Source of the DNA: Sphingomonas sp. URHD0057
GTDB taxonomy: Bacteria; Pseudomonadota; Alphaproteobacteria; Sphingomonadales; Sphingomonadaceae
DNA: 64,000 bases
Assembly: GCF_000620665.1 (NCBI RefSeq)
Contig: NZ_KK211162.1
Coordinates: 124,001-188,000 of the forward strand
Direction of reading: 5' to 3'
Shown piece by piece: positions 1 to 64,000 of this stretch. Within the stretch, counting starts at the first letter, position 1. Each line of letters opens with the position of its first letter. Position numbers and translations under genes: made by a program. Under the pieces are notes generated by a model. That model searched no databases. It worked only from the letters and a program-made list of their open reading frames with translations, and was not told the DNA's origin.

Positions 1-558
1 GAGGCTCCACACCAGGCTTTGCGTCGCGAGCGACAGCAGCGGTTCGACGAGCAGCGGATAGACGATCAGTCCGCAAAAGCTGCCGAGGTTGGAGGCCGCG
101 TAGAGCGGATAGGGATCGTCCCCATCGCTCAGCGTGAACCAGCGCTGCATGAGCGGTGCTTGGGCCGAGACGACCAGGAACAGGGGGCCGATCGACAACG
201 CCAGGAACCACGGTACCCACAGGAAGACGTTGGCGTCGGCCGGCGGGGTCGTCCTGACCAATCTGATCGGTAGCATCGCCGCGGCAACCGCAAACAACGC
301 CAGATGCACGGTCGCCTGCCGGCGTGGCGCGAACCGTCCAAGCCAGTGGCTGTAGGCGTAGCCGGCAAGCAGTAGCGCCTGATAGACCAGCATCGCCGAG
401 TTCCACACGGCGGGCGCTCCGCCCAGTCGTGGAAGGGCCATGCGCGCGATCATCGGCTGGACCAGGAACAGCAGAAAGGAGCCGGTGAAAATCGTCGCGA
501 TGAAGGACAAGCGCGTCGATGCCTGCCGCCCACCAGCGATCAGCGCGGTACTGGCCAT
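1..558 (-). CDS. Spermidine-synthase-like membrane protein, N-terminal part (cut by window edge)
   Basis: An open frame of 186 codons runs from an ATG at 558 to the window edge with no stop, so the C-terminus is missing. The visible part is a series of hydrophobic helices: after a short N-terminus comes LFLVQPMIARMALPRLGG, then further membrane segments, then YPLYAASNLGSFCGL. These are characteristic of the transporter-like N-terminal region fused to a spermidine-synthase-like Rossmann domain in bacterial 'fused MFS/spermidine synthase' proteins. The substrate is unknown in this family, and the methyltransferase-like catalytic half would lie outside the window. It is transcribed in the same direction as the decarboxylase 105 bases upstream. 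Only the fold assignment is firm. Confidence 0.75.
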   Translation of the reverse strand, partial: MASTALIAGGRQASTRLSFIATIFTGSFLLFLVQPMIARMALPRLGGAPAVWNSAMLVYQALLLAGYAYSHWLGRFAPRRQATVHLALFAVAAAMLPIRLVRTTPPADANVFLWVPWFLALSIGPLFLVVSAQAPLMQRWFTLSDGDDPYPLYAASNLGSFCGLIVYPLLVEPLLSLATQSLVWSL

Positions 559-663
559 CCTGCTTGCTCTCCCCGCGCCGTCACGGGCGCGAGCAGAGGC
601 TTAGCGAGAAGGCGATTGGAAAATGGTTAACGGAGGCGAAGCCGGGCGGTCTCGGCGATGATC

Positions 664-2103
664 TCAGCCACCGAGGGCCTCGGCGCCGCGAACAACCGCG
701 TCGATCGAGTCGTCGACATGCTCGAGGTGAGTGCGGAAGGAGAGGATCGCGCAGCGCAAGCGATAGCTGCCGTCGATCTTCGTCCCGCTCATCATCACGC
801 GGCCTTCCTGCTGGATTTGCTGCATGAGCCGTTCGTTGAACTGATCGACATCCCCGGACTTCGGCAGGTAGCGGAACGCAACCACCGAAAGGTCCGGCGC
901 AGGCCCCGGGTCCCAACCGTCGATCTCCGACAGGCGGGCATGGAAATAGCGGGCGAGCGCGAGCTTCTCCGCCTGGGCGGCGCGGAAGGCAGCGACGCCG
1001 GCCATTTGCAGCGGGAGCCACAGGCGCATCGCCCGGAAATGGCGGGTCAGCTCGGGCGACAAATCGGCGGGCGAGGGGCCGACCTCGGACTCGCCAAGCG
1101 GACGAATATATTCGCCGCTGGCGCTGAATGCCTGTTGCAGGAGCTTCCCGTCGCGGACCAGCGCCGCGCCGGTTCCGTAGGGGAGGAACAAGGTCTTGTG
1201 GGGATCAAGCGCGACACTGTCGGCCTGCTCGATCCCGCGAAGCAAGGCGCGGCCCTCGTCGCACAGGGCGAAGAGCCCGCCATAGGCGCCGTCGGCGTGC
1301 AACCAGGCGCCGTAGCGGCGGCACAGCTCGGCGATCTGGGGCAATGGATCGATGGCGCCGGTGTCGACCGTTCCTGAGGAGGCGACGACCAGCCACGGAC
1401 GAACACCGGCGCGACGGTCCTGTTCGAGCGCCTGTTCCAGCGCCTCGATCGACATTCGGCAATGATCGTCGGTCGCGACGATCCGTTTCGGGGCGCGGCC
1501 GCGGCCGGCGATGTGGAGTGCCTTATCGATGCAATAATGGGCGAAGCGCGTGACATAGACCGCACCGCCACCGTCCGGGTCGCGGGCTTCGCGGGCGGCG
1601 ACGATGGCCGTGAGGTTGGCGATGCTGCCGCCCGAGGTGAGCGTTCCCGCGGCCTCCTTGGGATAGCCGATGACCTCCGCCAGCCATTGGGTGCAGGCAT
1701 TTTCGATGCGAACGGCGCCTGGGCTGGCGGAGGCAAAGCCCGAATATTTGTTCGAGGCCGCCGCGAGCAGGTCGCCGAAGGCGGAATAGGGAACCGCGCC
1801 ACCGGGGATATAGGCCATGAAGCGCGGGCTGGTGGTAGCGAAGCCGGGCGCATCCACGCACTCTCGCACATAATCGAGGACCGCCGCAGCGTCGCGGCCC
1901 TCCTCGGTGAATTCGGGGTCGAGCCGCTGGGCGAAAACCTCCGACCAGGGGCGGTTGCTAGAGGCTGCCTCGACCTGGTCCCAATAGGCCAGCGCATGGT
2001 CGAGCGCCTGCTCGCCGAATGCCCGGCGCTGACCGGCGTCGGGCTCGAGCGGGCGAGTCTGTGCGCGCAGCGCCTCGATCTCGGCCCGCAGCTGTTCGAT
2101 CAT
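664..2103 (-). CDS. Pyridoxal-phosphate-dependent group II (aromatic-amino-acid type) decarboxylase
   Basis: 479 aa, the usual length for group II decarboxylases of the DOPA/tryptophan/tyrosine type. The PLP-binding lysine lies in DPHKTLFLPYG at about residue 300. The upstream HADGAYGG motif supplies the aspartate that pairs with the pyridine nitrogen, and TSGGSIANLTA forms the phosphate cup. It should remove the carboxyl group of an L-amino acid to give an amine in the cytosol. The substrate cannot be read from sequence: aromatic amino acids are the family default, but many bacterial members are uncharacterised. The start is an ATG preceded by AAGG, 10 bases after the hemB stop, so co-transcription with hemB is likely. 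Confidence 0.85.
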   Translation of the reverse strand: MIEQLRAEIEALRAQTRPLEPDAGQRRAFGEQALDHALAYWDQVEAASSNRPWSEVFAQRLDPEFTEEGRDAAAVLDYVRECVDAPGFATTSPRFMAYIPGGAVPYSAFGDLLAAASNKYSGFASASPGAVRIENACTQWLAEVIGYPKEAAGTLTSGGSIANLTAIVAAREARDPDGGGAVYVTRFAHYCIDKALHIAGRGRAPKRIVATDDHCRMSIEALEQALEQDRRAGVRPWLVVASSGTVDTGAIDPLPQIAELCRRYGAWLHADGAYGGLFALCDEGRALLRGIEQADSVALDPHKTLFLPYGTGAALVRDGKLLQQAFSASGEYIRPLGESEVGPSPADLSPELTRHFRAMRLWLPLQMAGVAAFRAAQAEKLALARYFHARLSEIDGWDPGPAPDLSVVAFRYLPKSGDVDQFNERLMQQIQQEGRVMMSGTKIDGSYRLRCAILSFRTHLEHVDDSIDAVVRGAEALGG

Positions 2104-2113
2104 AGCGCCTTGG

Positions 2114-3103
2114 TTATCCTGTGATCAGGCGCGCGGCGTCGAGCGCGTGATAGGTGAGGACGCCGGTCGCGCCCGCGCGCTTGAACGCGATCAGGGTCTC
2201 GAGGATCAGCGCGTCGCGGTCGCCCGCGCCCGCCGCCGCGGCCGCCTCGATCATCGCATACTCGCCGCTCACCTGGTAAGCGAAGGTCGGCACCCCAAAC
2301 GCATCCTTCACCCTCGCGACGACGTCGAGATAGGGCAGGCCGGGCTTGACCATCACGAAGTCGGCGCCCTCGGCGATGTCGAGCTCGACTTCGCGCAGCG
2401 CCTCTTCGATGTTCGCCGGATCCATCTGATAGCCGCGCTTGTCGCCCTTGAGCCGGCCCTGGCTGCCGACCGCCTCGCGGAACGGGCCGTAGAAGGCCGA
2501 GGCGTATTTCGCCGCATAGGCCATGATCGCGACATTGTGGTGGCCGCCGTCCTCCAGAGCCGTCCGGATCGCGGCGACGCGGCCGTCCATCATGTCGGAT
2601 GGCGCGACGATGTCGGCGCCCGCTTCCGCCTGGACCAGCGCCTGCTCGGTGAGGATCGCGACCGTGTCGTCGTTGAGGACGTAGCCGGTCTGGTCGGTTA
2701 GCCCATCATGGCCGTGCGCCGTGTAGGGATCGAGGGCAACGTCGGTGAGAACGCCGATCTCGGGCACCGCATCCTTGATCGCCTTGATCGCGCGGCAGAT
2801 GAGATTGTCCTTGTTGAGCGCTTCCTCGGCGCGCTCGGTGCGGAGCTCGTTGGGCGTATTCGGAAACAGGGCGACGCAGGGAATGCCGAGGGCCGCGGCT
2901 TCCTTCGCTTTGGCGCCGAGCCGGTCGACGCTCCAGCGGCTGACCCCCGGAAGCGAGCCGATCGGTTCCTCGCAGTCGGACCCTTCGCAGACGAACAGCG
3001 GCCAGATGAAGTCGCTCGGGTGAAGGCGGTTCTCGGCGAGCATGTCGCGCATCCATGGCGCAACGCGGCCGCGCCGCATGCGGAGATAGGGGAAGGAAGA
3101 CAT
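2114..3103 (-). CDS. hemB: Delta-aminolevulinic acid dehydratase (porphobilinogen synthase)
   Basis: 329 aa. It condenses two 5-aminolevulinate molecules into porphobilinogen, the second common step of haem and other tetrapyrrole synthesis, in the cytosol. Both Schiff-base lysines are visible: AYAAKYASAFYGPFR (about residue 195) and FVMVKPGLPYLD (about 250). The metal region reads DVALDPYTAHGHDG. Aspartates stand where zinc-type enzymes carry cysteines, so this is the magnesium/potassium-dependent class seen in many alphaproteobacteria and pseudomonads. The ATG has GAGGG five bases upstream. A palindromic repeat lies just 5' of the gene, separating it from the MATE gene. Confidence 0.97.
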   Translation of the reverse strand: MSSFPYLRMRRGRVAPWMRDMLAENRLHPSDFIWPLFVCEGSDCEEPIGSLPGVSRWSVDRLGAKAKEAAALGIPCVALFPNTPNELRTERAEEALNKDNLICRAIKAIKDAVPEIGVLTDVALDPYTAHGHDGLTDQTGYVLNDDTVAILTEQALVQAEAGADIVAPSDMMDGRVAAIRTALEDGGHHNVAIMAYAAKYASAFYGPFREAVGSQGRLKGDKRGYQMDPANIEEALREVELDIAEGADFVMVKPGLPYLDVVARVKDAFGVPTFAYQVSGEYAMIEAAAAAGAGDRDALILETLIAFKRAGATGVLTYHALDAARLITG

Positions 3104-3116
3104 AAACGCCCTCTAT

Positions 3117-3186
3117 CGTCATTCCCGCGAAAGCGGGAACCCAGTTTTTCTTGCTTGGCTGGGTCCCCGCGTTCGCGGGGATGACG
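3117..3186. repeat. 70-bp nested palindromic intergenic repeat (MITE/REP-like)
   Basis: Two 28-base arms (3117-3144 and 3159-3186) are near-perfect inverted copies of each other. Each begins or ends with CGTCAT and CCCAG and is itself palindromic around a CGCGAAAGCG or CGCGTTCGCG core. A 14-base T-rich spacer separates them. The unit lies between hemB and the MATE gene on their common transcript. It could fold into a long hairpin and act as an attenuator or mRNA stabiliser. Repeats with the core TTCCCGCGAAAGCGGGAA are widely dispersed in sphingomonads and related bacteria (general knowledge). Only one copy was noticed in this window. Confidence 0.85.
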
Positions 3187-3193
3187 AAGAAAG

Positions 3194-4660
3194 TTACCCA
3201 GCGGGGTTCAGCGCGCCGCCCGGTTCGCGCGTCGCCAGCGCTTCCTCGGTCGTCTCGTCCTCGTCGGGGCAGGGCTCGGCCGCCATCCGCGCCTTCTTCC
3301 ACCCACCCTGCAGATAGTAAGCAAGGGCGAGCCCAAGATTGATCAGCGAGGTGACCGGGAAGCTGGTCCAGATCGCGTCCGCGCCGAGCCAGCCGTAAGT
3401 CGCGAAGATCCAGCCGAAGCGGATCGGCACCAGTCCGACTGCAAGAATGATCAGCGGCGCCCACACCGCGCCGTTGGCGCGAACGGTTGCGAACAGCACC
3501 ATCATCACCCCGAACAGCAGGAAGTTCCAGGTGGCGAGCAGGTGGATGTGCTGGGCGATCGGAAGCGCCGGGCTGTCGGGTCCCATAAACAGGCTCAGGA
3601 CCGCGCGGTCGGCAAGCGTCATCAGCGCGATGAGCGCGCCGGTGATCAGCAGCGATTGGACGATGCCGACCTGCGTAATGCGGCCGACGCGCTCCCACTT
3701 GCCGGCGCCGATGTTCTGCGATGCCATCGCACTCACCGCGGCACCCAGCGCCATCGCCGGCATCTGGACGTAGGTCCACAGCTGCATCGCGACGCCGAAG
3801 GCCGCGGTGGTGTCGACGCCTTCGCGGTTGACCATGCTGACGAGCGTTAGCGCCGATAGCGAGATGACGATCATCTGCAGGCCCATCGGCAGGCCCTTGA
3901 TCACCAGCGTCTTCAGGATCGCGCGGCTTGGAAGCAAATACGCAAGCTCATGGCCGCGCAGCCGCAGCGGCAAGTCCTTCGCGTAGATGTAAATGAACAG
4001 GCCGATCAGGCTCACGTAATTGCCGACCAGCGTCGACATCGCGGAGCCCGCGATCCCCATCTCCGGGAACGGGCCCCAGCCACGGATGAAGAATGGGTTG
4101 AGCCCGCTGTCGAGGGCAACGGCAACGATCATGAACCACAGCGGCGTCAGGCTGTCGCCCGAGCCGCGCAGCGCCATCATCAGCAGCGTCAGCAACAACA
4201 GCGCCGGAAGCGCGAGGAAGATGACCCGCAAATAAGCGAGCGCGAGCGGGGCGGCGTCGCCGGGCGTCCCGAGCAGCTGGAGAATCGCCGGCGCCAGGAA
4301 CCAGCCGGCGACGGCAACGAGGATCGTGATCACCGCGAACGAGCCCGAGGCGGTGCCGAATACGCGCCGCGCCTGGTCCACGTCCTTGCGGCCCCAGGCC
4401 TGGCCGATGAGGATGGTCGAGGCCATGCCGAAGCCGAACACGAAGGACGACAACAGGAACATGACCATATTGGCATTGGAGGTGGCCGCTAAGGCGCCTT
4501 CGCCGAGGAAGCGCCCGACCCAGATCGCGTTGACGGTGCCGTTCAGGGACTGAAGGATCGAGCTCGCGAGCGTCGGCAGCGCGAAGGCGAGCAGGGTCTT
4601 CGCGATCGGGCCTTCGGTGAGGTTGCCGCGGCCGCTTCTTCGAGTTCCAGCGTCTGCCAT
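3194..4660 (-). CDS. MATE family multidrug efflux transporter
   Basis: 488 aa with about 12 hydrophobic segments in two homologous halves. The first starts TLLAFALPTLASSILQSL and the second KGLPMGLQMIVISLSALTLV, the usual MatE repeat architecture. It would export cationic drugs or other organic compounds in exchange for Na+ or H+ across the inner membrane. The C-terminal tail is charged and acidic. Its ATG overlaps the valS stop by one base (TGATG), so it is translated as the downstream member of a valS operon. The coupling ion and substrate cannot be read from sequence. Confidence 0.93.
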   Translation of the reverse strand: MADAGTRRSGRGNLTEGPIAKTLLAFALPTLASSILQSLNGTVNAIWVGRFLGEGALAATSNANMVMFLLSSFVFGFGMASTILIGQAWGRKDVDQARRVFGTASGSFAVITILVAVAGWFLAPAILQLLGTPGDAAPLALAYLRVIFLALPALLLLTLLMMALRGSGDSLTPLWFMIVAVALDSGLNPFFIRGWGPFPEMGIAGSAMSTLVGNYVSLIGLFIYIYAKDLPLRLRGHELAYLLPSRAILKTLVIKGLPMGLQMIVISLSALTLVSMVNREGVDTTAAFGVAMQLWTYVQMPAMALGAAVSAMASQNIGAGKWERVGRITQVGIVQSLLITGALIALMTLADRAVLSLFMGPDSPALPIAQHIHLLATWNFLLFGVMMVLFATVRANGAVWAPLIILAVGLVPIRFGWIFATYGWLGADAIWTSFPVTSLINLGLALAYYLQGGWKKARMAAEPCPDEDETTEEALATREPGGALNPAG

Positions 4661-7446
4661 CAGCCTAGCCGCTCCAACGCAGCGCGGAGGCGTTCGGCCT
4701 CAGCGGCCTTGGCGTCGTGGTCGGCGCGCGCTTTTTCGACCGCCTCGGGTTTGGCGCGCTCGGTGAAGTTGGGGTTGGCGAGGCGCTGCGCGAGGCTGTC
4801 CCGCTCTTTCTCCGCTGCGTCAGCGGCCTTCGTCAGTCGCGCCTTTTCGGCGTCGAGGTCGATCACACCTTCGAGCGGGACGACAAGAGTTGCACCTGGC
4901 GCCGAGATCCGAAGCACGCCGCCGGTCGGGATTTCGGATGAAGAAATCTCTATACGTCCTACTCGCTCGAACATGGCCTGCGCAGATGGAAGGCGCTTCC
5001 ACAGATTGTGGGTAACGTCCTCTAAATACGCTTTGAGGCGCTGCCCCGGCGGAATGCCCGCGTCATTCTTCGCAGCACGCACAGCAACGATCGTTCTGAT
5101 AATCCAGTCGAATTCAACACGGGCATCGACGGCCTCGCCATCCACGGTCGCGATTATCGGATTGGCGAGCGCCGCAGGCTCCGGCCATTTGGCGACGATG
5201 AGCTCGTACGGCCGCTCGCCCATCGCGCCCCACAATTCCTCGGTGATGAAGGGCATCAGCGGGTGGAGCATCACCAAGATCTGGTCGAACGCCCAGGCGG
5301 CGACGCGCTTGGTCTCGTCGTCGAACGCGCCTTTGATCAGCTCGACATACCAGTCGCAGAAGGTGCCCCAGACGAAGTGGTAGATGGCGTCGGCCATGTC
5401 GTCGTAGCGCAGTTCGTCGAACGCGCGGTTGAGCTTCGCGAGCGTTTCGACCACCTCGCCGATGATCCAGCGGTTGACGGGCAGCTCGGCCTCCGGGGCG
5501 GCGATGCTGTCGCTGGCGCCGACGCCATTCATCTGCAGGAAGCGCGCGGCGTTCCACAGCTTGGTCGCGAAGTTGCGGTAGCCCTCGACGCGCTTCTCAT
5601 CGAGCTTGATGTCGCGGCCCTGGCTTTCCATCGCGGCGAGCGTGAAGCGCAGCGCGTCGGCGCCGTATTTGTCGATGAGGCCGAGCGGGTCGACGGTGTT
5701 GCCCTTCGACTTGGACATCTTCTGGCCCTTGGCGTCGCGGACCAGCCCATGAAGGTAGAGCGTCTTCCATGGCCGCTCGCCCATGAACTCGAAGCCCTGC
5801 ATCGCCATGCGGGCGTCCCAGAAGAAGATGATGTCGAAGCCGGAAATCAGGACGTCGTTGGGATAGTGGCGCTCGAGGTCTTCTGTCTGTTCGGGCCAGC
5901 CAAGCGTGGCGAATGGCCAGAGAGCCGAGCTGAACCAGGTATCGAGGACGTCCTCGTCCTGGCGTAGCGGCTTGCCGCCGGCTTGAGCTTTTGCTTCCTC
6001 TTCCGTCTCGGCGACGTAAACGCTGCCGTCGTCTGCGTACCAGGCGGGAATGCGGTGGCCCCACCACAGCTGTCGTGACACGCACCAGGGCTGGATATTC
6101 TCGAGCCAGTTGAACCAGGTCTTCTTCCAGGTCTCCGGCACGACCGCGATATCGCCCGACCGCACTGCCTCGATCGCCGGCTTGGCCAGCGTCTCGGCAT
6201 CGACGTACCATTGGTCGGTCAGCATCGGCTCGATCACCAGCCCGGAGCGGTCGCCGAAGGGCTGCATGATCAGCTTGTCCTCGACCTTGATCATCAGGCC
6301 TTCGGCATCGATGTCCGTAACCACCTGCTTGCGGGCCTCATAGCGGTCGAGTCCGCGGTAGGCGTCCGGCACGAGATTGAGCGTATCGATTTCTTCTGCG
6401 CTGGCCGGTTCGCCGCGCGCGATCGCCTGGGCGCGAGCGGCGGATTGGGCATAGGAGGGCCCGTCGCTACGCATGTGCGCGGTCGCATCCATCAACCGAT
6501 ACATCGGAATGCCGTTGCGCTGCGCCACGCCATAGTCGTTGAGGTCGTGAGCGCCGGTGATCTTGACCGCGCCCGAGCCGAAATTCGGGTCGGGATAGTC
6601 GTCGGTGATGATCGGGATCAGGCGCCGATGCTCCTTCGGCCCGACGGGAATCTCGCAAAGCTTGCCGATGATCGGCCGGTAGCGTTCGTCGTCCGGATGA
6701 ACCGCGACCGCGCCGTCGCCGAGCATGGTCTCGGGCCGCGTCGTGGCGATCGAGATGTAGTCGCGCTCTTCCTGAAGGACGACGTTCCCGTCCTCATCCT
6801 TTTCGACGTAGGTGTAGGTCTCACCACCCGCGAGCGGATATTTGAAGTGCCACATGTGGCCCTGCACTTCGCGGCTCTCGACTTCGAGATCGCTGATCGC
6901 AGTCTGGAATTTCGGGTCCCAGTTGACCAGGCGCTTGGCACGATAGAGCAGTTTGCGCCGGTAGAGCTCGACAAAGACTTTGACGACGGCCTTCGAGAAG
7001 CCTTCGTCCATGGTGAAGCGTTCGTGCGCCCAGTCGCAGGAGGCGCCGAGACGCCGGAGCTGGCGGGTGATCGCCCCGCCCGACTGGGCTTTCCATTCCC
7101 ACACGTGCTCGAGGAAGGCCTCGCGGCCGATCTCGGCGCGTTTGATGCCCTGACTCTCGAGATTGCGCTCGACCACCATCTGGGTCGCGATTCCGGCGTG
7201 GTCGGTGCCGGCGACCCACAGCGCATCCTTGCCGAGCATCCGCTCGCGGCGGGTGAGGACGTCCTGCAACGTGATGTCGAGAGCGTGGCCGATGTGTAAG
7301 CTACCAGTAACGTTGGGCGGCGGCATGACGATCGTCCACGGCTCGCGATCATTGCGATCGGGCCGGAACAAGCCGCGCGTCTCCCAGTGCGCGTACCAGC
7401 GTTCCTCGATGGTCTTCGGGTCGAAGGTCTTGGGAAGCTCGCTCAT
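4660..7446 (-). CDS. valS: Valine--tRNA ligase
   Basis: 928 aa class I synthetase that charges tRNA-Val and edits misactivated threonine. The HIGH-type signature is [15 protein letters not shown] near residue 45 and the KMSKS loop is [15 protein letters not shown] near 580. Between them lies the CP1 editing domain, with [10 protein letters not shown]. The anticodon-binding domain and a C-terminal Val-tRNA synthetase coiled-coil arm follow (about residues 865-928, ending [12 protein letters not shown]). The ATG at 7446 is preferred over a GTG three codons upstream because an AGGCG element sits about 8 bases before it. The MATE gene follows with one base of overlap. Confidence 0.97.
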
Positions 7447-7556
7447 CGCCGGCACGCCTAGCGATGCCGCAATGCAGCATCAACCGTTGGCGGCTTGCGG
7501 GGTGCTGCGATCACCCGCACAACCCGGTCGATAACGTTCTCAGAATCGGAGACGCG

Positions 7557-9281
7557 ATGAAGCGCTTGCTGCTCGGTTTGGCGGCATTTGCGACGGCCGG
7601 CGCGAGCGCCGCGGCGCCCGTGCCCGGCTTCCTTGGCGCGCAGGGACCACGCATCGTCGACGGCGACGGCCGACCGGTGATCTTGCGTGGGATCGGCCTT
7701 GGCGGCTGGATGCTCCAGGAAGGCTACATGCTGAAGCTTGGCGAGCTCGGCCAGCAGCATGTGATCCAGCGTCGCCTGGCCGAGCTGGTGGGCCGGGCTG
7801 CGGTCGAGGAGTTTGAGCGCGCGTGGCTCGATCATCACATGACCAAGGCGGACATGGACGCGCTCGGCCGTTGGGGCTTCAGCTCGGTTCGCCTGCCCAT
7901 GCATTACGCGTTGTTCCTTGATCCCTCTGCGCCGGCCGGGACCGATCGCTGGAACGAGGACGGGTTCCGGCGGGTCGACCGGCTGCTCGAATGGGCGGCG
8001 GCCAACCGGATGTGGGTGATCCTCGACCTCCACGCGGCGCCGGGCGGTCAGGGCACCGACCTCGCCATCTCGGACCGCGATCCGGCGCAGGCTTCCTTGT
8101 GGGGCAGTGCCGAGAACCAGCGCCGCACCGTCGCGCTGTGGCGAGAAATTGCGCGGCGCTACACCGACAATCCGTGGGTCGGCGGTTATGACCTAGTGAA
8201 CGAGCCCAATTGGGATTTCGACGGACCCGGCGGCGGCCACGGCTGTAACGACAAGAGCAACCGACCGATCGCCGCGCTCTATAAAAGGATCACCGCGGCG
8301 ATCCGCGAGCACGACCGCAACCATCTGATCGTCATCGAGGGCAATTGCTGGGGTAATAATTACGCCGGGATCACGCCCGACTGGGACGATAAGCTCGTGC
8401 TCAGCTTCCACAAATATTGGAACCACAACGACGCCGGCTCGATTGCCGGGATCGTCAAATTGCGCGAGGCGACGGGACGGCCGATCTGGCTCGGCGAGAG
8501 CGGCGAAAATTCCAACGGCTGGGACCGGGATGCGATCAAGCTCGCTGAAGCGAACGACATCGGCTGGTCGTGGTGGCCACTCAAGAAGCTCGGCTTCAAC
8601 AACCCGCTCGAGGTCACCCCGAACCAGGGCTGGCAGCGGATCGTCGAGTGGCTGACCGGCAAGGGCCCGCGGCCCGATCCGGCGGAGGCGCGGACGGCGA
8701 TGATGAAGCTCGCCTCCCACGACGTCGATTATGCGAACAATGTGGTTCATCCGGACGTGGTCGACGCGATGATGCGCCAGACCCATTCCGATGCGACGGT
8801 CCCGTTCCGGGAGCACCGCTTGGGCAGCGTCCCTCTGGAGATCGCGGCGGTCGATTACGACCTCGGCCCGCCGGGCATTGCCTATGCGGACCGGGTTGAG
8901 GCCGACTACCACACCGATACCGGCGGCAAGCGGAGCGAGTGGAACGATGGCCGCACCTACCGCAACGACGGCGTCGACATTGCCCGCGAGCCTGACGGTT
9001 CGCCTTACATTTCGGCCTTCGAGCAGGGCGAGTGGATGCAATATACGATCGATGCCGAAGCCGAGGGTGGGCGCGGGGCGGCGCTAGTCGCCGCCGATGG
9101 CCCCGCCACGCTCGCGATCACGCTCAATGACGGTCTGCCGGTAACGCTGTCCGTGGCGGCGACCAATGGGTGGCAGACGATATCCGTGCCGCCGCTGCCG
9201 ATGCTCCAGGGCACCAACCGCTTGAAGCTGGCCGTGGTCCGCGGCAGCCTCAGGCTGAAGACGATCCGGTTTCCTGGCTAG
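7557..9281 (+). CDS. Secreted glycoside hydrolase family 5 with C-terminal CBM6-like domain
   Basis: 574 aa from the ATG at 7557, which has GGAGA just upstream; the longer frame from 7464 lacks this. A signal peptide (MKRLLLGLAAFATAGASAAA) is followed by a GH5/cellulase-type barrel. The acid/base glutamate lies in YDLVNEPNWDFD and the nucleophile in IWLGESGENS; GGWMLQEGYM at the start resembles exo-1,3-glucanase/BglC-type members. The last ~150 residues (EIAAVDYDLG, NDGVDIA, GEWMQYTI) look like a CBM6-type carbohydrate-binding module. It probably cleaves a beta-glucan in the periplasm or outside the cell. It is on the opposite strand to both neighbours and splits an otherwise minus-strand housekeeping block. 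Confidence 0.88.
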   Translation: MKRLLLGLAAFATAGASAAAPVPGFLGAQGPRIVDGDGRPVILRGIGLGGWMLQEGYMLKLGELGQQHVIQRRLAELVGRAAVEEFERAWLDHHMTKADMDALGRWGFSSVRLPMHYALFLDPSAPAGTDRWNEDGFRRVDRLLEWAAANRMWVILDLHAAPGGQGTDLAISDRDPAQASLWGSAENQRRTVALWREIARRYTDNPWVGGYDLVNEPNWDFDGPGGGHGCNDKSNRPIAALYKRITAAIREHDRNHLIVIEGNCWGNNYAGITPDWDDKLVLSFHKYWNHNDAGSIAGIVKLREATGRPIWLGESGENSNGWDRDAIKLAEANDIGWSWWPLKKLGFNNPLEVTPNQGWQRIVEWLTGKGPRPDPAEARTAMMKLASHDVDYANNVVHPDVVDAMMRQTHSDATVPFREHRLGSVPLEIAAVDYDLGPPGIAYADRVEADYHTDTGGKRSEWNDGRTYRNDGVDIAREPDGSPYISAFEQGEWMQYTIDAEAEGGRGAALVAADGPATLAITLNDGLPVTLSVAATNGWQTISVPPLPMLQGTNRLKLAVVRGSLRLKTIRFPG

Positions 9282-9709
9282 AGCGGGCGGCCGGTGATCC
9301 GCGTAATCTCGCGCTTGACATGTTCGTCGACCATCTGCGGGAGATGATCGTCGAGCCATTGCTTGAGCATCGGCTTCAGCATGTCGCGGATCATATCCTC
9401 GAGCGGGTTGACCTGCGGGGCCGCGGGCACGCTTGCGGCCACCGTCTGCAGCTGGGCGAGCGCCTCGCGGCTGTGGCCGGCGATCTCCTCGTCGAGCAGC
9501 GGCGGGCCGAGATCCTGCGGCGGCGCAAGGGGCTCGTTGAGCTCAAGCACGTCGGCATCCTCGTCCGAGCCGATGTTTTCCTCGGGCAGCGGCGAATCGT
9601 CGATCGATCCCGCGGCGACCGCGGTGCGCAGCTCTTTTTCCTCGGCGATGACCTTTTTGATCGACGCCAATATGTCTTCCATAGAGGGTTCGCGACCGGG
9701 CGACTGCAT
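9278..9709 (-). CDS. PopZ-like / DUF2497 polar organising protein
   Basis: 143 aa. The N-terminal peptide SMEDILASIKKVIAEE and the C-terminal helical block MIRDMLKPMLKQWLDDHLP are the two conserved ends of the DUF2497 family, which includes Caulobacter PopZ. The middle is acidic and Pro-rich, as in PopZ, where a disordered acidic linker allows formation of polar condensates. In Caulobacter the family anchors chromosome origins via ParB and recruits cell-cycle proteins at the pole; the same role here is inference. It lies 16 bases after tolC, on the same strand. The stop overlaps the 3' end of the convergent GH5 gene by four bases. Confidence 0.85.
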   Translation of the reverse strand: MQSPGREPSMEDILASIKKVIAEEKELRTAVAAGSIDDSPLPEENIGSDEDADVLELNEPLAPPQDLGPPLLDEEIAGHSREALAQLQTVAASVPAAPQVNPLEDMIRDMLKPMLKQWLDDHLPQMVDEHVKREITRITGRPL

Positions 9710-9725
9710 GCCGGCGAGCTATCGC

Positions 9726-11267
9726 TTATTGCGGTGGCTGAGTCACCCCTGCCGGGACAATCGCCGGCGAATCCGCCTGCTTCGGAGAAATCCCCGTTTG
9801 CGAGGCGGGGGGCGGGGTCTGCGGCGAACTGAGCAGCGGCTGCGTGACGACCGGCGTCGCCGGCATCTCCTGCGGGTCGACGGTCCGCGTCGCGACCGGA
9901 TGATGCCGCGGATCCGACGCCCAGTCGCTCCAGTTGTTGGCGACGCGGCGGTAATTGCCGAGCGGATCATACAGCGGCCCGCCATCGAGCCCGAGGGCTT
10001 GCGCTTCGGCCTGGCCCATCGCGTTCAACAGCTGGAAGCCGGCAACGTAGGAGTCGCGCTTGGCGGTCACCAGCGCGACCTGCGATTGCAGCAGCTCCTG
10101 CTCGGCGTTGAGCACGTCGAGGACGGTGCGGGTGCCGACGCTCTGCTCGGCGCGGGCACCTTCCAGCGCCAGCTCATTGGCCTGGACGGCGACGGTATTG
10201 GACTGGATCGCCTTCTGTGCCGCATCGTAGGAGGCGAACGCCGACCGGGCGGTGGAGACCACGGCGCGCTCGGTGCCGACGACCTGCTCGAGGGTTTGGC
10301 CTTCGATCGCCTGCGCCTGGCGAGTCCGGGCCGACGGCAGTCCGCCCTGGAACAGTGGAACGCCAAGGTTGAGGCCAACGGACGTTTGACTTCCGGTGTT
10401 CGGCAGGTTCCCCGGGGCGCCGCCAAGCTGGTTCACATAGGTTCCGCTGCCAACAGCCGAGACGGTCGGGAGGCGCAGGGCCTCGGCAACGCGCACGTCA
10501 TAGCCGGAGGCGACCGCTTCGCGAGTGACGGCGACGAGGTCGGGGTTGTTGGCGAGCGCGATCCGGACCGCTTCGTCCGCGGTTGCGGGCAGGGGCGGCA
10601 GCGGCGGGGGCGGCGCGAGCTGCCCCGGCTGATGACCGATGACCTGGCGGTAGACCGCCTCGCTTCCAGTCTCGCGTCCGATCGCGGTGGCGAGCTGGGA
10701 CCGCCCAAGCTGCAGGCGTGCTTCGGACTGGGCGACGTCGGTGCGCGTCAGGTCGCCAATCTCGAACCGGTCGCGCGTCGCCTCGAGGTTGGTCTCCAGG
10801 ACTTTGACGTTGTTCTGGTTGAGCTCGACGATGGCGCGGTCGCGGATGACGTCCATGTAGGCGGCGACGGCCTGGGTGAAGACGTCGCCTTCGACGGCGC
10901 GCAAAGTGGCGCGTCCGGACTCGACCCGGGTCTTCGCGGCATTCACCGAGTTCCTCACGCGTCCGCCGTTGAACAGCGGATAGCTGAGGTCGGCGCCGAC
11001 CGAGACGTTGGTCTTCGAGCCGCCGGTGTTGAGGATACCCCGGCGGCTTAGGTCGCGGTTCAGCCCAACCGACGCGCTAACCTGCGGCCGGCCGGCGGCC
11101 TTGGCAATCGCGACATTGGCGTCGGTCGCCTTCAAGTTTTCGCGCTGGCCGGTCAGCGTCGGGTTGGTTCGATAGGCCGAGACCAGCGCGTCGCGCAGCG
11201 TATCGGCGATGGCCGAGCTCGCCAGCAGGGCAGCGATCAGTGAGCCGGTGATAATCCTGGGAAGCAC
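9726..11267 (-). CDS. tolC: TolC family outer-membrane efflux/secretion channel
   Basis: 513 aa from a GTG at 11267; an ATG-started frame from 11336 would overlap the upstream gene by 56 bases. With the GTG, the protein begins directly with a signal peptide (LPRIITGSLIAALLASSAIA) and the mature start DTLRDALVSAYRTNPTL is typical of the type I secretion TolC subfamily. Two OEP repeats follow, with long helices (RDRAIVELNQNNVKVLETNL and the matching second-half block). The C-terminal ~90 residues are Pro/Gln/Thr-rich. It forms the outer-membrane duct for type I secretion and RND pumps. The start lies 14 bases after the pcm-like stop, with AAGG about 10 bases upstream. Confidence 0.9.
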   Translation of the reverse strand: MLPRIITGSLIAALLASSAIADTLRDALVSAYRTNPTLTGQRENLKATDANVAIAKAAGRPQVSASVGLNRDLSRRGILNTGGSKTNVSVGADLSYPLFNGGRVRNSVNAAKTRVESGRATLRAVEGDVFTQAVAAYMDVIRDRAIVELNQNNVKVLETNLEATRDRFEIGDLTRTDVAQSEARLQLGRSQLATAIGRETGSEAVYRQVIGHQPGQLAPPPPLPPLPATADEAVRIALANNPDLVAVTREAVASGYDVRVAEALRLPTVSAVGSGTYVNQLGGAPGNLPNTGSQTSVGLNLGVPLFQGGLPSARTRQAQAIEGQTLEQVVGTERAVVSTARSAFASYDAAQKAIQSNTVAVQANELALEGARAEQSVGTRTVLDVLNAEQELLQSQVALVTAKRDSYVAGFQLLNAMGQAEAQALGLDGGPLYDPLGNYRRVANNWSDWASDPRHHPVATRTVDPQEMPATPVVTQPLLSSPQTPPPASQTGISPKQADSPAIVPAGVTQPPQ

Positions 11268-11280
11268 TCGCTGGGAACCT

Positions 11281-11931
11281 TTAGAATGTGAATGCCGGGG
11301 GGCGGGCAAATCCGGGAAGCACTGGCACTCCCGCATCGCCGATGGAGAGATAACCGAATGCGATACCGGCCTTGCGCCCCACTATAAGGCGAGTGATGCC
11401 GCGATCTACAAGGGCCGCGCCGAGGCGCCCGCCATCGGCCAGCTGTTCGATGATCGGCTCGGGAATATATTCGACCGCGCCATCGATGAGGATCTGGTCG
11501 TAGGGTCCGCTCCTCTTATTGCCGGCATCGAGCGCGCCCTCGACAATTTCGATTCCAGCGGCGCGAGCCTTCTGCGCGAGGGCGGCCGAGCATTCAACGG
11601 CAGCAACCTCGAGGCCCATCGCCTCCAGAACGGCGGCTGAATATCCGGTGCCGGCACCGACCACCAAGGCTCGTTGACCTGGCAAGGGCATCATCTGCGT
11701 CAGGAGCTGGCCGAGCGCGCCCGGCGCGGTGAGGAAGCGACCGTCGCCGAGGGGCACCGCGCGGTCGGTGTAGGCGAGCGACCGAACCTCCTCCGGCACG
11801 AAGCGCTCGCGCGGCAGCGCGCCCATCACCTGCAGCACGGCGCGATCGGTCACGCCCTGGGGACGAAGCTGGCTTTCGACCATCGCCAGCCGGGCGGCCG
11901 CGAAGTCGGGAATCGGGGTCTGGACGGTCAT
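11281..11931 (-). CDS. Divergent protein-L-isoaspartate O-methyltransferase family protein
   Basis: 216 aa from the ATG at 11931; a GTG eight codons upstream is an alternative. The opening DFAAARLAMVESQLRPQGV is the signature N-terminus of the PCMT-like proteins encoded next to tolC in alphaproteobacteria. The SAM-binding motif I is LVVGAGTGYSAAVLEAMG, and the family EEVRSLAYTD block precedes it. However, where true repair enzymes have a GQTIS-P substrate loop, this protein reads DGRFLTAPGALG. Classical isoaspartate repair is therefore doubtful. It probably methylates another substrate or has a role linked to the TolC system. It heads the pcm-like/tolC/popZ-like transcript. Confidence 0.8.
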   Translation of the reverse strand: MTVQTPIPDFAAARLAMVESQLRPQGVTDRAVLQVMGALPRERFVPEEVRSLAYTDRAVPLGDGRFLTAPGALGQLLTQMMPLPGQRALVVGAGTGYSAAVLEAMGLEVAAVECSAALAQKARAAGIEIVEGALDAGNKRSGPYDQILIDGAVEYIPEPIIEQLADGGRLGAALVDRGITRLIVGRKAGIAFGYLSIGDAGVPVLPGFARPPAFTF

Positions 11932-12091
11932 TGCTGTTGTATGACTGTAATACACCTAATATTCAACCCGGTCATATCGACCCCATCGATCCGCGCCAAC
12001 CGTCATTGATCGAATGATGGCCGAGTGTTGCCGCAAAGCGAGCCGCAAGGGTTGACCGCGCGGGTGCGCTTCTGGAAAGGCGGGGCCTCTC

Positions 12092-12165
12092 GGCCCGATG
12101 GCGGAGTGGTTACGCAGAGGACTGCAAATCCTTGCACGCCGGTTCGATTCCGGCTCGGGCCTCCA
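12092..12165 (+). tRNA. tRNA-Cys (GCA)
   Basis: A 74-base cloverleaf with CCA encoded. The acceptor stem pairs GGCCCGA with TCGGGCC, U is the discriminator, and CCA occupies 12163-12165. The D arm is GGCGGAGTGGTTACGC. The anticodon stem GAGGA/UCCUU closes the loop CTGCAAA with anticodon GCA. The T arm is GCCGGTTCGATTCCGGC. It sits in a 381-base gap between the pcm-like gene (start 11931) and the convergent end of the ATP-grasp gene (12313). Confidence 0.97.
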
Positions 12166-12312
12166 CTCACCCTGCAAGCGAATGACCACGCGTCTTGTCC
12201 GCGTGCGAACAATGGCTGTCCGGAATCGGACACCGTCGCACCCGGTTTGGCTCCGGGGCGGGTTCGACCAGCTTCTCATAGGCAGTATCTGGCAAGAGAT
12301 GTGCCAATCGGT
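12166..12312. other. Intergenic segment with a short motif shared with 48424-48450
   Basis: No gene is seen between tRNA-Cys and the ATP-grasp stop. The stretch 12189-12215 (core GTCCGCGTGCGAACAATGG) closely resembles 48424-48450 (core GTCCGCGTGCCGACAAATGG) in another intergenic region. A small GTCCGGAATCGGAC hairpin lies at about 12219-12232. None of these is recognised as a known element. Confidence 0.5.
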
Positions 12313-13362
12313 TCAGCCCGGTTTAGGCGGAGCCAGCCTGTCGTCGTCGAGCACCGCCGACCAGTCCCACATCTGTCCAAGCCGTTGGTCGATCTCGGGC
12401 TTCAGAACCGTGAGCCCATTGCCCGGGGTGAACGTGAGCTCGCCAAGATAGGGCGCATCGTCGTCGTCGAGCAGGAAATCGACCCGGACGTAGCCAAGGT
12501 CCTTTCCGATCAATTGGGCAGCCTTCGCCATTCGGTCTTTCGCGGCCTGCGACGGCATGCGGAATTCGGCACGCGCGCCGGCCGCATTGTCGTACGGCGT
12601 CCAATCGGGCTCGAAGTTCGTTTTGCGGTACCCCTCGCTCAGCTTTTGATAGGCTGTCAGCCGGACGACCGTGCCTCCGACCACGACATAATTGAGTGAA
12701 GTGGTGAATTCCTCCGAGCCGATCGCCTTCTCGATCATCAGCTCGGGCGCGAAGCAATTATGCCACCAATTGCCGTTCTTGACGCCGTACCTCTTGTTGA
12801 GGACAGGCCTGAACCGCTCCTCCAGAGCGTCGGCCCGGTCGTCGCTCAGCGGGTAGTGAATGCGCTGGAACATGTCGCAGCCGTGGCTCGACTTCAGATA
12901 ATATACGCCGGCCTCGATCTCGTTTCCGCGCGGGATCCGCTCCGTTCTCGAATGCCAGACGATCGGGGCGCAGGTCACCAGCGGCTCAGCCTCCGGCGGG
13001 ATGAAGGAGGAGGTGAGCAGTTTGTTGGCGGTCTCCGGAATCTTGAAGAGGCGGAGGAATTTCGAAGCGAAGATTTTGTCGTTCAGAAGCTCGGGGGCGT
13101 ACAAATTGGGATAGCGTCCGTGGACCGCGAAGAAGCGATTCGCGACTCCTCCAACGAGGAGCGGCAATTGCGCGGCCGAATAATAATCGATGCCGCGTTG
13201 GTATCCGCGGCGGGGCAGTTTGGTGAATGGGCCGCCGGGCTCGAGGATCAGGCGGCCGAGCTGGCGCAGGGTGGGATGGCCGGTCCCGGGCGCCGCGGCG
13301 GTCTTCCGGCTTGCAACGGTCGGGTGGTCGGCGATTTGCGGTTGGGGCACGCTGCTACTCAT
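12313..13362 (-). CDS. TupA-like ATP-grasp protein (polysaccharide biosynthesis family)
   Basis: 349 aa from the ATG at 13362. The frame is open much further upstream, but that extension is antisense to the next gene and looks like shadow coding. The protein matches the ATPgrasp_TupA type, found in capsule and teichuronopeptide loci. Visible elements are LNDKIFASKFLRLFKIPETA near residue 105, YYLKSSHGCDMF in the nucleotide-binding region, and a C-terminal RVDFLLDDDDAPYLGELTF carrying the metal and ATP acidic residues. TupA relatives ligate amino acids or peptides onto polysaccharides; the reaction here is inferred only. It stands alone, with no glycosyltransferase or capsule gene nearby. Confidence 0.75.
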   Translation of the reverse strand: MSSSVPQPQIADHPTVASRKTAAAPGTGHPTLRQLGRLILEPGGPFTKLPRRGYQRGIDYYSAAQLPLLVGGVANRFFAVHGRYPNLYAPELLNDKIFASKFLRLFKIPETANKLLTSSFIPPEAEPLVTCAPIVWHSRTERIPRGNEIEAGVYYLKSSHGCDMFQRIHYPLSDDRADALEERFRPVLNKRYGVKNGNWWHNCFAPELMIEKAIGSEEFTTSLNYVVVGGTVVRLTAYQKLSEGYRKTNFEPDWTPYDNAAGARAEFRMPSQAAKDRMAKAAQLIGKDLGYVRVDFLLDDDDAPYLGELTFTPGNGLTVLKPEIDQRLGQMWDWSAVLDDDRLAPPKPG

Positions 13363-13542
13363 TGGTCGGACAGGCCGGCTGCATAGCCGCTCATGCGGCC
13401 GGAAGCGATTCAGGCCATTCAACGGCGGTTCACCCTGCCACGACGAGCCGAGCGCCCTTGGCGACGAATGCCGCTGCACTGGCGAGAGCCCGCGCGTTGT
13501 TACGGTCAGAAGGCTCCATTTCATTCGGAAAGGAGACGAGCC

Positions 13543-14013
13543 ATGAAACTGATGACCAGAATGTTCGCTGGAGGCATTGGCCTGGCAGCGATGTCGGCTG
13601 CGGCTCCTGCCGCCGCGCAGTACCCGTACGGCTATACGAACCCGTACGCCTATACCAACACGTATGGCGCCTATGGCGTGAACACGTCGGCGGCGACCAG
13701 CCAGTGCACCGCCGCGGTCCAGAACCGGCTTTATAACCGGTCCTCGATCGGTGGGATCCTGGGTGCGATCCTCGGCTCCAACACTGCCACCGGTCGCGTC
13801 GTCTCGGTCACGCAGGTAACGCCGACCCGTAGTGGCGTCCGCGTCCGCGGCCTCGCGAGCAGTGGGCGTTATGCCTACAATAACTACAGCCCGTACGGCG
13901 TCGGCGCCTACGGCTCGCTCGGTTACGGCTACAACCAGGCTGCTGACCTGTCGTTCAGGTGCGACGTCGACTATCGCGGTTACGTCCGCAACGTCGACAT
14001 TAACCGCCGCTAA
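13543..14013 (+). CDS. Secreted Tyr/Gly/Asn-rich protein of unknown function
   Basis: 156 aa. The ATG at 13543 has a strong AAAGGAGA ribosome-binding site. A signal peptide (MKLMTRMFAGGIGLAAMSAA ending in AAAQ) is followed by a low-complexity YPYGYTNPYAYTNTYGAYG tract. A compact region with two cysteines (TSQCTAAVQNR and SFRCDVDYRG) follows, with a glycine-zipper-like SSIGGILGAILGS and a second Tyr/Gly/Asn tract before it. Similar small exported proteins are common and uncharacterised in sphingomonads. It could be a surface or periplasmic structural protein. It is transcribed alone and ends in a strong intrinsic terminator. Confidence 0.85.
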   Translation: MKLMTRMFAGGIGLAAMSAAAPAAAQYPYGYTNPYAYTNTYGAYGVNTSAATSQCTAAVQNRLYNRSSIGGILGAILGSNTATGRVVSVTQVTPTRSGVRVRGLASSGRYAYNNYSPYGVGAYGSLGYGYNQAADLSFRCDVDYRGYVRNVDINRR

Positions 14014-14034
14014 TCGCGGTCGAACCAACCAGAG

Positions 14035-14066
14035 AGAGCGCCGGGCAAGCCCCGGCGCTCTTTTTG
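14035..14066 (+). terminator. Rho-independent terminator
   Basis: Eleven perfect base pairs (AGAGCGCCGGG with CCCGGCGCTCT) close a five-base loop and run into TTTTTGT. It lies 21 bases after the stop of the secreted Tyr/Gly-rich protein and separates it from the L,D-transpeptidase gene. Confidence 0.93.
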
Positions 14067-14192
14067 TGTGCCCCGCAAATCACTCCCGACACCATCGTTT
14101 CAGTTGGGGTTCAGTTCGTGCGGCTATTGGGTGTAACACAGATGCCGTCCCCGTGCGTTGGGGCGCAGATTTCTCGGAGACGATCGCACCGC

Positions 14193-15494
14193 ATGGCCAT
14201 TTCATCCAAAGTCCTGTCCGGGGCGGCGATCGCGATCAGCGCCTTCGCCGCCGTCCCCTTGGCACTTGCCCCGTCGCCGGCGATCGCCGCTCGCCATGAT
14301 CCCGGCGCCGGCGCGGTCGCCGACTTCTATCGGGCGCGCGGCGGTGCGCCGCTGTGGTTTTCGCCGCGGGCGGGGAATGCCGCGCAGCAGCTGTTGCTTC
14401 TGCTCAGCACGGCGCAGGCCGACAATCTAAAGCCGGGTCGCTACAACGCCAAGGGTGTCGCCCGGGCCATCGAGGCCGCGCGGCGCGGCGACGTACAGCG
14501 CGCCGACATGGTGCTGAGCCAGTCGTTCGTGGCCTTCGCCCGCGACGTCGATCGCGATCCCGGCGGCATCATCTATGTCGATTCCGACCTCAAGCCGACC
14601 CCGCCATCGGCCACGACCCTTCTCAACCGCGCAGCGTCCGCCCCCAATCTCGCCGACTACGTCCAGAATGTTGGCTGGATGAACCCGATTTACGGCAAGC
14701 TTCGGCTGGCGCTTGCCAGCCGCCTCTATCGCAGCGAGCGCGAACGCCAGCTCCTTGCGCTCAACCTCGAGCGGGCGCGCGCTCTGCCTTCGGGCGAGGG
14801 CCGCTACGTCATCGTCAATGCGCCCGCGGCCCGGCTCTACATGTACGAGAATGGACATGTGGTGGACTCGATGCGGGTCGTGGCCGGCCGCCCCGACCCG
14901 ATCGCGCAGACGCCGATGATGAACGCCTACATTCGCTACATTGCGCTCAACCCGTACTGGAACTCGCCGGCCGACATCACGGCGAAGCGACTTGCGCCGA
15001 CCATCCTCAAGGAAGGACGCGCCTACTTCAAGAACAGGGGCTACGAGCTCCTGTCGGACTGGTCCGACCATCCACGCGTCATCGACCCGATGTCGATCGA
15101 CTGGCATGCGGTTGCCGCCGGGCGAGTGCAGGCTCGCCTGCGCCAGAAGCCCGGCCCGGCCAATTCGATGGGGAAGATGAAATTCATGTTCCCCAACGCG
15201 CAGGGCATCTGGCTGCACGACACGCCCGAGCAGGAAAAGATCGACGAGGCCGCTCGGTTGCAGAGCAACGGCTGCGTCCGGCTCGAGGATGCGGCGCGGT
15301 TCGCGCGCTGGCTGTTCAACGGGCGCCCGCCCAAGCCTCAGGGCGCCAAGCCGGAGCAGAAGGTCAACCTGCCGAGCATGGTGCCGGTCTATCTCACTTA
15401 TTTGACGGCGGTGCCGAGCGGGACGTCGATCGTCTATTTCGACGATTTCTACGGCAAGGACCGGGCGCGCCTCGGGCGCCTGGCCAGCCTCTAG
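14193..15494 (+). CDS. L,D-transpeptidase (YcbB/YkuD family), exported
   Basis: 433 aa from the ATG at 14193, with CGGAGA upstream; a signal peptide runs to SPAIAA. The YkuD catalytic domain lies at about residues 205-375. It starts RYVIVNAPAARLYMYENG, contains IALNPYWNSPADI, and carries the catalytic histidine in GIWLHDTPEQ and the nucleophilic cysteine in LQSNGCVRLED. The N-terminal half resembles the substrate-side domain of YcbB. The enzyme forms 3-3 cross-links in peptidoglycan or attaches proteins to it, in the periplasm. The usual S/T-x-GC core reads SNGC, which is common in this subfamily. Its 3' end overlaps the convergent GGDEF/EAL gene by four bases. Confidence 0.9.
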   Translation: MAISSKVLSGAAIAISAFAAVPLALAPSPAIAARHDPGAGAVADFYRARGGAPLWFSPRAGNAAQQLLLLLSTAQADNLKPGRYNAKGVARAIEAARRGDVQRADMVLSQSFVAFARDVDRDPGGIIYVDSDLKPTPPSATTLLNRAASAPNLADYVQNVGWMNPIYGKLRLALASRLYRSERERQLLALNLERARALPSGEGRYVIVNAPAARLYMYENGHVVDSMRVVAGRPDPIAQTPMMNAYIRYIALNPYWNSPADITAKRLAPTILKEGRAYFKNRGYELLSDWSDHPRVIDPMSIDWHAVAAGRVQARLRQKPGPANSMGKMKFMFPNAQGIWLHDTPEQEKIDEAARLQSNGCVRLEDAARFARWLFNGRPPKPQGAKPEQKVNLPSMVPVYLTYLTAVPSGTSIVYFDDFYGKDRARLGRLASL

Positions 15495-18187
15495 CGGCTG
15501 GCCTCGCGGCGATCGAGGTAGCCGGGCCGGAGCATGGTGTCTTGCGGCTTGTCGCGCTTGGGCGCGAGCCGACCGAGGTCGAACTGCTCTCCGAAATGAA
15601 CCCCGAACTTGCCGGCCTGCGCCCAGCGAACGGTGCCAGTGACCGGCCCGACGCCGACAATGTCGATGACGATCTCCAGCCCTGGCGCAACCGACGCCGG
15701 ACATTCGACCTGGGCGCCCATCGATGAGATGTTGCGAAGCTTCACTTCCATCGTCTCGCCGCCGATGCAGGACATCGCGCGCCGCATCAGGCGGTGACGA
15801 GGTTCGCGAATGCACTGGAAGCCGTCGGCCTCGACGTGCGCGCTATTCGCCAGCTCGCGGGCGGTCGCGGCGTCGCTTGGCCGGCCGAAGATATAGCCCT
15901 GGACCATGCTGACCCCGAGCTCGCGAATGAGCTGCAGGTCGTCATGAGTCTCGACTCCCTCGGCGCACGTATCCATGCCGAGCGTCTCGGCGAGGGTGAC
16001 AATGGCGCGAATGATCGCGGCATTGCGGTTCGTCGCGCTGGTCGAGGCGGCGCCGCGGACGAAGCTCTGGTCGATCTTGATCTTGTCGAACGGCGCCTTC
16101 TTCAGATAGCCGAGCGAGGAGTAACCAGTCCCAAAGTCGTCAAGCGCGAGGCGAACTCCGAGATCTTTGAGCTTGGCGAATGTTTCGTCGGTTGAATCGC
16201 CTTCGGCGAGGAACACGCCTTCGGTGATCTCGAGCTCGAGGCGATTGGCGCGGACTCCAGTTTCCCGCAGATGGTTGGCGACCATCGTGATGACGCCAGG
16301 ATCGTTGAACTGCAACGGAGATAGATTGACCGCGACGCGCAGATGGTCGGGCCAGTGCTTTGCTTCCTCCAATGCGGTCCGCAGCACCCATTCGCCGATT
16401 CGCCCGATCAAGCCGGCTTCTTCGGCGAGCGGGATGAATTTGGCTGGAGAAATCGGACCGCGGGCGGGATGTTGCCAGCGCACCAGCGCTTCGAATCCCG
16501 AGATCTCCTCGCCGGCAGCGTGGACGACCGGCTGATAATGCACCGAGAGCTCGTCCCGATCGATCGCCTGCCGCAGGTCGTTCTCGATCAACTGGCGCTC
16601 GGCGGCCTCGCTGTGCATCGAGGCTTCATAGAAGCAGTGCTTGCCGCGCCCCGCGGCCTTGGCGGCATAAAGCGCGAGATCGGCATTGCGGACCAGGGCG
16701 TCGGCCCCGGAGCGTCCAGGGTCGGCAATTGCGATGCCCAGAGACGCCCCGATGGTTACCTTATGCCCCTCGATCGAATAGACTCGCGAAACTTGCTCGA
16801 TCAGCGTCCGGGCCAGCGATTCCAGAAGCCCGATGGCGACCGTGCCGGGAAGCACCGCCTGGAACTCGTCGCCGCCGAGGCGACCGACCTGGCCGTGATT
16901 GCCCATGACCGACTTCAGCCGCTCGCCGACCTGGCGCAGCAGCGCGTCGCCGACCGGGTGGCCGAGCGTGTCGTTGACGTTCTTGAAACGGTCGAGATCG
17001 ATGAGGAACAGCGCGCAGCCCTTCTGGCGATGGGCCGAGTTGCGCAATGCTTCGTCGAGCGTCTGCCGCATCATCGAGCGGTTGGGCAGGCCGGTAAGCG
17101 AATCGAACCGCGCGAGACGGGAGATTTCCTGCTCGGACCGGCGCTGCTCGGTGAGGTCGGTGCCGATGCCGCGGAAGCCCAGGAAGCGGCCGTGATCGTC
17201 GAAGATCGGGTTGCCCGACAACGACCAGTGAACGTCCTGCTCGCTCGCCGGCCGCACCACCACGTCTGAGAAGGGAAAGCGGGCGGACAGATGGAAGCCG
17301 AGCGTCTTGCGCTCCTCGAAGACATCCGGAACGTGCGTGTCGACCGACAGCAAGTCGGTGAACTGGCGCCCGAGCAACGATTCAGGATCGCACTGGAAAT
17401 CTTCGGCCAGCTGGCCGGAAACGTAGGACAGGGTGCCGAAAGAATCGGTCTCCCAGAACCAGCCGCGGCCGGTGTTCTCGAACTCATCGACGAAGTGGAG
17501 GGCCTTGCGTGCCTGCCCTTCGAGCTTGAGCCGGATGCGGCCGGTGGCAATGATCTTGCGCGTTCCGGCGATGCTGTAAGCGACCAGCATCAGCGACAGA
17601 ATGGCGACGCCGGCTGGAACCAGCGGGGAATTGCCGAGAACGATCGCAGCCAGGGTGCAGACGACGGCATTCACCAGCGTCAACGGCGGGGAACTAATCG
17701 AAACGATCGTTCCCATGCTGATTCCGGCGCAAAGGATGATCTGCGCGGCGGAGATGGGAGTGACGAAGGCATCGTCCTGGACCGCATGGCCGAACCACGT
17801 CCACAGCAGCCCGCTGAGCGCGACATAGGCGCACAGCGAGCGCACGACGACGTGCGCGGAGAAATTGAAGCGGCGTCGAGTGAGCAGCGCCGCACACGCC
17901 CCGCCGTCCACGAGAAGCGCCAGCAGTGACGGGATCAGCGGGTTGTCGAACGTGACAGTCGTTGGGATTCCGTCCGCGAGGACGAGATAGGCGATCGTAA
18001 ACAAGAGATGCGTGAAGCCGAGCAACATGGCCGTGAAATCGAGGCCCGCGACACGCCACTCGGCAAGCGAATGCTCTCCGCTGCTGTCGGATTTTCGCAG
18101 GTCGAAGCGCATCGCCTCGCGTACGGACGTACGCGCGAGAATCTCGTCGTTCGTTTCGAATGAAGCGGCGAATCGCGACCTGCGCAT
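15491..18187 (-). CDS. Membrane-bound GGDEF-EAL protein with PAS and C-terminal PilZ domain
   Basis: 898 aa from the ATG at 18187. Six predicted membrane helices (about 50-230) are followed by a PAS domain (FWETDSFGTLSYVSGQLAED), a GGDEF domain with intact GRLGGDEFQAVLP, and an EAL domain with FEALVRWQHP and ALDDFGTGYSSLGYLKK. A C-terminal PilZ-like domain (RHRLMRR then NISSMGAQVECP) should bind cyclic di-GMP. All core catalytic motifs are intact, so both synthesis and hydrolysis are possible. The RxxD product-inhibition site is absent, because GNHG occupies that position. It is a monocistronic sensor of unknown input that probably sets motility or biofilm state. Confidence 0.93.
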   Translation of the reverse strand: MRRSRFAASFETNDEILARTSVREAMRFDLRKSDSSGEHSLAEWRVAGLDFTAMLLGFTHLLFTIAYLVLADGIPTTVTFDNPLIPSLLALLVDGGACAALLTRRRFNFSAHVVVRSLCAYVALSGLLWTWFGHAVQDDAFVTPISAAQIILCAGISMGTIVSISSPPLTLVNAVVCTLAAIVLGNSPLVPAGVAILSLMLVAYSIAGTRKIIATGRIRLKLEGQARKALHFVDEFENTGRGWFWETDSFGTLSYVSGQLAEDFQCDPESLLGRQFTDLLSVDTHVPDVFEERKTLGFHLSARFPFSDVVVRPASEQDVHWSLSGNPIFDDHGRFLGFRGIGTDLTEQRRSEQEISRLARFDSLTGLPNRSMMRQTLDEALRNSAHRQKGCALFLIDLDRFKNVNDTLGHPVGDALLRQVGERLKSVMGNHGQVGRLGGDEFQAVLPGTVAIGLLESLARTLIEQVSRVYSIEGHKVTIGASLGIAIADPGRSGADALVRNADLALYAAKAAGRGKHCFYEASMHSEAAERQLIENDLRQAIDRDELSVHYQPVVHAAGEEISGFEALVRWQHPARGPISPAKFIPLAEEAGLIGRIGEWVLRTALEEAKHWPDHLRVAVNLSPLQFNDPGVITMVANHLRETGVRANRLELEITEGVFLAEGDSTDETFAKLKDLGVRLALDDFGTGYSSLGYLKKAPFDKIKIDQSFVRGAASTSATNRNAAIIRAIVTLAETLGMDTCAEGVETHDDLQLIRELGVSMVQGYIFGRPSDAATARELANSAHVEADGFQCIREPRHRLMRRAMSCIGGETMEVKLRNISSMGAQVECPASVAPGLEIVIDIVGVGPVTGTVRWAQAGKFGVHFGEQFDLGRLAPKRDKPQDTMLRPGYLDRREASR

Positions 18188-18301
18188 TGAACCCCACGCT
18201 AATCCGGCCGCAAGAAGGGCGGACGGACTGTTCCACACACAGAGGGTAACGCGCGCGAGTTAACGCGAAGCCAAACGAACGGGGTTAGCGGCCTCTTAAG
18301 C

Positions 18302-19222
18302 CTACTCGGGAAGAAACTCCGGAACGGACAAATAGCGCTCGCCGGTGTCGTAGTTGAAAGTGAGGACACGCGGCCGATCGCCGAGTTCGGGAAGTTTTTG
18401 AGCAACGCCGGCGAGCGCCGCACCGGACGAGATTCCGATCAACAAGCCCTCTTCGGTGGCCGCGCGCCGTGCCATTTCCTTCGCGTCATTGGCATCGACG
18501 TCGATCACTCCGTCGAGGATGTCCGTGTTGAGAATGGATGGAATGAAATTGGCGCCGAGGCCCTGGATCGGGTGCGGCCCCGGTTTGCCGCCGTTGAGAA
18601 TCGGCGACAGCGCCGGCTCGACCGCGAACACCTTGAGGTTGGGCCATTCGGGCTTCAGCACCTCGGCGCAGGCGGTGATGTGGCCGCCGGTGCCGACGCC
18701 GGTGATGATGGCGTCCAGCGGATTGTCGGCGAAGTCGCGAAGGATCTCCTGCGCCGTCGTGCGGCGGTGGACTTCGACGTTGGCCGGATTGTCGAATTGC
18801 TGGGGCATCCAGCTGCCCGGCGTCTGATCGATCAGCTCCTGTGCCCGGGCTACCGCGCCCGACATGCCCTTTTCCTTCGGCGTCAGATCGAAAGTCGCGC
18901 CATAGGCGAGCATCAGTCGGCGGCGCTCGATGCTCATGCTTTCGGGCATGACGAGGATGAGCTTATAGCCCTTGACCGCCGCGACCATGGCGAGGCCGAT
19001 GCCGGTGTTGCCGGAGGTCGGCTCGATGATCGTTCCGCCAGGCTGCAGCTTCTCCGATCGTTCGGCATCTTCGATCATCGCCAACGCGATGCGGTCCTTG
19101 ATCGATGCTCCAGGGTTGGCTCGCTCGGACTTCATCCAGACTTCGGCGCGGTCGCCAAACAACCGGTTGATGCGAATGTGCGGGGTATTGCCAATCGTTT
19201 CGAGGATGTTGGCGGCCTTCAT
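18302..19222 (-). CDS. cysK: Cysteine synthase A (O-acetylserine sulfhydrylase)
   Basis: 306 aa, PLP-dependent. It makes L-cysteine from O-acetyl-L-serine and sulfide. The PLP lysine lies in [14 protein letters not shown] at about residue 42, the substrate loop is [12 protein letters not shown], and the phosphate-binding glycine loop is [16 protein letters not shown]. The C-terminal [13 protein letters not shown] is typical. Its GGAGG ribosome-binding site is embedded in the last codons of the upstream MFS gene, only three bases away. The two are therefore probably translated from one message. Confidence 0.95.
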
Positions 19223-19225
19223 GCC

Positions 19226-20530
19226 TTAAGTCTCCTCCAGGGGGGCGGTGGCCAAATCGGGTGGATCGAAGGTTTTTGCAAGTCGTAGTTGGGGGAACCA
19301 CCAAGCCCAGAGGAATACGACGGCGACCGCGCCGAAGCCGCCCGCGATCACTGCGGTTACTGGACCTATGAGCGCACCGAGGAAGCCCGATTCGGCCTCC
19401 CCGAGCTCGTTCGAGGCGGAGATGAAGAGAGACGAAACTGCGCCGACGCGACCGCGCATGGCGTCGGGTGTGTAGAGCTGGATCAAGGATTGGCGGACAT
19501 AAACGGAGAACATGTCGGCGGCGCCGAGCAGCGCTAGGCAACTGAGCGACAGCGGCATCCAGCGGGAGAAACCGAAGACGATGGTCGCGGCGCCGAATAT
19601 GCCGACCGCGCCGAGCATCTTGAGCCCCACATTGTGTTTCAACGGCCGGACCGAGAAGAAGACTGCCGTCAGAGTTGCGCCGACGGCGGGCGCGGCGCGG
19701 AGGTGGCCAAGGCCTTCCGGTCCGGCGTGAAGCACGTCGCGGGCGAACACCGGAAGCATGGCGGTGGCTCCCCCCAACAGCACCGCGAACAAGTCGAGGC
19801 TGATGGCGCCGAGCACCAGCTTGTTGTGGCGGACGTAGTGCAGCCCTTCGACCATCTGCGCCCACGGGCTCGGGCCTCTGGCAATGGTTGGGCGCTCGAC
19901 GCGTTGGATTGCAACCAGCCCGCCAAGCGAGACGGCGAAGAGAAGCGCGCTGGCCGCATAGGGCGCGTACGGCGCGGCGGCGTAGAGATAGCCGCCGAGG
20001 GCCGGACCGAGGATCGCTCCGGTCTGCCACGCGATCGACGATAGCGCGATGGCGCGCGGCAGGATCTCGCGCGGCACCAGGTTCGGCGCGAGCGCGCTGA
20101 GCGCGGGGCCGGCGAAGGCGCGCGCGACTCCGAGCAAGGCGGCGACGACGTAAAGCACCTCAAGTGTCGTCGTGCCGGCCCAGGCGAAGGCTGCAAGTGC
20201 GAGGGCGCAACCGAGCTCGAGCGCGACGGAGGCTCGCGCGATCCATCGTCGGTCCACCCGGTCCGCGGTCCAGCCGGTGATCAACGTCAGCAGGAATAGC
20301 GGAACGAACTGGACGACGCCGATGATGCCGAGCCGCAGCGCGGCCTCCTTGAGCCCCATGGTCTCGCGGGCGATGTCGTAGACCTGCCAGCCGATGACGA
20401 TGACCATCGCCATCTGGCCGATGGTTGCGGTCAGGCGAGCTAGCCAGAAGTACCGGAAATCACGGATGCGCAGCGGTTCGGGGAGAAAGCTCACCCGACC
20501 GCGCCTAGCGGCGCGCTTCGGGCGCTTCAA
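19226..20530 (-). CDS. MFS transporter (MFS_3/EntS-like)
   Basis: 434 aa with about 12 membrane segments. The start LRIRDFRYFWLARLTATIGQ and the loop TGWTADRVDRRWIARAS are typical of the DHA-type MFS_3 group that includes enterobactin exporter EntS and macrolide pumps. It likely exports a small molecule by proton antiport. The ATG at 20530 overlaps the upstream antiporter by 26 bases; a GTG at 20494 (MSFLPEPLRIRDF) would avoid the overlap and is an equally good start. The order antiporter-MFS-cysK on one strand looks like an operon. Confidence 0.88.
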   Translation of the reverse strand: MKRPKRAARRGRVSFLPEPLRIRDFRYFWLARLTATIGQMAMVIVIGWQVYDIARETMGLKEAALRLGIIGVVQFVPLFLLTLITGWTADRVDRRWIARASVALELGCALALAAFAWAGTTTLEVLYVVAALLGVARAFAGPALSALAPNLVPREILPRAIALSSIAWQTGAILGPALGGYLYAAAPYAPYAASALLFAVSLGGLVAIQRVERPTIARGPSPWAQMVEGLHYVRHNKLVLGAISLDLFAVLLGGATAMLPVFARDVLHAGPEGLGHLRAAPAVGATLTAVFFSVRPLKHNVGLKMLGAVGIFGAATIVFGFSRWMPLSLSCLALLGAADMFSVYVRQSLIQLYTPDAMRGRVGAVSSLFISASNELGEAESGFLGALIGPVTAVIAGGFGAVAVVFLWAWWFPQLRLAKTFDPPDLATAPLEET

Positions 20531-21710
20531 CGGCGGTGAGCGATAGGCGCTTGATGAGCCACGGCATCGTCAGCCCCTGGACGAGGATCGAAAAGCCGAC
20601 GACGACGAAGGCGACGACGATGATCGCGGTCCGCTCGGGAACGCTCGGCGGCACGGCCAGCGCCAGGGCCAGCGCGAGCGCCCCCCTGAGGCCGCCCCAG
20701 AACAACGTGTGCTGATAGCTGGCCGGAAGTTTCCACCGCGTTGCGCTGAACAAAGCGGCGAGCGGATAGATCGAGATCGCCCGTCCGAGGAGCACCAAGA
20801 CAATGGCGATCGCGCCGACCGCGCCTAACTGCAGGAGCGGCAGGCTGGCGGTGTTCAGGCCGATCAGGATGAAGATCAGGCTGTTGGCGAGGAAAGCAAA
20901 ATATTCCCAGGCGTGAAGAACGCGGGTCTTGCCTTCTTCGGACAAGGCGGCGCCCCAGCCGAGATTGCCGACCACCAGGCCGGCGGCGAGCGCGCTGATG
21001 ATGCCTGAGGCATGCAGATCCTCGGCGAGCAGGAACGAGCCATAGGCCGCGATCGTGGTCAGCGTGATCTCGACCAGCGGATCGTTGGTGCGCCCGACAA
21101 TAAGCAGGATGACGCCGCTGACGGCGAGGCCGATGGCGACCCCGCCGCCGAGCGTCCACAGGAACTCGGGAACGACGCTGGCCGCGCTCGCCGACGCGCC
21201 GGCCGCAATCGCCGAGAGGACCGCGAACCCGACCGCGGCGACGCCGTCGTTCAGGAGGCTTTCGGATTCGACCACCATCGACACCCGTGGGGCGCAGTTC
21301 ATCTCGCGGAAGGCGGCGATCACCGAAACCGGGTCGGTGGCCGCGATCAGCACGCCGAACAGTGCGGCGCCGATCCAGCTCCAGCCGACGGCGTAATGCA
21401 TTCCTGCCGCGACGACCGCGGCAGCGATCGCGACCCCGGCAAAGGCAAGCGTCAGGGTCAGCGGCAGCTCGTCCCTGAATCGCTTCCATTCGAGCTGCAG
21501 CGCGGCCTCGAACACCAAAGGTGGAAGCAGGACATTGAAGATCAATGCACGCGACAGCGGCAGCTGGGGAGCATTGGGCAGCAAGGCGATCGCGAACCCC
21601 GCGACGACCAGACCGACGATGTACGGCAGTCCGATCTTGCGGGTCAGCATCGCAATCAGGCAGGCGACGAGGAGGAGCACCCCGATCGGGGCAAGCGAGG
21701 CGCCGGTCAT
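20505..21710 (-). CDS. CPA1 family Na+/H+ antiporter
   Basis: 401 aa with about 12 membrane helices of the Na_H_Exchanger family. The central acidic pair expected for ion binding appears in the region ATDPVSVIAAFREM, followed by VVESESLLNDGVAAVGFAVL, the signature stretch of NhaP/NhaK-type CPA1 antiporters. It expels Na+ (or K+) from the cytosol in exchange for protons. The protein ends shortly after the last helix, without the long cytosolic tail seen in some NhaP proteins. It is first in the antiporter-MFS-cysK run. Confidence 0.92.
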   Translation of the reverse strand: MTGASLAPIGVLLLVACLIAMLTRKIGLPYIVGLVVAGFAIALLPNAPQLPLSRALIFNVLLPPLVFEAALQLEWKRFRDELPLTLTLAFAGVAIAAAVVAAGMHYAVGWSWIGAALFGVLIAATDPVSVIAAFREMNCAPRVSMVVESESLLNDGVAAVGFAVLSAIAAGASASAASVVPEFLWTLGGGVAIGLAVSGVILLIVGRTNDPLVEITLTTIAAYGSFLLAEDLHASGIISALAAGLVVGNLGWGAALSEEGKTRVLHAWEYFAFLANSLIFILIGLNTASLPLLQLGAVGAIAIVLVLLGRAISIYPLAALFSATRWKLPASYQHTLFWGGLRGALALALALAVPPSVPERTAIIVVAFVVVGFSILVQGLTMPWLIKRLSLTAVEAPEARR

Positions 21711-21813
21711 GGGCGGGCCTTAACAAGCGAAATCATCGCCGTCTGCCGAAAGCGTTCTTGCTGTGGTGGGGGCAGCATTCTACCGCACGGCGCTTCGCGG
21801 AGGAGAGGAACCA

Positions 21814-23544
21814 ATGCGCCAATTCCTGACGGCATCGGCTATCGCTTTGGCATTGCTTGCGACCGGGTGTCGCGTCTCGAACACTCCCGAGGGCGGAAAC
21901 GCCGCGGGCGCCGCGCAGACGAATGACTGGCCGTCCTTCGTCAACGCGTTCATCGAGGCGAGATTTCGCGCGGATCCAGGCTTCGCCGTGACGCAGGGTC
22001 GCCATGAGTTCGACGGGCAGATCGCCGACCTGTCCGGCCCCGCCATCGCGGCCGAGGTCGATCGCCTGAAGAAAGCCATTTCGGATGCCGAAGCCTTCGA
22101 CAACCTCACCGCCGAGCAGCGTTACGAGCGCGATTACCTGGTCGCCGTCGCCCAGGGGCAGCTGTTCTGGCTCGACCCGGCCGGTGCCGATCGGCTCCAT
22201 CACAACCCGGCGTCTTATCTCGGCTACCTCGACCCTTCGGTCTATGTGACGGTGCCCTATGCGCCCAAAGAACAGCGGCTGAAGTCGTACATAAAGTTCC
22301 TCCAGAACGTGCCGCGCGCGGCGGCGCAAATGCGCGCCAACATCCAGACGCCGATGGCGACGAGTTTCGTCGACTATGGGAAGAGCGCGTTCGGCGGCTT
22401 CGCCGAATATTATCCGGGTGACGGCATGGCGGCGTGGCAGGGCGTCGGGACGCCGGAGGACCAGCAGGCGCTGAAAACCGCGACCGACGATGCCGGCAAA
22501 GCGATGCAGGAGACTGCCGCCTGGGTCGAAAGCCAGCGCGCCTCGTCCAAACCCAATTTCCCGCTCGGCAAGGCCAAGTTCCAGCGCATGCTCGCCGATA
22601 CCGAGATGGTGACGACCCCGGTCGAGGAGCTTGAGCAGATCGGCCGCGCCGACCTTGCCGCCAACCAGAAGCTGCTCGGCGAGGCATGCTCACGCTATGC
22701 CCCCGGCCAGGCGATCCCTGCCTGCATGGACAAGATGAACGCGAAAAAGCCGGCCGGCGGACCGGTTGCCGGCGCCAGGGCGCAGCTCGCCGGCTTGAAG
22801 CAGTTCATCATCGACCACGACATCGTGACGATCCCGGGCAACGAGCAGGCCAAGGTCGAGGAAGCGCCGGCCTACCAACGGCAAAACGCCGCCTACATCA
22901 ACATCCCTGGGCCGTATGAGAAGGGCCTGCCGTCGGTCTATTACATCGCTCCGCCGGACCCGACCTGGTCGAAGGCGATGCAGGATGCGTTCATCCCCGG
23001 CGAAGCCGACCTGCTCTACACTTCGGTGCACGAGGTGTGGCCGGGCCACTTCCTGAATTTCCTTCACGCCAACCGCTCGAAGTTCCTGTTCGGACGGGTG
23101 TTCGTCGGCTACGCGTTCGCCGAAGGATGGGCGCATTACGCCGAGGAGATGATGCGGGTCTCCGGGCTTCGCGCGGGCGATGACGAGGCGCTGATCGGCC
23201 AGCTCTCCAATGCGCTGCTCCGGGATTGTCGCTTCCTCTCGGCGATCGGCATGCACACCGGGTCGATGACGCAGGCGCAGAGCTTCGATTTGTTCCGCAA
23301 CCAATGCTACCAGGACGAAGGCAACGCGAAGCAGCAGGCGGCACGCGGCACCTATGACCCCGCCTATCTCAATTACACGATGGGCAAGCTGATGATCCGC
23401 AAGCTCCGCGACGACTGGGCGGCGACCCGCGGCGGACAGAAAGCGTGGAAGGCATTCCACGACCAGTTCCTGAGCTACGGCGGCCCGCCAATCCCGCTCG
23501 TCCGGCAGCAGATGATGGGCGGCAAGGCCGAGGCGGTGTTTTAG
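21814..23544 (+). CDS. DUF885 family lipoprotein, probable zinc metallopeptidase
   Basis: 576 aa. The ATG at 21814 has AGGAGAGG upstream. The signal peptide ends in a lipobox (LLATGC), so it is a predicted lipoprotein. The DUF885 core carries SVHEVWPGHFLNF (an HExxPGH zinc motif) and YAFAEGWAHYAEEMM, matching gluzincin-like metallopeptidases of this family. It presumably acts on peptides in the periplasm or at the outer membrane; specificity is unknown. It is a single gene transcribed away from the antiporter operon, 38 bases before radA. Confidence 0.9.
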   Translation: MRQFLTASAIALALLATGCRVSNTPEGGNAAGAAQTNDWPSFVNAFIEARFRADPGFAVTQGRHEFDGQIADLSGPAIAAEVDRLKKAISDAEAFDNLTAEQRYERDYLVAVAQGQLFWLDPAGADRLHHNPASYLGYLDPSVYVTVPYAPKEQRLKSYIKFLQNVPRAAAQMRANIQTPMATSFVDYGKSAFGGFAEYYPGDGMAAWQGVGTPEDQQALKTATDDAGKAMQETAAWVESQRASSKPNFPLGKAKFQRMLADTEMVTTPVEELEQIGRADLAANQKLLGEACSRYAPGQAIPACMDKMNAKKPAGGPVAGARAQLAGLKQFIIDHDIVTIPGNEQAKVEEAPAYQRQNAAYINIPGPYEKGLPSVYYIAPPDPTWSKAMQDAFIPGEADLLYTSVHEVWPGHFLNFLHANRSKFLFGRVFVGYAFAEGWAHYAEEMMRVSGLRAGDDEALIGQLSNALLRDCRFLSAIGMHTGSMTQAQSFDLFRNQCYQDEGNAKQQAARGTYDPAYLNYTMGKLMIRKLRDDWAATRGGQKAWKAFHDQFLSYGGPPIPLVRQQMMGGKAEAVF

Positions 23545-23582
23545 CGCTTCACGTTCGCTGTTTGTTCCGGTAAGCTGCAGCG

Positions 23583-24947
23583 ATGGCGAAGGTCAAACCG
23601 CGTTACGTCTGCCAGGCCTGCGGGTCGGTGTCGCACCGGTGGCAGGGGCAGTGCGCCGATTGCGCCGAATGGAACTCGCTGGTGCAGGAATCGGCCGAGG
23701 TGTCGAGCATCTTCGCCGCCAAGCACAACCTCCAAGGCGGCGGGCGCCGGATCCAGCTGGTCGGACTCGAGACTCCAGCGGCGCTGCCCGACCGTCTACC
23801 GTCGGGGATCGCCGAGTTCGACCGTGCGATCGGCGGCGGCATCGTTGCGGGCTCGGCGCTGCTCGTCGGCGGTGATCCGGGGATCGGTAAGTCGACGCTT
23901 TTGCTCCAGGTCGCGGCGCGGCTGGCGGCGGCCGGGCGCGACGTCGTCTATGTCTCAGGCGAGGAATCGGCCGAGCAGGTGCGGTTGCGCGCGGTGCGGC
24001 TCGGCCTCGGCGCAGCGCCGGTGCGGCTCGCGGCGGCGACCTCGGTGCGCGACATCCTGACCACGGTCACCGATGACCCGCCTGCGCTGCTGGTCATCGA
24101 TTCGATCCAGACCATGCACTCCGACCTGATCGAGGGCGCGCCCGGCACGGTCAGCCAGGTCCGCGCCTCGGCGCAGGAGCTGGTGCGATTCGCCAAGGAG
24201 CGCGGCACCGCAGTGGTGCTCGTCGGCCATGTCACTAAGGACGGCACCATCGCCGGCCCGCGCGTGCTCGAGCATATGGTCGACACCGTGCTGAGCTTCG
24301 AGGGCGAGCGCAGCCACCAGTACCGCATCCTCCGCGCGATGAAGAATCGCTTCGGCGGCACCGACGAGATCGGCGTATTCGCGATGGAGACCGAAGGGCT
24401 GACCGAGGTGCCCAACCCGTCGGCGCTGTTCCTGACCCACCGCGGCGAGCCGGTCAGCGGCACCAGCGTGTTCCCGGCGATGGAGGGTTCGCGGCCCGTG
24501 CTGGTCGAAATTCAGGCGCTGACCGTGCGGCTGGCGTCCGGCGCAACGCCAAGGCGTGCAGCCGTTGGCTGGGACAGTGGCCGGCTGGCGATGATTCTTG
24601 CGGTGCTGGAAGCGCGCTGCGGGATGAGTTTCGCGACCGCGGAAGTGTATCTGAACGTCGCCGGCGGTTACCGCCTGAGCGACCCCGCGGCGGACCTCGC
24701 GGTTGCGGCCGCTCTGGTTTCGGCGATGTCCGAGCGGCCGGTGCCGTCGGAAGCAGTCGTGCTGGGAGAGATTGCGTTGTCGGGCGAGATTCGACCGGTT
24801 GCGCACGCGGGATTGCGGTTAAAGGAATCGGCCAAGCTCGGCTTCGAAACCGGTTGGGTGCCGAAAGGCGTCAAAGGTGGCGAAGGGCTGCGATTGGCGG
24901 AATTCGGCAATCTGCGCGGGCTGGTGGATCAAATCCTGGGGCGCTAG
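23583..24947 (+). CDS. radA: DNA repair protein RadA
   Basis: 454 aa, full length for RadA/Sms. An N-terminal C4 zinc finger (YVCQACGSVS and GQCADC) precedes a RecA-like ATPase with Walker A GGDPGIGKSTLL (about residue 97). The RadA-specific motif MKNRFGGTDEIGVF follows, and the C-terminus is a Lon-protease-like domain. It promotes branch migration and processing of recombination intermediates. In many alphaproteobacteria radA is followed by cvpA; here a GNAT gene and a TonB-dependent receptor lie between them. Confidence 0.97.
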   Translation: MAKVKPRYVCQACGSVSHRWQGQCADCAEWNSLVQESAEVSSIFAAKHNLQGGGRRIQLVGLETPAALPDRLPSGIAEFDRAIGGGIVAGSALLVGGDPGIGKSTLLLQVAARLAAAGRDVVYVSGEESAEQVRLRAVRLGLGAAPVRLAAATSVRDILTTVTDDPPALLVIDSIQTMHSDLIEGAPGTVSQVRASAQELVRFAKERGTAVVLVGHVTKDGTIAGPRVLEHMVDTVLSFEGERSHQYRILRAMKNRFGGTDEIGVFAMETEGLTEVPNPSALFLTHRGEPVSGTSVFPAMEGSRPVLVEIQALTVRLASGATPRRAAVGWDSGRLAMILAVLEARCGMSFATAEVYLNVAGGYRLSDPAADLAVAAALVSAMSERPVPSEAVVLGEIALSGEIRPVAHAGLRLKESAKLGFETGWVPKGVKGGEGLRLAEFGNLRGLVDQILGR

Positions 24948-24984
24948 GCGCAAGGGCTTGAGGGACTCTCGGAAGGCAGCGATC

Positions 24985-25491
24985 ATGATCGTCCGCGATG
25001 CCCAGCCGCCGGACTATCCGGCCGTCGCGGAGCTGATGCGCGCTTTCATTCGATGGCATTATGACCGCCACGCCTCCGACCGGGCGCTGATCGACAGCTA
25101 TTTCGATGATGCGACGTACGAGGCGGAGCTCGGCAACCTGCCCGGCTATTATGCGCCGCCGACGGGCGCTCTGCTCGTCGCCGAGATCGACGGCAAGGTC
25201 GTCGGCTGCGTCGCGTTGAAGCCGTTGGACGACCGGCGTTGCGAGATGAAGCGACTGTTTGTCGATCCCGCTGCGCACGGCACCGGGGCGGGACAGGCCC
25301 TGGCGCGCGCGATCATCGAGCGCGGGAAGCGGCTGGGCCATTCGAAGATGTTGCTCGACACAGGGCCAAAGCAAGTCGAGGCGCAGACGCTCTATCGCAA
25401 GCTCGGCTTTCGCGATGCGGAGCCTTATTACGACATGTCGCCGGAGCTGAGAGACTGGCTCGTGTTCATGGAGCGGGACCTCGGCGACTGA
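24985..25491 (+). CDS. GNAT family N-acetyltransferase
   Basis: 168 aa from the ATG at 24985, which has GGAAGG upstream; the longer in-frame version overlaps radA and is unlikely. The GNAT acetyl-CoA site is MKRLFVDPAAHGTGAGQALARAI (motif A, HGTGAG), followed by LDTGPKQVEAQTLYRKLGF (motif B). It transfers an acetyl group to an unknown small molecule or protein amine in the cytosol. Position right after radA suggests co-transcription but gives no clue to substrate. Confidence 0.88.
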   Translation: MIVRDAQPPDYPAVAELMRAFIRWHYDRHASDRALIDSYFDDATYEAELGNLPGYYAPPTGALLVAEIDGKVVGCVALKPLDDRRCEMKRLFVDPAAHGTGAGQALARAIIERGKRLGHSKMLLDTGPKQVEAQTLYRKLGFRDAEPYYDMSPELRDWLVFMERDLGD

Positions 25492-25581
25492 GACTCGCCC
25501 CTTCGCCCCTCAGTCGAACGCTTCCGCCACTTTGCCCCAAAGCGGTTCCGCGCCCGCGCCGCTCGAAGCAGCTTTGGCGCA

Positions 25582-27513
25582 ATGGTCCGCATGTCCCCAG
25601 CATCGGCGGCCGCCCTGGCGGTCTCGCTCGCTTTTGCTCCCGGCGCCGCGCTCGCCCAAAGCCGCGCGGACGAGAATGCCGTTACGCAGGCCGAGGATGC
25701 CTTCGGCTACAGCGTGGGCCGCGAGAGCCTCGGCATTTACGACGCCGACGATGCGCGGGGCTTTTCGCCGACCGCAGCGGGAAACCTGCGCATCGATGGT
25801 CTCTATTTTGCTCCCGTCGTTGGCTTGCCCGGACTGCTAATTGAATCCCAATCGATAAAAGTCGGGCTTTCCGCGCAGGGGTACCCCTTCGCTGCCCCAA
25901 GCGGGATCGTCGACATAAGCTTGCGTCGGCCAGCCGACTCACCTGGCGCTTCGGTGATCGTGAACGGCGACAGCTATGGTACGCTGGGCGCCGAACTCGA
26001 TGCGTCGCTGCCCGTGGCTTCGACACTGTCGATCGGAGTGGGTTTGAACATCGCCCGCTATCACTTCGCCGATGGGACTCGGAATCACGAGCACACGCAA
26101 GCTATGGTCGGCCGCTGGCGTCCAGCCCGGGGCGTCGAGATCGTGCCGTTCTGGAGCGCGTTTACCGACTACGATAACAACAGTTCGCCAGTTTACATCC
26201 CGGCCGGCGAGTTTCTCCCTCCACAACCCCGCGCCGGACACTTCACCGGACCCTGGTGGGACGGCATCAACCGCACGCACTTCAATTCGGGACTGCTGAC
26301 CTCGGTCGCGCTGTCAGACAATTGGTTGCTGCGCGCGGGCGTGTTCCGCTCGATCCGGCACCTGCGCAACGGCTTCACCTATCTGTTCGCAGACCTCCAG
26401 CCCGATGGACTGACGCATCGGATCATGTTCGCCGATCAGCCGTCGAACAACCGCGGCATCAGTGGCGAGGCTCGCCTGACCCGCACCGTCAGCGAAGGGC
26501 CGCGGCTGCACACGCTGCATGTCAGCCTGCGCGGTCGCGAGGTTCGCCGCGAATATGGCGGCGAGGACGAGATCGACGTCGGCGTTGGGTCGATGTTCGA
26601 GGATATCGATAGCCCGCGGCCGCAGTTCGCGTTCGGCGAGCAGTCGCGCGATCATGTCAGGCAATGGATCTATGGCGTCGCCTATGACGGCCGCTGGAAA
26701 AGTGTCGGCGAGCTTAGCTTCAGCATCTCGAAAACGGCCTACCGCAAGGATACCGACACTCCCGACGTGGATCTAACGTCCCGCGCGTCGCCGCTGCTTT
26801 ACAATGGAACCGTGACGCTGCTGCCGCTGCGCGGCGTCGCCGTTTACGGCGGCTATGCGCGCGGGTTCGAGGAGAATGGGTCGCCCCCGGCCAATGCCGT
26901 GAACCGCAGCGACGCGTTGCCGGCGATCCTCACCCGCCAGATCGATGGCGGCGTTCGCGTCGACCTCGCCCCGCACCTCAGGGCCGTCGCGGGCGTGTTC
27001 GATCTCAGCCGGCCCTATTTCGGCTTCGACCAGTCGAGCCACTATGTGCAGATCGGGACGACGCGCAGCCGCGGCGCGGAATTCTCGCTGTCCGGCAATG
27101 TTAGCGACCAGCTTGCCCTCGTCGCCGGCGGGGTCCTGCTGTCGCCCCGGGTCGAAGCCGATCCGAGCGCATCCGGCGCAATCGGCGCGCGCCCGGTCGG
27201 CATTCCCAGCCATATTTTCAGCCTCGATGCGAATTGGGACGCCGCGACGCTGGTTCGGGGCCTGTCCTTGGATGCGGCGCTGTCGCATCGTGGTCGGACG
27301 CCCGCGACCACGGACAATGCGGTTGAGCTGCCCGGGCGCGCCCAGCTCGACCTCGGCACGCGCTATCGGTTCGCCGTCGGCAAGGTGCGGGCGACCGCGC
27401 GCTTCCAGGTCGTAAATCTGTTCAACGAGCGCGGCTTCGTCGTCGGCGGACCCGGCGCCTACTTCCCGGTCGCCGCGCGCTCGGCTTCGGCGTACCTGAC
27501 CGTCGACCTCTAA
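25582..27513 (+). CDS. TonB-dependent outer-membrane receptor
   Basis: 643 aa. A signal peptide (MVRMSPASAAALAVSLAFAP to ALAQ) precedes a short plug region (NLRIDGLYFAPVVGLPGLLI, SIKVGLSAQGYPFAAPSGIV) and a long beta-barrel ending in a typical aromatic-rich last strand (FPVAARSASAYLTVDL). Such receptors import siderophores, vitamins or oligosaccharides using TonB energy. The barrel resembles siderophore-type receptors, but the ligand is not identifiable. No regulator or periplasmic partner is adjacent. A second ATG three codons in (25591) is also possible. No strong ribosome-binding site is visible. Confidence 0.85.
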   Translation: MVRMSPASAAALAVSLAFAPGAALAQSRADENAVTQAEDAFGYSVGRESLGIYDADDARGFSPTAAGNLRIDGLYFAPVVGLPGLLIESQSIKVGLSAQGYPFAAPSGIVDISLRRPADSPGASVIVNGDSYGTLGAELDASLPVASTLSIGVGLNIARYHFADGTRNHEHTQAMVGRWRPARGVEIVPFWSAFTDYDNNSSPVYIPAGEFLPPQPRAGHFTGPWWDGINRTHFNSGLLTSVALSDNWLLRAGVFRSIRHLRNGFTYLFADLQPDGLTHRIMFADQPSNNRGISGEARLTRTVSEGPRLHTLHVSLRGREVRREYGGEDEIDVGVGSMFEDIDSPRPQFAFGEQSRDHVRQWIYGVAYDGRWKSVGELSFSISKTAYRKDTDTPDVDLTSRASPLLYNGTVTLLPLRGVAVYGGYARGFEENGSPPANAVNRSDALPAILTRQIDGGVRVDLAPHLRAVAGVFDLSRPYFGFDQSSHYVQIGTTRSRGAEFSLSGNVSDQLALVAGGVLLSPRVEADPSASGAIGARPVGIPSHIFSLDANWDAATLVRGLSLDAALSHRGRTPATTDNAVELPGRAQLDLGTRYRFAVGKVRATARFQVVNLFNERGFVVGGPGAYFPVAARSASAYLTVDL

Positions 27514-27559
27514 TCCAAGCGCTCTCGCAAAGGGCATCAGACTTCGCTAGCCGAGCCGG

Positions 27560-28084
27560 GTGACCGCGCTCGACGTCTTCGTGTTCCTGCTCCTGTTCGG
27601 CAGCGCCGCCGTGGGGTTCGTGCGCGGGTTCGTGCATGAAGTCATCTCGCTGCTCGCCTGGATTGTCGCGATCGCCATGCTCAAGCTGTTCCACACCCAG
27701 CTGTGGACGGGGCTGATCAGCGCGTTCGGCTGGGGTTCGGCCGCCGCGGCGGTGATCGCCTTCGCGCTTCTGTTCGTGCCGAGCTTCCTGCTGGTGAAAC
27801 TGCTCGCCCGCTCGATCGGTGGCCGAACGCGGCGGCACGCCGTGCTCGGCCCGTTCGATCGCGTGCTCGGCGGGGGATTCGGCGCGCTCAAGGGCCTGCT
27901 TGGGGCGACTTTGTTCTTCCTGCTCGCCAATCTCGCCACGGATATGGTCTATGGGCCCGAGGCCGAGCGGCCGGCATGGATGAGCCATTCGCGGACCTAT
28001 CCGCTGCTGAACGCCAGTGGCCGCGCGATCGTCGACTGGGTCGAGGCGCGGCGGCTGCACCCCAAAAAGGTCGGCGAGGAATGA
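27560..28084 (+). CDS. cvpA: CvpA family inner-membrane protein
   Basis: 174 aa starting with a GTG (GTGACCGCG). Four membrane segments ([68 protein letters not shown]) are the usual CvpA layout. The family is needed for colicin V export in E. coli and more generally for envelope homeostasis; its mechanism is unknown. The stop overlaps the cysS start as ATGA, so translation of the two is coupled. Confidence 0.9.
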
Positions 28085-29394
28085 TCCGCCTTCACGATAC
28101 CATGACCCGCGAGAAGCGCGAGTTCCGCCCGGCCGATCCCGAGCGCATCACCATGTATGTTTGCGGACCGACGGTCTACGGCCGCGCGCATATCGGCAAT
28201 GCCCGGCCGGCGGTGGTGTTCGACACGCTGGCGCGACTGATCCGCCACGAGTTTGGCGAGAAGAGCCTGGTCTATGCCCGCAACGTCACCGACGTCGACG
28301 ACAAGATCATTGCGTCGGCTGAAGCGGAGTGGGTCGAGCCCTCGGTAATCACCGAGCGCTACGAGCGCTTCTATCTCGAGGACATGGGCACGCTTGGCGT
28401 TGCGCCGCCCGATATCGCTCCGCACGCGACGCAGGAAATCGCCGGGATGATCGCGATGATCGAGCGGCTGATCGCGCATGGCAACGCCTATGAGGCCGAG
28501 GGCCATGTGCTGTTTTCAGTGCCGAGCGATCCAGATTATGGGGTCCTAAGCAAGCGCGACCGCGAGGCGATGCTCGCCGGCGCGCGGGTCGAGGTCGCAC
28601 CGTACAAGCGCGACCCAGCCGACTTCGTGCTGTGGAAGCCGAGCGGCGAGGGCGTGATCGGCTGGGATTCACCATGGGGCCACGGCCGCCCGGGTTGGCA
28701 CGTCGAATGCTCGGCGATGATCGAGCGGCATCTGGGCGAGACGATCGACATCCACGGCGGCGGGCTCGACCTCATCTTCCCGCATCACGAGAACGAGATC
28801 GCACAGAGCCGCTGCGCCCACGGCGGTCTGCCGCTCGCGCGTTTCTGGGTCCACAACGGCTTCGTCGACATGGGCTCGGAGAAGATGTCCAAGTCGCTCG
28901 GCAACATCATTACCCCGAATGAGCTGCTCGCTCGGGGCCACAAGGGCGAAACCCTGCGCCTGGCGCTTCTCTCCGCGCATTACCGGCAGCCGCTGAGCTG
29001 GACCGAGGACTTGATTGCCCAGGCTAAGACAAACCTCGACCGGCTCTATCGAGTGGCGGGCGATGCCGACGCCGGACCGGTTGATAGCGGCGTCGTCGAG
29101 GCATTGTCCGACGACCTCAACACACCGCTCGCGCTGGCCCGATTGATGGCGCTCGACGATCCCGCCGCAATCAAGGCGAGCGCGGCTCTGCTTGGCCTGC
29201 TGCAAGGCTCGGTCGATCAATGGTTCAAGGGCGGCGACGCAGATGAAGGGGCGATCGAAGCCCGCATCGCAGAACGAACTGAGGCGAAGGCCTCGCGCGA
29301 TTTCGCGGCCGCCGACCGGATCCGCGATGAGCTGAAGGCCGAAGGCATCGTCTTGGAGGATGGGCCGAACGGCACTACGTGGCGGCGGGAATGA
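28081..29394 (+). CDS. cysS: Cysteine--tRNA ligase
   Basis: 437 aa class I synthetase. The HIGH-type motif is [14 protein letters not shown] (near residue 32) and the KMSKS loop [13 protein letters not shown]. Zinc ligands are visible in VCGPTVY, HVECSAM and [11 protein letters not shown]. The length is slightly under the E. coli enzyme (461 aa) because the C-terminal domain is short. The ATG at 28081 overlaps the cvpA stop, and the cysS stop overlaps the next start, both as ATGA. These form part of a translationally coupled run cvpA-cysS-nifU-like-kefB-like. Confidence 0.96.
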
Positions 29395-29813
29395 AGAGGC
29401 CGGTCTACACGACGGAAATCTTGCGGCTGGCGGCATCGCTCAACGAGCCGCGCGAACTTCCGCGTCAGGACGGCAAGGCAGAGCTTCGTTCACCGACCTG
29501 CGGCAGCCGCATCACGCTGGTCGTCCAGCTGGACGAGGATCGGCGGATCGAGGCAATGTCGCAAACGGTCCGCGCTTGCGCGTTCGGGCAGGCGACCGCC
29601 GCGCTGGTCGAGCGCCATGCGCGGGGCCGCACCCATAATGACGTGGCGGAAGCGATGCTCGCACTTAGCCGCTGGCTATCCGACGAGCACGCCGACGAAG
29701 CGGATTGGCCCGGCCTGGTGGCCCTCGAGCCGGCGCGCACGCGAAAGGCTCGCCACGGCGCGATCCTCCTTCCTTTCCGGGCCCTGCTCGCCGCTATCGA
29801 GGCGGCGAGTTGA
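29391..29813 (+). CDS. NifU/IscU-like iron-sulfur scaffold homologue lacking the third cysteine
   Basis: 140 aa from the ATG at 29391 that overlaps the cysS stop. The IscU/NifU-N fold is recognisable from [17 protein letters not shown] (first cysteine) and [13 protein letters not shown] (second cysteine). The third ligand of true scaffolds would lie in the C-terminal [18 protein letters not shown], where no cysteine is present. Family members normally assemble [2Fe-2S] clusters. This version may carry clusters differently or have another role. It is encoded between cysS and a KefB-type antiporter, with overlapping codons on both sides. Confidence 0.8.
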
Positions 29814-31612
29814 CGACGCCCGCGGAGACGGCGCAGGCGACCACCGCGATCCTCGAAAGCGGCGCGATCATGCTCGGGGCCGCGCTGGTGTTCGTCACTT
29901 TGTTCCGGCGGCTTAAGCTCGGCGCAACCCTTGGTTACATTGTCGCCGGCGCCCTGATCGGGCCGCAGGTCCTCGGGCTCATCCATGATCCCGAGCAACT
30001 GACCAGCGTCACCGACATCGGCATCGCGCTGCTGCTGTTCATTGTCGGGCTCGAGCTCCAGCCGAGCCGGCTGTGGCGGCTGCGCAAGGACATCTTCGGA
30101 ATGGGCCTGGCCCAGGTCGTGCTGTGCGGCGCGGCGCTCAGTTTGTTCATCTGGGTTGTGCTCGGCGTTTCTCCGGAGGCGGCGCTGGCGATCGGCCTGC
30201 CGCTGGCACTGTCGTCGACCGCGCAGGTGCTGCCGATGCTGCGCTCCGACAATGAGCTGAACACGCCGCAGGGCGAACGGGCCTTCTCGATCCTGCTGTT
30301 CCAGGACCTGTCGATCATCCCGCTGATCACGATCATTGCCGCCATGGCCCGGGTGCCCCCGGATCCCGGCGCGCCGAGCGGCGGATTGTTGGTGCTGTTC
30401 ACGGTGCTGGCGGTGATCGGCCTGGTGCTGGTCGGTCGGCTGGTCATGAACCCGCTGTTCCGGCTGATCGGCCGGTTCGGCGAGCGGGAGTTGTTCGTCG
30501 TCGCGGGACTGTTCACCGTGGTTGGCGCAGCGGCGGTGATGCACACGCTTCATCTCTCGGTGGCGCTGGGCGCGTTCGTCGCCGGCGTGGTGCTCGCCGA
30601 ATCGCCCTATCGGCATGAGCTGGAGACCGATGTCGAGCCGTTTCGCTCGATCCTGCTCGGTCTCTTTTTCCTGTCCGTCGGGATGCTGCTCAACCTTAGC
30701 GTAATTGCAGCCAACCCGCTCCGCGTTGTCGGCATCGCCGCCGGGCTTATCGTCATCAAGACGACGCTGATCACGCTGCTCACTCGCGTGTTCGGCTGCA
30801 ACTGGGCCCTGAGCATTCGGCTCGGGCTGTTGCTCAGTCAGGCTGGCGAGTTCGGCTTTGTCCTGTTCGCCATGGCCGCGACGGCGTTGTTGATCACGCC
30901 CGAGGCCGCCTCCCTATTTGGGGCCGTGGTCACCCTGTCGATGGCGGCGACGCCGTTCCTGATGCGGTTCATCGATTTCCTGGAACGGCGCGAAGTCCGC
31001 CATCGCGACGATCTCGACGGCCCGGAAGAGTCGCCCGAGACCAGCGCGATCGTGGTCGGCTATGGCCGGTTCGGGCAGACCGTCGCGCAGATGCTGATGG
31101 CCAAGAGCATCGGCGTCACGCTGATCGACAAGAAGCCCAGCATGATCGAGACGGCCGAGGAATTCGGCACCAAGGTCTATTATGGCGACGGCCTGCGGCT
31201 CGACCTGCTGCGCGTTGCCGGAGCGGACACGGCGCGGGTGATCGCCTTCTGCAATGACAATGAAGGCGGCGAAATGTCGCGGAGCGCGCTCAAGGCGGTC
31301 CTCGAAGCCTTCCCTCAGGCGGCAATCATGGTGCGCGCCTTCGATCGGCGGCATTTGATCGAACTCGACGGGCTCGACCTTGCCTTTGCGCAGCGCGAAC
31401 TGTTCGAGAGCGCGGTGGTCATGGGCCGCGCGGCGCTCAAGGCCAGCGGGATCGACCGCGGCGAAGTCGAGCGGGTGGAGCGCGAGTATCGCATGCGCGA
31501 TTGCGACCGGCTCGAACGCCAGAGTTCGACCGGTGACCTTCACGCCGGCCAGGAAACGTCCTTTACCGAGGCTCCTCTGCCGGACGAGGCGGCGGTGGGG
31601 CCGGCAGGTTAG
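29810..31612 (+). CDS. KefB-type cation:proton antiporter (CPA2) with RCK domain
   Basis: 600 aa from a TTG at 29810 that overlaps the upstream stop (TTGA); an ATG 35 codons earlier would overlap the NifU-like gene heavily. About 12 membrane helices (GATLGYIVAGALIGPQVLGL at the start, LLLSQAGEFGFVLFAMAA in the second half) form a Na_H_Exchanger/CPA2 pore. A cytosolic TrkA-N/RCK domain with the nucleotide-binding GYGRFGQTVAQMLMAKSIGV follows. KefB/KefC relatives release K+ in response to glutathione adducts; here the ion and trigger are inferred. The 3' end overlaps convergent aroK by 50 bases. Confidence 0.9.
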   Translation: MTTPAETAQATTAILESGAIMLGAALVFVTLFRRLKLGATLGYIVAGALIGPQVLGLIHDPEQLTSVTDIGIALLLFIVGLELQPSRLWRLRKDIFGMGLAQVVLCGAALSLFIWVVLGVSPEAALAIGLPLALSSTAQVLPMLRSDNELNTPQGERAFSILLFQDLSIIPLITIIAAMARVPPDPGAPSGGLLVLFTVLAVIGLVLVGRLVMNPLFRLIGRFGERELFVVAGLFTVVGAAAVMHTLHLSVALGAFVAGVVLAESPYRHELETDVEPFRSILLGLFFLSVGMLLNLSVIAANPLRVVGIAAGLIVIKTTLITLLTRVFGCNWALSIRLGLLLSQAGEFGFVLFAMAATALLITPEAASLFGAVVTLSMAATPFLMRFIDFLERREVRHRDDLDGPEESPETSAIVVGYGRFGQTVAQMLMAKSIGVTLIDKKPSMIETAEEFGTKVYYGDGLRLDLLRVAGADTARVIAFCNDNEGGEMSRSALKAVLEAFPQAAIMVRAFDRRHLIELDGLDLAFAQRELFESAVVMGRAALKASGIDRGEVERVEREYRMRDCDRLERQSSTGDLHAGQETSFTEAPLPDEAAVGPAG

Positions 31613-32153
31613 AATCGACGCGGGCGAGATGGTCTTCGATCGCCCGAACGATATCCTCGACGACTTCCCGGTGGGCGCCGTTGCCGCTCTTCACGTGGAT
31701 GTGAGCTTCGGCATAAGCTTGCCGCTCGCTTTGGGCGAGCCGCTCGAGCGTGCCCTTGCGATCGCCATCCTTGAGCATGGGACGGGTGTCGCGACGGCCC
31801 GTCCGTTCGGCCAGGACGTCGACCGGCGCGTCTAGCCAGACCGTGATCGTCCGCTCGTTGAGCAGCGAGCGCGTCCTCGGGTCGACGAATACGCCGCCGC
31901 CCGTGGCGATCACGCGCACCTGGCCGTCGACGAGCCGCGCGACGAGGCGCCGCTCGCCGTCGCGATAATCTTCCTCGCCATAGCGCTCGAACAGCTCGCC
32001 CCAGGGAAGGCCGACGGTCTCCTCGATCTCCGAATCGCTGTCGATGAAGGGCAAGCCGAGCCGTTTGGCCAGCCGCCGGCCCACGGTCGACTTTCCGACA
32101 CCCATCAGGCCGACAAGAACCACCGGCCGGTCGAGACGCTTCACCAAATCCAT
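31563..32153 (-). CDS. aroK: Shikimate kinase
   Basis: 196 aa. It phosphorylates shikimate at O3 in aromatic amino acid synthesis. The Walker A is GLMGVGKSTVGRRLAKRLG, followed by PFIDSDSEIEE (shikimate-binding Asp) and the GGG substrate motif in VIATGGGVFVDP; the lid region carries RRDTRPML. Its last 50 bases lie inside the 3' end of the convergent KefB-like gene. No aroB follows, although aroK-aroB is the common order in proteobacteria. Confidence 0.95.
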   Translation of the reverse strand: MDLVKRLDRPVVLVGLMGVGKSTVGRRLAKRLGLPFIDSDSEIEETVGLPWGELFERYGEEDYRDGERRLVARLVDGQVRVIATGGGVFVDPRTRSLLNERTITVWLDAPVDVLAERTGRRDTRPMLKDGDRKGTLERLAQSERQAYAEAHIHVKSGNGAHREVVEDIVRAIEDHLARVDSNLPAPPPPRPAEEPR

Positions 32154-32224
32154 CGCTTAGGGGGCTATACAGCGGCTTCCGCGCTCGGCAAAAGCGCCCG
32201 CGATCCAGTCAGAAACGGAACATA

Positions 32225-32371
32225 ATGTCGCGATTGGTTGTGCTGATTATTGTTGTCGTGCTGATCATCGGCGCCTTGGTCTTCCTGTCCACGCTTCCCA
32301 AGGAACGGCCGACCAAGACGATCGAGGTGTCGGTGCCGCAACCGGGTCCTGCAAGCGGCAATGCGCATTAA
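32225..32371 (+). CDS. 48-aa single-pass membrane protein
   Basis: A very short gene. An N-terminal helix (SRLVVLIIVVVLIIGALVFL) is followed by a hydrophilic Pro-rich tail ending PGPASGNAH. It overlaps the next gene by 11 bases, since that start codon lies inside its final codons, which supports co-translation. It is probably an inner-membrane anchor or partner for the periplasmic protein encoded next. No family is recognised. Confidence 0.65.
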   Translation: MSRLVVLIIVVVLIIGALVFLSTLPKERPTKTIEVSVPQPGPASGNAH

Positions 32372-34124
32372 GCCAGTCCTGATCGCATCGACCGCGCTCG
32401 CGCTCGCGCTGCCGGCGCTTGCGCAACAGGCGGTCCAGCCCGCGACGCAAGCGCAACCGCAGCCGGCGACGCCGCCGCTGACGCAACCCTCGACCGGCAC
32501 GCCGGCAACGAGCCAGCCGGGGGCAAGCGGCGCCGCTGACGAAGGCGCGATTCAGGAAATCACCAGCCAAAGCCAGGGGGAGCCGAAGCCCGCCGTCGAA
32601 TATCCGGGCTGGGCGCGGCGCGATCCGTGGACGGTCGGGGCGCTCAACCCGACCGATGCCGGTCTCAACGACGCTCCGTGGGGCGCGGCTAGCGGTGCCT
32701 TCCTGTCAACGCTGCTTCGGCGCATGGACACGCCCATCGCCTCGCGTTGGGCGCACATCGCACTAAGGGACGGGCTTCTCGCCAAGACCCGCGCGCCCCA
32801 GAGGGTCAACCCGGTCGATTGGGTCGCCGAGCGCGCCTGGCTGCTGCTGCGCATGGGCGAAGCCGACGCCGCGCGGATGCTGGTTGCCGGCGTCGATGCC
32901 GATCGCTTCACCCCCAAGATGGTGCAGGTCGGGGTCCAGTCGGCGCTTGCCACGGCGGATCCGCCCGCCCTTTGCCCGCTCGAAGACGGCATCCGGAAGT
33001 ACGAGCCAAGCGTCCGCGCGCTCGTTCAGGCGATGTGCTCGTCGCTGGCCGGAGAGCCGGAGACCGCCTCCGCAATGATCGATGACGCCCGGCGTCATGG
33101 CCGGATCGGCGGGATCGACCTGACGCTTGCCGAAAAGGTCGTCGGCGCCGGGACCGACACCGGCCGCGCGGTGACGATCGAGTGGGACCCGGTCGACCGG
33201 CTTACGGCGTGGCGCTTCGGGCTTGCCACGGCGACGGGGATCGCGGTGCCCGCCCGCCTTCTCCAGGGCGCGTCGCCCCAGCTTCGCGCATTCCAGGCGC
33301 GGGCACCGCTGCTGTCGCCGCAGCAGAGGCTGGATTCGGCGCTGATCGCCGGCGGGCTCGGGGTCTTCTCATCCCAGTCGCTGGTCGACCTTTATTCGGC
33401 GGTTTATGATTCGACCGATCCCGACGACTTGCCGGGTACCGATGCGTGGCAGCTGCGGCAGGCCTTCGCCGGGAAGGACCAGGCCGCCCGCGTGGCGGCG
33501 ATCAAGCGCCTTCTCGGGACGGGCAAGGATCCGCTCCAGAAGGAAGCGATGCGAGCGGTCGTGGCGCGCGCCGCATCCCTGATCGCGCCGAGCAAGGACC
33601 TCCAGGACGATGCGCCGGAATTGATCTCGGCGATGCTTGCCGCGGGCTACGATCGAGCGGCCGCGCGGTGGGTCCCCGTCGTACGCAGCATGAACGACGC
33701 GAATGCCGACCGTTGCTGGGCGATGCTGGCGCTCGCAGCCACCGATGTGAGCCGGGCCGAAATCAGCTCGGGCCGAATCACCAGCTTCATCGGCCGCGAC
33801 CAAAGCAAGGATAAAGTACGCAGCGCGCTGCTCGTCGCCGGGCTCGCCGGCCTCAATCGGATCAGCACCGATACCGCCAATTCGCTCAATCGCCGCTATG
33901 GCCTGGGCCTCGGACGAGTTACCAGCTGGACACGGATCATCGATGCCGCCGCGGGCCGGGGCCAGGCCGGAACAGTCCTCATCCTGATGGGCACGGGTTT
34001 CCAGACGGCCAGCTTCGATCGCCTGCCGCCGGCGCATTTGTATCATGCTATCGCCGGGCTCGAGCGGACCAGTCAGGATTTCAGCGCGCGGATGATCGCG
34101 GCCGAGGCCCTGTCACGGACGTGA
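32361..34124 (+). CDS. Large periplasmic protein of unknown function, upstream of xerC/D
   Basis: 587 aa. A signal peptide (MRIKPVLIASTALALALPAL, cleavage near ALAQQ) precedes a Gln/Pro/Thr-rich low-complexity stretch to about residue 75. A long, mainly alpha-helical region rich in Ala, Arg and Asp follows, without recognised motifs. The repeated helix-turn pattern suggests a solenoid. It is coupled upstream to a 48-aa membrane protein and downstream to the recombinase (GTGA overlap), so the three genes form one transcript. Homologues at this position appear to be a conserved hypothetical in sphingomonads (recollection, not searched). Confidence 0.75.
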   Translation: MRIKPVLIASTALALALPALAQQAVQPATQAQPQPATPPLTQPSTGTPATSQPGASGAADEGAIQEITSQSQGEPKPAVEYPGWARRDPWTVGALNPTDAGLNDAPWGAASGAFLSTLLRRMDTPIASRWAHIALRDGLLAKTRAPQRVNPVDWVAERAWLLLRMGEADAARMLVAGVDADRFTPKMVQVGVQSALATADPPALCPLEDGIRKYEPSVRALVQAMCSSLAGEPETASAMIDDARRHGRIGGIDLTLAEKVVGAGTDTGRAVTIEWDPVDRLTAWRFGLATATGIAVPARLLQGASPQLRAFQARAPLLSPQQRLDSALIAGGLGVFSSQSLVDLYSAVYDSTDPDDLPGTDAWQLRQAFAGKDQAARVAAIKRLLGTGKDPLQKEAMRAVVARAASLIAPSKDLQDDAPELISAMLAAGYDRAAARWVPVVRSMNDANADRCWAMLALAATDVSRAEISSGRITSFIGRDQSKDKVRSALLVAGLAGLNRISTDTANSLNRRYGLGLGRVTSWTRIIDAAAGRGQAGTVLILMGTGFQTASFDRLPPAHLYHAIAGLERTSQDFSARMIAAEALSRT

Positions 34125-35005
34125 CCACGGATAACCGAGCGCTGGTCGATCGGTTCCTCGACATGATGGCGGCCGAAGCGGGCGCATCGCGACATACGCT
34201 GGCAGCATACCAAAACGATCTCGAGCGCACCGCCGAGGCATTGCAGGTTCCATTCTCCATTGCATCGACCGATGATTTGGCGCGGCTGGGGTCGCGGTGG
34301 GCGGAGCTTTCTCCGGCAACCGTCGCGCGCCGCGCTGCCGCCTTGCGGCGCTTCTTCGGCTTCCTCGTCGATGACGGACTGCGTGGCGATGATCCGTCCG
34401 CGGCACTTCCGCGCCCCCGGCTCGAACGGCCGCTGCCGCGAATCCTCGACGAAGGCGAGATCGCGCGAATGTTCGAGGCCGCCGAAGACCGGGCTGCGAG
34501 CGGCGACGGGTTGGCGCTCAGGAACCTCGCGCTGCTCGAACTCCTCTATGGCTCCGGGTTGAGGGCGAGCGAGTTGGTCGGCCTGCCGCGGGGTGCCATT
34601 CGTCAGGGTCAACCGTTCCTCATGGTCCGCGGCAAGGGCGAGAAGGAGCGCCTCGTGCCGATCTCCTCGCGCGCCGAAATGGCGGTCAAGGCATGGCTCG
34701 AGCTGGTCCCGGATGGGCCATGGCTCTTCCCCAGCGGCAAGAAGCATCTCAGCCGGGTTCGACTATTCCAGATCGTTCGCCAGATGGCGGCCGACGCCGG
34801 GATCGCGCCGGACCGGGTCAGCCCGCACGTTCTCCGCCATGCCTTTGCAACCCATCTTTTGTCAGGCGGCGCCGACCTCAGGGTTCTCCAGTCGCTGCTT
34901 GGGCATGCTGATATCGCGACCACCCAAATCTACACCCACGTCGACAGCGCGCGGCTGGTTGAGCTGGTCAACGCCCGCCATCCGCTCACCGACCGTACTC
35001 GTTGA
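34121..35005 (+). CDS. xerD: Tyrosine recombinase XerC/XerD
   Basis: 294 aa starting with a GTG that overlaps the previous stop. It resolves chromosome dimers at dif with its partner Xer protein. The N-terminal SAM-like domain (AEAGASRHTLAAYQNDLERT) is followed by the catalytic domain. That domain carries Arg in YGSGLRASELVGL, Lys in VRGKGEKERLVP, His-x-x-Arg in HVLRHAFATHLL, His in LLGHADIATT and the nucleophilic Tyr in QIYTHVD. All catalytic residues are present and the length is normal. XerD is slightly favoured over XerC by overall appearance. There are no nearby attachment sites or integrated elements, which fits a housekeeping role. Confidence 0.9.
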   Translation: MTTDNRALVDRFLDMMAAEAGASRHTLAAYQNDLERTAEALQVPFSIASTDDLARLGSRWAELSPATVARRAAALRRFFGFLVDDGLRGDDPSAALPRPRLERPLPRILDEGEIARMFEAAEDRAASGDGLALRNLALLELLYGSGLRASELVGLPRGAIRQGQPFLMVRGKGEKERLVPISSRAEMAVKAWLELVPDGPWLFPSGKKHLSRVRLFQIVRQMAADAGIAPDRVSPHVLRHAFATHLLSGGADLRVLQSLLGHADIATTQIYTHVDSARLVELVNARHPLTDRTR

Positions 35006-35041
35006 CGGCCTGGGCAGCTTCGTCCTACCCGCCCGCTCGAC

Positions 35042-35986
35042 ATGCTGACCTATCTCGATTTCGAGAAGCCAATCGCCGAGCTCGAAGCGCGCGTCGCCGA
35101 GCTGCGCGAGACCGCGAACCGCTCGGACGATATCGACATCGAAGCCGAGGTTGGACGGCTGGAAGCCAAGTCGTCCAAGCTTCTGCGCGATACCTATGCC
35201 AAGCTGACGCCGTGGCAGAAGGCCCAGGTCGCAAGGCATCCCGAGCGGCCGCATTTCAAGGACTATCTCGCCGGCATCGTCGACGACTTCGTTCCGCTCG
35301 CCGGCGATCGCTCGTTCGCCGACGACCCGGCGATCATCGGTGGCCTGGCGCGGATCGATGGCCGGGGGGTGATGCTGATCGGCCATGAAAAGGGCGACGA
35401 CACAGCGACCCGCCTCAAGCACAATTTCGGCATGGCCAAGCCCGAGGGGTACCGCAAGGCGATCCGCCTGATGCGGCTGGCCGACCGGTTCGGGCTGCCG
35501 GTGGTGACCTTGGTCGATACCCCGGGGGCGTTTCCGGGCGTGGAAGCCGAAGAGCGCGGCCAAGCCGAGGCGATCGCGCGCGCGACCGAGGAATGCCTGG
35601 CGCTCAAGGTCCCGCTGATCGCGGTGATTGTCGGGGAGGGCGGGTCGGGCGGAGCGATCGCAATCGCCGCCGCCAACCGCGTGATGATGTTCGAGCATGC
35701 TGTCTATTCGGTGATTTCCCCGGAAGGGTGCGCGTCGATTTTGTGGCGGACGGCCGACAAGGCGTCCGAGGCCGCCGAAGCAATGAAGATCACCGCCGCC
35801 GACCTGCACGGGCTCGGTGTCGTCGACCGCATTGTCGATGAGCCGCTTGGCGGCGCTCACCGCGACCCCGAAGCGGCGATCGGGGCCTTGAAGGGCGCGA
35901 TCCTCGAGGAGCTCGATGGCTGCGCGGCTTTGGGTCCGGACGAGCTGCGCAAGCAGCGCCGAGCGAAGTTCCTTGCCATCGGCTGA
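35042..35986 (+). CDS. accA: Acetyl-CoA carboxylase carboxyltransferase subunit alpha
   Basis: 314 aa. With AccD it transfers carboxyl from biotin to acetyl-CoA, giving malonyl-CoA for fatty acid synthesis. The N-terminal helix [19 protein letters not shown], the central [36 protein letters not shown] and the oxyanion loop [18 protein letters not shown] are all typical. No strong ribosome-binding site is seen before the ATG at 35042. It follows xerC/D by 36 bases. Confidence 0.96.
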
Positions 35987-36066
35987 CGGCCCCGGAACTC
36001 GGCCAGTCATTTTCCGTTCAAAATCGTCGCGCTTAGGTCCATCCGCCAAAACGGGAGATGTAATCC

Positions 36067-37518
36067 ATGCGTAAAGGCGTCCTGTTGGTTGCGGCGGCAG
36101 CGCTCGCCGTCACGCCCGCGCTCGCCCAGCGCGCGGAGCGCTATCTCAATCCGCAGGACGTCGCCGAAGCGCAGCGGACGCACGCCGTGATGGTGCAGGA
36201 ACTGGGCGGCGCCGAGACCGGGCCGCGCGCCGCTTACGTCGAATCCGTCGGACGCCGGGTCGGGCGCGTTTCCGGTGTCGCCAATCCCGGCCAGGCGCTC
36301 CACTTCACCTTGCTCAATTCGCCGGTCGAGAATGCCTTCTCGGTCCCGGGCGGCTACGTCTATGTCACCCGCCAGCTGATGACGTTGATGGACGATGAGT
36401 CCCAGCTCGCTTTCGCGCTGGGGCACGAGGTCGGGCACGTGGCCGCCAATCATGCCCACATTCGCGAAGCTTATGCGCGGCGCAATCCGTTGGGCGTGTT
36501 CGGTCAGATTTTTGGCAGGATCCTTGGTCCGGGATTAAGCAACGTACTCTCTTCGCGCTCCAGACTGGATGCGTTGAGCTTCTCGCGCGACCAGGAATAT
36601 CAGGCCGACACGCTCGGCCTGCGCTATCTGATCGCCTCCGGCTACGATCCCGCGGGGGCCGCGCGATTGCTTTCCGCGCTCAGTCTCGAGACCGCGCTCG
36701 AAGCGCGGCTTCAGGGCAAGACCAATCGCCAAACTCCCGAATGGGCGCGGACCCACCCGCTAAGCGAAAACCGCATGCAGCGCGCGCTCGCCGAAGCGCG
36801 GGCAACGGGCAAGCTCGGCACCGGCATCCGCAATCGCGAGACATTCCTCAACGAGATCGAGGGATTGTTCGTGGACGACGATCCCGCGCAAGGCGTGATC
36901 GACGGTCCGACCTTCACCCACCCCGATCTGCGCATCCAGTTCAGCGTCCCGCCGGGCTATCTCATGTCCAACGGCGCGACGGCGGTCACCATTTCGGGTT
37001 CGGCGGGCAAGGCGCAGTTCAGCGGCGGCCGCTTCTCCGGCACGCTTGAAAATTACATTCTTCGTGTGTTCCAGTCTTTGATGGGCGGGCAGAACCAGGT
37101 TCCGATCCCGCCGCCGCAGCGCGTGACGATCAACGGCATGTCGGCCGCGCTGACTTCGGCACGCGTCAACGCCGGTTCGGGCCCGATCGACGTCAGCGTC
37201 GTCGCCTATCAGTGGGATGCGCAGCGCATCTACCATTTCGTAATGCTGACTCCGGGAGGGTCAGGCGTCGGGCCGTTTGCGCAGATGATCAACTCGTTGC
37301 GGAAGGTGACTCCGGAGGAAGCCGCCGCGATTCGCCCTCGGGTGATCCATGTCGTGACCGTGGGACCCGGAGACACGGTCCAGTCGCTCGCGAGCCGAAT
37401 GGCGTACCGCGACTACAAGCTCGATCGTTTTCTTGTGCTCAACGGATTGGGCCCGAACGCCACGGTGGCGCCGGGACAAAAGGTGAAGCTCGTCGTGTAC
37501 GGCCCTCGGCGCGGCTAG
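36067..37518 (+). CDS. Secreted M48 metalloprotease with C-terminal LysM domain
   Basis: 483 aa. A signal peptide (MRKGVLLVAAAALAVTPALA) is followed by an M48 peptidase domain with the zinc motif GHEVGHVAANHA and the third ligand in SFSRDQEYQADTLGLRY. A middle domain of about 180 residues is of unknown function. A C-terminal LysM-like repeat (VTVGPGDTVQSLASRM to LNGLGPNATVAPGQKVKLVVYG) should bind peptidoglycan. This is the architecture of BepA/YfgC-like envelope quality-control proteases that help assemble or clear outer-membrane proteins. GGGAG precedes the ATG. Confidence 0.92.
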   Translation: MRKGVLLVAAAALAVTPALAQRAERYLNPQDVAEAQRTHAVMVQELGGAETGPRAAYVESVGRRVGRVSGVANPGQALHFTLLNSPVENAFSVPGGYVYVTRQLMTLMDDESQLAFALGHEVGHVAANHAHIREAYARRNPLGVFGQIFGRILGPGLSNVLSSRSRLDALSFSRDQEYQADTLGLRYLIASGYDPAGAARLLSALSLETALEARLQGKTNRQTPEWARTHPLSENRMQRALAEARATGKLGTGIRNRETFLNEIEGLFVDDDPAQGVIDGPTFTHPDLRIQFSVPPGYLMSNGATAVTISGSAGKAQFSGGRFSGTLENYILRVFQSLMGGQNQVPIPPPQRVTINGMSAALTSARVNAGSGPIDVSVVAYQWDAQRIYHFVMLTPGGSGVGPFAQMINSLRKVTPEEAAAIRPRVIHVVTVGPGDTVQSLASRMAYRDYKLDRFLVLNGLGPNATVAPGQKVKLVVYGPRRG

Positions 37519-37528
37519 GCGCCGCAGC

Positions 37529-37711
37529 TCACATATAAGCGTTCATGGTCGCCAGAAGCTGGCCCCATTTGCCGCCGACGCCGCCGCCCAGCGCTTGCAT
37601 AGCGCCGAGGCAGGCGACCGAAATGAGTGCCGCTAGCAAGCCGTATTCAATCGCCGTCGCCCCGCGCTGGTCTGCGCGAAGCATGCGCATAAATCCTCGG
37701 ATAGCGTCCAC
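37529..37711 (-). CDS. Flp/Fap type IVb pilin (orphan)
   Basis: 60 aa from the GTG at 37711, which has GAGGAGGG upstream; an ATG at 37690 is an alternative. A short basic leader ends RADQRG, then ATAIEYGLLAALISVACLG. The Gly before the hydrophobic stretch and Glu at +5 are the prepilin-peptidase signature of Flp pilins. The tight-adherence (tad) machinery that assembles such pilins is not in this window. It is convergent with the M48 gene. Confidence 0.85.
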   Translation of the reverse strand: MDAIRGFMRMLRADQRGATAIEYGLLAALISVACLGAMQALGGGVGGKWGQLLATMNAYM

Positions 37712-37797
37712 GCCACCCTCCTCTGGTCCACGTCCACACGGCGGTTGTAAGTCGGGTTCGGTTAACAACTCTTCCAGCGGATAGAGTTAACGGCGCT

Positions 37798-38571
37798 TCA
37801 CCCTTCGCTGCCTTTCCAAGCAACGAAATGAAGGATTTCGAAGACTTCCGTGGTGCGTCCATCCGTGGCCTTCTCGACGAAGGCCTGGCAAGCGGCGCGA
37901 TAGGCCGAGCCCGACAGGAAGCGCCGGGAACGTTCGGTGAGGACGTTGGTTGCCCCCATGGCGCGGAGGTCGTTCACTAGGCGCCCAAGGTCCGGGTAGC
38001 GGACTTCGACGCGATCGACGTCCACGACAGGCATGACGAAGCCCGCGCGCGAGAGCAGCGGCGCCAAGGCTGATGCTTCGATGCGCGGGTGGACATGGGG
38101 CAGGGCCGGACCGGCGGCCGCGTCTGCCGCGCGCATGGCGCCACGCAATCGCGGAAGCGTATCGCCGCCGGACACCGCGCCAATCAACAGAGCGTCGTTG
38201 GTCATCGACTCGAAGAGTAGGCGTAGGGCTCGAGGCAAGTCGTTGACGGTGTCGAGCGTCCCGATCGACACGACCAGGTCATAGGTGCTGCCGTTGGGAC
38301 TCCAGTCGTCTTCGGTGATCAGCTCGCCACCGGCACGCTCCGCGAACAGCGGGCCGGGATCGCGGATATCAACCCGATCCGCGGGCAAGCGGGCCGGCCA
38401 ACCTTGGTCCGGACAGCCGATCAGCAAGGCATTGCCGAAGCGGCGCGGAACCAGAGTCAGCCGGTCCAGGCAGTCGGCGAACACATGCTCGGCGAGAAAC
38501 AGCTCGGGACCGATCCGCGACGCACGGTCCCGGCGTTGCGCGCGGAGGTCGATGTCGAACAGGGCCGTCAC
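37798..38571 (-). CDS. SAM-dependent methyltransferase, BioC/NDUFAF5-like
   Basis: 257 aa from a GTG at 38571; a longer ATG frame (38637) runs into the divergent comF start and is unlikely. It begins with the family stretch FDIDLRAQRRDRASRIG. Motif I is degraded (ALLIGCPDQGWPARL), and the region YDLVVSIGTLDTVNDLPRAL matches the acceptor-side block where active members have W/LHW. Proteins of this type next to comF and grx in alphaproteobacteria resemble NDUFAF5, a complex I assembly hydroxylase/methyltransferase-fold protein. The exact activity is unclear. Confidence 0.75.
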   Translation of the reverse strand: MTALFDIDLRAQRRDRASRIGPELFLAEHVFADCLDRLTLVPRRFGNALLIGCPDQGWPARLPADRVDIRDPGPLFAERAGGELITEDDWSPNGSTYDLVVSIGTLDTVNDLPRALRLLFESMTNDALLIGAVSGGDTLPRLRGAMRAADAAAGPALPHVHPRIEASALAPLLSRAGFVMPVVDVDRVEVRYPDLGRLVNDLRAMGATNVLTERSRRFLSGSAYRAACQAFVEKATDGRTTEVFEILHFVAWKGSEG

Positions 38572-38614
38572 GCACCCGCTTGTGCGTTGGGCGATGCCGG
38601 GCGACAAGGGTGAC

Positions 38615-39349
38615 ATGATCGCCGTCGCGGTTGGCACGTCAATGCGCTGGGCGCTGGATTTCGCGCTTCCGCCCCGCTGCGCGGGGTGCGGCGCGATCGT
38701 CGCCGAAACCCACAGCTTCTGCCCGGAATGCTGGCGGCAGGTCGACTTTCTTGGCGAGGCCGGATGCGAAAGCTGCGGGACACCGCTTCAGGCGACGGAC
38801 ATCCGGACGTGCGCAGCCTGTCTCGCGAAACCACCTCGCATCGCCCGCACGCGCGCCGCTGTCGCTTATGGAGAGCTAGCGCGAAGCCTGGCGATCCGCC
38901 TCAAATATGGGCGCAAGGTGGCGATCGCGCGGACCATGGCCCGCTATATGGCGCCCTTGGTAGCACCGTCGGAGAATGCGCTGCTGGTGCCGGTGCCGCT
39001 GCATCGAACGCGGCTGTGGGGTCGCGGTTTCAACCAATCGGCGCTGGTTGCCCGCGAACTCTCCCGCCGCCTGGCGATCGCGACGGATCCGTTCGTGCTT
39101 AGGAGGATCAGGCGCACCCCGCCGCTCAAAGGAATGAGCCCGCTGCAGCGGCGCAAGACGGTTGCCGGCGCGTTCGCGGTTCGGGACAAGGCCACAGTCG
39201 CCGGCAAGACCGTGATCCTCGTGGACGATGTGCTAACCACCGGCAGCACCGCGGAGGCCTGCGCCCGGACCCTGCGGCGCGCGGGCGCGGCCCGCGTCGA
39301 ATTGATCAGCTGGGCGCGGGTGGTGCGCCCGACGCAGTTGATACGTTGA
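38615..39349 (+). CDS. comF: ComF family phosphoribosyltransferase-like protein
   Basis: 244 aa from an ATG at 38615 with AAGGGTG just upstream; an internal ATG at 38642 is possible. An N-terminal double zinc ribbon (LPPRCAGCG, SFCPECWRQ, CESCG, TCAACL) precedes a type I PRTase-fold domain. The PRPP loop is VILVDDVLTTGSTAEACART and the flexible loop region is NQSALVARELSRR. ComF relatives are needed for uptake of transforming DNA in naturally competent bacteria, though many carriers are not known to be competent. It heads the plus-strand run comF-grx-nitrilase-DUF1178. Confidence 0.9.
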   Translation: MIAVAVGTSMRWALDFALPPRCAGCGAIVAETHSFCPECWRQVDFLGEAGCESCGTPLQATDIRTCAACLAKPPRIARTRAAVAYGELARSLAIRLKYGRKVAIARTMARYMAPLVAPSENALLVPVPLHRTRLWGRGFNQSALVARELSRRLAIATDPFVLRRIRRTPPLKGMSPLQRRKTVAGAFAVRDKATVAGKTVILVDDVLTTGSTAEACARTLRRAGAARVELISWARVVRPTQLIR

Positions 39350-39385
39350 TGTGCATGCCTAAGTTGATCGGCGAGAGGAGTGATC

Positions 39386-39643
39386 GTGCCGGCTGTCGAA
39401 ATCTATACCAAGACCACCTGCCCTTATTGCTGGCGCGCCAAGCACCTGCTCAAGGTCAAAGGTGTCGCATACAAAGAGATCGTGGTCGATTTCGGCGGAC
39501 CGGAAAAGCAGGTCATGATCCAGCGTGCCAATGGACAGATGACCGTCCCGCAAATCTTCATCGGCGAGCGTCACGTCGGCGGTTGCGACGACCTTCTGGC
39601 GCTCGACCGGGCCGGCAAGCTCGACGCATTGATCGCGGCCTGA
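39386..39643 (+). CDS. grxC: Glutaredoxin 3
   Basis: 85 aa with the dithiol active site TTCPYCWRAK near the N-terminus. The glutathione-binding TVPQIFIGERHVGGCDDL follows, and the C-terminus is normal. It reduces disulfides and glutathionylated proteins in the cytosol. The GTG at 39386 is chosen because the GAGAGGAG element ends six bases before it; the GTG two codons earlier leaves no spacing. It is followed after four bases by the nitrilase-family gene. Confidence 0.94.
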   Translation: MPAVEIYTKTTCPYCWRAKHLLKVKGVAYKEIVVDFGGPEKQVMIQRANGQMTVPQIFIGERHVGGCDDLLALDRAGKLDALIAA

Positions 39644-39647
39644 AGCG

Positions 39648-40475
39648 ATGACCAGGATCGCTCTTTTCCAGTCGCGGACAGGGATCATTCCGCAAGCCAA
39701 TGTCCGGGCGCTGGTCGCCGCGATCGGCCAGGCGGCGGACGGTGGCGCCGAAATACTGTTCACGCCGGAAATGTCCGGGCTGCTCGATCGTGACACCCAA
39801 CGCGCACGCCTGAACCTTCGGAGCGAGGACGAGGATGCCGTTCTCGCGGCCTCGCGCGAGGCCGCGAAAGGACATGGCATCTGGGTTTATCTTGGCTCCC
39901 TTGCGGTGCTGCTTGACGATGGAAAGGTCGCCAACCGCGCCTTCCTCATCGATCGCGAAGGCAAGATCCGGGCTCGCTACGACAAGATCCATCTGTTCGA
40001 CGTGGACCTGCCGACGGGCGAGAGCTGGCGCGAATCGTCGACTTATTCGGCGGGCCGGGATGTCGCCGTCGTTAATGGCACGCCGGTTGGCAAGCTCGGG
40101 CTGACGATCTGCTACGACCTGCGGTTCCCGACGTTGTTCGCGCGGCTCGCCGAAGCCGGCGCGGACGTGATCGCCGTGCCGGCCGCCTTCACCGTTCCCA
40201 CCGGACGCGCGCATTGGCACGTCCTGCTCCGCGCCCGCGCCATCGAAGCGGGCCTGTTCGTCGTCGCCGCGGCGCAGGTCGGGCGTCACGAAGACGGCCG
40301 CCAGACGTTCGGTCATTCGCTGGTGGTCGATCCGTGGGGCGAGGTGCTGCTCGACATGGGCGATGAGGAAGGTGTCGGGTTCGCGGACATAGACTTGGCG
40401 CGGATCTCCGATGTGCGTTCGCGGATACCGGCGCTCAACCACCGACGGCCGATACCCGAAGCCGTGACGGTATGA
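39648..40475 (+). CDS. Carbon-nitrogen hydrolase, Nit1-like (deaminated glutathione amidase type)
   Basis: 275 aa, nitrilase superfamily. The catalytic triad is visible: Glu in FTPEMSGLLD, Lys in YDKIHLFDVDLP and Cys in LTICYDLRFPTLF. The FDVDLPTGESWRESSTYSAG region matches Nit1/YbeM-like enzymes that hydrolyse deaminated glutathione, a side product of transaminases. Its position directly after glutaredoxin fits a glutathione-related repair role. Its stop overlaps the DUF1178 start (ATGA). Confidence 0.9.
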   Translation: MTRIALFQSRTGIIPQANVRALVAAIGQAADGGAEILFTPEMSGLLDRDTQRARLNLRSEDEDAVLAASREAAKGHGIWVYLGSLAVLLDDGKVANRAFLIDREGKIRARYDKIHLFDVDLPTGESWRESSTYSAGRDVAVVNGTPVGKLGLTICYDLRFPTLFARLAEAGADVIAVPAAFTVPTGRAHWHVLLRARAIEAGLFVVAAAQVGRHEDGRQTFGHSLVVDPWGEVLLDMGDEEGVGFADIDLARISDVRSRIPALNHRRPIPEAVTV

Positions 40476-40873
40476 TCGTCTTCGACCTCCAGTGCAGTGA
40501 CGGCGGCGAGACATTCGAGGTGTGGTTCCGCTCGAGCTCCGACTTTGACGAGCAGAGTGCAGGTGGCCTGATCGAATGCCCCTTCTGCGGCTCGATCAAA
40601 GTGGCCAAGGCGCCGATGGCCCCCCGCCTTCCGCGCAAGGGAGCGAGCGACCCGCTCGCCAGACTGGCCGCTGCCCAGGCGGAGTTGCTCAAGAATTCGC
40701 GCTGGGTCGGCGATCAGTTCGTGAACACCGCGCGGGCGATCCATGCCGGGGAAGCCGAGCCCGAGCAGGTTCACGGCAATGCGACGATTGCTCAGGCAAA
40801 GTCGCTCGCGGAAGACGGCGTGCCGGTCGCGCCGCTGCCGCTCCCGGTGGTTCCGCCCAGCCAAGTCAATTGA
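40472..40873 (+). CDS. DUF1178 family protein
   Basis: 133 aa. It starts MIVFDLQCSDGGETFEVWF and has a lone CPFCGS zinc-ribbon half. The first Cys (LQC) and the CxxC pair are typical of this small alphaproteobacterial family, whose function is unknown. Translation is coupled to the nitrilase-type enzyme by an ATGA overlap, a pairing that is conserved in alphaproteobacteria. The C-terminus ends in a Pro/Val-rich tail. Confidence 0.88.
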   Translation: MIVFDLQCSDGGETFEVWFRSSSDFDEQSAGGLIECPFCGSIKVAKAPMAPRLPRKGASDPLARLAAAQAELLKNSRWVGDQFVNTARAIHAGEAEPEQVHGNATIAQAKSLAEDGVPVAPLPLPVVPPSQVN

Positions 40874-40907
40874 TCGGGCGCGCGCGAACCCTTATTCGAC
40901 GGCGCGG

Positions 40908-40984
40908 GACCCCGTAGCTCAGCAGGATAGAGCATCAGATTCCTAATCTGAGGGCCACAGGTTCGAATCCTGTCGGGGTCACCA
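40908..40984 (+). tRNA. tRNA-Arg (CCU)
   Basis: A 77-base cloverleaf with encoded CCA. The acceptor is GACCCCG with CGGGGTC, discriminator A, and CCA at 40982-40984. The D arm is GCTCAGCAGGATAGAGC. The anticodon stem TCAGA/TCTGA closes the loop TTCCTAA, giving anticodon CCU, which reads AGG. The T arm is ACAGGTTCGAATCCTGT. It lies between the DUF1178 and DUF6356 genes. Confidence 0.97.
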
Positions 40985-41006
40985 GGGGTTTTTAGAGGGC
41001 AACCGG

Positions 41007-41285
41007 ATGGCGACCAACCAAATCGAACCCAAGAAAGGCGTCGTTGACCGCCTCTTCCTCGAGCATCCACGCTCGCTGGGGATCAGCTGGGCGAAGCACG
41101 GCGGGGGCGCAGTGAGGATCGGCTTCCAGCTGATCGGCGCCGGGTTGGCGGCCTTGGTCCACGCCGTGATTCCAGGTTGGTGCACCGATACCGCGGGTCG
41201 CAGGGTGACTGAGACCTACCATTACATCCAGAAGATAAGGGCTGGGTCGTCTAGGCCGGAGAATTGGTCCGATTATGACATCTGA
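41007..41285 (+). CDS. DUF6356 family small membrane protein
   Basis: 92 aa. RLFLEHPRSLGISWAKHGGG followed by a single membrane segment (IGFQLIGAGLAALVHAVIPG) and a short polar tail is the pattern of this family: a conserved His-Pro near the start, one helix, then a His-containing end. Function is unknown; members are widespread in alphaproteobacteria. Its final codons overlap the next start by 11 bases, so translation is coupled to the flavoprotein gene. Confidence 0.8.
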   Translation: MATNQIEPKKGVVDRLFLEHPRSLGISWAKHGGGAVRIGFQLIGAGLAALVHAVIPGWCTDTAGRRVTETYHYIQKIRAGSSRPENWSDYDI

Positions 41286-42594
41286 CCGGGCGCCGGTCGC
41301 GATCATCGGTGGCGGTTTTTCCGGAACGATCGTCGCGGCGCAGCTGGCCCGGCGGGGGATCGCTTCGGCGCTGATCGACGGCAGTGGCCGCGCCGGCAAG
41401 GGCGTTGCCTATTCGACCACCGAGCCCGCACATTTGCTCAATGTCCGCGCCGAGGGGATGAGCGCCTGGGCGGGGGAGCCCGACCATTTCACACGGCGTT
41501 TCGAGGCTGAGGGAGGCGATCCTCGCGGCTTCGCGCAGCGGCGCCTCTTCGCGCGCTATCTCGGCGAAATCCTTGGAGAGGCAGTCGCCGGCGGTGTCGA
41601 GGTGATTGACGGCACCGCGTCCAAGGCGGCGCGGTCCGACGGCGGCTGGCGGATTGCCTTCGACGATGGGCAAATGCTTGACGCCGATGCGGTCGTGCTG
41701 GCGACCGGCAATCAGGAGCCGGGATCGCTGGCGGCGTTCGCCGGCACGGGCGAGCGCTATCTCCGCAACCCATGGGGCGCCGAAGCGCGCGCCGCCGTCG
41801 AGGACCTGGCCGCAACGAACCAGTCTGCGCTGCTGGTTGGGACCGGACTGACCATGGTCGACCTGGTGCTTTCGCTGGATGCCTCAGGGCATCGCGGCAG
41901 GATCGTCGCGTTGTCGCGGCGCGGTCTGATCCCGCGCGGGCATGCCGATTTCGAGCCGGCCCCGGTGGCGGAAGAGGATGTACCGGGCGGCAACCTCCGG
42001 ATGCTGTCGCGCTGGCTCCGCAGGCGCTCTGGGCAGGTCGGCTGGCGCGCCGCGGTCGACAGCCTCAGGCCCTACAGCCATCCGCTGTGGCAAGGCCTCG
42101 ACGCCGACGAGCAACATCGCTTCCTGCGCCATGTGCGGCCGTGGTGGGACGTGCACCGCCACCGCATCGCGCCGAACGTTGCTCAAACGGTGGCGAGCAT
42201 GGTCGCCGATGGGCGGCTCGAGATTGTGGCCGGGCGCATCGTTTCCGCCAGCGACACGAACGAGGCGCTCGAAGTCTCCTATCGGCGCCGCGGCGCGGCC
42301 TCGATCCAGTCGGAGCGCTTCGCCTACGCATTCAACTGCACCGGCCCGCTTCATTCGATCGCGCGGACCAAGGATTCGCTGCTCCGCAGCTTGCTCGATG
42401 CCGGCCAGGTTCGTCCCGACCACCTGGGTATCGGCCTCGAGGTCGACCAGCATTCGCGGCCCATCGGCAGTGAACGACTGTGGGCGCTCGGGCCTCTCAC
42501 CAAGGGCCGCTACTGGGAGATCATCGCCGTGCCTGATATTCGCGAGCAGGCGGCGGACGTGGCCGCGGATATTGCGCAGGAGCTTGGGCGATGA
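41275..42594 (+). CDS. FAD/NAD(P)-binding oxidoreductase (HI0933/FAD_NAD-binding_9 type)
   Basis: 439 aa flavoprotein. The dinucleotide motif is [21 protein letters not shown] at the N-terminus, then [19 protein letters not shown], characteristic of the FAD-NAD(P)-binding protein group, and ATGNQEPGS near residue 143. A second nucleotide fold is suggested by [17 protein letters not shown]. The reaction is unknown; relatives include putative monooxygenases or hydroxyacylglutathione-linked oxidoreductases. It is coupled to DUF6356 upstream and to folE downstream (ATGA overlap). Confidence 0.85.
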
Positions 42595-43211
42595 CCCCGG
42601 AACATGGCGATCCAGAGGATGGCGACCTGGTCGAAGCCGCGCCGGAGTGCGAAATCCCGGCGGAGGTCGGCGAAGCCGTCCGTACCCTCATCCGCTGGGC
42701 CGGGGACGACCCCGACCGCGAAGGCCTGTTGGATACGCCGCGCCGCGTGGCGAAGGCCTGGCGCGAATATGCGCGGGGCTATGCCGAGGACCCTTCGGCC
42801 CACCTCACCCGCACGTTTGACGAAGTCGGCGGCTACGACGAGATCGTCCTGCTCAAGGACATTCCGTTCCAGTCGCATTGCGAACATCACATGGCGCCGA
42901 TTATCGGCAAGGCGTCGATTGCCTATCTGCCGCGCGATCGGGTGGTCGGGATCAGCAAGCTCGCGCGCGTGCTTCATGGCTTTGCGCGGCGGCTGCAGGT
43001 GCAGGAACGGCTGACCGCGCAGGTCGCCGACACGATCTGGGAGCACCTTCAACCCAAGGGCGTGGCGGTGATCATCGAAGCCACCCACGCCTGCATGACT
43101 GCGCGCGGGGTCAATACGCCGGGCGTGATGATGACGACGAGCCGGATGATGGGAACTTTCCGCGAGGACGAGCGCAGCCGGCGCGAGGTGCTCGCGCTCA
43201 TGGGTTACTGA
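42591..43211 (+). CDS. folE: GTP cyclohydrolase I
   Basis: 206 aa. It converts GTP to 7,8-dihydroneopterin triphosphate, the first step of folate synthesis. Zinc ligands appear in [12 protein letters not shown] (Cys and His) and [12 protein letters not shown] (Cys). [19 protein letters not shown]-like opening residues are seen as [18 protein letters not shown]. The start overlaps the flavoprotein stop as ATGA. A GC-rich hairpin follows the gene. Confidence 0.96.
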
Positions 43212-43220
43212 ATCGGCAGG

Positions 43221-43253
43221 CGGGGCGGCTCCGCTGGCCGGAGAGCCGCCCCG
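43221..43253. terminator. GC-rich hairpin after folE, possible terminator
   Basis: A ten-pair stem (GGGGCGGCTC with GAGCCGCCCC) with an 11-base loop lies ten bases after the folE stop and before the convergent DUF2383 stop. No T-tract follows on either strand, so intrinsic termination is uncertain. Confidence 0.45.
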
Positions 43254-43289
43254 CGCCCCACCCCCAATGGGGGAGGGCGGATGTTTGTC

Positions 43290-43748
43290 CTAGGACGAAG
43301 CTTCCATGCCGTGCTTCAAATGGCTCATCTGGTCGTGGCCCTCGCGCACCGACTGGTAGCAGCGCTCGACCGCCGCGCGCGTCTCGCCGCTTAGATTGTC
43401 CTCGTTCAGCGCGGCCTCGAACTTCGCTTTCAGATAATCCTCGCCGCGCTCGACCTCGTTGATGATCGCTTTTTCATCGCGGCCGGTGATTGCCGCCTTG
43501 AGGTCCTCGAAGCGCTGATGGGCCTTGCCGAGGAACGACCCCGAATCGTCGGGCTCGCCGCCGAGCCGGCGGACCTGGGCCCGAAGGTCTTCGACGATCT
43601 GCTGGCGTTCATTGGCGCGCTGGCGGAAGGTTTCGCGGAAACGCTCATTGTCGATGTTGGCCGCGGAATCCTCATAGCCGGTGATGCTGTCGATGGTCGT
43701 CGCGATCAGGGTGTTGAGGGTTGCGATTTCGTCTTTGTGCTCGGTCAT
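43290..43748 (-). CDS. PA2169/DUF2383 family four-helix-bundle protein
   Basis: 152 aa, almost entirely helical. EIATLNTLIATTIDSITGY, RETFRQRANERQQIVEDLRA and the C-terminal YQSVREGHDQMSHLK are the conserved helices of this ferritin-like four-helix-bundle family. Members are often induced by stress in proteobacteria; molecular function is unknown. The ATG has AAGGAGT upstream. It is a single gene between folE and the monoamine oxidase gene. Confidence 0.88.
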   Translation of the reverse strand: MTEHKDEIATLNTLIATTIDSITGYEDSAANIDNERFRETFRQRANERQQIVEDLRAQVRRLGGEPDDSGSFLGKAHQRFEDLKAAITGRDEKAIINEVERGEDYLKAKFEAALNEDNLSGETRAAVERCYQSVREGHDQMSHLKHGMEASS

Positions 43749-43889
43749 GCCCGTACTCCTTGAATTAGGGGAAAGCGTAGAAGCAAACGCGCGAAGCGCG
43801 CTGGCGATGCGGCCGCTTTTCTTTTTGCGGGCGCAGGCCCCGAATTTTTGTCAGTCTGCCGCTGAAACGAGCGACGAGGGGTGAGTCGC

Positions 43890-45452
43890 ATGGCACTGAC
43901 GAGACGCGCGCTTCTCGAGCAGGTCGGGGCAGTGGGCGGCGGGGCGGCCGTCTATCTCGCGATGGAGGCGCTCGGCCTCGCCATTCCGACGGCGGCCGGA
44001 GCGGAGAAGTTCGAGCTGCCGCGCGCGAGCGGCGCGGGAAGGTCGGTGGTCGTCCTGGGCGCCGGAATCGCCGGCCTGGTATCAGCGTATGAGCTGCAGC
44101 GCGCGGGCTACAGGGTCACGGTCCTCGAAGCTCGCGATCGGATCGGCGGGCGGGCGTGGACCATCCGCGGCGGCGGCCGCATCGCTCAGAACGGCCGCGA
44201 GGATCAGCGCCCGGCCTTTTCGCCCGGCCTCTATTTCAACGCCGGTGCGGCCCGCATCCCGTCCACGCATCGGGTAATCCTCGGCTACGCGCGGAAGCTC
44301 GGCGTGACGATGGAGCCCTTCATCAACGTCAATCGCAACGCCGGATGGGACTTCGGCGGCAAGGTCCAGCCCGAGCGGCGCATGATCAACGATATGCGCG
44401 GTCACCTCGCCGAGCTCTTGGCCAAGGCGATCGACCGCAAAGCCCTCGACGGCATCATCTCGGCCGATGAGTTGACGACCGTTCGGCAATTTCTTGCGCC
44501 GTACGCCGGCGTCGGAGCCAACGCGGTGTACGCCCCGGGAGGGTCATCGGGCTTTGCGGTCGAGCCGGGCGGATACGATCAAGCCCCGCGGGTCCCGCCG
44601 CCGCTTGGCTTTGGGGAACTCTATCCTTCGGGCGCGGTCACATTGCCATACCTGTTCGAGCATATCTGGGACATGCAATCGACGATGCTTCAACCGGTTG
44701 GCGGCATGGATCGCATCGCCGAAGCAATCTACGCGCGGGTGAAGCCGTCGGTGCGGCTCGGGACCCCGGTCAGGGCGATCCGGCGGGTCGGCAACCGCGT
44801 TCGTGTCGAGCATGGGCCGAGGCAGTTGATGACCGAAGCGGACCATTGCGTTTGCACGCTTCCTGCCCACCTGCTCGAACGTATCCCCAGCGACTTCTCG
44901 CCAGCCAAGAAGGCCGCGCTGAAGAATATCCGTTACCTCGCGAGCGTGAAGGCCGCGTTCGAGAGTCCGCGCTTCTGGGAGGATGAGGGCATTTACGGGG
45001 GATTGGCGTGGACCGACCGCGCCAACGAGAATCTGATCTATCCGCCGCACGATTTCGGGGCACCCAAGGGGGTGTTGGTTGCCGCCTATGTCTCGGGCTG
45101 GACGAACCAGGACAATCCCCAAAAGTTCGCGGCTTTCAGCGATGCGGAACGCCTGCGAGTTTGCCGTGAGTCGGTTGAAGCGCTTCATCCGGGCCGATCG
45201 AAACTGCTCGAGAACGGCGTCAGCGTCGGCTGGGGCTTGGTCCCTTACTCCGAGGGCGCCGGCGCCCAATGGGGCGGGGGCCCCGGCGACATTGCACCGC
45301 GCGGCGCGCAATACGCCGAACTTTTGAAGCCCGAGGGTCCGATCGTCTTCGCCGGCGAGCATTTAAGCTACCAGGGTCTGTGGCAGGAAGGCGCGGCCCT
45401 CTCTGCCCACGCGGCGCTCAAGCTTGTGGGGACGATGGCGAAGGCCGCTTAG
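43890..45452 (+). CDS. Flavin monoamine oxidase family protein, Tat-exported
   Basis: 520 aa. The ATG at 43890 is preferred over a GTG three codons upstream because of spacing from the AGGGG element. The N-terminus (LTRRALLEQVGAVGGGAAVY) has a Tat-like RR-x-LL motif. The FAD-binding fold begins VVLGAGIAGLVSAYELQRAG and continues EARDRIGGRAW; the C-terminal FAD-contact region is FAGEHLSYQGLWQEGAAL. It should oxidise a primary amine or amino acid to the aldehyde or keto acid with H2O2 release, in the periplasm. Substrate is unknown. Its stop overlaps the convergent 7-TM gene by four bases. Confidence 0.87.
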   Translation: MALTRRALLEQVGAVGGGAAVYLAMEALGLAIPTAAGAEKFELPRASGAGRSVVVLGAGIAGLVSAYELQRAGYRVTVLEARDRIGGRAWTIRGGGRIAQNGREDQRPAFSPGLYFNAGAARIPSTHRVILGYARKLGVTMEPFINVNRNAGWDFGGKVQPERRMINDMRGHLAELLAKAIDRKALDGIISADELTTVRQFLAPYAGVGANAVYAPGGSSGFAVEPGGYDQAPRVPPPLGFGELYPSGAVTLPYLFEHIWDMQSTMLQPVGGMDRIAEAIYARVKPSVRLGTPVRAIRRVGNRVRVEHGPRQLMTEADHCVCTLPAHLLERIPSDFSPAKKAALKNIRYLASVKAAFESPRFWEDEGIYGGLAWTDRANENLIYPPHDFGAPKGVLVAAYVSGWTNQDNPQKFAAFSDAERLRVCRESVEALHPGRSKLLENGVSVGWGLVPYSEGAGAQWGGGPGDIAPRGAQYAELLKPEGPIVFAGEHLSYQGLWQEGAALSAHAALKLVGTMAKAA

Positions 45453-46201
45453 CTGGTTATTCCTGGCAGGTGCTGCGCAATGCCGGCCCAGCTGTTGGTG
45501 TAGATCAACGTCAACGGCACGATCGCGGCGGTAAGCGCCACCGCGAAACCGGTCCAGGTTGCCGGATGCACCTTGCCCTGCGTGCGGCGGTCCCACACGA
45601 ACAGTGGTGCGAACAGGATCAGAATTCCCACCAGCAGCTGGATCGTGAAGCCCCAAAAAAACGGGGGGGACAGCGGGATTCGGCCGAACGCCGGCCCCGC
45701 GACGAACAGGATGGTGGCGCTGAGCATCAGCCTTTTGTGCCACTGCGCCTCCCGCCGGCGCCGCCACGCCTCGTAGATCAAAAATGCGAAGGCCGGGATC
45801 ACGGCGAGCGGGATCGCGGTCCAGTTGAGCCCATCGGTGAATGGCGGATGGCTTTCCCGTGCAACGCCCCAAACGGCGGTCAAATACATGACCGGGATCA
45901 GCGCGATCGCGAGCAGCATCGCCGCCTTGCCGAGCTTCATGTGGGTTTCCACGCGGCACGTCGAAATGAGCTGGGTCTGGATGACCAGCAGCGCCATCCA
46001 CAGCGTGAACATGAGGCCGTGGAAGATGACCGCCGGCGGTAGCGTCGGGTTGGGCCGCGGGTAAGCGGGCACGACGTTGTGCAGGTAGAAGCTCGGCGCG
46101 AAGCCGATGAACACCAGAGCGACCATGAAGATCGCCATGCGCGAGTAAAATTTCCGCTCGGATGCTTTGCGGTCGACAGGTGACGCGACAATCGTGGCCA
46201 T
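45449..46201 (-). CDS. Seven-helix integral membrane protein of unknown function
   Basis: 250 aa with about seven hydrophobic segments. The first is MAIFMVALVFIGFAPSFYL, then FHGLMFTLWMALLVIQTQLI, and the last TAAIVPLTLIYTNSW. Conserved-looking histidines sit at helix ends (YLHNVV, FHGLMF, ETHMKLG, QWHKRLML), a pattern seen in haem- or copper-linked membrane proteins. No family could be assigned with confidence. It is a single gene, divergent from the exported methyltransferase and convergent with the amine oxidase. Confidence 0.75.
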   Translation of the reverse strand: MATIVASPVDRKASERKFYSRMAIFMVALVFIGFAPSFYLHNVVPAYPRPNPTLPPAVIFHGLMFTLWMALLVIQTQLISTCRVETHMKLGKAAMLLAIALIPVMYLTAVWGVARESHPPFTDGLNWTAIPLAVIPAFAFLIYEAWRRRREAQWHKRLMLSATILFVAGPAFGRIPLSPPFFWGFTIQLLVGILILFAPLFVWDRRTQGKVHPATWTGFAVALTAAIVPLTLIYTNSWAGIAQHLPGITS

Positions 46202-46342
46202 TTGAACCCCCGAAATGGCTAGAGACTCGAAAAGCCTAGCGCGAAAGCGCCGGTCGCGCCATGCTGGCGGTTGGTCGAAGACGGCTTGCCTGCCGCTTCG
46301 GTCGAAGCCCAGCGGGCGGTTCGTTCAAAGGGGGAGTTTGTC

Positions 46343-47107
46343 ATGAAAAAGTCGGCGTATCTCGCGGTCGTGCTCGCATTGACCGCAGCTTCGGTCCCAG
46401 CCCTCGCGGCGAAGCCCGCCGATGGAATCACCGCCGCGCTGGCTTCGCCGGATCGCGGCGCGGACAACGTCAAGCTCGATGAATCCCGCAAGCCCGCGGA
46501 GCTGCTCAAGTTCCTCGGGTTGCGGCCAGGGATGCGCGTCGCCGACCCGTTCGGCGGAAATTTCTACTGGGCGGAAATCACCGGCCGCGCCGTGGGCCCG
46601 ACTGGGCACGTGACGGTCTGGGAGCCTCAGCAGTTCTACAGTCAGAAGATGTATGATGCCTATCAAGCCGTGCAGGCGAAGCAGCCCAACGTGTGGATGC
46701 GGGTGAGCCCATTTGAGGCTCCTGACATTCCGGCGGGCAAATATGACTTCATGCTGATCAACCTCGATTATCACGACGTCTATTGGCAGAACGACAAGTA
46801 CAAGATCGTCCGGATGGACCCGGCCGAGTGGTTGAAGACGATCAATGCCGCGATGAAGCCCGGGGCGATCGTCGGAGTCGTCGATCACGTCGCGAACGCC
46901 AGCGACGACACGCGAGCGACGGTCGACAAGCTGCACCGGATCGACCCAGAAGTGGTGAAGCACGATTTCGAGCAGGCGGGTTTCAAGCTGGTCGGGACCA
47001 GCAGCATGCTGCGCAATCCGAATGACGACCACAGCCTGCTGGTGTTCGACCCCCAGATCCGCGGCAAGACCGACCGTTTCATCTACAAGTTCAAGAAGGT
47101 GCGGTGA
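46343..47107 (+). CDS. Exported SAM-dependent methyltransferase-fold protein
   Basis: 254 aa from the ATG at 46343, with GGGGGAG upstream. A clear signal peptide (MKKSAYLAVVLALTAASVPA to LAA) precedes a class I methyltransferase fold. Motif I is RPGMRVADPFGGNFYWAEI and the following acidic strand is VTVWEPQQFY. DFMLINLDYHDVYW and VVGVVDHVAN-like residues (AIVGVVDHVANASDD) match the middle blocks. Such 'periplasmic methyltransferases' are puzzling because SAM is cytosolic; their role is unknown. The stop overlaps the symporter start (GTGA), indicating translational coupling. Confidence 0.85.
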   Translation: MKKSAYLAVVLALTAASVPALAAKPADGITAALASPDRGADNVKLDESRKPAELLKFLGLRPGMRVADPFGGNFYWAEITGRAVGPTGHVTVWEPQQFYSQKMYDAYQAVQAKQPNVWMRVSPFEAPDIPAGKYDFMLINLDYHDVYWQNDKYKIVRMDPAEWLKTINAAMKPGAIVGVVDHVANASDDTRATVDKLHRIDPEVVKHDFEQAGFKLVGTSSMLRNPNDDHSLLVFDPQIRGKTDRFIYKFKKVR

Positions 47108-48381
47108 CGACCGGCGACGCCGGCAGCGCGCCGGCGAAAAGCGCAAGCGGCTTCGCGGCCTACGGCGCGCTGCTGGCGCTGCTCGTTGGCCTCAGCCTCG
47201 GCGCTCTGGTCGGAAGCAGGTCGGCGGGCGCTCTCGGCGTCGCCTCGTTTGTCGGCACGCTGTGGCTGAATGCGCTCAAGATGACGGTCATTCCGCTGGT
47301 CGTCGCCTTGCTCGTCGTCGGGATTGCCAAAAGCCAGGAGGCGGCCGCGGCAGGACGGATCGCCAGCCGGTCGGTGCTGTGGATTGTCATTATCTGCACG
47401 CTCTCGGCGGCGTTCGGCGCGGCGGCCATCCTGCTTCTCACCAGCCTCTTCCCGCTGTCCCGCGGCACGGCGGCGGGGCTGCAGTCGGCGCTTGCCGGCG
47501 TGGAGCAGAAATCGTCCGCGCCGCTGCCCGGAATCGCGGAATTCTTCAAAGGCGTGATCCCCGACAACGTGTTTGCGGCGGCGACCAACGGGGACATCCT
47601 GCCGCTCGTCGTGTTCGCGGTGCTGTTCGCGCTGGCCCTGGCCAACATCTCATCGACGGGGCGCGCTGCAGTCGTCACCCTGTTCGAAGCGATCGCCGAC
47701 GCGCTGCTGGTGATCATTGGCTGGGTGCTGGCGATTGCGGCGCTCGGCGTGCTTGCACTGGCGTACACCGTCGGGGCGGCCGCCGGAGGCGCGGCATTTG
47801 CCGGCCTCGGCCATTATGTGGTCCTCATTTCGCTCATCGGCATCGTGGTCACGCTTGCGGCTTATCCGTTGGCGGCGATTGCCGGCGGCTGTGGGATGAT
47901 ACGCTTCTCACGAGCGTTGATCGCCCCGCAAACCGTTGCCATTTCTACTCGCTCGTCGATTGCATCGCTGCCGGCGATGCTGACCGCAACGCGCGTTCTC
48001 GGCATTCGCGAGCAAGTCGCGGACGTCACTCTGCCAATCGCCGTGGCGCTGTTCCGCGCAACCGGTCCGGCAATGAACACCGCGGTAGCTTTCTATGTCG
48101 CCCACTGGCTTGGGCTCCATCCGAGCCTGGCGCAGATGATTGCCGCGACGGCGGTCGGTGCGTTGATGAGCTACGGGGCGGTCAGCCTGCCGGGCGAGGT
48201 CAGTTTCATCAGCTCGATCGCGCCGATCGCGCTTGCGCTTGGCGTGCCGATCGCGCCGCTGGGCTTGCTCGTCGCGGTGGAGATGATCCCCGATATCTTC
48301 CGCACCGTAGGCAATGTGACTCACGACGTCATGCTCGCCGTCATCGTCGACAAGCGCTCGGGTTCCGGCCCGGAATCCTGA
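47104..48381 (+). CDS. Dicarboxylate/amino acid:cation symporter (DAACS family)
   Basis: 425 aa starting with GTG. About eight helices with two hairpins, as in GltP/DctA. The first hairpin motif is SSIASLPAMLTATRVLG (where canonical members read SSAATLP), then GPAMNTAVAFYVAHWLG and SLPGEVSFISSIAP. It imports C4-dicarboxylates or acidic amino acids with H+ or Na+. The usual MDGTA-type cation site reads GPAMNTA, so ion and substrate preferences may differ from DctA. It is coupled to the exported methyltransferase upstream. Confidence 0.88.
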   Translation: MTTGDAGSAPAKSASGFAAYGALLALLVGLSLGALVGSRSAGALGVASFVGTLWLNALKMTVIPLVVALLVVGIAKSQEAAAAGRIASRSVLWIVIICTLSAAFGAAAILLLTSLFPLSRGTAAGLQSALAGVEQKSSAPLPGIAEFFKGVIPDNVFAAATNGDILPLVVFAVLFALALANISSTGRAAVVTLFEAIADALLVIIGWVLAIAALGVLALAYTVGAAAGGAAFAGLGHYVVLISLIGIVVTLAAYPLAAIAGGCGMIRFSRALIAPQTVAISTRSSIASLPAMLTATRVLGIREQVADVTLPIAVALFRATGPAMNTAVAFYVAHWLGLHPSLAQMIAATAVGALMSYGAVSLPGEVSFISSIAPIALALGVPIAPLGLLVAVEMIPDIFRTVGNVTHDVMLAVIVDKRSGSGPES

Positions 48382-48423
48382 ACCGCCGCTGACCATTGTT
48401 CGCCGGTTTGCCGAATTCGTGCG

Positions 48424-48450
48424 TGCGTCTGTCCGCGTGCCGACAAATGG
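48424..48450. repeat. Short intergenic motif shared with 12189-12215
   Basis: This 27-base stretch (core GTCCGCGTGCCGACAAATGG) closely resembles 12189-12215 and is partly palindromic (TGTC-n-GC-nn-GC-n-GACA). A weak inverted copy of its end (CCATTGTTCGCCGG) starts at 48393, forming an imperfect hairpin just after the symporter stop. It may be a terminator-like or regulatory element. Confidence 0.45.
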
Positions 48451-48566
48451 TGCGGAGCCGTCGAGCAGTGGGCGACAAGGCCGCGCCGTCTAGCCAAACG
48501 GGCGGCGCGACGCGGGGCATTCCCCTCTGAACCCCAGTTGCTCCGCGTCGCAACAGGAGATGTCAC

Positions 48567-48677
48567 ATGCTCAGGACGCTTACAGTCGTCGCGGCGCTGC
48601 TCGTCACTTCGATCCTGGTCATCCCGACGGCGAGCCTCGCCAAGGCCTCGGATGTGGAGACGGCGGCGACCGCCTAG
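48567..48677 (+). CDS. Possible 36-aa exported peptide
   Basis: The ATG has an AGGAG element eight bases upstream. The product is essentially one signal-peptide-like helix (MLRTLTVVAALLVTSILVIP) followed by TASLAKASDVETAATA. An Ala-x-Ala-like cleavage would leave a peptide of about a dozen residues. The stop overlaps the convergent LytTR regulator stop by four bases. No family is recognised. It may be a small secreted peptide or an unselected open frame. Confidence 0.45.
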   Translation: MLRTLTVVAALLVTSILVIPTASLAKASDVETAATA

Positions 48678-49420
48678 CGTCCGGCGATGGCGCGGACCCG
48701 ATCCGAATACAGGCGGCCGACCGGCTGCTCCGTGGCGTCGGCCAGGCGCGCGATCCAGCGGCCCGACGGGTTGCGGGTAAAGCCCGTGATGAAATCCTTC
48801 CGGACGATCGCGGAGCGATGGAGTCGCACGAACAGCTCGGGGTCGAGCCCTTCCTCGAGCGCGGCCATCGAATGGTGGATCAGCCAGCTGCGCCGCCCGA
48901 CATGCAGCCGCATGTAATCGCGCTCGGCCGACACCCGGTCCACGTCCTTGGCGGCGATGCGCACCAGCCCTGACAGATCGGATGCCCAGAACTCCTCGAG
49001 CCACTGCGATCCCTTCCCCGCGCGGGGGCGGTCGGCGCGATGCTCGAGGTAGGAACGGGTCCGGTCCAGCGCACGCTGCAGCCGGAACGGTTCGACCGGC
49101 TTCATCAGATAATCGACGGCCTCGACCTCGAAGGCGGCGACGGCGAACTGATCGAAGGCGGTCACGAATACGACGGCGGGCGAGGGATGTTGCGCGGCGA
49201 GCGCGCGGGCCACGCCGATCCCATCGAGCCCGGGCATGGCGATGTCGAGGAGGAGGAGGTCGGGGTGCAGCGCCTCGGTCAGGTTGATCGCCGAATCGCC
49301 ATCGCTGGCGGTGCCCACCAGTTGCGCGCCATCGGCCCGGGCCAGCAGAAGCTGCAGCCGCTCCGCCGCGAGCGGCTCGTCATCGGCAATGAGGACGCGG
49401 AGAGAGTGGGCCTCAGCCAT
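48674..49420 (-). CDS. LytTR family response regulator
   Basis: 248 aa. The receiver domain carries ADDEPLAAERL, the phosphorylated Asp in DLLLLDIAMPGLDG, and Lys in YLMKPVEPFRL. The C-terminal LytTR DNA-binding domain is visible from VDRVSAERDYMRLHVGRRSW to FVRLHRSAIVRKDFI. It is the AlgR/LytR type, typically controlling envelope, exopolysaccharide or autolysis genes. Its start overlaps the histidine kinase gene by eight bases, so the pair is translated together. Confidence 0.94.
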   Translation of the reverse strand: MAEAHSLRVLIADDEPLAAERLQLLLARADGAQLVGTASDGDSAINLTEALHPDLLLLDIAMPGLDGIGVARALAAQHPSPAVVFVTAFDQFAVAAFEVEAVDYLMKPVEPFRLQRALDRTRSYLEHRADRPRAGKGSQWLEEFWASDLSGLVRIAAKDVDRVSAERDYMRLHVGRRSWLIHHSMAALEEGLDPELFVRLHRSAIVRKDFITGFTRNPSGRWIARLADATEQPVGRLYSDRVRAIAGR

Positions 49421-50627
49421 TCTTTTCCACTGGCATGGTGAGCGCGACCTTGAAGCCGCCGCCGGTCATCGGGCCGAAGCGGCAGCTGGCGCGCCCGCCG
49501 AAACGCGCCTCCAGTCTTTGGCAGACGTTCGACAGGCCAAGGCCGGTGCCCTCGTGCGTCGCCGCCGGCAGATCGTCCTTGCCGCCATGCTTCAGGCGGT
49601 TGCTGATCTCGAGGACCATCCGGTGATTGTCCAGGTGACGTGCTTCGATCCGGATCAGCACCGCTTTGCGGCTCTTCGATACGCCATACTTGATCGCATT
49701 CTCGACGATCGGCTGAAGGATCAATGCGGGCAGCCGGGCCGGCTCGAGTTCCTGCGGGACATCGATCTCGACGTGCAGCCGGTCCGGGAAGCGCGCCTTT
49801 TCGATATCGAGGTAGAGCCGTTGCAGGTCGATCTCTTCGGCCAGGCTGACGTCGGCGCTCGGGTCGAGCGAAAGGCTCGAACGGAAGAAGGTCGAAAGCG
49901 CGAGAAGCATCGCTTCCGCGCGGTCGGCGCGGCCGGTCATCATCAGCGACGATAGCGAATTGAGCGTGTTGAACAGGAAGTGCGGATTGACCTGATAGCG
50001 CAGCGCCCGGACCTGCGCGGCCTGGGCGGCGCTTTCGGCATCGGCCAGCCGGCGCTGGGCACCCAGAGCCTGCGCCTGCGCCTGCGTCGCGATGTAGAAC
50101 GCGCTCCAGGCGAGGAAGAAGAACAGCCACATGACCGCCGTGTCGGCGGCGTAACGGAGCTGCTTGTTGGGATCGAGCTCATGGATCTTGGGGAAGGTCA
50201 GCACCAGTGGCTCGGCGGCGCTGCGCTCGATGCGGATTTGCTGGCCCTGCTCGACGATGGTGAAGCCCTCGCGTGCCTGGAACCGGAATTGCTCGCGGCT
50301 CTCGCGGAACAGGTCCTCCATGGACATCAGCACGATCGCCATGACGATCGACGCAATGATCGAACCGACGATCGCAACCACGGTTTTCCGGCCGACCGGC
50401 GCTTGCTGAGCGAATGTCGCGATGCCGAGGTAGATGAGCGAGGTGAGCGCCACGCCCATGCCGATGACCACCAGCTTGTTCGACACCATCGTCCACGGGT
50501 CGGTACCGAGAAAGGCGCGGGCGACGACGGTTACGGCATAGAAGCACCAAAAGCCGAGGATCGACTTGAGCGCGAGCGGCCAATCGCTGAGCCGGCTGCG
50601 GACGGGCTTTTGGCGCATCATCAACAT
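49413..50627 (-). CDS. LytS/YehU-like sensor histidine kinase
   Basis: 404 aa from the ATG at 50627, which has GAGGG upstream; the longer frame from 50714 lacks a ribosome-binding site. Four membrane segments (LALKSILGFWCFYAVTVV, VIGMGVALTSLIYLGIATF, VAIVGSIIASIVMAIVLM, AVMWLFFFLAWSAFYIA) surround an extracytoplasmic stretch of about 80 residues. The kinase core has the phosphorylated His in YQVNPHFLFNTLNSLSSLM. The N box reads PIVENAIKYGV and the G box HEGTGLGLSNVCQRLEARFG. It phosphorylates the LytTR regulator. Signal is unknown. Confidence 0.93.
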   Translation of the reverse strand: MLMMRQKPVRSRLSDWPLALKSILGFWCFYAVTVVARAFLGTDPWTMVSNKLVVIGMGVALTSLIYLGIATFAQQAPVGRKTVVAIVGSIIASIVMAIVLMSMEDLFRESREQFRFQAREGFTIVEQGQQIRIERSAAEPLVLTFPKIHELDPNKQLRYAADTAVMWLFFFLAWSAFYIATQAQAQALGAQRRLADAESAAQAAQVRALRYQVNPHFLFNTLNSLSSLMMTGRADRAEAMLLALSTFFRSSLSLDPSADVSLAEEIDLQRLYLDIEKARFPDRLHVEIDVPQELEPARLPALILQPIVENAIKYGVSKSRKAVLIRIEARHLDNHRMVLEISNRLKHGGKDDLPAATHEGTGLGLSNVCQRLEARFGGRASCRFGPMTGGGFKVALTMPVEKNG

Positions 50628-50719
50628 GAGGCCCTCATGTCCCAAAAACGACCGCGCGGAAACCGCCCCCTGCCCGTTGGCAGAAGCGCTGCCCCTGCCG
50701 GTCGAAACCGGCAATCGCC

Positions 50720-50744
50720 GGAACGCCGGCCAGTCACGCTCGTT
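50720..50744 (+). promoter_or_regulatory. EcfG-type general stress sigma factor promoter
   Basis: GGAAC (50720-50724), exactly 16 bases, then CGTT (50741-50744). This matches the alphaproteobacterial EcfG consensus GGAAC-N16/17-CGTT. The start codon of the 70-aa protein lies about 30 bases downstream, in the right orientation. Confidence 0.7.
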
Positions 50745-50773
50745 TCTGTCGCAACCATAGCGGAGAGGCAGTC

Positions 50774-50986
50774 ATGAATCACCGGAAAGATGACAAGCCG
50801 CCGCCGCCGGTGCTCCCCGATGAGCCGGATGCGGAACTGGAGAAGAAGCTCAAGCTCAATCCTGATGACCAGGACGCTAAGGTCGACGTCGGCAGCGATG
50901 AATCGATGGATGCGTCCGATCCTCCCGCGGCCGCTCAGCCGGGCCAAAACGATGATCCCGTCCCATCGTCCGGATTCCCCGACTAA
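50774..50986 (+). CDS. Small acidic, probably disordered protein under an EcfG-type promoter
   Basis: 70 aa, rich in Asp, Glu, Pro and Lys with almost no hydrophobic core (KKLKLNPDDQDAKVDVGSDE), so it is probably intrinsically disordered. GGAGAGG lies nine bases before the ATG. An EcfG-consensus promoter sits just upstream, predicting induction in the general stress response. No domain is recognised. Hydrophilin-like protection of other molecules is one possibility, but that is speculation. Confidence 0.7.
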   Translation: MNHRKDDKPPPPVLPDEPDAELEKKLKLNPDDQDAKVDVGSDESMDASDPPAAAQPGQNDDPVPSSGFPD

Positions 50987-51180
50987 TTACGCAACCGTCA
51001 CAAAAGCGCTTCACCGTTGCAATAATTCAACAATCCACAGTTTTAGGTCGTCTCGTCAATTTCTTACCTAGACGCGGTGACTCCCCTCTGATTCAATCTG
51101 AACGGGGGGTGGGACTGTGGTTAAGTTTCTTGAAACCAATACCGCCGCATGATCCCGCCTAGGCAAAAGGAGTCGGGTTC

Positions 51181-51732
51181 ATGATTACGCGGACCAGCCA
51201 GCCGGCAAGCGGCGCGATGCTGATCTCGGAGATGAAGGAGTTTGCGAGCTTCTCGAAGGCTACGCAGCGCTACATCCGCCGGTCGCTCGACGTTGCCTAC
51301 GGCCGCCGCGACCCGATTGAATGCTGGGCCCGCGACGAAGGCGAAGCCGCGTCGATCCGCGCCCAGGCCCGGCTCTACAAGCAGCTCGATCACCTGCGCC
51401 TGCAGGTTCCGGACGACAGCGGGCTCGACATGATCGAGCCGTTCATCGGCATGCTGATCACCTTGTCGGCCTTCGACCTCGGTCAGGACCGGCTGCCCAA
51501 TTTCGCCGCTTATCGCTTTCTCTATGAGCGGCTCATCGGCGCTTCGTCGCGGCCGTGGCTGCCCGCGGCATTCTGCGCCGCGGCCGCGCTGCCGCACCTT
51601 CACCCCGAACGCCGCCGTGTCCTGCTGCAGTCGATCAGCGAGAGCGCGGCGACCGCGCCCGGCTGGTCGAGCCGCGAACCGGTATTCTGGCCGGAGTGGG
51701 TCGAGAAGGTCGAGCAGCAAGCCGCCGCTTGA
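51181..51732 (+). CDS. Hypothetical protein, predicted helical and cytosolic
   Basis: 183 aa. AAAGGAGT lies nine bases before the ATG. There is no signal peptide or membrane helix. Recognisable stretches are FSKATQRYIRRSLDVAYGRR, ARDEGEAASIRAQARLYKQL and an Ala-rich mid-region (WLPAAFCAAAALPHLHPERR). No family is recognised. The 194-base gap upstream is relatively AT-rich and may hold its promoter. Its stop lies two bases from the convergent HAD gene. Confidence 0.7.
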   Translation: MITRTSQPASGAMLISEMKEFASFSKATQRYIRRSLDVAYGRRDPIECWARDEGEAASIRAQARLYKQLDHLRLQVPDDSGLDMIEPFIGMLITLSAFDLGQDRLPNFAAYRFLYERLIGASSRPWLPAAFCAAAALPHLHPERRRVLLQSISESAATAPGWSSREPVFWPEWVEKVEQQAAA

Positions 51733-51734
51733 GC

Positions 51735-52235
51735 TCACGCGCTCTCGGGCGCCTTCACCGACGGAAAGATCTTCGCCAGCTGCCTGAGGCTGTCCTCGGC
51801 ATTCCTGTGATGGATGAAAACGACACCCGCGGCTTCGTAGGCGGCGCGGTGCTTTTCTCGGTCATCGACCAGCACGTCGCCGGGATGCATGTGCAGATGC
51901 TTGTCGCGGGCCATGCAGGTGATGATGGCGACGCCCGGAAAATGCTCTGCGGCCCACTCCACTTTTTGAGGCGCGGCCCATCGCCCCTCCGGCAGGCCGG
52001 TGAGGATCGTCGGCTTCAAGTGCCTGACCGCGTCGAACAACAACCGCGCGTCCGGCATCTCCTCGAGCGAACCGTAGAAATTCGGCGCCTTGGCAAGATG
52101 TTTCCAGAACGAGCCGCGGCCGTGCTTCGCGATATACTCCTTGGCGCTCATCCCGAGCATCCGGCGAACGCTCAGGTCGAAGTCCGCTAGAACGCCGTCG
52201 GCGTCGAGAAACAGACGAGGCGCGGTCTTGGTCAT
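51735..52235 (-). CDS. HAD family 5'(3')-nucleotidase-like hydrolase
   Basis: 166 aa with the HAD motif I FLDADGVLADFD, motif II in ILTGLPEG (Thr) and motif IV in GDVLVDDREKH. The compact size and the block FWKHLAKAPNFYGSLEEMP resemble the NT5C/mitochondrial-type deoxyribonucleotidases. It probably dephosphorylates a nucleoside monophosphate in the cytosol; the substrate is uncertain. It lies 15 bases downstream of the Mur ligase gene and may be co-transcribed with it. Confidence 0.8.
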   Translation of the reverse strand: MTKTAPRLFLDADGVLADFDLSVRRMLGMSAKEYIAKHGRGSFWKHLAKAPNFYGSLEEMPDARLLFDAVRHLKPTILTGLPEGRWAAPQKVEWAAEHFPGVAIITCMARDKHLHMHPGDVLVDDREKHRAAYEAAGVVFIHHRNAEDSLRQLAKIFPSVKAPESA

Positions 52236-52250
52236 GCCGGATAAGCGCTT

Positions 52251-53654
52251 TCAGGCCGAATGGGTTTCGGCCATTCGCGCGATCAGCTCCCTTGCGAAAT
52301 CGATCAGCGTGTCGTCGCGGGCGCCCATGATGACAATGCGGTCGCCCGGCCTCGCTTCCGCAACGAGCGCGTCGGCGATCGCCGCGCGGTCCGGGATGTG
52401 TTCGGCCTGCCGTTCGGCGCCATTGACCTGCTCGGCCAGCCAGTCGGAACCGCGCGTCCGCTCGACCGTGCCGCCGTGGTAGACGGGGTCGGGCAGGTAC
52501 AACCGATCGTCCGGCGCCATTCCTGTCGCGAAGCTTCGGGCGAGCTCGTCGCCCATCTTGGCCAGCGGGCCATAGCCATGCGGCTGGAACATGATGAGGA
52601 GACGGCCCGGCTGCGCGCGCAGGGTTGAGAGCGTCGCGTCGATCTTGTCGGGATTGTGCGCGAAATCGTCGATCACGGTGACGTCGCCCGCTTCGCCGAC
52701 CGTCTCCAGCCGCCGGCGAAGGCCTTCGAAGCGTCCCAGTGCCGCGACCGCATCCTCGATGCGGACGCCGAGCACGCCCGCCGCGGCGATGGCCGCGAGG
52801 GCGTTGGATGCGTTGTGGCGGCCAGGCATCGCGAGCCGGACGTCGTACCGTTCGCCCTCCGCCTCGAGCGCAAAGGTTGCGCCGCCGGCTTCGAGCTGGA
52901 GGTCCTTGCCCATGAAATCCGCGCCGGGGCTGTCGAAGCCATAGCTGAGCCGGTGATCCGCCGGAACCACGTCGGCCATCGCCCGGGTTTCGGGATCGTC
53001 GAGGTTCACCACCGCTTTGCGGGCTCGCAGCAGAAAGGCGGCGAACAGGCTGCGCAACTCGGCCATTTCCTTGTGATCGAGGCTGATGTTGGTGAGCACC
53101 GCGACCTCGGGTTTGTAGAGCGTTATCGAACCGTCGCTCTCGTCGACCTCGCTGACGAACAGCTCGGGATCGCCGACCAGCGCGCTGGCGAATGGCGCGG
53201 ACGGCGTCACGAAATTCTTCATCACCGCGCCGTTCATGACCGTCGGCTGGCGGTGGCAGGCATGGAGGATCCAGCCGATCATCCCGGTGACCGTCGACTT
53301 GCCGCTGGTCCCGCCGACCGCGACACTGCGCTGGGCGGAGTTGAGCAACCTCGCGAGGAACTCCGGGCGGGCGAGGTGGCTAAGGCCGAGCTCTTTGGCG
53401 CGAACGACGTCCGGCACGGTGGGCTCGACCGCGGCCGAGGTGACCAGGGTCATTCCCTCCTGCAGACCCGACCCGTCCTGGGGGAACAGCTGAATGCCGA
53501 GCGAGCGCAGATAGTCGAACTTTTCGGGCGTGCGCCCGGCGTCGAGCGAGCGGTCGGAGCCCGATACCTTGGCCCCGCCGGCGCGGACGATGGACGCGAG
53601 CGGAAGCATCCCGCTGCCGCCGATGCCGCTGAAGAAAACCGGAGAATCGATCAT
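52251..53654 (-). CDS. Mur ligase of the MurC/Mpl type
   Basis: 467 aa. The N-terminal UDP-binding domain starts FFSGIGGSGMLPLASIV, the ATP loop is VAVGGTSGKSTVTGMIGWIL, and the central domain has SEVDESDGSITLYKPEVAVL followed by TNISLDHKEM. The C-terminal domain carries VIDDFAHNPDKIDATL. The sequence lies between MurC (UDP-MurNAc--L-Ala ligase) and Mpl (murein tripeptide recycling ligase). It is away from the dcw cell-division cluster, so a second, recycling-type enzyme is more likely than the essential MurC. This is inference. A D-aminoacylase homologue is encoded next to it. Confidence 0.82.
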   Translation of the reverse strand: MIDSPVFFSGIGGSGMLPLASIVRAGGAKVSGSDRSLDAGRTPEKFDYLRSLGIQLFPQDGSGLQEGMTLVTSAAVEPTVPDVVRAKELGLSHLARPEFLARLLNSAQRSVAVGGTSGKSTVTGMIGWILHACHRQPTVMNGAVMKNFVTPSAPFASALVGDPELFVSEVDESDGSITLYKPEVAVLTNISLDHKEMAELRSLFAAFLLRARKAVVNLDDPETRAMADVVPADHRLSYGFDSPGADFMGKDLQLEAGGATFALEAEGERYDVRLAMPGRHNASNALAAIAAAGVLGVRIEDAVAALGRFEGLRRRLETVGEAGDVTVIDDFAHNPDKIDATLSTLRAQPGRLLIMFQPHGYGPLAKMGDELARSFATGMAPDDRLYLPDPVYHGGTVERTRGSDWLAEQVNGAERQAEHIPDRAAIADALVAEARPGDRIVIMGARDDTLIDFARELIARMAETHSA

Positions 53655-53686
53655 CGGAGCCGCCTATTGGGCGGGCGCTCAAATGG

Positions 53687-55390
53687 CTAGTGGCAAGCGC
53701 CGCCGCCGGGCCAGCCCGCCCAGCCGGGACCGCGCACGACGCGACCCGGCTTGGCGCCAGTGTGCTTGCCGTCGCGAAGCACTTGCACGCCGTTGATGAA
53801 GACGTCGTCGATGCCGGTCGCCAGCTGCTTCGGTCTCTCGAACGTCGCGTGGTCCTGGACCGTCGCGGGATCGAATATGACGACGTCTCCATAATAGCCG
53901 GCCTTGAGTGAACCGCGCTGCTTGATGCCGAGGTTGATGGCGGGGAGCGAGCTGAGCCGGCGGATCGCGTCGGGCAGTTGCGCGGCGTGATCCTTGCGGA
54001 CATATTCGGCGAGCACGCGGACGAAATTGCCGTAGGCGCGGGGATGGCTGCTGGCCTTCAGGAACACGCCCTCGGGCGCTTCCGAGGCCTCGTCGGAGCC
54101 GAAGCTCATCCACGGCAATCCGACCTCGCGCTTGATATTGTCCTCGCTCATCAGGAAATAGACCGCGCCGACACGGCTGCCGTCCTCGATCACCAGGTCC
54201 ATCGCCGTCTCTTCCGGGCTCTTGCCGCGCATTTTCGCGACTTCGGCGAGGGTCTTGCCGGTGAGCGGCTTGAGCTTGGGGTTCTTGAACGCGATCAAAA
54301 GCACGCGGTCGGGGCTGCCGGCGAGCAGCAACAGATTCTCCCAGTCGTTCGTGGGCGTGCGCATTTCCTTGATCAGGCGCGCGCGGACCGCGCGGTCTTT
54401 CAGGCGTTTGGTCCACTCCTCGAGACCGCCGGATTGCACCCATGTCGGCATCGCGGCGTCGAGCCCGGTCGCGCCCGCCGGATAGGTGTACATGTCCGCG
54501 GTGATCCGGTGGCCTTTGGCGCGCGCGGCTTCGACGGCGTTGATGGCGTCATCGAGCTTCCCCCAATTGGGCCGGCCGGCCTGCTTGAAATGGTAGATTT
54601 CCGCGGGCGCGCGCGATTTCGCGCTGATCTCGATCAGCTCGTCGATCGCCTCGATCAGCTTGTTCCCTTCGGAGCGCATGTGGCTGATGTACATGCCGCC
54701 GCATTTCGCGGCCTCGGTCGTGATGGCGACCAGCTCCGGCGTCTCCGCATACGTCGCCGGCGCGTAGATCAGTGATGAGCCGACGCCCATCGCGCCTTCC
54801 TTCATCGCCTGGCGGACGAGCGCGCGCATGCGGTTGAGCTGGGCCGGCGTCGGGTCGACGTCCTTCTCGCCGAGCTCGTGCACGCGCACCGTGGTCGCCC
54901 CGACGAACGAGGCCACGTTGGGCGTAATGCCCTTGCGCTGCAGATATTCGAGATATTGACCGAGGGTCGTCCAGCGGATCGGATATTTGATGTCGCCTTG
55001 CCGCTTCACCCCCAGCTGCTTCATCCTCGGGTTTAGGGGCCCCATCGAATCGCCTTCGCCCATGACTTCGAGGGTGACGCCCTGGCGCGTGTCGCTCATG
55101 CCCCGGCCGTCGGCGATGAGGCTCTCGGTCGCCCAGCTCAGCATGTTGATGAAGCCCGGCGAGACCGCCTTGCCCCTCGCGTCCACGACGCGCGCCGCGC
55201 GGCCGGGGGCATGCGGGCCGACGTAGGCGATCCTGTCGCCCCTGAGTGCGACATCGCCGAGGTAAGGCGCCCCGCCCGAGCCGTCGTAGATCGTCCCGCC
55301 GCGGATCAGCACGCTGTAGCGCACCGGCGGCGCGGCCGAGGTTGCGAATAAAGCGGCAATAGCAACTGCGAACGCGGTCGGTTTCTTCAT
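53687..55390 (-). CDS. D-aminoacylase/N-acyl-D-amino-acid deacylase homologue, exported, with altered metal site
   Basis: 567 aa from the ATG at 55390, with GGAGGGG upstream; a signal peptide precedes YSVLIRGGTIYDGSGG. The amidohydrolase fold is clear. The family's metal-binding PGFID-HTH motif, however, reads PGFINMLSWATESL, and the bridging cysteine block (GNCG in true D-aminoacylases) reads VMGEGDS. Other residues of the site remain (MYISHMRSEG, EIYHFKQAGR, SHPRAYGNFVRVL). Hydrolysis of N-acyl-D-amino acids is the family activity, but this subgroup may act on a different amide or peptide. It lies upstream of the Mur ligase on the same strand, 32 bases apart. Confidence 0.82.
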   Translation of the reverse strand: MKKPTAFAVAIAALFATSAAPPVRYSVLIRGGTIYDGSGGAPYLGDVALRGDRIAYVGPHAPGRAARVVDARGKAVSPGFINMLSWATESLIADGRGMSDTRQGVTLEVMGEGDSMGPLNPRMKQLGVKRQGDIKYPIRWTTLGQYLEYLQRKGITPNVASFVGATTVRVHELGEKDVDPTPAQLNRMRALVRQAMKEGAMGVGSSLIYAPATYAETPELVAITTEAAKCGGMYISHMRSEGNKLIEAIDELIEISAKSRAPAEIYHFKQAGRPNWGKLDDAINAVEAARAKGHRITADMYTYPAGATGLDAAMPTWVQSGGLEEWTKRLKDRAVRARLIKEMRTPTNDWENLLLLAGSPDRVLLIAFKNPKLKPLTGKTLAEVAKMRGKSPEETAMDLVIEDGSRVGAVYFLMSEDNIKREVGLPWMSFGSDEASEAPEGVFLKASSHPRAYGNFVRVLAEYVRKDHAAQLPDAIRRLSSLPAINLGIKQRGSLKAGYYGDVVIFDPATVQDHATFERPKQLATGIDDVFINGVQVLRDGKHTGAKPGRVVRGPGWAGWPGGGACH

Positions 55391-55721
55391 CGGTTGCCCC
55401 TCCACAAGCACCGCGAAGGTGCCCGATCCGGGACCAAGGCGCCAGAGCCAACCCGCAACTTCGTCACTCATGAAATCCTACGAAGTTGACACTATCAGCG
55501 CGCGCCATCTGCAACCCCGAAACGCAGCAAACGCAGCGATCCCACGCGTGCGATGGCCGCCGGGATGCCCGCTCCCCGCTTCGCGATCATGCCGAGCCTT
55601 GCTCACCGAGCAGCGTATGATTCAGAGCCGCGCCTGTAGGACAGCATTTTTTGCGAGAACATTGCCCACTGGTGGCGCACGCCAATAGCGATTAGCCTCT
55701 CAGTTCGGAGAGGGGCCTCCG
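55391..55721. other. 331-base divergent intergenic region with a perfect inverted repeat
   Basis: No coding capacity is supported here. The main feature is an inverted repeat, described separately. An AT-rich stretch (GGACAGCATTTTTTGCGAGAA) at about 55638-55658 could be part of the GH3 promoter. GGAGAGGGGCCTCC just before 55722 supplies the GH3 ribosome-binding site. Confidence 0.6.
55456..55488. promoter_or_regulatory. Perfect 9-bp inverted repeat, possible operator or 5' UTR hairpin
   Basis: CAACTTCGT (55456-55464) and ACGAAGTTG (55480-55488) are perfect inverted copies separated by 15 bases. They lie about 66 bases upstream of the D-aminoacylase homologue start. Arm length and spacing fit a dimeric repressor or activator site, or an RNA hairpin. 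No regulator gene is adjacent. Confidence 0.5.
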
Positions 55722-57737
55722 ATGCGTTTTGATTTTCGCAGACTGCTGCGCGGCGGGCGTGAATTCCTGGGTGAAGTCGGGATAATCCTGCTCGGGGCGC
55801 TACTCCTGTCGCCGGCACCGGCGCATTCGTTCGGCGCCTCGCCAGCCGCGTCGCGCTGGCCACTGGCGCAAGCACGAAACCCCGCAGCCCGGAATGCCGC
55901 TGCGGACGAAGCGTTGATTGCGCGGATCGTCGCCGGGATGACACTCGAGCAAAAAGTCGGGCAGATGACCCAGCCCAACATCTGGTCGGTCACTCCGGAC
56001 GATGTCCGGCGCTATTGTCTCGGATCGATCCTCAATGGCGGCGGTGCCTGGCCCGGCAACCGCAAGGACGCGGGCGTTGCCGACTGGCTCGCGCTGTCGC
56101 AGCGGTTCTACGACGCGTCGATGTCGACCGACATGCCGGTCAAGATCCCGATCATCTGGGGCACCGACGCGGTCCACGGCCACAACAATATCTATGGCGC
56201 GACGCTTTTCCCGCACAACATCGGGCTCGGCGCGGCGCATGATCCGGCGTTGCTGACGCGCATCGGCCACGCCACCGCGCGGGCAGTCCGGGCGACCGGG
56301 ATCACCTGGGTGTTCGCGCCGGCGGTTGCGGTGGCGGAGAATCCGCGTTGGGGCCGGACCTACGAAAGCTATTCGTCAGACCCCGCGCTCGTCCGTTCCT
56401 ACGCCGACGCGATCGTTCGCGGCTTGCAAGGCGACCTCAAGGGCGGCGACGACGTGCTTGCGACCCCCAAGGTATGGATCGGGGACGGCGCCACCTTCCA
56501 CGGCAAGGAGCAGGGCGAGATCCGCGCGTCGGAAGCCCACCTGATCCGCATCCAGGCTGCAGGCTTCTATGGCGCGCTCAAGGGCGGCGCGCAGACGGTG
56601 ATGGCGTCCTATGCCAGCTGGACCGACACCGCCACCAACCGGCCCTGGGGCAAGACGCACGGCAACCGCTACCTCCTCACCGACGTGCTCAAGCAGCGCC
56701 TCGGCTTCGACGGTTTCGTGGTGTCCGACTGGAACGGCATCGAGCAGATTCCCGGCTGCACCAAGGCGCATTGCCCGCAGGCGATCAACGCCGGGATCGA
56801 CCTGGTCATGGTTCCCGACGACTGGAAGGCGTTCATCGGCGAGACCGCAGCCGACGTTCGCAGCGGCGCGATCCCGATGGCCCGGATCGACGATGCGGTG
56901 TCCCGCATCGTGCGCGCCAAGCTGCGCAGCGGCCTATTCGACGGGTCGCCAGCCACGGGTCCCCATCCGGGCGCATCGGCCATCGGCGATGCGGCGTCGC
57001 GCGCGCTCGCCCGCGAGGCCGTGCGAAAGTCGCTGGTGCTGCTCAAGAATGAGCGGCGCGCGCTGCCGCTTTCGAGAAGCGGTCGGGTGTTAGTGGTCGG
57101 TGCCGGCGCGGACCGCATGTCGGACCAGACTGGCGGCTGGTCACTGACATGGCAAGGGAACGACAACAGCAACGCGGATTTCCCGAACGGCGAGACGATT
57201 CTCGGCGCGATCCGCAGCACGCTCGGGACCGGCCAGGTCGATTACAGCCCCGACGGCAAAGGCGTGGACCCCAGCCGCTATCGCGCGATCGTCGCGGTCG
57301 CGGCGGAAGGCGCTTATGCCGAGGGTGACGGCGACATCGGCTTCCCGGCGACGATGCGCCACAGTGCGCGCTATCCCGCCGATCTCGCCGCGCTCGACCG
57401 CGTCGCGGGCAAGGGCGTGCCGGTGGTCACCATCCTCCTGTCCGGACGCCCGGTGTCGGCCAACGACCTCATCAACCGGTCCGATGCATTCATTGCCGCC
57501 TGGCTCCCGGGCACCGAGGGCCAAGGAATTGCCGACCTCCTGTTCGCGGCACGCAACGGCCGGCCGGCTTATGACTTCAGCGGCCGGCTCTCGTTCGACT
57601 GGCCGGCAGGCGACTGCCTGCGCCGCGGCGCAGTCCAGTTCCGGCGCGGGTACGGGCTCAGCTATCGTCGCTCGGCACGGATCGGGCGGCTCCCCGTCGG
57701 ACCCGCCATCGCGAATTGTCCGCCCGACACAGACTAG
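55722..57737 (+). CDS. Secreted glycoside hydrolase family 3 (beta-glucosidase/exo-glucanase type)
   Basis: 671 aa. A hydrophobic N-terminal segment (GEVGIILLGALLLSPAPAHS) is a signal or anchor. The GH3 N-domain contains AGMTLEQKVGQMTQPNIW, IWGTDAVHGHNNIYGATLFP and the nucleophile in GFDGFVVSDWNGIEQIPG. The C-domain ends with RRGYGLSYRR, as in two-domain ExoI-like enzymes. The normally conserved substrate-binding KHF/KHW reads ATPKVWIGDGATF, so a histidine is replaced by valine. It should remove glucose units from beta-glucans, perhaps products of the GH5 enzyme at 7.5 kb. It stands alone. Confidence 0.9.
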   Translation: MRFDFRRLLRGGREFLGEVGIILLGALLLSPAPAHSFGASPAASRWPLAQARNPAARNAAADEALIARIVAGMTLEQKVGQMTQPNIWSVTPDDVRRYCLGSILNGGGAWPGNRKDAGVADWLALSQRFYDASMSTDMPVKIPIIWGTDAVHGHNNIYGATLFPHNIGLGAAHDPALLTRIGHATARAVRATGITWVFAPAVAVAENPRWGRTYESYSSDPALVRSYADAIVRGLQGDLKGGDDVLATPKVWIGDGATFHGKEQGEIRASEAHLIRIQAAGFYGALKGGAQTVMASYASWTDTATNRPWGKTHGNRYLLTDVLKQRLGFDGFVVSDWNGIEQIPGCTKAHCPQAINAGIDLVMVPDDWKAFIGETAADVRSGAIPMARIDDAVSRIVRAKLRSGLFDGSPATGPHPGASAIGDAASRALAREAVRKSLVLLKNERRALPLSRSGRVLVVGAGADRMSDQTGGWSLTWQGNDNSNADFPNGETILGAIRSTLGTGQVDYSPDGKGVDPSRYRAIVAVAAEGAYAEGDGDIGFPATMRHSARYPADLAALDRVAGKGVPVVTILLSGRPVSANDLINRSDAFIAAWLPGTEGQGIADLLFAARNGRPAYDFSGRLSFDWPAGDCLRRGAVQFRRGYGLSYRRSARIGRLPVGPAIANCPPDTD

Positions 57738-57759
57738 GGTCTCGTGGGCGCTTCATTGA

Positions 57760-57788
57760 GTCGCAGCCTTCCACCCATTGCAGACATT
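57760..57788. repeat. Degenerate copy of the CCCATTGCGGACATT repeat
   Basis: CTTCCACCCATTGCAGACATT just after the GH3 stop resembles the two palindromic copies at 58160-58189 and 58435-58464. Its left arm has decayed (GTCGCAGC instead of GTCCGC). Confidence 0.55.
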
Positions 57789-57795
57789 AGCTTCC

Positions 57796-58107
57796 CTAGG
57801 AGCAGCTACTGCCCGTGGGCCAGATCGATACCATCGTAAGCGCGAGACATAGGGCGCTGAGGGCGCCGGAGGCGATCAACAATAATATCCGCGACCGCGC
57901 GCGGGCGTCCATCAGCGTAGCTGTGATGGCAAGAATTAGTGCGATGAGCGCAGCAGGAGCGACAATGAACAGGAAGCCTGCCTCAGGATAGACCTCAATG
58001 GGGCATCCTTCGAGCACGTAGGCCGTGTTCGTGAAGGAGAAATAGAGGGCTACGGCAAGGCAGATGCCACTGAGCCCGAGGGGCCAATACCGTTGCATAT
58101 TGATCAC
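57796..58107 (-). CDS. Small membrane protein, hypothetical
   Basis: 103 aa from a GTG at 58107, preceded by GGAGG; an ATG three codons in is also possible. Three hydrophobic segments (LGLSGICLAVALYFSFTN, GFLFIVAPAALIALILAITA, ILLLIASGALSALCLALTMV) and four cysteines are visible. No family is recognised. It is flanked on both sides by copies of a short palindromic repeat, so it could be a mobile or recently inserted gene. The coding assignment is moderate. Confidence 0.45.
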   Translation of the reverse strand: MINMQRYWPLGLSGICLAVALYFSFTNTAYVLEGCPIEVYPEAGFLFIVAPAALIALILAITATLMDARARSRILLLIASGALSALCLALTMVSIWPTGSSCS

Positions 58108-58159
58108 GCCGCCTCCTGCGGAGCCCCTGGGGTCGCCCTGCGATAACGGCAATAATGCT

Positions 58160-58189
58160 AACGTCCGCTTTCCACCCATTGCGGACATT
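58160..58189. repeat. Palindromic intergenic repeat (AACGTCCGC...GCGGACATT)
   Basis: A nine-base arm pairs with GCGGACATT around the loop TTTCCACCCATT, with one G-T wobble. The same sequence family occurs at 58435-58464. Sequences of the form TTTCCACCCATTGCGGACATT are, to my recollection, dispersed in many sphingomonad genomes. Confidence 0.75.
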
Positions 58190-58434
58190 CGTCCGGCACG
58201 GAGCCTTGAGACTCCCCGATTAAGACTCGAGCTCGCTGCAGAGCGGGAGCTCATCATAGGGCGGCTCGTATCCGTGGCGGTCGTACAAGCTCCGCGGAAC
58301 GGTGGAGAGCCCACTGGTTCCGAAATCGACGCGGGCGAATTCCGCCCCTGTCGTCTCAGTCTTCGTCCGGCATATGCCTCTAGCCACGGCGGCCCCCCGT
58401 CCTTTGCGCACAGCATATACAGGAGACACCGGTG

Positions 58435-58464
58435 AATGTCCGCCCTCCGCCCATTGCGGACATT
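58435..58464. repeat. Palindromic intergenic repeat (AATGTCCGC...GCGGACATT), perfect copy
   Basis: Perfect nine-base arms AATGTCCGC and GCGGACATT flank CCTCCGCCCATT. It ends 31 bases before the Lgt-like start, so it may form a hairpin in the 5' leader of the operon. Confidence 0.8.
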
Positions 58465-58495
58465 GCGGCCGTCGTTGCACAGCTGTCGCGACCGA

Positions 58496-59221
58496 ATGAT
58501 CCACGTACCGACTAACCCGGCCGCGCATTATGCCGGCGACCTTGCCGCCTGGGCCGCGGCGGCGCTCGCCGCGCGCTGGCAGCACAACAAATGGCCGGAG
58601 CAGGCGCTGCGGTTCTCGCGGATTACCCGGCCGAGCTATTTCGTCGCGCTCGGAGTTGGGGCGTTGCTCGGCGCGTGGCTGTTCGGATCGGCCAATTCGC
58701 TGCGGGCGCCGATCATCGCGCCGTCGCACAGCATCGCCGGAGCACTCGCCGGCGGGATCGTCGCTGTGGAGCTGTGGAAGGCGCTGCACGGCGTGCGTGC
58801 CTCGACGGGCGGAGCGCTGGTGCTGCCGATCTGCGTCGGGATCACGGTCGGCCGTCTCGGCTGCTTCTTCGCCGGGCTGCCCGACTACACCTACGGCATT
58901 CCGAGCGGCGTGCCGTGGGCGGTCGAGCTTGGCGACGGCATCGGCCGGCATCCGGTCCAGCTCTACGAATCGCTGGCGATGGCGGGGTTCCTCGCCGTCT
59001 ATCTCCGCGCCCGTCTGAACGGCGCGCGATGGGCGCGCGACCACGCTTTCCACGCGATGATTATCTTCTATGCTTGCCAGCGGTTCGGGTGGGAATTCTT
59101 GAAGCCGTACCCGGCGGTGCTCGGGCCGCTGAACGTGTTCCATCTTCTGATGCTGGGGCTGGCTGCGTATGGATTACTCTGGTGGCGGAGAGGCGGCGCA
59201 ATCGAGCGCGGCGCCGCCTGA
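58496..59221 (+). CDS. Prolipoprotein diacylglyceryl transferase (Lgt) paralogue
   Basis: 241 aa from the ATG at 58496; no strong ribosome-binding site is seen. About six membrane helices. The Lgt core is recognisable as GRLGCFFAGLPDYTYGIPSG and GIGRHPVQLYESLAMAGFL, matching the family's GR-x2-CF-x-AG and RHPxQLYE blocks; the HSIAGALAGGIVAVEL helix corresponds to the region before them. True Lgt moves diacylglycerol from phosphatidylglycerol to a lipoprotein cysteine in the inner membrane. This shorter copy is probably a paralogue with a specialised acceptor. It overlaps the radical SAM gene by 53 bases. Confidence 0.82.
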   Translation: MIHVPTNPAAHYAGDLAAWAAAALAARWQHNKWPEQALRFSRITRPSYFVALGVGALLGAWLFGSANSLRAPIIAPSHSIAGALAGGIVAVELWKALHGVRASTGGALVLPICVGITVGRLGCFFAGLPDYTYGIPSGVPWAVELGDGIGRHPVQLYESLAMAGFLAVYLRARLNGARWARDHAFHAMIIFYACQRFGWEFLKPYPAVLGPLNVFHLLMLGLAAYGLLWWRRGGAIERGAA

Positions 59222-60638
59222 GCAACCGCAGCGCAAGTCGGCCCACTATCTGTTCCACGGCCAGACCACGAGCTTGTGCGAAACTTGCCTCGATCTCGTC
59301 CCGGCCAAGGTCATCGTCGAGGACGACAAAGTCTTCTACTTGAAGCGCTGCCGCGACCATGGCGTGCAGAAAACGCTGATCAGCGACGACCTCGATTACT
59401 GGCGTGCGCAGAAGGAGTGGCTCAAGCCCGGCGACCGGCCGCTGACGACACAAACCCGGACCGAGGCCGGCTGTCCGTTCGATTGCGGCCTCTGCCCCGA
59501 TCACGAGCAGCACAGCTGTCTTGCGATCATCGAGATCAACCAGGCATGCAACCTCGCTTGCCCGGTGTGCTTCGCCAACGCGACCGACATCCATGGCAGC
59601 CACCGGCCGCTGGCGGAGATCGAGCGCATGCTCGATGCTTTGGTGGCGAGCGAGGGAGAGCCCGACCTCGTGCAGCTGTCGGGCGGCGAGCCGACGATCC
59701 ATCCGGATTTCTTCGAAATTCTCGACGCGGTGAAGCGGCGGCCGATCCGCCATGTGATGATCAACACCAACGGCGTGCGGATTGCGCAGGATCCGGAGTT
59801 CGTTGCTCGGCTGGCGAGCTATGCGCCGCGGTTGGAAGTCTATCTGCAGTTCGACTCCATGAACGACGAGGCACTGCTCGAGCTGCGCGGCGCGAGGCTC
59901 AACCGGATCCGTCGGCAGGCGCTCGAGGCGCTCGAAGCGGTCGGGCTTTCGACGACCCTAGTGGTTGTCGTGAAGCGCGGGGTCAACGACCAGGAGATCG
60001 CCGACATCGTGCGCGAGGCACTCAACTGGGCTTGCGTGCGTGGGGTGACCTTCCAGCCGGTGCAGGACGCCGGGCGCAATGAAGGCTTCGACGCGCAGGC
60101 CAACCGGGTGCTGCTGACCCAGATCCGGCTCGAGGTCGGCAAGTCGGGGGTGTTCGCGACCGAGGACATGATCCCGCTGCCGTGCAACCCGGATCAGATC
60201 TCCATCGGCTATGGCCTACGGCAGGGAAGAGAGGTCACGCCGCTGACGCACCTGCTGCCGAAGGAGCTGATCCTCAACGGCCCGAACACGATCAGCTACG
60301 AGGCCTATCCGGAGCTGAAGGCGAAGATATTGGACCTGCTCTCCCTGGCGACGGCGCAGGCCAACACCGAGGAGAAGCTCGCCGGACTCCTGTGCTGCCT
60401 GCCGCAGGCGATGGTGCCGGAGGAATTGAGCTACGCGAACAGCTTTCGCGTCGTGATCCTGCAATTCCTCGACCGCTACAATTTCGACATCGCGACGGTG
60501 AAGCGAAGCTGCGTTCACTTCGTGACGGGGGACGGGCAGATCATCCCGTTCGACACCTACAACACGTTCTATCGCGAGGGCGCCGAGGGCGCGGGAGTCC
60601 TTGCCCGCCACCGCGCGACAGTGAACCAGCGCGGATGA
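59169..60638 (+). CDS. Radical SAM protein of the MJ0619/tetraether-lipid-synthase-like type
   Basis: 489 aa. The start is the only ATG available, deep inside the previous gene. An N-terminal Cys-rich module (LCETCLDLVPAKVIVEDD, then RCRDHG) and GCPFDCGLCPDHEQHSC precede the radical SAM motif NQACNLACPVCFAN (CxxxCxxC). SGGEPTIHPDF and a typical partial barrel follow, and more cysteines (PLPCNPD, LLCCLPQ) come later. This order is characteristic of the MJ0619 family, whose archaeal members make tetraether lipids by joining lipid tails. Bacterial members are uncharacterised. With an Lgt paralogue upstream, a lipid or lipoprotein substrate is plausible. Confidence 0.85.
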   Translation: MDYSGGGEAAQSSAAPPEQPQRKSAHYLFHGQTTSLCETCLDLVPAKVIVEDDKVFYLKRCRDHGVQKTLISDDLDYWRAQKEWLKPGDRPLTTQTRTEAGCPFDCGLCPDHEQHSCLAIIEINQACNLACPVCFANATDIHGSHRPLAEIERMLDALVASEGEPDLVQLSGGEPTIHPDFFEILDAVKRRPIRHVMINTNGVRIAQDPEFVARLASYAPRLEVYLQFDSMNDEALLELRGARLNRIRRQALEALEAVGLSTTLVVVVKRGVNDQEIADIVREALNWACVRGVTFQPVQDAGRNEGFDAQANRVLLTQIRLEVGKSGVFATEDMIPLPCNPDQISIGYGLRQGREVTPLTHLLPKELILNGPNTISYEAYPELKAKILDLLSLATAQANTEEKLAGLLCCLPQAMVPEELSYANSFRVVILQFLDRYNFDIATVKRSCVHFVTGDGQIIPFDTYNTFYREGAEGAGVLARHRATVNQRG

Positions 60639-60877
60639 AGGATATCTTCGGAGGGGTTTTGGTCGCGACCGGTATTCTGCTCGCCGGGGGGAGCGGACTG
60701 TGTTCGATGGTCGTGCTGTTCACTCCGGGCGAATACTCGGGTCTGAAAATGTGGCAGGCCGTCGCTGTATTCGGTGGCGTCCCATTCGCGATTGGACTGG
60801 TGATCGCGTTTGGCGGGATTGCTCTTGTGCGCAGCGCGAGGGCCGCCGAGAGCCATGATGCCGAGAGCGCCGAATGA
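60635..60877 (+). CDS. Two-helix membrane mini-protein, paralogue 1
   Basis: 80 aa. It begins MKDIFGGVLVATGILLAGGS then GLC, followed by a second helix (AVFGGVPFAIGLVIAFGGIA) and a charged tail. The start overlaps the radical SAM stop (ATGA). It shares with the next two genes a MK-x-[IL]FGG start, an AG-x-[ST]-GLC motif with Cys at residue 23, and GG[VI]PF-x-IG. No known family is recognised. It is the first of three tandem copies. Confidence 0.82.
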   Translation: MKDIFGGVLVATGILLAGGSGLCSMVVLFTPGEYSGLKMWQAVAVFGGVPFAIGLVIAFGGIALVRSARAAESHDAESAE

Positions 60878-61110
60878 AGCAATTGTTCGGGGGATGTCTG
60901 CTCGCGGTTGGAATTTTGATCGCGGGCGTCAGCGGGCTGTGTTCCATCGGGTTGCTGATGAACGGCATCGTGACCGATCCGCTTGGCGCGATCGGCGCCA
61001 TTCTGTTCTACGGCGGCATCCCGTTCGCGATCGGCGTCGGCCTGGTGATCGTTGGTCAGCGCACGATCCGCAGCGCGCGCGACGAGGATTACGGAGCGGG
61101 GCGCGAATGA
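60874..61110 (+). CDS. Two-helix membrane mini-protein, paralogue 2
   Basis: 78 aa. MKQLFGGCLLAVGILIAGVS then GLC, and a second helix (YGGIPFAIGVGLVIVGQRTI). It keeps the invariant Cys 23 and adds a Cys at residue 8 that is also present in paralogue 3. Both ends overlap neighbouring genes as ATGA, so it is translated in a coupled series. The small charged C-terminal tail (RSARDEDYGAGRE) is probably cytosolic. Confidence 0.82.
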   Translation: MKQLFGGCLLAVGILIAGVSGLCSIGLLMNGIVTDPLGAIGAILFYGGIPFAIGVGLVIVGQRTIRSARDEDYGAGRE

Positions 61111-61325
61111 AGGAGTTGTTCGGCGGGTGCCTGCTGGCGGTGGGCATATTGGTTGCCGGAGCGACCGGGCTGTGCATGTCCATGTTCTTCAGCGGACCCA
61201 ATGGGTGGAAGAGTCTCGCCCAGGCCTTCAACTTTCTGGGCGTTCCGTTCCTGATCGGGATCGGGATGGTGGTCGGCGGCGCCGCCCTGATCCGCAGCGG
61301 GCGCCAGGACAGGTATCGCAAATGA
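61107..61325 (+). CDS. Two-helix membrane mini-protein, paralogue 3
   Basis: 72 aa. MKELFGGCLLAVGILVAGAT then GLC, and FLGVPFLIGIGMVVGGAALI. Cys 8 and Cys 23 match paralogue 2. The start overlaps the preceding stop as ATGA, and its own stop overlaps the LD-carboxypeptidase start. It is closer to paralogue 2 than to paralogue 1, as expected from successive tandem duplications. Confidence 0.82.
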   Translation: MKELFGGCLLAVGILVAGATGLCMSMFFSGPNGWKSLAQAFNFLGVPFLIGIGMVVGGAALIRSGRQDRYRK

Positions 61326-62158
61326 GCAAAATGCGCATCGCCGTCGTCGCGCCGAGCTGCCCGCTCAAGCGCGAAGCTGCCGAGGCGGTCGAAGCCCTCG
61401 TCACGGAGCGCGGCGATTGCGATCTGGCCATCCACCCGCAATGTTTCTTGTCCGACGGCCATTTCGCCGGGCCGGACGAGGCACGGCTCGCGGCTCTGCG
61501 CGAGGTCATGGCCGATCCGTCAGTCGACGCCGTGTGGTTCGCGCGCGGCGGCTACGGGTCCAACCGCATCGCCGAAGCGGCATTGGCGGGAATGCCCGAC
61601 GCCGCGAGCGGCAAGCTCTACATGGGATATAGCGACGCCGGCTTCCTGCTCGCCGGACTCCACAAGGCGGGCCTCGAGGTCGCCTGGGGGCCGATGCCGC
61701 AAGACATCTTGCGCGGCAATCACGGTCTCGGCGACGGCGAGGCCGCGGTTCGCCGCGCGCTGGATTGGCTGGTGGCGAGAAATGAGTCAGCCGTCGAGCC
61801 GCAGCTCCAGCGGCCGGCGATGGCATTCAACTTGACGGTCCTTTCGAACCTGCTCGGGACCCCGCTGGAGCCGGACTTCGCCGGCGTCGAGCTGATCATC
61901 GAGGAGGTGAGCGAACAGCTCTACCGGATCGATCGCACGATGTTCCACGTCACAGCCAGCAACAACGTGCGCGGTGCGGCGCGGATCCGGCTTGGCCGGG
62001 TCGGCGACATCATCGACAATGACCCCGATTTCGGCGCCGACGAGGTGGCCATTGTCAGCGACTGGTGCACTCGCTCGGGCATCCCCTACGGCGGGCGGGC
62101 GGACATCGGTCACGATGCGCAAAACCGCGTCGTGCCGTTCGGCCTGCGCACTTCTTGA
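61322..62158 (+). CDS. LD-carboxypeptidase (S66 family)
   Basis: 278 aa from the ATG at 61322, overlapping the previous stop. It cleaves the bond before D-Ala in murein tetrapeptides, a step in peptidoglycan recycling. RIAVVAPSCPLKREA opens the fold. The nucleophilic Ser is in YMGYSDAGFLLAGL, Glu in LIIEEVSEQLYRID and His in GGRADIGHDAQNRVVPFG; all three triad residues are present. No signal peptide is seen, so it is probably cytosolic. It ends the six-gene operon with the Lgt-like and radical SAM enzymes. Confidence 0.88.
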   Translation: MSKMRIAVVAPSCPLKREAAEAVEALVTERGDCDLAIHPQCFLSDGHFAGPDEARLAALREVMADPSVDAVWFARGGYGSNRIAEAALAGMPDAASGKLYMGYSDAGFLLAGLHKAGLEVAWGPMPQDILRGNHGLGDGEAAVRRALDWLVARNESAVEPQLQRPAMAFNLTVLSNLLGTPLEPDFAGVELIIEEVSEQLYRIDRTMFHVTASNNVRGAARIRLGRVGDIIDNDPDFGADEVAIVSDWCTRSGIPYGGRADIGHDAQNRVVPFGLRTS

Positions 62159-62232
62159 TCCAGGTTTGCTTTGGACCATTGCAAAGGCCCTGAAGTTGCG
62201 CTCTACGAAGAGGGGAACAACAGGAGGGCCTG

Positions 62233-62502
62233 ATGGCACAAGGGACTGGTCGTAAAGCGGGGGGCGGATTGGCCCGCCCGGTTCAACCTTCGGCGGATTT
62301 GGCCGCGATCACCGGCAGCGCTCCGCTGCCGCGCAGCCAAGTGGTCTCGAAGGTGTGGGACCACATTCGGAAGAACAACCTGCAAAACCCGCAAAACAAA
62401 CGGGAAATTATGGCTGACGCCACGCTGAAGAAGGTCTTTGGGGGCAAGGACCGGGTCAGCATGTTCGAGATGAACAAGCATCTGTCGAACCATCTGAAGT
62501 AG
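62233..62502 (+). CDS. SWIB/MDM2-domain protein
   Basis: 89 aa. A low-complexity basic N-terminus (GTGRKAGGGLARPVQPSADL) is followed by a SWIB domain: LPRSQVVSKVWDHIRKNNL, QNPQNKREIMADATLKKVFG and MFEMNKHLSNHLK. SWIB is a eukaryote-type fold also found in bacteria such as Chlamydia, where it binds DNA or chromatin-like partners. In alphaproteobacteria such small SWIB proteins are unstudied. GGAGG lies upstream and a terminator follows, so it is monocistronic. Confidence 0.9.
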   Translation: MAQGTGRKAGGGLARPVQPSADLAAITGSAPLPRSQVVSKVWDHIRKNNLQNPQNKREIMADATLKKVFGGKDRVSMFEMNKHLSNHLK

Positions 62503-62524
62503 ACGCTTCAAGGGTTCCGACGAG

Positions 62525-62554
62525 AAGGGGATCCGCGCCCGCGGGTCCCCTTTT
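62525..62554 (+). terminator. Rho-independent terminator
   Basis: AAGGGGATCCGCG pairs with CGCGGGTCCCCTT (one T-G wobble) around a two-base loop, followed by TTTT. It lies 22 bases after the SWIB gene stop. Confidence 0.85.
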
Positions 62555-62587
62555 CCATATCCGGACGAGACGACTCGGAAGCTGGCA

Positions 62588-63328
62588 TCACCCTCGCCAC
62601 AGGCCGTCCAGATGCTCCTGCGTCACCGGAAAGCCGAGATCAGCCGGGATGGTGATGAATTTCTCACCGTCCACATTCTCTACCCAGGGCGAGATCGGTT
62701 CGATCCGGTGCGAGTCCGCATCGGCGCGGATTTCATCGAAGCTCCTGTGTTGAGCGAGCCGCTCCAAAGTGCGACGCGTGGGGAAAATCAAGCGCGCTTC
62801 GCCCCGCTTCTCGCGTTCCAGGACGTCGCTGGCGGTCACCCACGCGGCGCCCGCGCATTCGCCCTCAATGACTTGCGGCTGCCAGTCGATGACCGGAGCC
62901 CGCGCGACGAAGAACATCGTGTCGAACCGCCGCACCGCGTGGAATTTGGGAACCCAGCGGGCGAATGGCGTAAGCTCGGCAACATCGAGCCCGAGGCCGT
63001 GGGCCTCCAGCAGGTCGGCGAACGACGCATCGGCGACGAGATCCCTCTGGAGCTCCAGCGCCTGCTCCTCGCTGGGAACCGGCGCCAGCCCGACCGCGAT
63101 GGCCGTTTCTTCGACGGTCTCGCGAATGGCCGCGACGCGTGCGGCATCGGCCTTCAGTGTTTCGGCCAGCTGGCGGTCGGCCTCGTCGATCCGCCCGCCC
63201 GGGAACACTAAAGCGCCCGCGGCAAACGCCATGCCGCCCGCCCGCTCGACCATCAGCAGCTCGGGCGGGCCCGAGACCTGGTCGCGGACGACAATCAAGG
63301 TGGCGGCGGGGATCGCCTCGTCGGTCAT
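62588..63328 (-). CDS. NUDIX hydrolase
   Basis: 246 aa. The opening TLIVVRDQVSGPPELLMVER and GGMAFAAGALVFPGGRIDEAD begin a Nudix fold. The Nudix box is interrupted: GGRIDEAD is separated from RVAAIRETVEETAIAVGL by an insert, as in the NUDT19-like CoA/acyl-CoA diphosphatase group. The catalytic REx2EE residues are present (RETVEET). It probably hydrolyses a nucleotide-linked pyrophosphate; the substrate is uncertain. It is a single gene convergent with the SWIB protein. Confidence 0.88.
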   Translation of the reverse strand: MTDEAIPAATLIVVRDQVSGPPELLMVERAGGMAFAAGALVFPGGRIDEADRQLAETLKADAARVAAIRETVEETAIAVGLAPVPSEEQALELQRDLVADASFADLLEAHGLGLDVAELTPFARWVPKFHAVRRFDTMFFVARAPVIDWQPQVIEGECAGAAWVTASDVLEREKRGEARLIFPTRRTLERLAQHRSFDEIRADADSHRIEPISPWVENVDGEKFITIPADLGFPVTQEHLDGLWRG

Positions 63329-63355
63329 GCCCCGCGAGGTAGGCGCAGGCGGACC

Positions 63356-63391
63356 AAAGAAAAAGCCGCCCGAGGCGAACCCCGGGGCGGC
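63356..63391 (-). terminator. Rho-independent terminator of the small lipoprotein gene
   Basis: On the minus strand, GCCGCCC (63391-63385) pairs with GGGCGGC (63371-63365) around a GC-rich loop, then TTTTTCTTT runs from 63364 to 63356. It lies 31 bases after the lipoprotein stop and before the NUDIX start. Confidence 0.88.
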
Positions 63392-63421
63392 CGTCTGCCC
63401 CCGTCTGCGAACGCTCCGCGG

Positions 63422-63682
63422 TTACATACCGCTGACGTTCTGCTCCTGCGCATCGCTCGGGTTGAGCGTGTTGGCGCTTTCGTTCTCGAGCTGGTTTTCC
63501 TGGTTGCCGAGGGCGTCCGCCTCGCTGTTGGCGGCGTCGTTGGCCGCCTCGTTCGACAGCGCGTTGAGGTCGGTCGCGGGCTGGTTCATCTCGGCATTAT
63601 TGACCTGGTCCTGGCTGTTGTAATTGCACCCGCCGAAGGTGATCGCAGCAAGGCCGGACAACGCAAAAACAAGCTTTTTCAT
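63422..63682 (-). CDS. Small Asn/Glu/Ala-rich lipoprotein
   Basis: 86 aa from the ATG at 63682. A lipobox (LAAITFGGC) ends the signal peptide, so it is a predicted lipoprotein. The mature part is low-complexity and acidic (QDQVNNAEMNQPATDLNAL, NDAANSEADALGNQENQLEN) and probably disordered. TGGGGTT lies about nine bases upstream of the start. No family is recognised. It is transcribed away from the tmRNA gene and has its own terminator. Confidence 0.75.
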   Translation of the reverse strand: MKKLVFALSGLAAITFGGCNYNSQDQVNNAEMNQPATDLNALSNEAANDAANSEADALGNQENQLENESANTLNPSDAQEQNVSGM

Positions 63683-63759
63683 GTGTTTGAACCCCATCAG
63701 AATCACGTTTGCAGGGGCCTCCATAACAGCAGAGGGCAGCCGCTTTCCAGTGGCTTTGC

Positions 63760-63788
63760 TTGAGATTTCGGCCCGGAAACACTATCTT
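63760..63788 (+). promoter_or_regulatory. Probable sigma-70-type promoter of the tmRNA gene
   Basis: TTGAGA (63760-63765), 17 bases, then TATCTT (63783-63788), close to the TTGACA-N17-TATAAT consensus. Transcription would begin near 63795, just before the acceptor piece of ssrA. Confidence 0.5.
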
Positions 63789-63794
63789 ATGCGT

Positions 63795-64000
63795 GCCGGT
63801 TCGCCGGCTATGTCGGTAGACTGTTGCGTGGAATAGGCACTTCGGACCCGGGGGGCAGTACCCCGGCGCCTCCACCATCAACCGCGGCCAAAGGGAGACG
63901 GCTGCCGCGGCTGTTGATGGGGGCGAAATAGGATCGACGAGTGCAATAAAGACGCGATTGCCGATCGGTATGGATGCCACCGTGACGGCTCATAAACACA
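63795..64000 (+). ncRNA. ssrA: Circularly permuted two-piece tmRNA (ssrA), cut by window edge
   Basis: The acceptor half comes first. TTCGGAC and a T-arm (CCGGGGGGCAGTACCCCGG) lead to CGCCTCC-A-CCA (63867-63877). A 41-base hairpin spacer (63878-63918, TCAAC pairing with GTTGA) joins it to the 5' half, GGGGGCGAAATAGGATCGACG from 63919, whose first seven bases pair with the acceptor 3' strand. This 3'-before-5' order is the permuted tmRNA of alphaproteobacteria, processed into two RNAs for ribosome rescue. The tag-coding region should start just beyond 64000. The 5' boundary is approximate. Confidence 0.92.

Follow-up and report, generated by a model that had tools for sequence, protein, structure and literature searches.

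A conserved bacterial gene module joining an Lgt-family paralogue, a tetraether-synthase-fold radical SAM enzyme and small membrane proteins with an invariant cysteine

The paper on the crystal structure of the tetraether synthase GDGT-MAS (Tes, MJ0619; PDB 7TOL and 7TOM) describes the lipid pockets of the enzyme and two residues, Met439 and Tyr459, that are conserved in 1,000 archaeal homologues and neither of which proved essential. It also notes bacterial homologues in organisms without known biphytanyl chains, whose reactions it left open. Elsewhere, bacterial Tes homologues are suggested as makers of branched tetraethers. A 2026 paper superposed models of Mss, the bacterial membrane-spanning lipid synthase, on Tes, and Mss is treated as separate from Tes.

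The locus reported here occupies positions 58496-62158 of the window (the whole 64,000-nucleotide stretch of Sphingomonas sp. URHD0057 DNA that was analysed), where ORF reading and translation confirmed six plus-strand ORFs. The first (58496..59221, +) encodes an Lgt-family paralogue of 241 aa; its longest ORF, from an upstream ATG, is 58436-59221, and 58496-59221 is the reading used. Some of the other ORFs were likewise listed from earlier in-frame starts than the coordinates used here. The paralogue gene overlaps by 53 nt the gene for a 489-aa radical SAM protein with the Tes fold (59169..60638, +; start codon uncertain). There follow three mini-proteins of 80, 78 and 72 aa (60635..60877, 60874..61110 and 61107..61325, all +) and an S66-family LD-carboxypeptidase (61322..62158, +), each of these four genes opening at an ATGA junction (60635, 60874, 61107 and 61322). 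Pfam matches across the six ORFs were PF01790, Radical_SAM, PF23545 and both Peptidase_S66 domains. The re-read coordinates agree at every junction with the overlaps reported in the first-pass annotation. Its six-gene unit stands as far as the operon-like packing goes, but the conserved unit is smaller and leaves the LD-carboxypeptidase outside. Promoter and terminator scans at the locus gave background levels only, base composition showed no clear step at the module, and the phage records searched yielded no match.

Judged from sequence, the five genes at 58496-61325 represent a single copy of a module built from three families: Lgt-type transferases, Tes-fold radical SAM enzymes and mini-proteins, the last numbering one to three per copy. 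Each of the two enzymes diverges within a superfamily that is already known, and a full-text literature search found no description of the gene system.

Conservation of the trio was assessed in 91 radical SAM loci; 89 of them were non-identical, and grouping at 90% identity of the radical SAM protein left 51 clusters. In 90 of the 91 loci an Lgt-family paralogue adjoins the radical SAM gene, on the same strand in 90/90, and the one exception, L109, begins at the edge of a contig. One or more mini-proteins were likewise found in 90/91 loci (all but L114), a figure that is partly circular, since the profile was trained on the same loci, and for which the controls are the absence of off-site matches and a survey of 59 family genomes. 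In the first of these controls, all 131 mini-protein matches (E < 1e-3) lay nearby on the same strand, with none farther off or on the opposite strand in the fetched stretches; in the second, all three parts were present in two genomes and none in 57, apart from weak half-length mini-protein matches in three of the latter. The mini-protein counts in the loci come from a stop-to-stop frame search at E < 1e-3. Other counts were lower (65/87 loci at E < 1e-2, 63/87 at E < 1e-3, and 55/91) because frames opening upstream, inside the radical SAM gene, were missed. The overlap between the radical SAM stop and the first mini-protein start is of the ATGA type in 58/88 loci, and among 60 loci the most frequent additional gene family is seen in no more than 9. 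The sequence comparison has thus shown the trio to be co-conserved, co-oriented and often translationally coupled, with mini-proteins that share a cysteine, mostly in a G-x-C setting.

Trios were also found on Bacteroidota and Actinomycetota replicons, which places the gene set in three phyla; the gene order is not restricted to this genome. Two loci in MAGs labelled Planctomycetes (L047 and L103) encode proteins 77% and 63% identical to those of the window; they were taken as probably mis-binned contigs, and no Planctomycetota case is counted. That the genes are unrelated and overlap here by chance, as part of ordinary gene packing, is scarcely credible: this seems to apply to the LD-carboxypeptidase, but for the first five genes the idea is refuted by the 90/91 loci and by the joint presence or absence of the parts in the 59 genomes.

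The LD-carboxypeptidase is an ordinary S66 member (PF02016, 77.2 bits; PF17676, 53.4 bits) and the only S66 gene of its genome. It had been proposed to link the unit to the cell wall, a proposal that did not survive comparison. A close homologue lay beside 0/90 other loci (tblastn, E ≤ 1e-3, fetched stretches), and a PF02016 search found S66 absent from 7/12 other trio genomes. Four trio genomes (G020, G675, G466 and G625) carry one or two S66 genes elsewhere, and in another, G297, there are three, of which one lies on the opposite strand at a distance of about 4 kb from the radical SAM gene. Conversely, close homologues occur in 22/38 other family genomes (E ≤ 1e-30), and the same-genus genome G077 has the LDC-SWIB-NUDIX order seen here, yet no radical SAM match. 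We therefore rejected this gene as part of the module and regard it as a translationally overlapping neighbour.

The radical SAM protein contains a rubredoxin-like set (C37-x2-C40-x20-C61-x2-H64), an N-auxiliary set (C102-x3-C106-x2-C109-x7-C117), the RS set (C127-x3-C131-x2-C134) and C-terminal cysteines. The rubredoxin, N-auxiliary and RS ligand motifs are present in 35/35 proteins of alignment A5 and in seven other aligned Pseudomonadota and Bacteroidota proteins, and the N-auxiliary set is lost in both actinobacterial trios aligned. Three further cysteines, C339, C409 and C410, are invariant in A5. The nearest solved structure is GDGT-MAS, to which the model aligns with TM 0.73-0.74 over about 500 columns (7TOL, TM 0.73 over 491 columns), other folds reaching at most 0.37 among the matches listed; the model is poor over residues 371-420. 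The tetraether-synthase likeness noted in the first pass therefore holds for the cysteine modules and the fold, but not for strict Tes membership, which is rejected by score (278.3 bits against the NF045702 cut-off of 450). At the position of Met439, the 35 aligned proteins have V (20), S (9), L (4), M (1) and I (1), the Sphingomonas sp. URHD0057 copy having L; a Persicobacter homologue has M. The Tyr459 position is F in 35/35. Phylogenetic clustering of the protein with enzymes of known, unrelated function did not occur.

Tandem genes that are small and divergent, encode a conserved cysteine and adjoin a radical SAM gene are reminiscent of RiPP precursors, and a RiPP-like maturation was accordingly considered, in which the radical SAM enzyme would install a thioether or a C-C link in the mini-protein, on or close to the cysteine, and the Lgt-type protein would lipidate it or act as a membrane chaperone. 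We judge this distinctly unlikely, given that peptide-maturase models match the radical SAM core only, that peptide maturases such as SkfB and SuiB align at TM of about 0.36 against 0.73 for the lipid enzyme, and that the cysteine is predicted to lie across the membrane from the enzyme.

The assignment of the first gene as an Lgt paralogue was borne out by its PF01790 match (58.6 bits; gathering cut-off 24.9) and by a separate housekeeping Lgt gene elsewhere in the genome (G000:C4; 262.9 bits). The paralogue falls far under the NCBIfam lgt equivalog cut-offs (22.5 of 334 and 15.5 of 118.9 bits), its model (pLDDT 94) gave no PDB match at E < 0.001 in Foldseek, and a PDB profile search with the Lgt-type family returned two chance-level matches only. 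Its conserved residues R120, E158, Y192, R196 and E200 are accompanied by an invariant C123. Across 50 paralogues, R143, E202, Y235, R239 and E243 of E. coli Lgt are kept in 49, 49, 50, 50 and 49, respectively, and the N146 position of the signature motif is Cys in 50/50 (Cys123 in this copy). His at H103, in the HGGL motif, is found in 0/50, and 22/50 have His three positions earlier. The protein is thus predicted to keep the transfer-centre residues of E. coli Lgt, with Cys for N146 and without the His of H103. In E. coli Lgt, H103 variants are inactive; diacylglyceryl transfer may therefore not be what the paralogue catalyses. The E151 column of the signature motif holds Glu in 0/50; however, 46/50 stretches hold a nearby Asp, mostly one residue earlier. 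A clear loss of the donor filter is weakened by this Asp, and a changed lipid donor is not secured, as the Asp may replace the Glu.

The constancy of the cysteine at N146 also speaks for a redox or metal role, whereby the mini-protein cysteine would pair with Cys123 of the Lgt-type protein or bind a metal, and the module would sense or repair lipid damage. This is highly improbable in our estimation: 25/75 mini-protein frames contain a single Cys, so that these can form neither an internal disulfide nor a multi-Cys site, and no redox partner gene recurs.

In all three mini-proteins of the locus, Cys23 sits late in helix 1, within S-G-L-C in the first two and T-G-L-C in the third, and the second and third also have Cys8. 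The invariant cysteine beside a membrane helix, already remarked on in the first pass, was recovered in 131/131 matched stretches, with G at -2 (G-x-C) in 120/131. Among 34 aligned mini-proteins, mean column identity is 28% and only the motif Cys is invariant, the pattern one would expect if a short site is what marks them as substrates. Bacteroidota and Actinomycetota trios have mini-proteins that are built differently, with a changed helix count and with the G-x-C placed where the last helix ends. In 126/131 mini-proteins (counted on stop-to-stop frames), the flanks contain more Lys and Arg than the loop. From this charge distribution the motif Cys is predicted to sit at the periplasmic end of an outgoing helix, within possible reach of an Lgt-type enzyme. 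Counting against a lipidation pathway is that the radical SAM enzyme would be cytoplasmic and the Cys periplasmic, with the membrane between them.

By the lipobox rule, the residue just before the Cys (-1) is A, G or S. Many mini-protein sites, unlike a lipobox, have a bulky residue there: the commonest motifs, PGLC (30/131) and SGLC (22/131), both have L at -1, as do all three mini-proteins of this locus, and G, A or S occurs at -1 in some other loci.

Alternatively, the two enzymes could make a free, unusual membrane lipid, the mini-proteins serving as accessory subunits that anchor the soluble radical SAM enzyme at the membrane or present lipid to it, with the Cys needed for assembly and not for lipidation. 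GDGT-MAS itself works on free lipids, its homologues in bacteria lacking known biphytanyl chains have been proposed to act in making bacterial membrane-spanning lipids, and the Lgt-type enzyme is without H103, which is essential in E. coli Lgt. We judge this possibility fairly unlikely, as it leaves unexplained both why a Cys with G at -2 is kept while the remainder of the mini-protein and its helix count vary across phyla, and why an Lgt-family protein is almost always present.

We favour a dedicated pathway that would put a modified lipid on the Cys residues of the mini-proteins, with a probability of about one half; its chemistry is inferred. The mini-proteins would be its dedicated substrates. 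The radical SAM enzyme might act from the cytoplasmic side on the end of an acyl tail, by C-C coupling or another C-H functionalisation, and the Lgt-type enzyme would transfer a glyceryl lipid to the mini-protein Cys, perhaps from a donor different from plain phosphatidylglycerol. Because most mini-protein sites are not lipoboxes, the lipidated product would remain uncleaved in the membrane.

In a more specific and rather doubtful version, the products would be membrane-spanning lipoproteins, made in at least three bacterial phyla. Here, the Tes-fold enzyme would join acyl-tail ends to give a bola-type or otherwise tail-modified glycerolipid, which an Lgt paralogue with an altered donor site would load onto the G-x-C Cys of the dedicated mini-proteins. 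Put more simply, the product would be a protein staple across the bilayer. The odds of this version are lowered by the Asp beside the E151 column, which weakens the loss of the donor filter.

The module appears to represent a means, so far undescribed, of attaching an unusual lipid to a protein. It gives one bacterial Tes-like branch a testable setting, with fixed partners and apparent substrates, in cultured species, among them Novosphingobium nitrogenifigens DSM 19370 (locus L048) and Caulobacter sp. BK020 (locus L056). If the pathway is as proposed, it would constitute a new protein lipidation route, and would also warn against taking Tes-like genes in metagenomes as signs of tetraether producers.

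In comparison with described systems, the module enzyme shares with GDGT-MAS the overall fold, the rubredoxin C-x2-C-x20-C-x2-H, the N-cluster C-x3-C-x2-C plus His, and the RS C-x3-C-x2-C. It differs in scoring under the family cut-off, in having mostly other residues at the Met439 and Tyr459 positions, in its extra invariant C339, C409 and C410, and in its bacterial host and its Lgt-type and mini-protein gene partners. Its best-scoring NCBIfam model is TrsS, a radical SAM (seleno)protein (NF045646), at 304.6 bits; this is far under the cut-off of 490, and TrsS membership is also rejected. Five plasmid homologues beside a methyltransferase gene, two of which were scored (335.5 and 352.5, both under the TrsS cut-off), are separated from the trio proteins by a branch in the tree. 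Mss is likewise a tail-coupling enzyme, described as distinct from Tes. With Lgt (PDB 5AZB) the paralogues share the PF01790 match and the residues corresponding to R143, E202, Y235, R239 and E243, but have Cys at N146 and lack both the His of H103 and, in the aligned column, the Glu of E151 (50 aligned). Finally, the mini-proteins share with bacterial lipoproteins of the Lgt-Lsp route a positive N-terminus, a hydrophobic helix and a Cys near its outer end, whereas many of their sites are without a lipobox and a second transmembrane helix follows the Cys.

The six plus-strand genes at 58496-62158 overlap as described in the first-pass annotation, by 53 nt at the first junction and through ATGA at the following four. 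An Lgt-type paralogue (58496-59221) is followed by a radical SAM enzyme (59169-60638), three small membrane proteins of 80, 78 and 72 residues (60635-61325), and an S66 LD-carboxypeptidase (LDC, 61322-62158). Pfam assigns the three larger products to PF01790 (the Lgt family), to radical SAM with a zinc-ribbon (PF23545), and to S66 LD-carboxypeptidase, and places the three mini-proteins in no family above cut-off. The housekeeping Lgt lies at a separate place in the 2.79-Mb host genome and scores 262.9 bits, against 57.7 for the paralogue. The window also carries tRNA-Cys and tRNA-Arg genes (12092-12165 and 40908-40984, respectively).

A scan of named genomes with the radical SAM protein returned at least 558 relatives, the closest among the matches listed being from a Sphingomicrobium MAG (88% identity). 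The best 80, with 11 from other searches, gave 91 loci, which form 89, 51 and 27 groups at 99.5, 90 and 80% radical SAM identity; the pairs merged at 99.5% are L066 with L136 and L071 with L073. Genera named include Sphingomonas, Novosphingobium, Caulobacter, Phenylobacterium, Reyranella, Bradyrhizobium, Rhodoplanes and Tabrizicola, among others, and three loci (L130-L132) come from a different class of the same phylum. The proposed co-conservation of the three components was borne out. An Lgt-type gene is present at 90 of the 91 loci, always on the same strand. It lies within 400 nt of the radical SAM gene except at seven loci, where the distance is at most about 1.1 kb; the only locus without it, L109, begins at a contig edge. 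A mini-protein is likewise present at 90 loci (missing in L114), a count that is not independent because these loci also served to train the profile; the control is that the fetched stretches (3.7 to 19.5 kb) hold no match farther off or on the opposite strand. All 131 matches (E<1e-3) are on the radical SAM strand, no more than 2.7 kb ahead of that gene or 3.2 kb behind it; 54 loci have a single copy, 31 have two and 5 have three. The radical SAM stop and first mini-protein start share an ATGA-type overlap at 58 of 88 loci.

Two genomes whose radical SAM protein is only about 30% identical have the trio in a different gene order. When 60 loci were searched for recurrent frames of at least 100 residues, with most Bradyrhizobium left out, only both enzymes and two frame sets occurred in more than nine; in the examples printed, these sets overlap the two enzyme genes on the opposite strand. 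In L132, from the other class, the order (3842-5653) is mini-protein, Lgt-type gene, Sel1-repeat protein and radical SAM gene, and the Sel1-repeat protein has a lipoprotein-like N-terminus of its own (GGTGC). At L133 (3438-5653), the scanned one of the two cases with about 30% identity, which belongs to the class and has a small genome, the trio is followed by a gene of the isoprenylcysteine carboxyl methyltransferase family (PF04140, ICMT), which gives a second hint of cysteine or lipid chemistry.

The cysteine that the window's mini-proteins share (Cys23, late in helix 1) recurs in all 131 matched stretches, 120 of which have Gly at position -2. It is the sole invariant column in an alignment of 34 mini-proteins with a mean column identity of 28%; 25 of 75 frames contain just one cysteine. 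In 126 of the 131 stretches the flanks on both sides are richer in positive residues than the loop, from which the cysteine is predicted to face the periplasm. The leading motifs are P-G-L-C and S-G-L-C, and many of the sites do not follow the lipobox rule.

Fifty paralogues were compared with E. coli Lgt and the host genome's own Lgt. They keep R143 (49), E202 (49), Y235 (50), R239 (50) and E243 (49), and have Lys at the R246 position in 47. The Asn146 position is Cys (C123 in the window) in all 50. No paralogue has His at the H103 position, with a His three positions earlier in 22, or Glu in the E151 column, with an Asp close by in 46. In the portions of the E. coli study consulted (PMC4728403), R143 and R239 sit where transfer takes place, phosphatidylglycerol is bound by E151 in a first site that was put forward as a selection filter, and variants of H103, R143 and E151 are inactive. 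The paralogue thus resembles a transferase whose donor or acceptor site has changed, or else an enzyme of new chemistry. The invariant C123 could act as a covalent intermediate or pair with the cysteine of the mini-proteins. The predicted structure (pLDDT 94.1) matched no PDB structure at E<0.001, with E. coli Lgt (5AZB) present in the PDB sequence copy; homology thus rests on the Pfam profile.

The LDC, previously counted in the unit, is better regarded as a neighbour. The stretches fetched for the other 90 loci hold no close homologue, and the same LDC-SWIB-NUDIX order is found in a genome of the same genus without a radical SAM match (G077); the trio therefore seems a newcomer beside an older chromosomal neighbourhood. 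The LDC is the sole S66 gene of the host, and S66 is missing altogether from 7 of 12 further genomes with the trio (E<=1e-5). The counter-case, the one genome of these twelve with S66 close by, is G297, where the gene (L133:811-1902) is on the opposite strand, some 4 kb away from the radical SAM gene. A Mur ligase family protein (52251-53654, minus strand), a GH3 glycoside hydrolase (55722-57737, plus strand) and the LDC fall within 10 kb and could together represent a region for cell-wall recycling next to which the trio was inserted.

The distribution of the module is patchy. Among 99 family genomes, a radical SAM orthologue (E<1e-200) occurs only in the host (G000) and G020, with weak matches in 48 others (best 7e-11). 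Among 59 of these genomes (G000-G058), the same two alone have strong mini-protein matches (three and one, respectively) and a low-scoring second PF01790 protein; G021, G034 and G051 show weak half-length mini-protein matches (E 1e-3 to 6e-3), and the other PF01790 extras are a second full-scoring Lgt in G023 and a split Lgt in G007. At the level of the class 6 of 385 genomes have it (E<=1e-30), at that of the phylum 12 of 398 (E<=1e-40), and in the genus of G456, taken for Bradyrhizobium, 13 of 40.

A plasmid search yielded nine records, four with the trio: Persicobacter psychrovividus (Bacteroidota), Mycobacterium branderi, M. avium and Nonomuraea gerenzanensis, the last an 11.9 Mb replicon catalogued as a plasmid. 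The small proteins of these four differ in build, and by eye G-x-C again ends a hydrophobic helix, here the last one (...VIGTGICGSLLS; ...SGGLCTGLNP...; ...AGICTGINP...). In the remaining five, from M. vanbaalenii and four haloarchaea (L147, L148, L153-L155), a methyltransferase gene adjoins the radical SAM gene, and no Lgt is listed in a gene table that is incomplete by its own description. A tree branch (support 99/92) parts 26 trio proteins from the five methyltransferase-linked proteins and one partial tetraether synthase (Tes) sequence, a split that is tentative because the tree tool warns of long branches.

The sequences show the components, their co-conservation and the residue patterns; topology and folds are predicted, and all chemical steps, with the order in which they occur, are inferred. 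The mini-proteins would most likely be dedicated substrates, the radical SAM enzyme would change an acyl tail, and the Lgt-type enzyme would place a glyceryl lipid on their cysteine. We drew on parts of PMC9433317, PMC11868695, PMC13274423, PMC8941075, PMC4728403, PMC8939145 and PMC13188914. Among the papers listed by full-text searches of PMC, a collection largely without subscription articles and preprints, none has a title or abstract that links a gene of the Lgt family to a Tes-like radical SAM gene. A few contain both kinds of term; one of these, PMC8939145, concerns other systems in the parts consulted.

The proposed kinship of the radical SAM enzyme with tetraether synthases stands for the predicted fold and two motif sets. 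Its top PDB sequence match is the archaeal synthase GDGT-MAS (1.1e-65), and its model (pLDDT 75.5, weak at residues 371-420) aligns with 7TOL/7TOM at TM 0.73-0.74 over 491-502 columns, other rows shown reaching at most 0.37. The rubredoxin motif of GDGT-MAS, as given in the parts of PMC9433317 consulted, is present in all trio proteins aligned, and the N-auxiliary set in all except two actinobacterial ones. Membership of Tes, or of the TrsS family, was not supported, the scores falling under both cut-offs. Met439 and Tyr459, which PMC9433317 describes as conserved without exception across 1,000 archaeal homologues, are mostly replaced: Met stands in 1 of 35 aligned proteins and in Persicobacter, and the Tyr459 position is Phe in 35 of 35. 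Together with the invariant C339, C409, C410 and C448 of this alignment, these replacements suggest that the C-terminal cluster, in GDGT-MAS the proposed store of the lipid radical, may be held differently in the trio enzymes.
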